This document shows positions 1 to 8,020 of a DNA stretch of 8,020 nucleotides, in pieces. Origin of the DNA: Desulfobacterales bacterium (lineage in GTDB: Bacteria > Desulfobacterota > Desulfobacteria > Desulfobacterales > JAUWMJ01); assembly GCA_030613225.1 (NCBI GenBank), contig JAUWMJ010000116.1, positions 1-8,020 of the forward strand, in the 5' to 3' direction. How positions within the stretch are numbered: the first letter of the stretch is position 1; each line of letters starts with the position of its first letter. The notes under the pieces were generated by a model that was not told the origin of the DNA, did no database searches, and saw nothing but the letters and a program-made list of their open reading frames with translations. Position numbers and translations under genes: made by a program.

Positions 1-1
1 T

Positions 2-160
2 AATGCCTGCATGGAGTGCGGGGCATGTGTTAATAACTGCCCTTCAAATGCAATAGAAGTAAGCCCGGGTGTAGGCTGAGCTACCTATATTATCCAGGTC
101 TGGATAAAAGGCAAGGAAAATGCATCCTGTGGTTCTTCTGACGGGCCAGGTTGCTGCTAG
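2..160 (+). CDS. hgcB: HgcB-type mercury-methylation ferredoxin, C-terminal part, with in-frame TGA read as selenocysteine (partial)
   Basis: The gene begins before the window. The visible part opens with a [4Fe-4S] cluster motif, CMECGACVNNCP (codons from position 8), the signature of the second cluster of HgcB, the ferredoxin thought to supply electrons and Hg(II) to the corrinoid protein HgcA in mercury methylation. The frame runs on as SNAIEVSPGVG to a TGA at 77-79. Reading through it gives ATYIIQVWIKGKENASCG and a terminal Gly-Cys-Cys before TAG at 158-160. Known HgcB proteins have a strictly conserved Cys after the GVG (Cys73 in strain ND132, as I recall) and a C-terminal Cys pair, so the TGA sits at that conserved Cys. 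A hairpin with a SECIS-type loop follows at once. Seen: the frame, motifs and hairpin. Known: the HgcB layout. Inferred: selenocysteine insertion. A sequencing error or a nonsense mutation is the alternative. hgcA should lie just upstream. Confidence 0.82.
90..107 (+). promoter_or_regulatory. Bacterial SECIS-like hairpin for the TGA at 77-79
   Basis: A perfect 6-bp stem (90-95 with 102-107) encloses the hexaloop AGGUCU (96-101). The loop starts 16 nt after the TGA, inside the 16-37 nt window usual for bacterial SECIS elements. The loop matches that of Escherichia coli fdhF, where a GGUC-containing apical loop binds SelB. The stem lies within the coding sequence, as bacterial SECIS elements must. 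It is A/U-rich below the C-G pairs, so the lower helix is weaker than in fdhF. Confidence 0.72.
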
Positions 161-190
161 AGCAAAAGCACTTTGGAAAGTACCCTAAGT

Positions 191-221
191 TTGCCAAAAA
201 CATTTATGGAAAAATTGGCAA
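191..221. terminator. Weak inverted repeat between convergent hgcB and methyltransferase genes
   Basis: TTGCCAA (191-197) pairs with TTGGCAA (215-221) across a 17-nt A/T-rich loop. It lies 30 nt past the hgcB stop and overlaps the methyltransferase stop codon at 204-206. Its place between two converging genes suggests a bidirectional terminator, but the stem is only 7 bp and no clean T-tract follows on either strand. Confidence 0.25.
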
Positions 222-887
222 TTGTTTGTTCCCAGGAGTTTTACTGCTTACCCGGTTAATAGAAAGGACGTTCGTGGCTTTTGTTTGGGAATGATTAGCA
301 TATGTGGGCCAGCTCGGCGAATAATCTTCTACTTCATTTCCCCATTGATCCCAATTTTTTCTAGTTCCACGAGCAAAAAGCTCCAGATAAGGTCCGGGGC
401 TGCAATCTTCAATGATATCATACAATTCATCAGGTTTTCTAGAATGTTCTCGTTTTCGGGTGCGTATAATGTTAACCTGGCTTCGTCCAGGTGCAAGAGT
501 TCGCAATTTTCCCTTTATACCAAAAAGTACCATTTCTGTTGTGTTTCTGAAATAAAATCCAACGCCCCGTCCATCAGGGCCTCCATCTTTACGCACCTTA
601 TGCCAGATCAAATTTGTTTTATACTGAAAGCCCCAGCATTTCATTACTTCGAGTCCTTGAGGCAAAAGTGCATTTGGAACCCATAAATACAAATGGCTGT
701 TTTGTTCTGCGACATCAGATACGGAAATTTCTTTAATATCATGCATTTTCAATGTGGAATATCTCGAAAGGCGACGATGTTCTGGGGCCATTTTCCCAGT
801 TCTGTTAGTAAAACGCCAAGGTGGGTCAGCCAAAATAGTACCATATATCCCTCTTACATTTGCTGCAAAATCTTCGGCTGCGCTCAT
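204..887 (-). CDS. MT-A70 family DNA N6-adenine methyltransferase of a type II R-M system
   Basis: A 227-residue protein, predicted to transfer a methyl group from S-adenosylmethionine to adenine N6 in the site cut by the partner endonuclease. The catalytic DPPW motif is at residues 21-24. YSTLKMHDI (43-51), the LYLWVPN strand (66-72), GVGFYFRNTTEMVLFG (108-123) and HSRKPDE (148-154) leading into LELFAR (168-173) follow in the order usual for MT-A70 proteins, with the SAM-binding part C-terminal to DPPW. About 40 C-terminal residues look like a poorly conserved tail. The ATG (887-885) directly follows the TAA of the endonuclease gene, and its Shine-Dalgarno AGAGGAT lies inside the end of that gene, so the two are translationally linked. 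Bacterial MT-A70 proteins are mostly DNA methyltransferases; the pairing here makes that role very likely. Confidence 0.9.
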   Translation of the reverse strand: MSAAEDFAANVRGIYGTILADPPWRFTNRTGKMAPEHRRLSRYSTLKMHDIKEISVSDVAEQNSHLYLWVPNALLPQGLEVMKCWGFQYKTNLIWHKVRKDGGPDGRGVGFYFRNTTEMVLFGIKGKLRTLAPGRSQVNIIRTRKREHSRKPDELYDIIEDCSPGPYLELFARGTRKNWDQWGNEVEDYSPSWPTYANHSQTKATNVLSINRVSSKTPGNKQLPIFP

Positions 888-1478
888 TTATTCATCCTCT
901 TTATACAGACGTTTTGTGATACCAAAAACCAGCAAGGGACATCCGGCACCGCTTCCACCTTCAATTCTGGGAATCAATCTGCTCATGTGAGTTGTGGACG
1001 CACCAAACGATTGACCTCTTCCCAAATCGTTAAAAATTTTCTGCAATTCGTCGCTGCGAGTTATAATAACGCCTACACTGATAGCTCTTAAGTCAAACAA
1101 AAGTCGAAAATTGTTTAAATCGCGATCATAAAATGGGTCTTTATTGTTCCATTCAATTTCCAGTGCAACCCTGTTTTTATAACAATCAATTTTGTGGGTG
1201 GGAGTATCCATAGTATTTTCATCAACAACAACTTGAGTTTGAAAACTCTTTTCGACCCATTCTCGCTGATAAAGAAATTCGTCAATAAAACCTGATATTT
1301 TAGACTTTCTGCCGCCACCAATAGAAAGATAGCTCTTTTTAAGTCTGAATGCTGTTAATACATCAATAATATCAGTCCACTCGTTTGGAAAATCATTGCA
1401 AAGGATAGCACAAGCATGTTTCCATTCATGAATCTCATAGTGATTTATAATAAATTCCGGTAACAGATTCGGTCCCAT
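888..1478 (-). CDS. BglII/BstYI-family type II restriction endonuclease
   Basis: A 196-residue protein matching the BglII/BstYI-like family seen next to MT-A70 methyltransferases. The core is HKIDCYKNRVALEIEWNNKD (residues 95-114) followed by RDLNNFRLL and a GVIITRSDELQ segment. Asp98, Glu107 and Glu109 reproduce the D-x8-E-x-(Q/E) spacing of the metal site of BglII (Asp84, Glu93, Gln95, as I recall), with Glu in place of Gln. A GASTTHMSRLIPRIEGG stretch and CPLLVFGI near the C-terminus are further family hallmarks. The likely target is GATC-centred, RGATCY (BstYI) or AGATCT (BglII), but this is inferred from the family only. The ATG at 1478 has AGGA about 6 nt upstream. It is the first gene of a two-gene operon, and no controller-protein gene is visible. 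Confidence 0.87.
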   Translation of the reverse strand: MGPNLLPEFIINHYEIHEWKHACAILCNDFPNEWTDIIDVLTAFRLKKSYLSIGGGRKSKISGFIDEFLYQREWVEKSFQTQVVVDENTMDTPTHKIDCYKNRVALEIEWNNKDPFYDRDLNNFRLLFDLRAISVGVIITRSDELQKIFNDLGRGQSFGASTTHMSRLIPRIEGGSGAGCPLLVFGITKRLYKEDE

Positions 1479-1492
1479 GGCGTATCCTATAT

Positions 1493-1510
1493 ATTAATCA
1501 TGTAATTAAT
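1493..1510 (-). promoter_or_regulatory. A/T-rich leader with small dyad upstream of the R-M operon
   Basis: The 60 nt upstream of the endonuclease start are strongly A/T-rich and include ATTAAT-6nt-ATTAAT, a dyad centred about 24 nt before the ATG. A promoter for the R-M operon should lie here, but no convincing -35/-10 pair with good spacing stands out. The dyad could be an operator or simply a chance result of composition. Confidence 0.2.
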
Positions 1511-1562
1511 ACAATTAAAATTTAAAATACCAGGATGCAATATGAACCGGGCGCTCAAGCTA

Positions 1563-1771
1563 AGGGCTCGCGCAAAAATAACTTCACATTTTATGCACCC
1601 CAAGGGCATTTGCTTCGCGGCACATCCTGGATTCAGGCCAGCTTTGCCCGATCCTCAACTCCAAAATCCTCGAAATAGCTCGCTATTCCTGTGGTTTTGA
1701 AGCCTCGGATCGAACAAAGCTGGCCTGAATCCGGGATGCATAAAATGTGAAGTTATTTTTGCGCGAGCCCT
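1563..1771. repeat. 209-bp fold-back (long inverted repeat) element
   Basis: Outer arms of 35 bp (1563-1597 and 1737-1771) are perfect inverted copies, beginning AGGGCTCGCGCAAAAATAAC. Inside them, about 31-nt arms (near 1623-1653 and 1708-1736) pair with only a few mismatches around GATTCAGGCCAGCTTTG, and weaker pairing continues towards the centre near AAATAGC-TCGC-TATT. The left side has about 25 extra bases (1598-1622) absent from the right side. There is no open frame of note inside. It fills most of the 312-bp gap between the R-M operon and the exporter gene. The form fits a MITE-like or other non-autonomous palindromic element. Confidence 0.85.
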
Positions 1772-1790
1772 AAGTTAAGAGGTCTGGATT

Positions 1791-2519
1791 TTATACATTC
1801 TGTGAAATGATTTCTGCGCCTTTAAAAAACGGTGAAATACCCATATATATGCCGAACAGGATCATAAATATTCCGCACAATATAAGAATTCCATAATACA
1901 CCTTTTTATTCAGGTGGCGCAAGCCAAGAAAAGCAAGTGTTGATACAAACAGGTACCAGATCAAATCCCCGGCTTCGTGTCCCAGGAAAAAAGCGATAAG
2001 TTTTGGCCACTGTCTGAAAGATATGTCAAACTGGAGGATGAACGCAAATCCGATGGTTGCCCACCAGACCCACCAGTAAGGGTTGGCCATGGAGACCACG
2101 ATTCCGCCGATTACCGGATTTCCTATCCCCTTTTGTTTGGGAATAGTCGATTTTTCTTCGCTGCTTTTAGCGGGATCAAGAAAACTTGTCGAAACACTGC
2201 CGCGATACACGTCGCGAATTATGGAAGCTCCGAAACCGATTAGTATCAGTCCCCCTATAATTCCTATGGAGCGCACGACAATGATATTTTGTAAAACAAA
2301 CGAAAATCCCAGCAGCAAAAAGATAATAATCACCATTTCAAGAAGGGCATGACCGATGATAATCCACAGCCCCATCAGGTACCCTCGCTTCTTTGCCTGT
2401 ACTGACTTGATAATGGTGTAAGTAAAAAGTGGCCCCGGTGCCATTGCGCCTGTAAGGGCCACAAAAAAGGAAAAAGAAAATATCATCCAGAATGTGGAAA
2501 AAAAGTTAAAATCCGTCAT
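1791..2519 (-). CDS. LysE/RhtB-family amino acid exporter-like membrane protein
   Basis: A 242-residue inner-membrane protein when started at the ATG at 2519. LysE-type proteins export amino acids and related small molecules; the substrate here cannot be told. Family features are the first helix ending in GAMAPGPLF (residues 24-32), a second helix from MGLWIIIGHALLEM, a polar stretch near residues 110-135 (cytoplasmic or periplasmic loop), the SMANPYWWVWWATIG segment that begins the fourth helix, and two C-terminal helices, giving about six in all. The frame is open further upstream to 2606, but that part lies inside the nitroreductase gene and is hydrophilic and unlike the family. The MTDFN start is therefore preferred, with GGTGAG about 11 nt upstream. 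It overlaps the nitroreductase stop by 14 nt, which indicates co-transcription and coupled translation. Confidence 0.85.
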   Translation of the reverse strand: MTDFNFFSTFWMIFSFSFFVALTGAMAPGPLFTYTIIKSVQAKKRGYLMGLWIIIGHALLEMVIIIFLLLGFSFVLQNIIVVRSIGIIGGLILIGFGASIIRDVYRGSVSTSFLDPAKSSEEKSTIPKQKGIGNPVIGGIVVSMANPYWWVWWATIGFAFILQFDISFRQWPKLIAFFLGHEAGDLIWYLFVSTLAFLGLRHLNKKVYYGILILCGIFMILFGIYMGISPFFKGAEIISQNV

Positions 2520-3051
2520 AATGTGTAAACTCACCAATCTCTTTTCGTTTTGGCGCCGAAGATTTTTTAGCAGGATACCCCATGGGAATAATGGATACCA
2601 ATTCATATCCTTCAGGCACTTTTAGAACTTCTCCTGCCTTGTTATGGTCAAACAGCCCTGTGATTACTGTGCCCAGCCCCAGGTTATGGGCAGCAAGGCA
2701 GATGGTCTGTGCGGCAATTCCAAGGTCAAACATAAACCAGTCACCAAATTTTGTTGTAACCATATCTTTATAATATCCTGAACTTTTAAGCTTTGCGCAC
2801 AGGGCAAGAACCACTGGTGCTGCCACAACAGCCTTAGTTGCGGGATTTCCTTTTGGTGGAAAGGCAACCTGGATTTTTTCTTTTAAAGACCTGTCTTTAA
2901 CCACAACAATCTCCCAGCACTGGGTGTTGGCCCACGAAGGTGCCCATCTCACAGCTTCAAGTACCTGGTTAAGAATATCTTCCGGGATATCCTTTTCCTC
3001 ATATTTTCTTACGCTTCTTCTTTCCCTTATGATTTCAAATAAATCTGACAT
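2506..3051 (-). CDS. Nitroreductase-family FMN-dependent oxidoreductase
   Basis: A 181-residue protein, near the usual size for the short nitroreductase family; these soluble flavoenzymes reduce nitro, quinone or other acceptors with NAD(P)H. The N-terminal FEIIRERRSVRKY (residues 5-17) supplies the Arg/Ser phosphate contacts of FMN, PSWANTQCWEIVVV follows near residues 38-51, and LAAHNLGLGTVITGLFD and SIIPMGYPA complete the FMN pocket. The natural substrate is unknown. The start is supported by a strong Shine-Dalgarno AGGAGG (3058-3063) 6 nt before the ATG. It is the first gene of an operon with the overlapping LysE-type exporter, so the exporter may remove a product or toxic substrate of this enzyme, though that is only inference. 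Confidence 0.9.
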   Translation of the reverse strand: MSDLFEIIRERRSVRKYEEKDIPEDILNQVLEAVRWAPSWANTQCWEIVVVKDRSLKEKIQVAFPPKGNPATKAVVAAPVVLALCAKLKSSGYYKDMVTTKFGDWFMFDLGIAAQTICLAAHNLGLGTVITGLFDHNKAGEVLKVPEGYELVSIIPMGYPAKKSSAPKRKEIGEFTHYDGF

Positions 3052-3132
3052 GGTTTTCCTCCTGTTTATTCAATTTTAAAACCACGTACTTTGTGTGTGG
3101 TCAGAAATAATTGGTTTTGCCTGAGTAAATAA

Positions 3133-3302
3133 GAGTGACTAAAGAAAGCTAAAGTGCCTAAAATGCCTAAAGTTGAGGTGTCGCTTTGCTCCGGTCTTCG
3201 CCTTTGGCTACGCCCCGGCCAGCCATCTTTTTTATAAAATAAAAATAGATAGAATTCCTTAACTTTAGTCACTTTAGTTCACTTTAGACACTTTAGTCAC
3301 TT
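3133..3302. repeat. Inverted pair of CTAAAG-repeat arms flanking a GC-rich REP-like core
   Basis: Two 46-nt arms (3133-3178 and 3257-3302) are inverted copies with a few mismatches. Each is made of four units of about 9 bp built on CTAAAGTGA (ACTTTAGTC on the right arm). Between them lies a GC-rich segment with the motif CTTCGCCTTTGGCTACGCC (3196-3214) and then an A/T-rich spacer. The right arm supplies the TGA stop codon of the adjacent small gene (3297-3299). No credible gene lies in this stretch. Confidence 0.75.
3196..3214 (-). repeat. Candidate REP sequence, copy 1
   Basis: Read on the minus strand this is GGCGTAGCCAAAGGCGAAG: a GTAG tetranucleotide whose final G opens a small GCC-AAA-GGC hairpin. 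GTAG at the foot of a hairpin is the hallmark of REP sequences served by REP-associated tyrosine transposases. It nearly matches copy 2 at 5658-5676. Confidence 0.45.
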
Positions 3303-3608
3303 AAACCGGATTATCTTGCATTCTTTTCCTTTGGTTTCATCAATGTTCACCTTTACTCCTGAGCAGCGACACTGAATCCATCTGCTGCTACACCTGGGGC
3401 AGATTTCTATACTGCACCCAACGTGATGATATCCTCCGGGTTTAATATTGCAGTCCGGACACCGCTTTTGATTTTGCTCCTTTGTAAAAATACTTCCGGA
3501 TTTTTTATAGGGTATCGGTCTGTATTTTTTTTTATCGATTATAACATAACTTTCGATACAAGACGATGCTCCGGTCTTTTCCTTCCCGCAGAATTTGCAA
3601 ACAGCCAA
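3297..3608 (-). CDS. Small cysteine-rich (zinc-ribbon-like) protein of unknown function
   Basis: A 103-residue soluble protein with the TTG start at 3608 read as Met. The frame is open to an ATG at 3650, but that start lies inside a palindromic repeat and has no ribosome site. The TTG has AGGGGAA (3617-3623) 8 nt upstream. Cysteines form CKFCG (residues 4-8), CPDC (50-53), then GGYHHVGCSIEICPRC (58-73) and CRC (80-82). The His-His-x-Gly-Cys-x-x-Glu-x-Cys-Pro-x-Cys pattern recurs in many small bacterial proteins of unknown role and probably binds zinc. I do not recognise a function. The C-terminus runs into the inverted repeat, which gives the stop codon. It stands as a single gene between two repeats, facing the same way as its neighbours. 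Confidence 0.72.
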   Translation of the reverse strand: MAVCKFCGKEKTGASSCIESYVIIDKKKYRPIPYKKSGSIFTKEQNQKRCPDCNIKPGGYHHVGCSIEICPRCSSRWIQCRCSGVKVNIDETKGKECKIIRFK

Positions 3609-3630
3609 TTTAAAAATTCCCCTAAATATT

Positions 3631-3761
3631 GATGCCTTCGTAAAAAGCAAAATTAACCACGGAGAACACGGAGCTCACAGAGATAACTGATTAATAAAAC
3701 AAAATCTTCTCTGTGTTCTCTTCGTGCTCTGTGGTGAAAAATGACTTTTTACGACGCCATC
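3631..3761. repeat. 131-bp palindromic repeat with CCACGGAGAACACGGAG motif
   Basis: The outer arms GATGCCTTCGTAAAAAG (3631-3647) and its inverted copy (3745-3761) differ at two positions. Inner arms (about 3656-3684 and 3707-3735) pair around ACCACGGAG and CACAGAGA with several mismatches. The loop is the A/T-rich stretch 3685-3706. Such CACGGAG/CACAGAG palindromes are frequent intergenic repeats in Desulfobacterota and some other phyla (from memory). The left end reaches to 24 nt upstream of the TTG-started gene, and the right end overlaps two bases of the isomerase stop codon, so it may also act as a transcription terminator. Confidence 0.8.
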
Positions 3762-4473
3762 AAATATTAAACTTGCCGGATTCGATATATGGCACATCCT
3801 CAACATCCAGGGCGTGAATAATATCTTTATTGAGTCTTTCTTTCAGCTCCTTTATTACAGCCCTTTTCTTATTCAAGGTTTTGGCAAACGCAAGAGTTTC
3901 ATCCATAAGCTCGTTAATATGGCATGCTTTTGTGATAACATGGTGTTCTTCACACTCCTCGGCAGTAAGGCGTTTTCCTGTGTATTCCATCTCCTCTAAT
4001 TTATACCTGGGTATTGCCTTTTTTAACATGGCGTTCATTCCGGGCAGAAAGGGAATGCCCAGATCGACTTCAGGAAAACAAAAATATCCCCTGTCTGACC
4101 GCATGAATCTGAAATCAAAGGCACAGCATAATATCGCACCCCCTGCAAAAGCATGACCTGTTATTGCAGCAATGGTAATCATCGGGTATGTGACAATCCG
4201 TTTAAAGAGAGCGTTCATTTGATAAAAAAAATCTTTTGCCGTATTTATATCCCCCTTTTGTATAACCGGGGCAAGCCACTCAAGATCAATACCGTTTGAA
4301 AATATCTTTTCATGGGAAGATTTTACGACAAGTGTGGAAGCATCTGTTTCATTTTCCACCTCATCCAGCACATCAAGACAAGCCCCTATAAAGTCAGGAT
4401 TAAACCTGTTCTCATCTCTGTTTAGGGTTACCACTGCTACATTTTCATCCAAAGTATATTCAACAAATGACAT
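3760..4473 (-). CDS. Enoyl-CoA hydratase/isomerase (crotonase) family, likely delta3-delta2-enoyl-CoA isomerase
   Basis: A 237-residue crotonase-fold protein acting on an acyl-CoA thioester. IFSNGIDLEW (residues 57-66) and GHAFAGGAI (106-114) form the CoA/oxyanion-hole elements, and FPEVDLGIPF (133-142) carries Glu135 at the second catalytic Glu of crotonase. At the position of the first crotonase Glu there is Ile114, so hydration chemistry is unlikely and a single-glutamate double-bond isomerase fits better. The SNG-DL-W and DRG...EVDLG-P segments recall plant delta3-delta2-enoyl-CoA isomerases. It may serve unsaturated fatty acid breakdown, but no other beta-oxidation gene is nearby. The ATG at 4473 has a strong AAGGAGGAG just upstream. 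The TGA overlaps the edge of the 3631-3761 palindrome. Confidence 0.85.
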   Translation of the reverse strand: MSFVEYTLDENVAVVTLNRDENRFNPDFIGACLDVLDEVENETDASTLVVKSSHEKIFSNGIDLEWLAPVIQKGDINTAKDFFYQMNALFKRIVTYPMITIAAITGHAFAGGAILCCAFDFRFMRSDRGYFCFPEVDLGIPFLPGMNAMLKKAIPRYKLEEMEYTGKRLTAEECEEHHVITKACHINELMDETLAFAKTLNKKRAVIKELKERLNKDIIHALDVEDVPYIESGKFNI

Positions 4474-4558
4474 CTACTCCTCCTTGGGTGTAATTCAAGA
4501 CCGTTGGTTCAAGTGTCTGATTTCAGTGTTCAGGTTTCAATTTTTGTGTTTCTCGCTC

Positions 4559-4580
4559 CTGACACCTGACACCTGACACC
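4559..4580. repeat. Three tandem copies of CTGACAC
   Basis: CTGACAC is repeated three times with period 7 plus a final C, in the 150-nt gap between the membrane-protein gene and the isomerase gene. The rest of this gap shows no gene and no clear terminator. Confidence 0.8.
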
Positions 4581-4623
4581 AAAAAGAAGGATTGGAAAGC
4601 CGCAGTTTACCAACAGCCGTGAT

Positions 4624-5625
4624 TTACACCTCTCCTCCTTTAGATTTTATCATACAAAAAAGGGCTTCGCTCATCGCACTCCACTGGATTAAGACTGATA
4701 TCCAGGCAAGAGTGTCAGCATTTATTGCCGAAACAAAACCTGTTTTAATCAAAAGTCCTATTAAGAGAATACTGCCAACATAACCGGTAAAAAAATACCA
4801 GCCTGCCTTATCTCGCTTCTGTAAAAGCTGTCCGGAGCCCGGACACAACCACCCTGCTGCAAAAAGGCCAATACCGTACGCTGCAGATGGCTTTATCCAT
4901 TTATCATCAGAATATAAAGAACCATGCATTAAACCTGAGATTGTACCTGCTATGGCAAAGTACCTGACTGTCTCCTGACAAAGATTGCCGAAACTATAAT
5001 CTAATATTATCAAATGTTCCCTGATGATATTTATCAGTGCGTATGGGTTTGATGCTGATAACTGTTCATTTTTAACCAGCAGGGAGATGCTCGTAAATAA
5101 CTGCGTATACGCAGGAATAATTAGTAGTATTCCCAGAAGGTTTCCGGCAAGCAGAATATAGCCGAATTGCCGATAACCGGTGTACATTTGACCTGCCCCC
5201 GGGCAAAACCAGGACATTGCCACACCCCAGGGTACACTGCCCTGTGGCGAACTTTCGTTTTTCTGACGATGCTTTACCGCCACATCGACTGATGAAATCA
5301 TGGCCCATAACCAGATATAATACATTCCCAAAAAGGATATTCCAAGCGAAAATATGGGAAGATCGGACAACACAGAAACCCTGGACTGGTTAAGTCCTTG
5401 AAAAAGCGTATCCATGATACGCACCATAATATCTATTACTAACCAGTTAAACCACACCAGAAAAAATATGAACAACCCTGCTGTAATAAAACCTCGAATA
5501 CGGGAGCCTGCATAGATTTCACCAAAGCCGGGGGCACTGGCACCATAAATAAAGGCGCGATGTACACTTATAGAATTTTTATCCGGTTTTTTTACGGTTT
5601 TTTGTGTATCGTTTGATGCGATCAC
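4624..5625 (-). CDS. Multi-pass membrane protein with three PGxG(E/Q) TM2-like modules, function unknown
   Basis: A 333-residue inner-membrane protein with a hydrophilic N-terminus (about 1-22). The motif Pro-Gly-x-Gly-(Glu/Gln) with nearby Tyr/Gly appears three times: APGFGEIYAG (residues 31-40), CPGAGQMYTG (141-150) and CPGSGQLLQK (261-270). Each is followed within about 10 residues by a Gly that opens a long hydrophobic segment (near 46-68, 154-180 and 278-302); other helices lie near 90-112, 222-238 and 308-325. The motif is typical of TM2-like small membrane domains, so the protein looks like three diverged copies of such a unit spaced 110-120 residues apart. No enzymatic residues are evident. 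The start is a GTG (5625-5623) with AAAGG about 9 nt upstream; no better ATG exists in frame nearby. It is probably transcribed alone. Confidence 0.75.
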   Translation of the reverse strand: MIASNDTQKTVKKPDKNSISVHRAFIYGASAPGFGEIYAGSRIRGFITAGLFIFFLVWFNWLVIDIMVRIMDTLFQGLNQSRVSVLSDLPIFSLGISFLGMYYIWLWAMISSVDVAVKHRQKNESSPQGSVPWGVAMSWFCPGAGQMYTGYRQFGYILLAGNLLGILLIIPAYTQLFTSISLLVKNEQLSASNPYALINIIREHLIILDYSFGNLCQETVRYFAIAGTISGLMHGSLYSDDKWIKPSAAYGIGLFAAGWLCPGSGQLLQKRDKAGWYFFTGYVGSILLIGLLIKTGFVSAINADTLAWISVLIQWSAMSEALFCMIKSKGGEV

Positions 5626-5657
5626 TGCTTTTTGCCTTTGAATAAATTACTCCCAGG

Positions 5658-5739
5658 CTTCGCCTTCGGCTACGCCGGGCAAGCCGCAATTTATCTTAGG
5701 TTACAGTTGATCCGGCGTAGCCTGAAGCCGAGGGCGAAG
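5658..5739. repeat. Inverted pair of candidate REP sequences (copies 2 and 3)
   Basis: Copy 2 (5658-5676, minus) reads GGCGTAGCCGAAGGCGAAG. Copy 3 (5714-5739, plus) reads the same but with TGAAGCC duplicated inside, giving GGCGTAGCC, then TGAAGCCGAG, then GGCGAAG. The two point towards opposite strands 37 nt apart, the arrangement of a BIME-like REP pair. Both carry GTAG at the hairpin base. They lie just upstream of the GTG-started membrane-protein gene, in the 461-bp gap 5626-6086, which shows no other gene. Confidence 0.5.
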
Positions 5740-5833
5740 ACGGGTGCCTTGTGCCTCTGTGCCTTTATTTTTAGTTGTTGTATTCAGATCTTGTGATAGT
5801 AATTTTATTTAAAACCAGGACTTTTTGTTTAAA

Positions 5834-5884
5834 CACTAAATAGTGCTTTGCACTCTTGACATAATCAACTTGATAACTTAAAGA
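5834..5884 (+). promoter_or_regulatory. Possible promoter with overlapping dyads before the winged-helix gene
   Basis: TTGACA (5856-5861) is a consensus -35 hexamer; 17 nt later TAAAGA (5879-5884) is only a poor -10. Directly upstream are two overlapping dyads, CACTA-AA-TAGTG (5834-5845) and AGTGC-TTT-GCACT (5842-5854), which would suit a repressor or activator. The spot is about 200 nt before the plus-strand gene at 6087, so the leader would be long. Confidence 0.28.
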
Positions 5885-5936
5885 TATTGTAACCGTTCAC
5901 GGGTTCAAGGTTCAGGGGTTGTAGGTTTACTACCAA

Positions 5937-5968
5937 TCTGAACAGTTGATTCGTGAGTTCTGAACAGT
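5937..5968. repeat. Direct repeat TCTGAACAGT, 22 bp apart
   Basis: The 10-mer occurs at 5937-5946 and 5959-5968. The 22-bp period is about two helical turns, so both copies face the same side of the DNA, as paired regulator sites do. A small hairpin, CTTGC-8nt-GCAAG (5969-5986), follows immediately. Confidence 0.4.
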
Positions 5969-6086
5969 CTTGCGCCGAAGTGCAAGGTGAGTTGTTGTTA
6001 ACATCGAAAATTTCTTATTACATGACATTACTCTAAAAAAAAAGAAAGCATTTTCTAAGACAGTTTTAAAATTCAAGGAGGCCCTT

Positions 6087-6545
6087 ATGAAAACATTAAT
6101 TGGAGGAGCAATTGCAGTTGCAATCGGTATCATTGGTGTGCTGGTTTGGTGGAAATCCTTTTTTGCAATTTTAGCCGGTTTCATTCCTATAATGCTTGTG
6201 TTTGGCGGCGGTCTGGCTATTTACCTGGGTTTTGACGAGATTAAAGACACCTGGGGAAAAAAAGATGATAAAAAAGATGACGATCAATACAAAAGCCCAA
6301 TTGAAACACCAGTAAAAGAAGTTGTTGCGGAACCAAAGAAAGAAAAAGAGACGAAAAAAGAAAAAGAGATGACCGCAGGTGATACTATTTTGAATATTAT
6401 CGAAAAAAGCAGGGAAGGTCTTGATGTAGCCTCATTACAAAAAGAGACAGGCTTTACAACAAAAAAAATTCATAACATTGTTTACAAGCTGAAAAAACAG
6501 GGCAAAATTACAAGTGAGCGCAAGGGCTTTTATAAAAAAGCATGA
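6087..6545 (+). CDS. Two-helix membrane protein with C-terminal winged-helix domain
   Basis: A 152-residue protein of unknown function. Residues 1-22 and about 26-48 are hydrophobic with a WWKS turn between them. A highly charged Lys/Asp/Glu linker (about 50-93) follows. The last 58 residues, from MTAGDTILNIIEKS through LQKETGFTTKKIHNIVYKLKKQGKI to GFYKK, have the helix-turn-helix and wing pattern of a winged-helix domain, so a DNA-binding module seems tethered to the inner membrane. The N-terminal part faintly resembles the two-helix magnetosome protein MamI, but I would not assign that name. AAGGAGG (6075-6081) 5 nt upstream fixes the ATG at 6087. It is the only complete plus-strand gene here and is probably monocistronic. 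Confidence 0.78.
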   Translation: MKTLIGGAIAVAIGIIGVLVWWKSFFAILAGFIPIMLVFGGGLAIYLGFDEIKDTWGKKDDKKDDDQYKSPIETPVKEVVAEPKKEKETKKEKEMTAGDTILNIIEKSREGLDVASLQKETGFTTKKIHNIVYKLKKQGKITSERKGFYKKA

Positions 6546-6562
6546 ACCAAAGTAAAGAATCC

Positions 6563-6601
6563 ATGCCGAAGGATGTGGCATTGATTTACCCCTTGAAGGG
6601 G
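6563..6601 (+). terminator. Two small hairpins downstream of the winged-helix gene
   Basis: ATGCC/GGCAT (6563-6567 with 6577-6581) and CCCC/GGGG (6589-6592 with 6598-6601, loop TTGAA) lie 18-56 nt past the stop codon. Either could help end transcription, but neither is followed by a T-tract, so intrinsic termination is doubtful. Confidence 0.25.
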
Positions 6602-6629
6602 CTGTCGGATACACAAGGTTTAAATTGAG

Positions 6630-6716
6630 CTAAATTGCCCAAAAACATAATAAACTTCTGGCCTGTACTTTGAGCCTTTCTTTACCAGGCATAGTCAGGG
6701 CTGTAGGTTTTATCTT
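6630..6716 (-). pseudogene. Frameshifted C-terminal remnant of the REP-associated transposase
   Basis: Removing one T from the minus-strand run TTTT (6717-6720) joins the transposase frame to 28 more codons ending at a TAG (6632-6630). They include GKERLKVQARSLLCFWAI, which matches the start of the C-terminal helix-turn-helix region of full-length REP-associated transposases (R-x-x-V-x-ARSLLCFWAVREL). Beyond the TAG the match fades. The gene has thus lost its C-terminal DNA-binding domain by a frameshift followed by further decay. Confidence 0.7.
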
Positions 6717-7506
6717 AAAATAGTTGGCTACTATCCATTCGATCTAATGATACCCCTTTCGCTGCAAGCTGATATCTGTTCTCCATTGACTCTTGAGCTC
6801 TTTTAAGCACACTTTTAACAAAATCACTGCTGCCTAAAATTCGCTCATCACTTTTATAAAAGTCTTTGGCTTTACGAAGAGATTTAACCTGCTTCCAACC
6901 GCCGGCGCTTCGAATTAATCCACCGCCGGCAAACTCTGATCGTTTCCCTTGATTAATTCCATACTTTATAAATGCCCTATATCTTTGCCGGGCAAGGGAT
7001 ATATTATCAGAAAACAACTTATGTATATTTTCCACATCTTGCCAGGAATTCGGTTTCCTTCCCATGATAGTACTGTGGCCGGTATACGGGTACTTATCAA
7101 GAGCAGTTAAATCCTTTACAATTCCAACACGTAATGGATTTAAATGTATGTATCGAACAAGTTCCTTCAAATAAGCATCTTCCTCGCATAAAATTGATTT
7201 ATACCTGTTTTGAAACAAATGTCCTTGACGACGATGTCTTCTATTATGTGAAATCGCATACCCTGTTAACAGGCGTCTCATCACATTTGAAATCGGTACA
7301 CTTCCGGTTTTTAAAAGAAGATGAAAATGATTCGGAATCAATGCCCAGGCATAGCAGGTTGTTTCGGTATCCCCTATTATCTTTCCAAAACGTTCTACAA
7401 AACTTATCCTGTCTGCAAAGTCCTTAAATATTATACACCGCTCTATTCCTCTTACGATGATGTGATGTAATGCTCCAGGAGCATCTATTCTTGCTTGTCT
7501 TGGCAT
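6715..7506 (-). CDS. REP-associated tyrosine (Y1, HUH) transposase, C-terminally truncated
   Basis: A 263-residue IS200-like Y1 transposase of the RAYT (TnpA-REP) type, which nicks single-stranded DNA at REP hairpins through a 5'-phosphotyrosine bond. The N-terminus MPRQARIDAPGALHHIIVRG is typical. The metal-binding HUH motif is NHFHLLL (His60 and His62), GHLFQNRYKS (residues 95-104) is conserved, and the nucleophile is Tyr119 in RYIHLNP. All catalytic residues are present. Full-length relatives run to about 300 residues or more with a C-terminal helix-turn-helix; here the frame ends in a TAA created by an apparent one-base insertion, with the lost part still visible downstream. Activity without that domain is uncertain. 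No IS-type flanking ends are evident, which fits a RAYT. No strong ribosome site precedes the ATG at 7506. Confidence 0.88.
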   Translation of the reverse strand: MPRQARIDAPGALHHIIVRGIERCIIFKDFADRISFVERFGKIIGDTETTCYAWALIPNHFHLLLKTGSVPISNVMRRLLTGYAISHNRRHRRQGHLFQNRYKSILCEEDAYLKELVRYIHLNPLRVGIVKDLTALDKYPYTGHSTIMGRKPNSWQDVENIHKLFSDNISLARQRYRAFIKYGINQGKRSEFAGGGLIRSAGGWKQVKSLRKAKDFYKSDERILGSSDFVKSVLKRAQESMENRYQLAAKGVSLDRMDSSQLF

Positions 7507-7558
7507 ATAGGTCTCATATCACCTAATAAAAAATGTAATATTTAATTCAAAAGGGCGT

Positions 7559-7578
7559 CCCGAAACTTCCCGAAACCT
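7559..7578. repeat. Tandem 10-bp direct repeat CCCGAAACYT
   Basis: CCCGAAACTT and CCCGAAACCT are adjacent, between the transposase start and the stop of the small coiled-coil gene. They could be a transposase-linked site or a leftover of an element end; nothing else supports either. Confidence 0.5.
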
Positions 7579-7584
7579 CCCCCT

Positions 7585-7740
7585 TTAAAATCGTGAGACG
7601 GACCGCCGGAAAGACAGGCAAGTGCCTCCATTTTTTGTACCTGGTAAGAGCTGTTCTTCCAGCTTTAGTTTGATGATTCTTATTTCTTCTTCAAGCTGTT
7701 TGATTTTTTCCTGCAAATCTTTATTTTCCGGCATCTCCAT
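7585..7740 (-). CDS. Small 51-residue coiled-coil protein, unknown function
   Basis: A short gene, MEMPENKDLQEKIKQLEEEI onwards, with Leu/Ile heptads across about residues 9-32 forming a likely coiled coil, then a Gly/Cys- and Arg-rich tail ending in RSVSRF. AGAGGA (about 7749-7754) lies 8 nt before the ATG, a good ribosome site. It lies 78 nt upstream of the transposase gene on the same strand and could share its transcript. The tail overlaps DNA that looks like repeat (the stretch 7580-7620 continuing into the CCCGAAAC repeats), so the C-terminus may have been captured from a mobile sequence. I do not recognise the protein; SlyX-like short coiled coils are only superficially similar. Confidence 0.5.
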   Translation of the reverse strand: MEMPENKDLQEKIKQLEEEIRIIKLKLEEQLLPGTKNGGTCLSFRRSVSRF

Positions 7741-7793
7741 TTACTATTTCCTCTGAAGTATTTTCACGATGGCTAAACTATTACTGGAAAAAT

Positions 7794-7851
7794 GGTATAT
7801 ACTCAGGTGGATAGGCTGAAGCTTGCATGCCTATCCACCTGAGTATATACC
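7794..7851. repeat. Perfect 23-bp inverted repeat (long hairpin)
   Basis: Arms 7794-7816 and 7829-7851 are exact inverted copies, containing TATACTCAGGTGGATAGG, around a 12-nt loop (7817-7828). No mismatch or bulge is present. A/T-rich sequence follows but no T-run, so it is not a normal terminator. It stands alone in the 280-bp gap between the small coiled-coil gene and the next plus-strand gene beyond the window. No gene is visible in that gap. Confidence 0.9.
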
Positions 7852-7911
7852 TTAAATTTATAATTTTTAAATATTAATAAATATAGTACAGGAAGGGATA
7901 TGAGAGGTTGA

Positions 7912-7926
7912 TCCGCCTGAGGCGGA
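7912..7926. repeat. Short palindrome TCCGCC-TGA-GGCGGA
   Basis: A perfect 6-bp GC-rich stem with a 3-nt loop, followed by AAAAG. It lies 95 nt before the ribosome site at the window edge and is more likely a short dispersed repeat than a terminator. Confidence 0.6.
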
Positions 7927-8007
7927 AAAGTACTTATTAAATCGTTAGAAAAAAACACTCGACCCCTTGAATCCTTGAATCCTCAAACCCTTTCCATCAA
8001 CTAATCT

Positions 8008-8014
8008 GGAGGAG
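8008..8014 (+). promoter_or_regulatory. Ribosome binding site of a gene starting just past the window
   Basis: GGAGGAG followed by AACGAA at the last base is an ideal Shine-Dalgarno and spacer; a start codon is expected at or just after position 8021 on the plus strand. Just upstream is a CCTTGAAT direct repeat (about 7964-7979). Confidence 0.6.
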
Positions 8015-8020
8015 AACGAA

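What the first reader, a model, noticed from the sequence alone, without database searches (positions are those of the whole stretch)
2..160. HgcB with selenocysteine at the conserved mercury-binding cysteine
The frame of an HgcB-type ferredoxin meets a TGA exactly where the family has an invariant Cys after GVG, and resumes with a family-like tail to a terminal Cys-Cys. Mutational work on HgcB names that Cys (Cys73 in ND132, as I recall) as important for methylation. Selenolate binds Hg(II) far more tightly than thiolate, so a Sec here would alter Hg handling between HgcB and HgcA. I do not recall a described selenocysteine HgcB. Gene callers would truncate such a protein, so others could be hidden in genomes and mercury surveys.
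Basis: partly seen in the sequence, partly recalled or inferred. Interest (0 to 1): 0.93.

Follow-up and report, generated by a model that had tools for sequence, protein, structure and literature searches.

The report
Selenocysteine form of mercury-methylation ferredoxin HgcB
The window begins with the end of a mercury-methylation ferredoxin gene (hgcB) in which a UGA codon, followed by a hairpin predicted to direct selenocysteine insertion, likely encodes selenocysteine where other such proteins have an essential cysteine; selenocysteine forms of HgcB were already proposed in print in 2023, so this is another member of a known kind.

Summary
Window 2-160 is the last 52 codons of an HgcB-type ferredoxin; TGA at 77-79 replaces the invariant Cys after GVG, and the frame runs on through a family-like tail to Cys-Cys-stop. 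Of 101 distinct HgcB loci read, window included, 61 have TGA there and 40 have TGC/TGT. After the TGA all 61 share a hairpin (window 90-107) with published bacterial SECIS geometry, and its stem codons are synonymously frozen while neighbouring codons vary. SelB passes its cut-off in 48 of 55 genomes with the TGA form. 41 of 61 genes also end in TGA, so recoding depends on context. All but one TGA row fall in one clade, in HgcA+HgcB and in HgcA-only trees. The 30 listed public proteins more than 73% identical to a full-length relative all stop at GVG. The idea is not new: a 2026 review lists HgcB with motif GVGU, crediting Haft & Gwadz 2023, which I could not read. What Sec changes in mercury handling is untested.

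The parts
2..160 (+). 3' part of hgcB (52 codons and stop); the start of the gene lies before the window
   Evidence: NF040864 match to profile 44-93; nearest relative L093/L124, 90.5% identical DNA over window 2-188
8..43 (+). second 4Fe-4S motif CMECGACVNNCP
   Evidence: sequence; motif as described for HgcB in PMC7305189
77..79 (+). TGA, predicted selenocysteine codon, at the place of Cys73 of ND132 HgcB
   Evidence: TGA at this place in 61 of 101 distinct rows, Cys codon in the other 40
90..107 (+). predicted bacterial SECIS hairpin: 7-bp stem 90-96/101-107, apical loop GGUC 97-100, 17 nt after the TGA
   Evidence: folds; geometry criteria of PMC13188914 Fig. 2 legend; stem identical in 61 of 61 TGA rows; synonymous freezing
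128..157 (+). Cys-bearing tail ending in Cys-Cys
   Evidence: sequence; tail Cys residues as in the HgcB family

Best explanation
This is the 3' end of an hgcB gene whose in-frame UGA at 77-79 is likely read as selenocysteine, directed by a predicted SECIS hairpin at 90-107, so that the product would carry Sec where other HgcB proteins have the essential Cys73. Shown by sequence: the TGA sits at the conserved Cys position in 61 distinct loci; the tail after it is conserved as protein; the hairpin codons are frozen at the nucleotide level; selB is present in most genomes examined that hold the TGA form. Inferred: SelB with Sec-tRNA decodes the UGA on this hairpin, whereas UGA elsewhere in the same genes stays a stop. 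Inferred further, from a published HgcAB model: the Sec selenolate would take the role proposed for Cys73, accepting methylmercury from the Cys-Cys tail before release, while HgcA keeps Cys as its cobalt ligand.
For: TGA at the Cys site in 61 of 101 distinct rows, TGC/TGT in 40. In the 61, codons +4 to +9 after the TGA are ATT 61/61, ATC 61/61, CAG 60/61, GTN 59/61, TGG 61/61, ATA 61/61, while neighbouring degenerate codons vary. Of 185 conserved degenerate columns in HgcA (59 rows) and HgcB (61 rows) of TGA-form loci, 7 are at least 95% one codon: the 4 in HgcB are exactly stem codons, the other 3 are two-fold Phe/Glu columns in HgcA; 0 of 94 such columns are frozen in the Cys rows. Published bSECIS geometry met by 61 of 61 TGA rows and 14 of 40 Cys rows, Fisher p 2.5e-14 (criteria). 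SelB over cut-off in 48 of 55 genomes with the TGA form; tRNA-Sec over its gathering score in 7 of 9 tested. 41 of 61 of these hgcB genes end in TGA, and 2 of 8 other window genes checked end in TGA, so TGA is not globally reassigned. 59 of 60 TGA rows form one clade, support 99, in the HgcA+HgcB tree with the site masked, and all TGA rows but L121 do so with HgcA alone. HgcA keeps NVWC: a Cys codon in all 38 of 45 scan loci where the motif was found, and no internal stop in any listed HgcA match of the class survey (171 of 389 genomes matching, listing cut).
Against: The window's own genome is not held, so its selA/B/C/D were not seen. SelB is also present in 24 of 30 Cys-form genomes, so it permits but does not distinguish. 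7 of 55 TGA-form genomes show no SelB; their contig numbers show them to be in many pieces, but I did not establish why. Energy alone is weak: window fold -8.8 kcal/mol, z -0.9, 40 of 200 shuffles fold as well; L001 folds at -6.9; 9 of 61 rows miss the -7.5 threshold, and folding 60 nt of the window gives a different best structure. Stem pairs never vary among TGA rows, so there is no covariation. The geometry contrast with the 40 Cys rows is partly one of residues: only 2 of those 40 have Gln-Val-Trp or a like Val codon there, whereas 47 of 87 Cys-type public proteins listed have Gln-Val-Trp, so Val there is not special to the Sec form; their DNA was not seen. Rfam gave no match in window 1-300. 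One public protein reads Leu at the site (P0070). No protein-level evidence exists here for Sec or for a mercury role.
Confidence: 0.92

Rival explanations
1. The TGA is a true stop: these lineages make a 72-residue HgcB lacking the Cys73 position and tail, and what follows is non-coding remnant.
For: Public gene calls of close relatives end at GVG (30 of the 120 listed, all those over 73% identical), but gene callers do that mechanically.
Against: After the TGA the amino acids stay conserved while synonymous codons vary outside the hairpin (K +10 AAA/AAG, G +11 four codons, A +15 four codons). In 70 of 76 loci, copies included, the reading ends in Cys-Cys. C73A abolishes activity in a relative.
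Confidence: 0.03
2. TGA is decoded as another amino acid (Trp by code change, or plain near-cognate readthrough) without a SECIS.
For: The frame is open under any sense reading of TGA.
Against: TGA ends 41 of 61 of these same hgcB genes and 2 of 8 other window genes checked; the aligned codon in the 40 other distinct rows is always TGC/TGT; the stem codons are frozen only in TGA rows.
Confidence: 0.03
3. Assembly or sequencing error turned TGC/TGT into TGA in this window.
For: Single contig; no reads available.
Against: The same TGA is found in 60 other distinct loci, including the strain record of D. vacuolatum DSM 3385; window 2-188 is 90.5% identical to L124, which also has TGA.
Confidence: 0.01
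4. The selenoprotein is made but Sec at this site is neutral or serves redox or oxygen tolerance rather than mercury transfer.
For: No biochemical data on Sec-HgcB in any passage I read; Sec commonly gives reversible redox chemistry (general knowledge). The role of Cys73 itself is a model, not shown.
Against: Site kept as TGA across a large clade with no Cys row inside it in the sample; C73A abolishes methylation in ND132; the C-terminal Cys pair is kept in most loci.
Confidence: 0.35

Closest known systems
Selenocysteine HgcB, motif GVGU (NCBIfam NF040864, WP_250697400.1), Haft & Gwadz 2023 as listed in PMC13188914
   Same: Same family, same residue, same GVGU motif (review table passage read)
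   Different: This is another locus. Whether the 2023 paper reported the SECIS stem, clade or counts given here I could not check (not held).
Cys-type HgcB (ND132 and many lineages)
   Same: Dicluster ferredoxin next to hgcA, GVG-C site, Cys tail; often the same Gln-Val-Trp (47 of 87 listed Cys-type proteins)
   Different: TGC/TGT in place of TGA; stem codons not frozen in the 57 Cys rows read
Selenocysteine HgcA ('CU', NF040863, WP_250697417.1) listed in the same review
   Same: Selenoprotein in the same methylation complex
   Different: HgcA of the present clade keeps Cys: no internal stop in the listed class matches
Bacterial SECIS elements (consensus of PMC13188914 Fig. 2 legend)
   Same: G in the first two loop positions, 4-nt loop, 7-bp stem, 17 nt from the UGA
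   Different: Nearly invariant in sequence; not recognised by the Rfam search here

Membership tests
HgcB (NF040864) | Score over curated cut-off 99 bits | tested here: inconclusive
   Window piece 62.1 bits over profile 44-93, gene cut by window edge; relatives L001 125.2 and L028 124.5 pass
HgcB (NF040864) | Two CxxCxxCxxxCP cluster motifs | tested here: inconclusive
   Second motif present; first lies before the window; both present in relatives
HgcB (NF040864) | Strictly conserved Cys73 after GVG | tested here: inconclusive
   Position present but coded TGA, predicted to give Sec in place of Cys; the review files the GVGU form under this family
HgcB (NF040864) | C-terminal cysteines | tested here: met
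   Tail ends Cys-Cys
HgcB (NF040864) | hgcA next to it | not testable with these tools
   Upstream is off-window; hgcA motif found in 38 of 45 scan loci, and HgcA lies just upstream in L124's contig (G145:C286:586-1566)
Bacterial SECIS | 3-9 nt loop, 4-16 bp stem, G in first two loop positions, 16-37 nt spacing | tested here: met
   Window: 4 nt, 7 bp, GG, 17 nt; 61 of 61 TGA rows and 14 of 40 Cys rows
Bacterial SECIS | MFE at most -7.5 kcal/mol | tested here: met
   Window -8.8 over 46 nt; 52 of 61 TGA rows; another fold wins at 60 nt
Selenoprotein | SelB and tRNA-Sec in the genome | tested here: inconclusive
   Own genome not held; relatives: SelB 48 of 55, tRNA-Sec 7 of 9
Selenoprotein | Sec shown in the protein | not testable with these tools
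   Needs mass spectrometry or 75Se

The most novel reading that the evidence does not exclude
Sec-HgcB is an old, mostly once-gained class of the methylmercury machinery in which a selenolate, not a thiolate, is the methylmercury acceptor, carried by about a third of hgcB-bearing Desulfobacteria. Its SECIS arose from a hairpin that the IIQ-x-WI coding sequence of the Cys form already half made (14 of 40 Cys rows meet the geometry), so that few changes turned a Cys gene into a Sec gene. Surveys that rely on gene calls see only a 72-residue stump of it.
Probability: 0.35. Interest if true: 0.6.

Novelty: new member of a known kind. Interest (0 to 1): 0.4.

Why it matters
HgcAB makes methylmercury. 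If a large clade of Desulfobacteria uses selenium at the residue that HgcB of ND132 cannot lose, then selenium supply could affect methylation in those organisms, and the step in which Cys73 acts becomes open to direct testing with selenium labels and selenolate chemistry. For databases the truncation matters: the 30 listed public proteins closest to a full-length relative (over 73% identical) all end at GVG, so the tail and the key residue are missing from them.

Tried and rejected
Whole genome of the window: not held. Rfam scan of window 1-300 at E up to 10: no match, so no library SECIS model supports the hairpin. Folding energy against shuffles: not significant for the window; I rest on synonymous freezing instead. 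One of the six folds (L093) was given wrong coordinates and is not used. Covariation: impossible, the stem does not vary among TGA rows. Sec in HgcA of the same clade: looked for and not found. Sec at this site outside the class: in the phylum survey 116 of 395 genomes had HgcB; six listed matches held a TGA. One was G008 itself; the other five were fetched and all five have TGT/TGC at the site, the TGA lying elsewhere. A strict single origin: the 113-row tree needs two changes because L121 falls among Cys rows, and HgcA alone says the same (starred sets at 97 and 100); yet one clade is not rejected in the joint data (p-AU 0.308). L121's post-TGA 51 nt match L028 at 94% while its upstream 75 nt match the best Sec and best Cys rows equally at 75%, which neither shows nor excludes a transferred 3' end. 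SelB as a discriminator: rejected, 48 of 55 against 24 of 30. Val of Gln-Val-Trp as a mark of the Sec form or as forced by the SECIS loop: I held this from the 40 Cys rows and dropped it when 47 of 87 Cys-type proteins proved to have it.

A slip mended: the first protein search had wrong coordinates, its query ended at the TGA and lacked the tail; its list (119 of 120 ending at GVG) is biased towards truncated entries. I repeated it with the full-length gene: of 120 listed (588 found), 30 end at GVG, 87 have Cys after GVG, 2 have Cys after a variant GTG motif, 1 has Leu; the 30 are all those over 73% identical.

Rows dropped before counts: 9 of 45 scan loci did not match the site pattern; copies identical around the site were counted once; for the second tree L030, L032, L034 and L144 were left out as long branches, and the window row was left out by the program as too short. 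In some searches only the site column was masked; the tail columns stayed in, hence the HgcA-only control. The match listings were cut, so class counts are lower bounds. L048, L089 and L098 have a stop in the listed match but are Cys forms. The tRNA-Sec search scored at most 150 first-look candidates per genome, so its misses are weak.

Papers: PMC13188914: outline with abstract, section 5 whole and passages. PMC11588087, PMC7305189, PMC12013277: passages only. Haft & Gwadz 2023 (PMC9879109) and Haft & Tolstoy 2025 (PMC12013261): not held, nothing read. Searches for prior reports.

Full report
Observation. The window opens inside an open frame that ends at 158-160. Reading TGA as U, residues 1-52 hold the second ferredoxin motif (CMECGACVNNCP), GVG, U at 77-79, then ATYIIQVWIKGKENASCGSSDGPGCC. 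NCBIfam HgcB (NF040864) matches the piece at E 3.4e-17 over profile 44-93; it stays under the family cut-off because the gene is cut by the window edge, and longer relatives pass.

Recurrence. A scan of genome contigs with the 52-residue piece gave 45 loci; 36 matched my site pattern, 26 with TGA and 10 with Cys codons. A class-level survey (389 genomes of the class of G008, the genome of D. vacuolatum, which NCBI places in Desulfobacteria) found HgcB in 168. Among the listed matches 57 held a TGA and 56 of those have it at the GVG site, in 55 genomes; the listing was cut, so 55 of 168 is a lower bound. Pooled and with identical copies removed: 101 distinct rows, 61 TGA (window included), 40 Cys. 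The nearest is L093/L124, 90.5% identical over window 2-188, then diverging.

SECIS. Seventeen nucleotides after the TGA lies a GGUC loop on a 7-bp stem, UUAUCCA/UGGAUAA (window 90-107). The published model asks for a 3-9 nt loop, a 4-16 bp stem, G in the first two loop positions, 16-37 nt spacing and MFE at most -7.5. All 61 TGA rows meet the geometry and 52 of 61 also the energy; of 40 Cys rows 14 meet the geometry and 8 also the energy. The energy signal itself is weak and depends on the length folded. The stronger evidence is synonymous: the stem codons ATT, ATC, CAG, TGG, ATA are used in 61, 61, 60, 61 and 61 of 61 rows, although three of them encode Ile with three different codons and other conserved Ile codons of the same genes vary (major codon 0.59-0.74). 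Of 51 conserved degenerate HgcB columns only four, all stem codons, are frozen; of 134 in HgcA three two-fold columns are; none of 94 in Cys-type rows. The codon between Gln and Trp is Val in 59 and Gly in 2 of 61, always starting with G. In the 40 Cys rows it is mostly other residues, but among public Cys-type proteins Gln-Val-Trp is common (47 of 87 listed), so this Val is not a mark of the Sec form, and part of the geometry contrast comes from which Cys rows were in the sample.

Decoding. TGA ends 41 of the 61 genes (for L026 the script counted an earlier tail TGA; its frame also ends later at TGA) and 2 of 8 other window genes checked, so TGA keeps its stop meaning elsewhere. SelB passes its cut-off in 48 of 55 TGA-form genomes and in 24 of 30 Cys-form genomes. 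tRNA-Sec passes in 7 of 9 TGA-form and 4 of 5 Cys-form genomes tested. The machinery is thus common in this class and permissive for the change.

History. With the site masked, HgcA+HgcB of 106 rows (53 Sec, 53 Cys) puts all Sec rows on one side of a branch with support 99. Adding rows gave 113 (60 Sec, 53 Cys): 59 Sec in one clade, support 99, and L121 apart among Cys rows; a single clade is not rejected, p-AU 0.308. HgcA alone (111 rows, 59 Sec, 52 Cys) also needs two changes, and one without L121. No Cys row of the sample falls inside the large Sec clade. Outside the class, five fetched TGA-bearing matches of the phylum survey all have Cys at the site. HgcA keeps its Cys in all loci where the motif was read, and no listed class match holds an internal stop.

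Annotation. With a full-length relative as query (L124), 120 of 588 proteins found are listed: 30 end at GVG, 87 have Cys after GVG, 2 have Cys after a variant motif, 1 has Leu. The 30 are exactly those over 73% identical; they carry 72 residues as a rule. Where sources name them, the names are generic (4Fe-4S binding protein, ferredoxin family protein, PreA subunit). An earlier search whose query ended at the TGA listed 119 of 120 ending at GVG; that list is biased and is not relied on.

Function. In ND132 HgcB C73A abolishes methylation, and the published HgcAB model proposes that the C-terminal Cys pair hands methylmercury to Cys73 before release (PMC7305189, passages). A selenolate there would bind mercury more tightly (general chemistry, recalled) and could change capture or release. 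That is inference; no assay of Sec-HgcB appeared in the passages I read.

Known or new. A review of May 2026 lists 'Mercury methylation ferredoxin HgcB NF040864 GVGU WP_250697400.1' with reference 63, Haft & Gwadz 2023, and the 2024 PNAS paper on HgcAB repeats that some hgcA and hgcB homologs may be selenoproteins. So the kind is known.

Noticed in passing
window 204-1478 (-): MT-A70 methyltransferase (PF05063) and a BglII-type restriction endonuclease (PF09195) side by side: a likely restriction-modification pair just downstream of hgcB.
   Followed up: partly
window 1560-1774: Long inverted repeat: 42-nt arms 95% complementary enclosing a second 57-nt pair; may be a mobile element remnant.
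   Followed up: no
window 7794-7851: Perfect 23-nt inverted repeat with a 12-nt loop, near an IS200-like (Y1_Tnp) transposase at 6715-7506.
   Followed up: no
L026 and its copy L123 (HgcB tail): A second in-frame TGA, in the tail (NASC-U-DSGCC), aligned with Gly in relatives.
   Followed up: no
L129 (HgcB tail): Cys at the GVG site but a TGA in the tail where its relative L142 has Cys, and the frame goes on to Cys-Cys: a possible second Sec site in HgcB.
   Followed up: no
L127, L128, L089; P0122, P0127 and 45 other listed proteins: Cys-type HgcB with the Gln-Val-Trp of the Sec form (CAGGTCTGG in L127; 47 listed proteins). Precursors, revertants or chance; their place in the tree is untested except L127, L128 and L089, which fall outside the Sec clade.
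   Followed up: partly
L121: TGA-form HgcB whose HgcA places it among Cys rows; second gain or transferred 3' end.
   Followed up: partly
L079 and L090 (one genome, G371): Two hgcB copies in one genome, both TGA form.
   Followed up: no
P0070: A public HgcB with Leu at the site and a tail of the Sec type; substitution or sequencing error.
   Followed up: no
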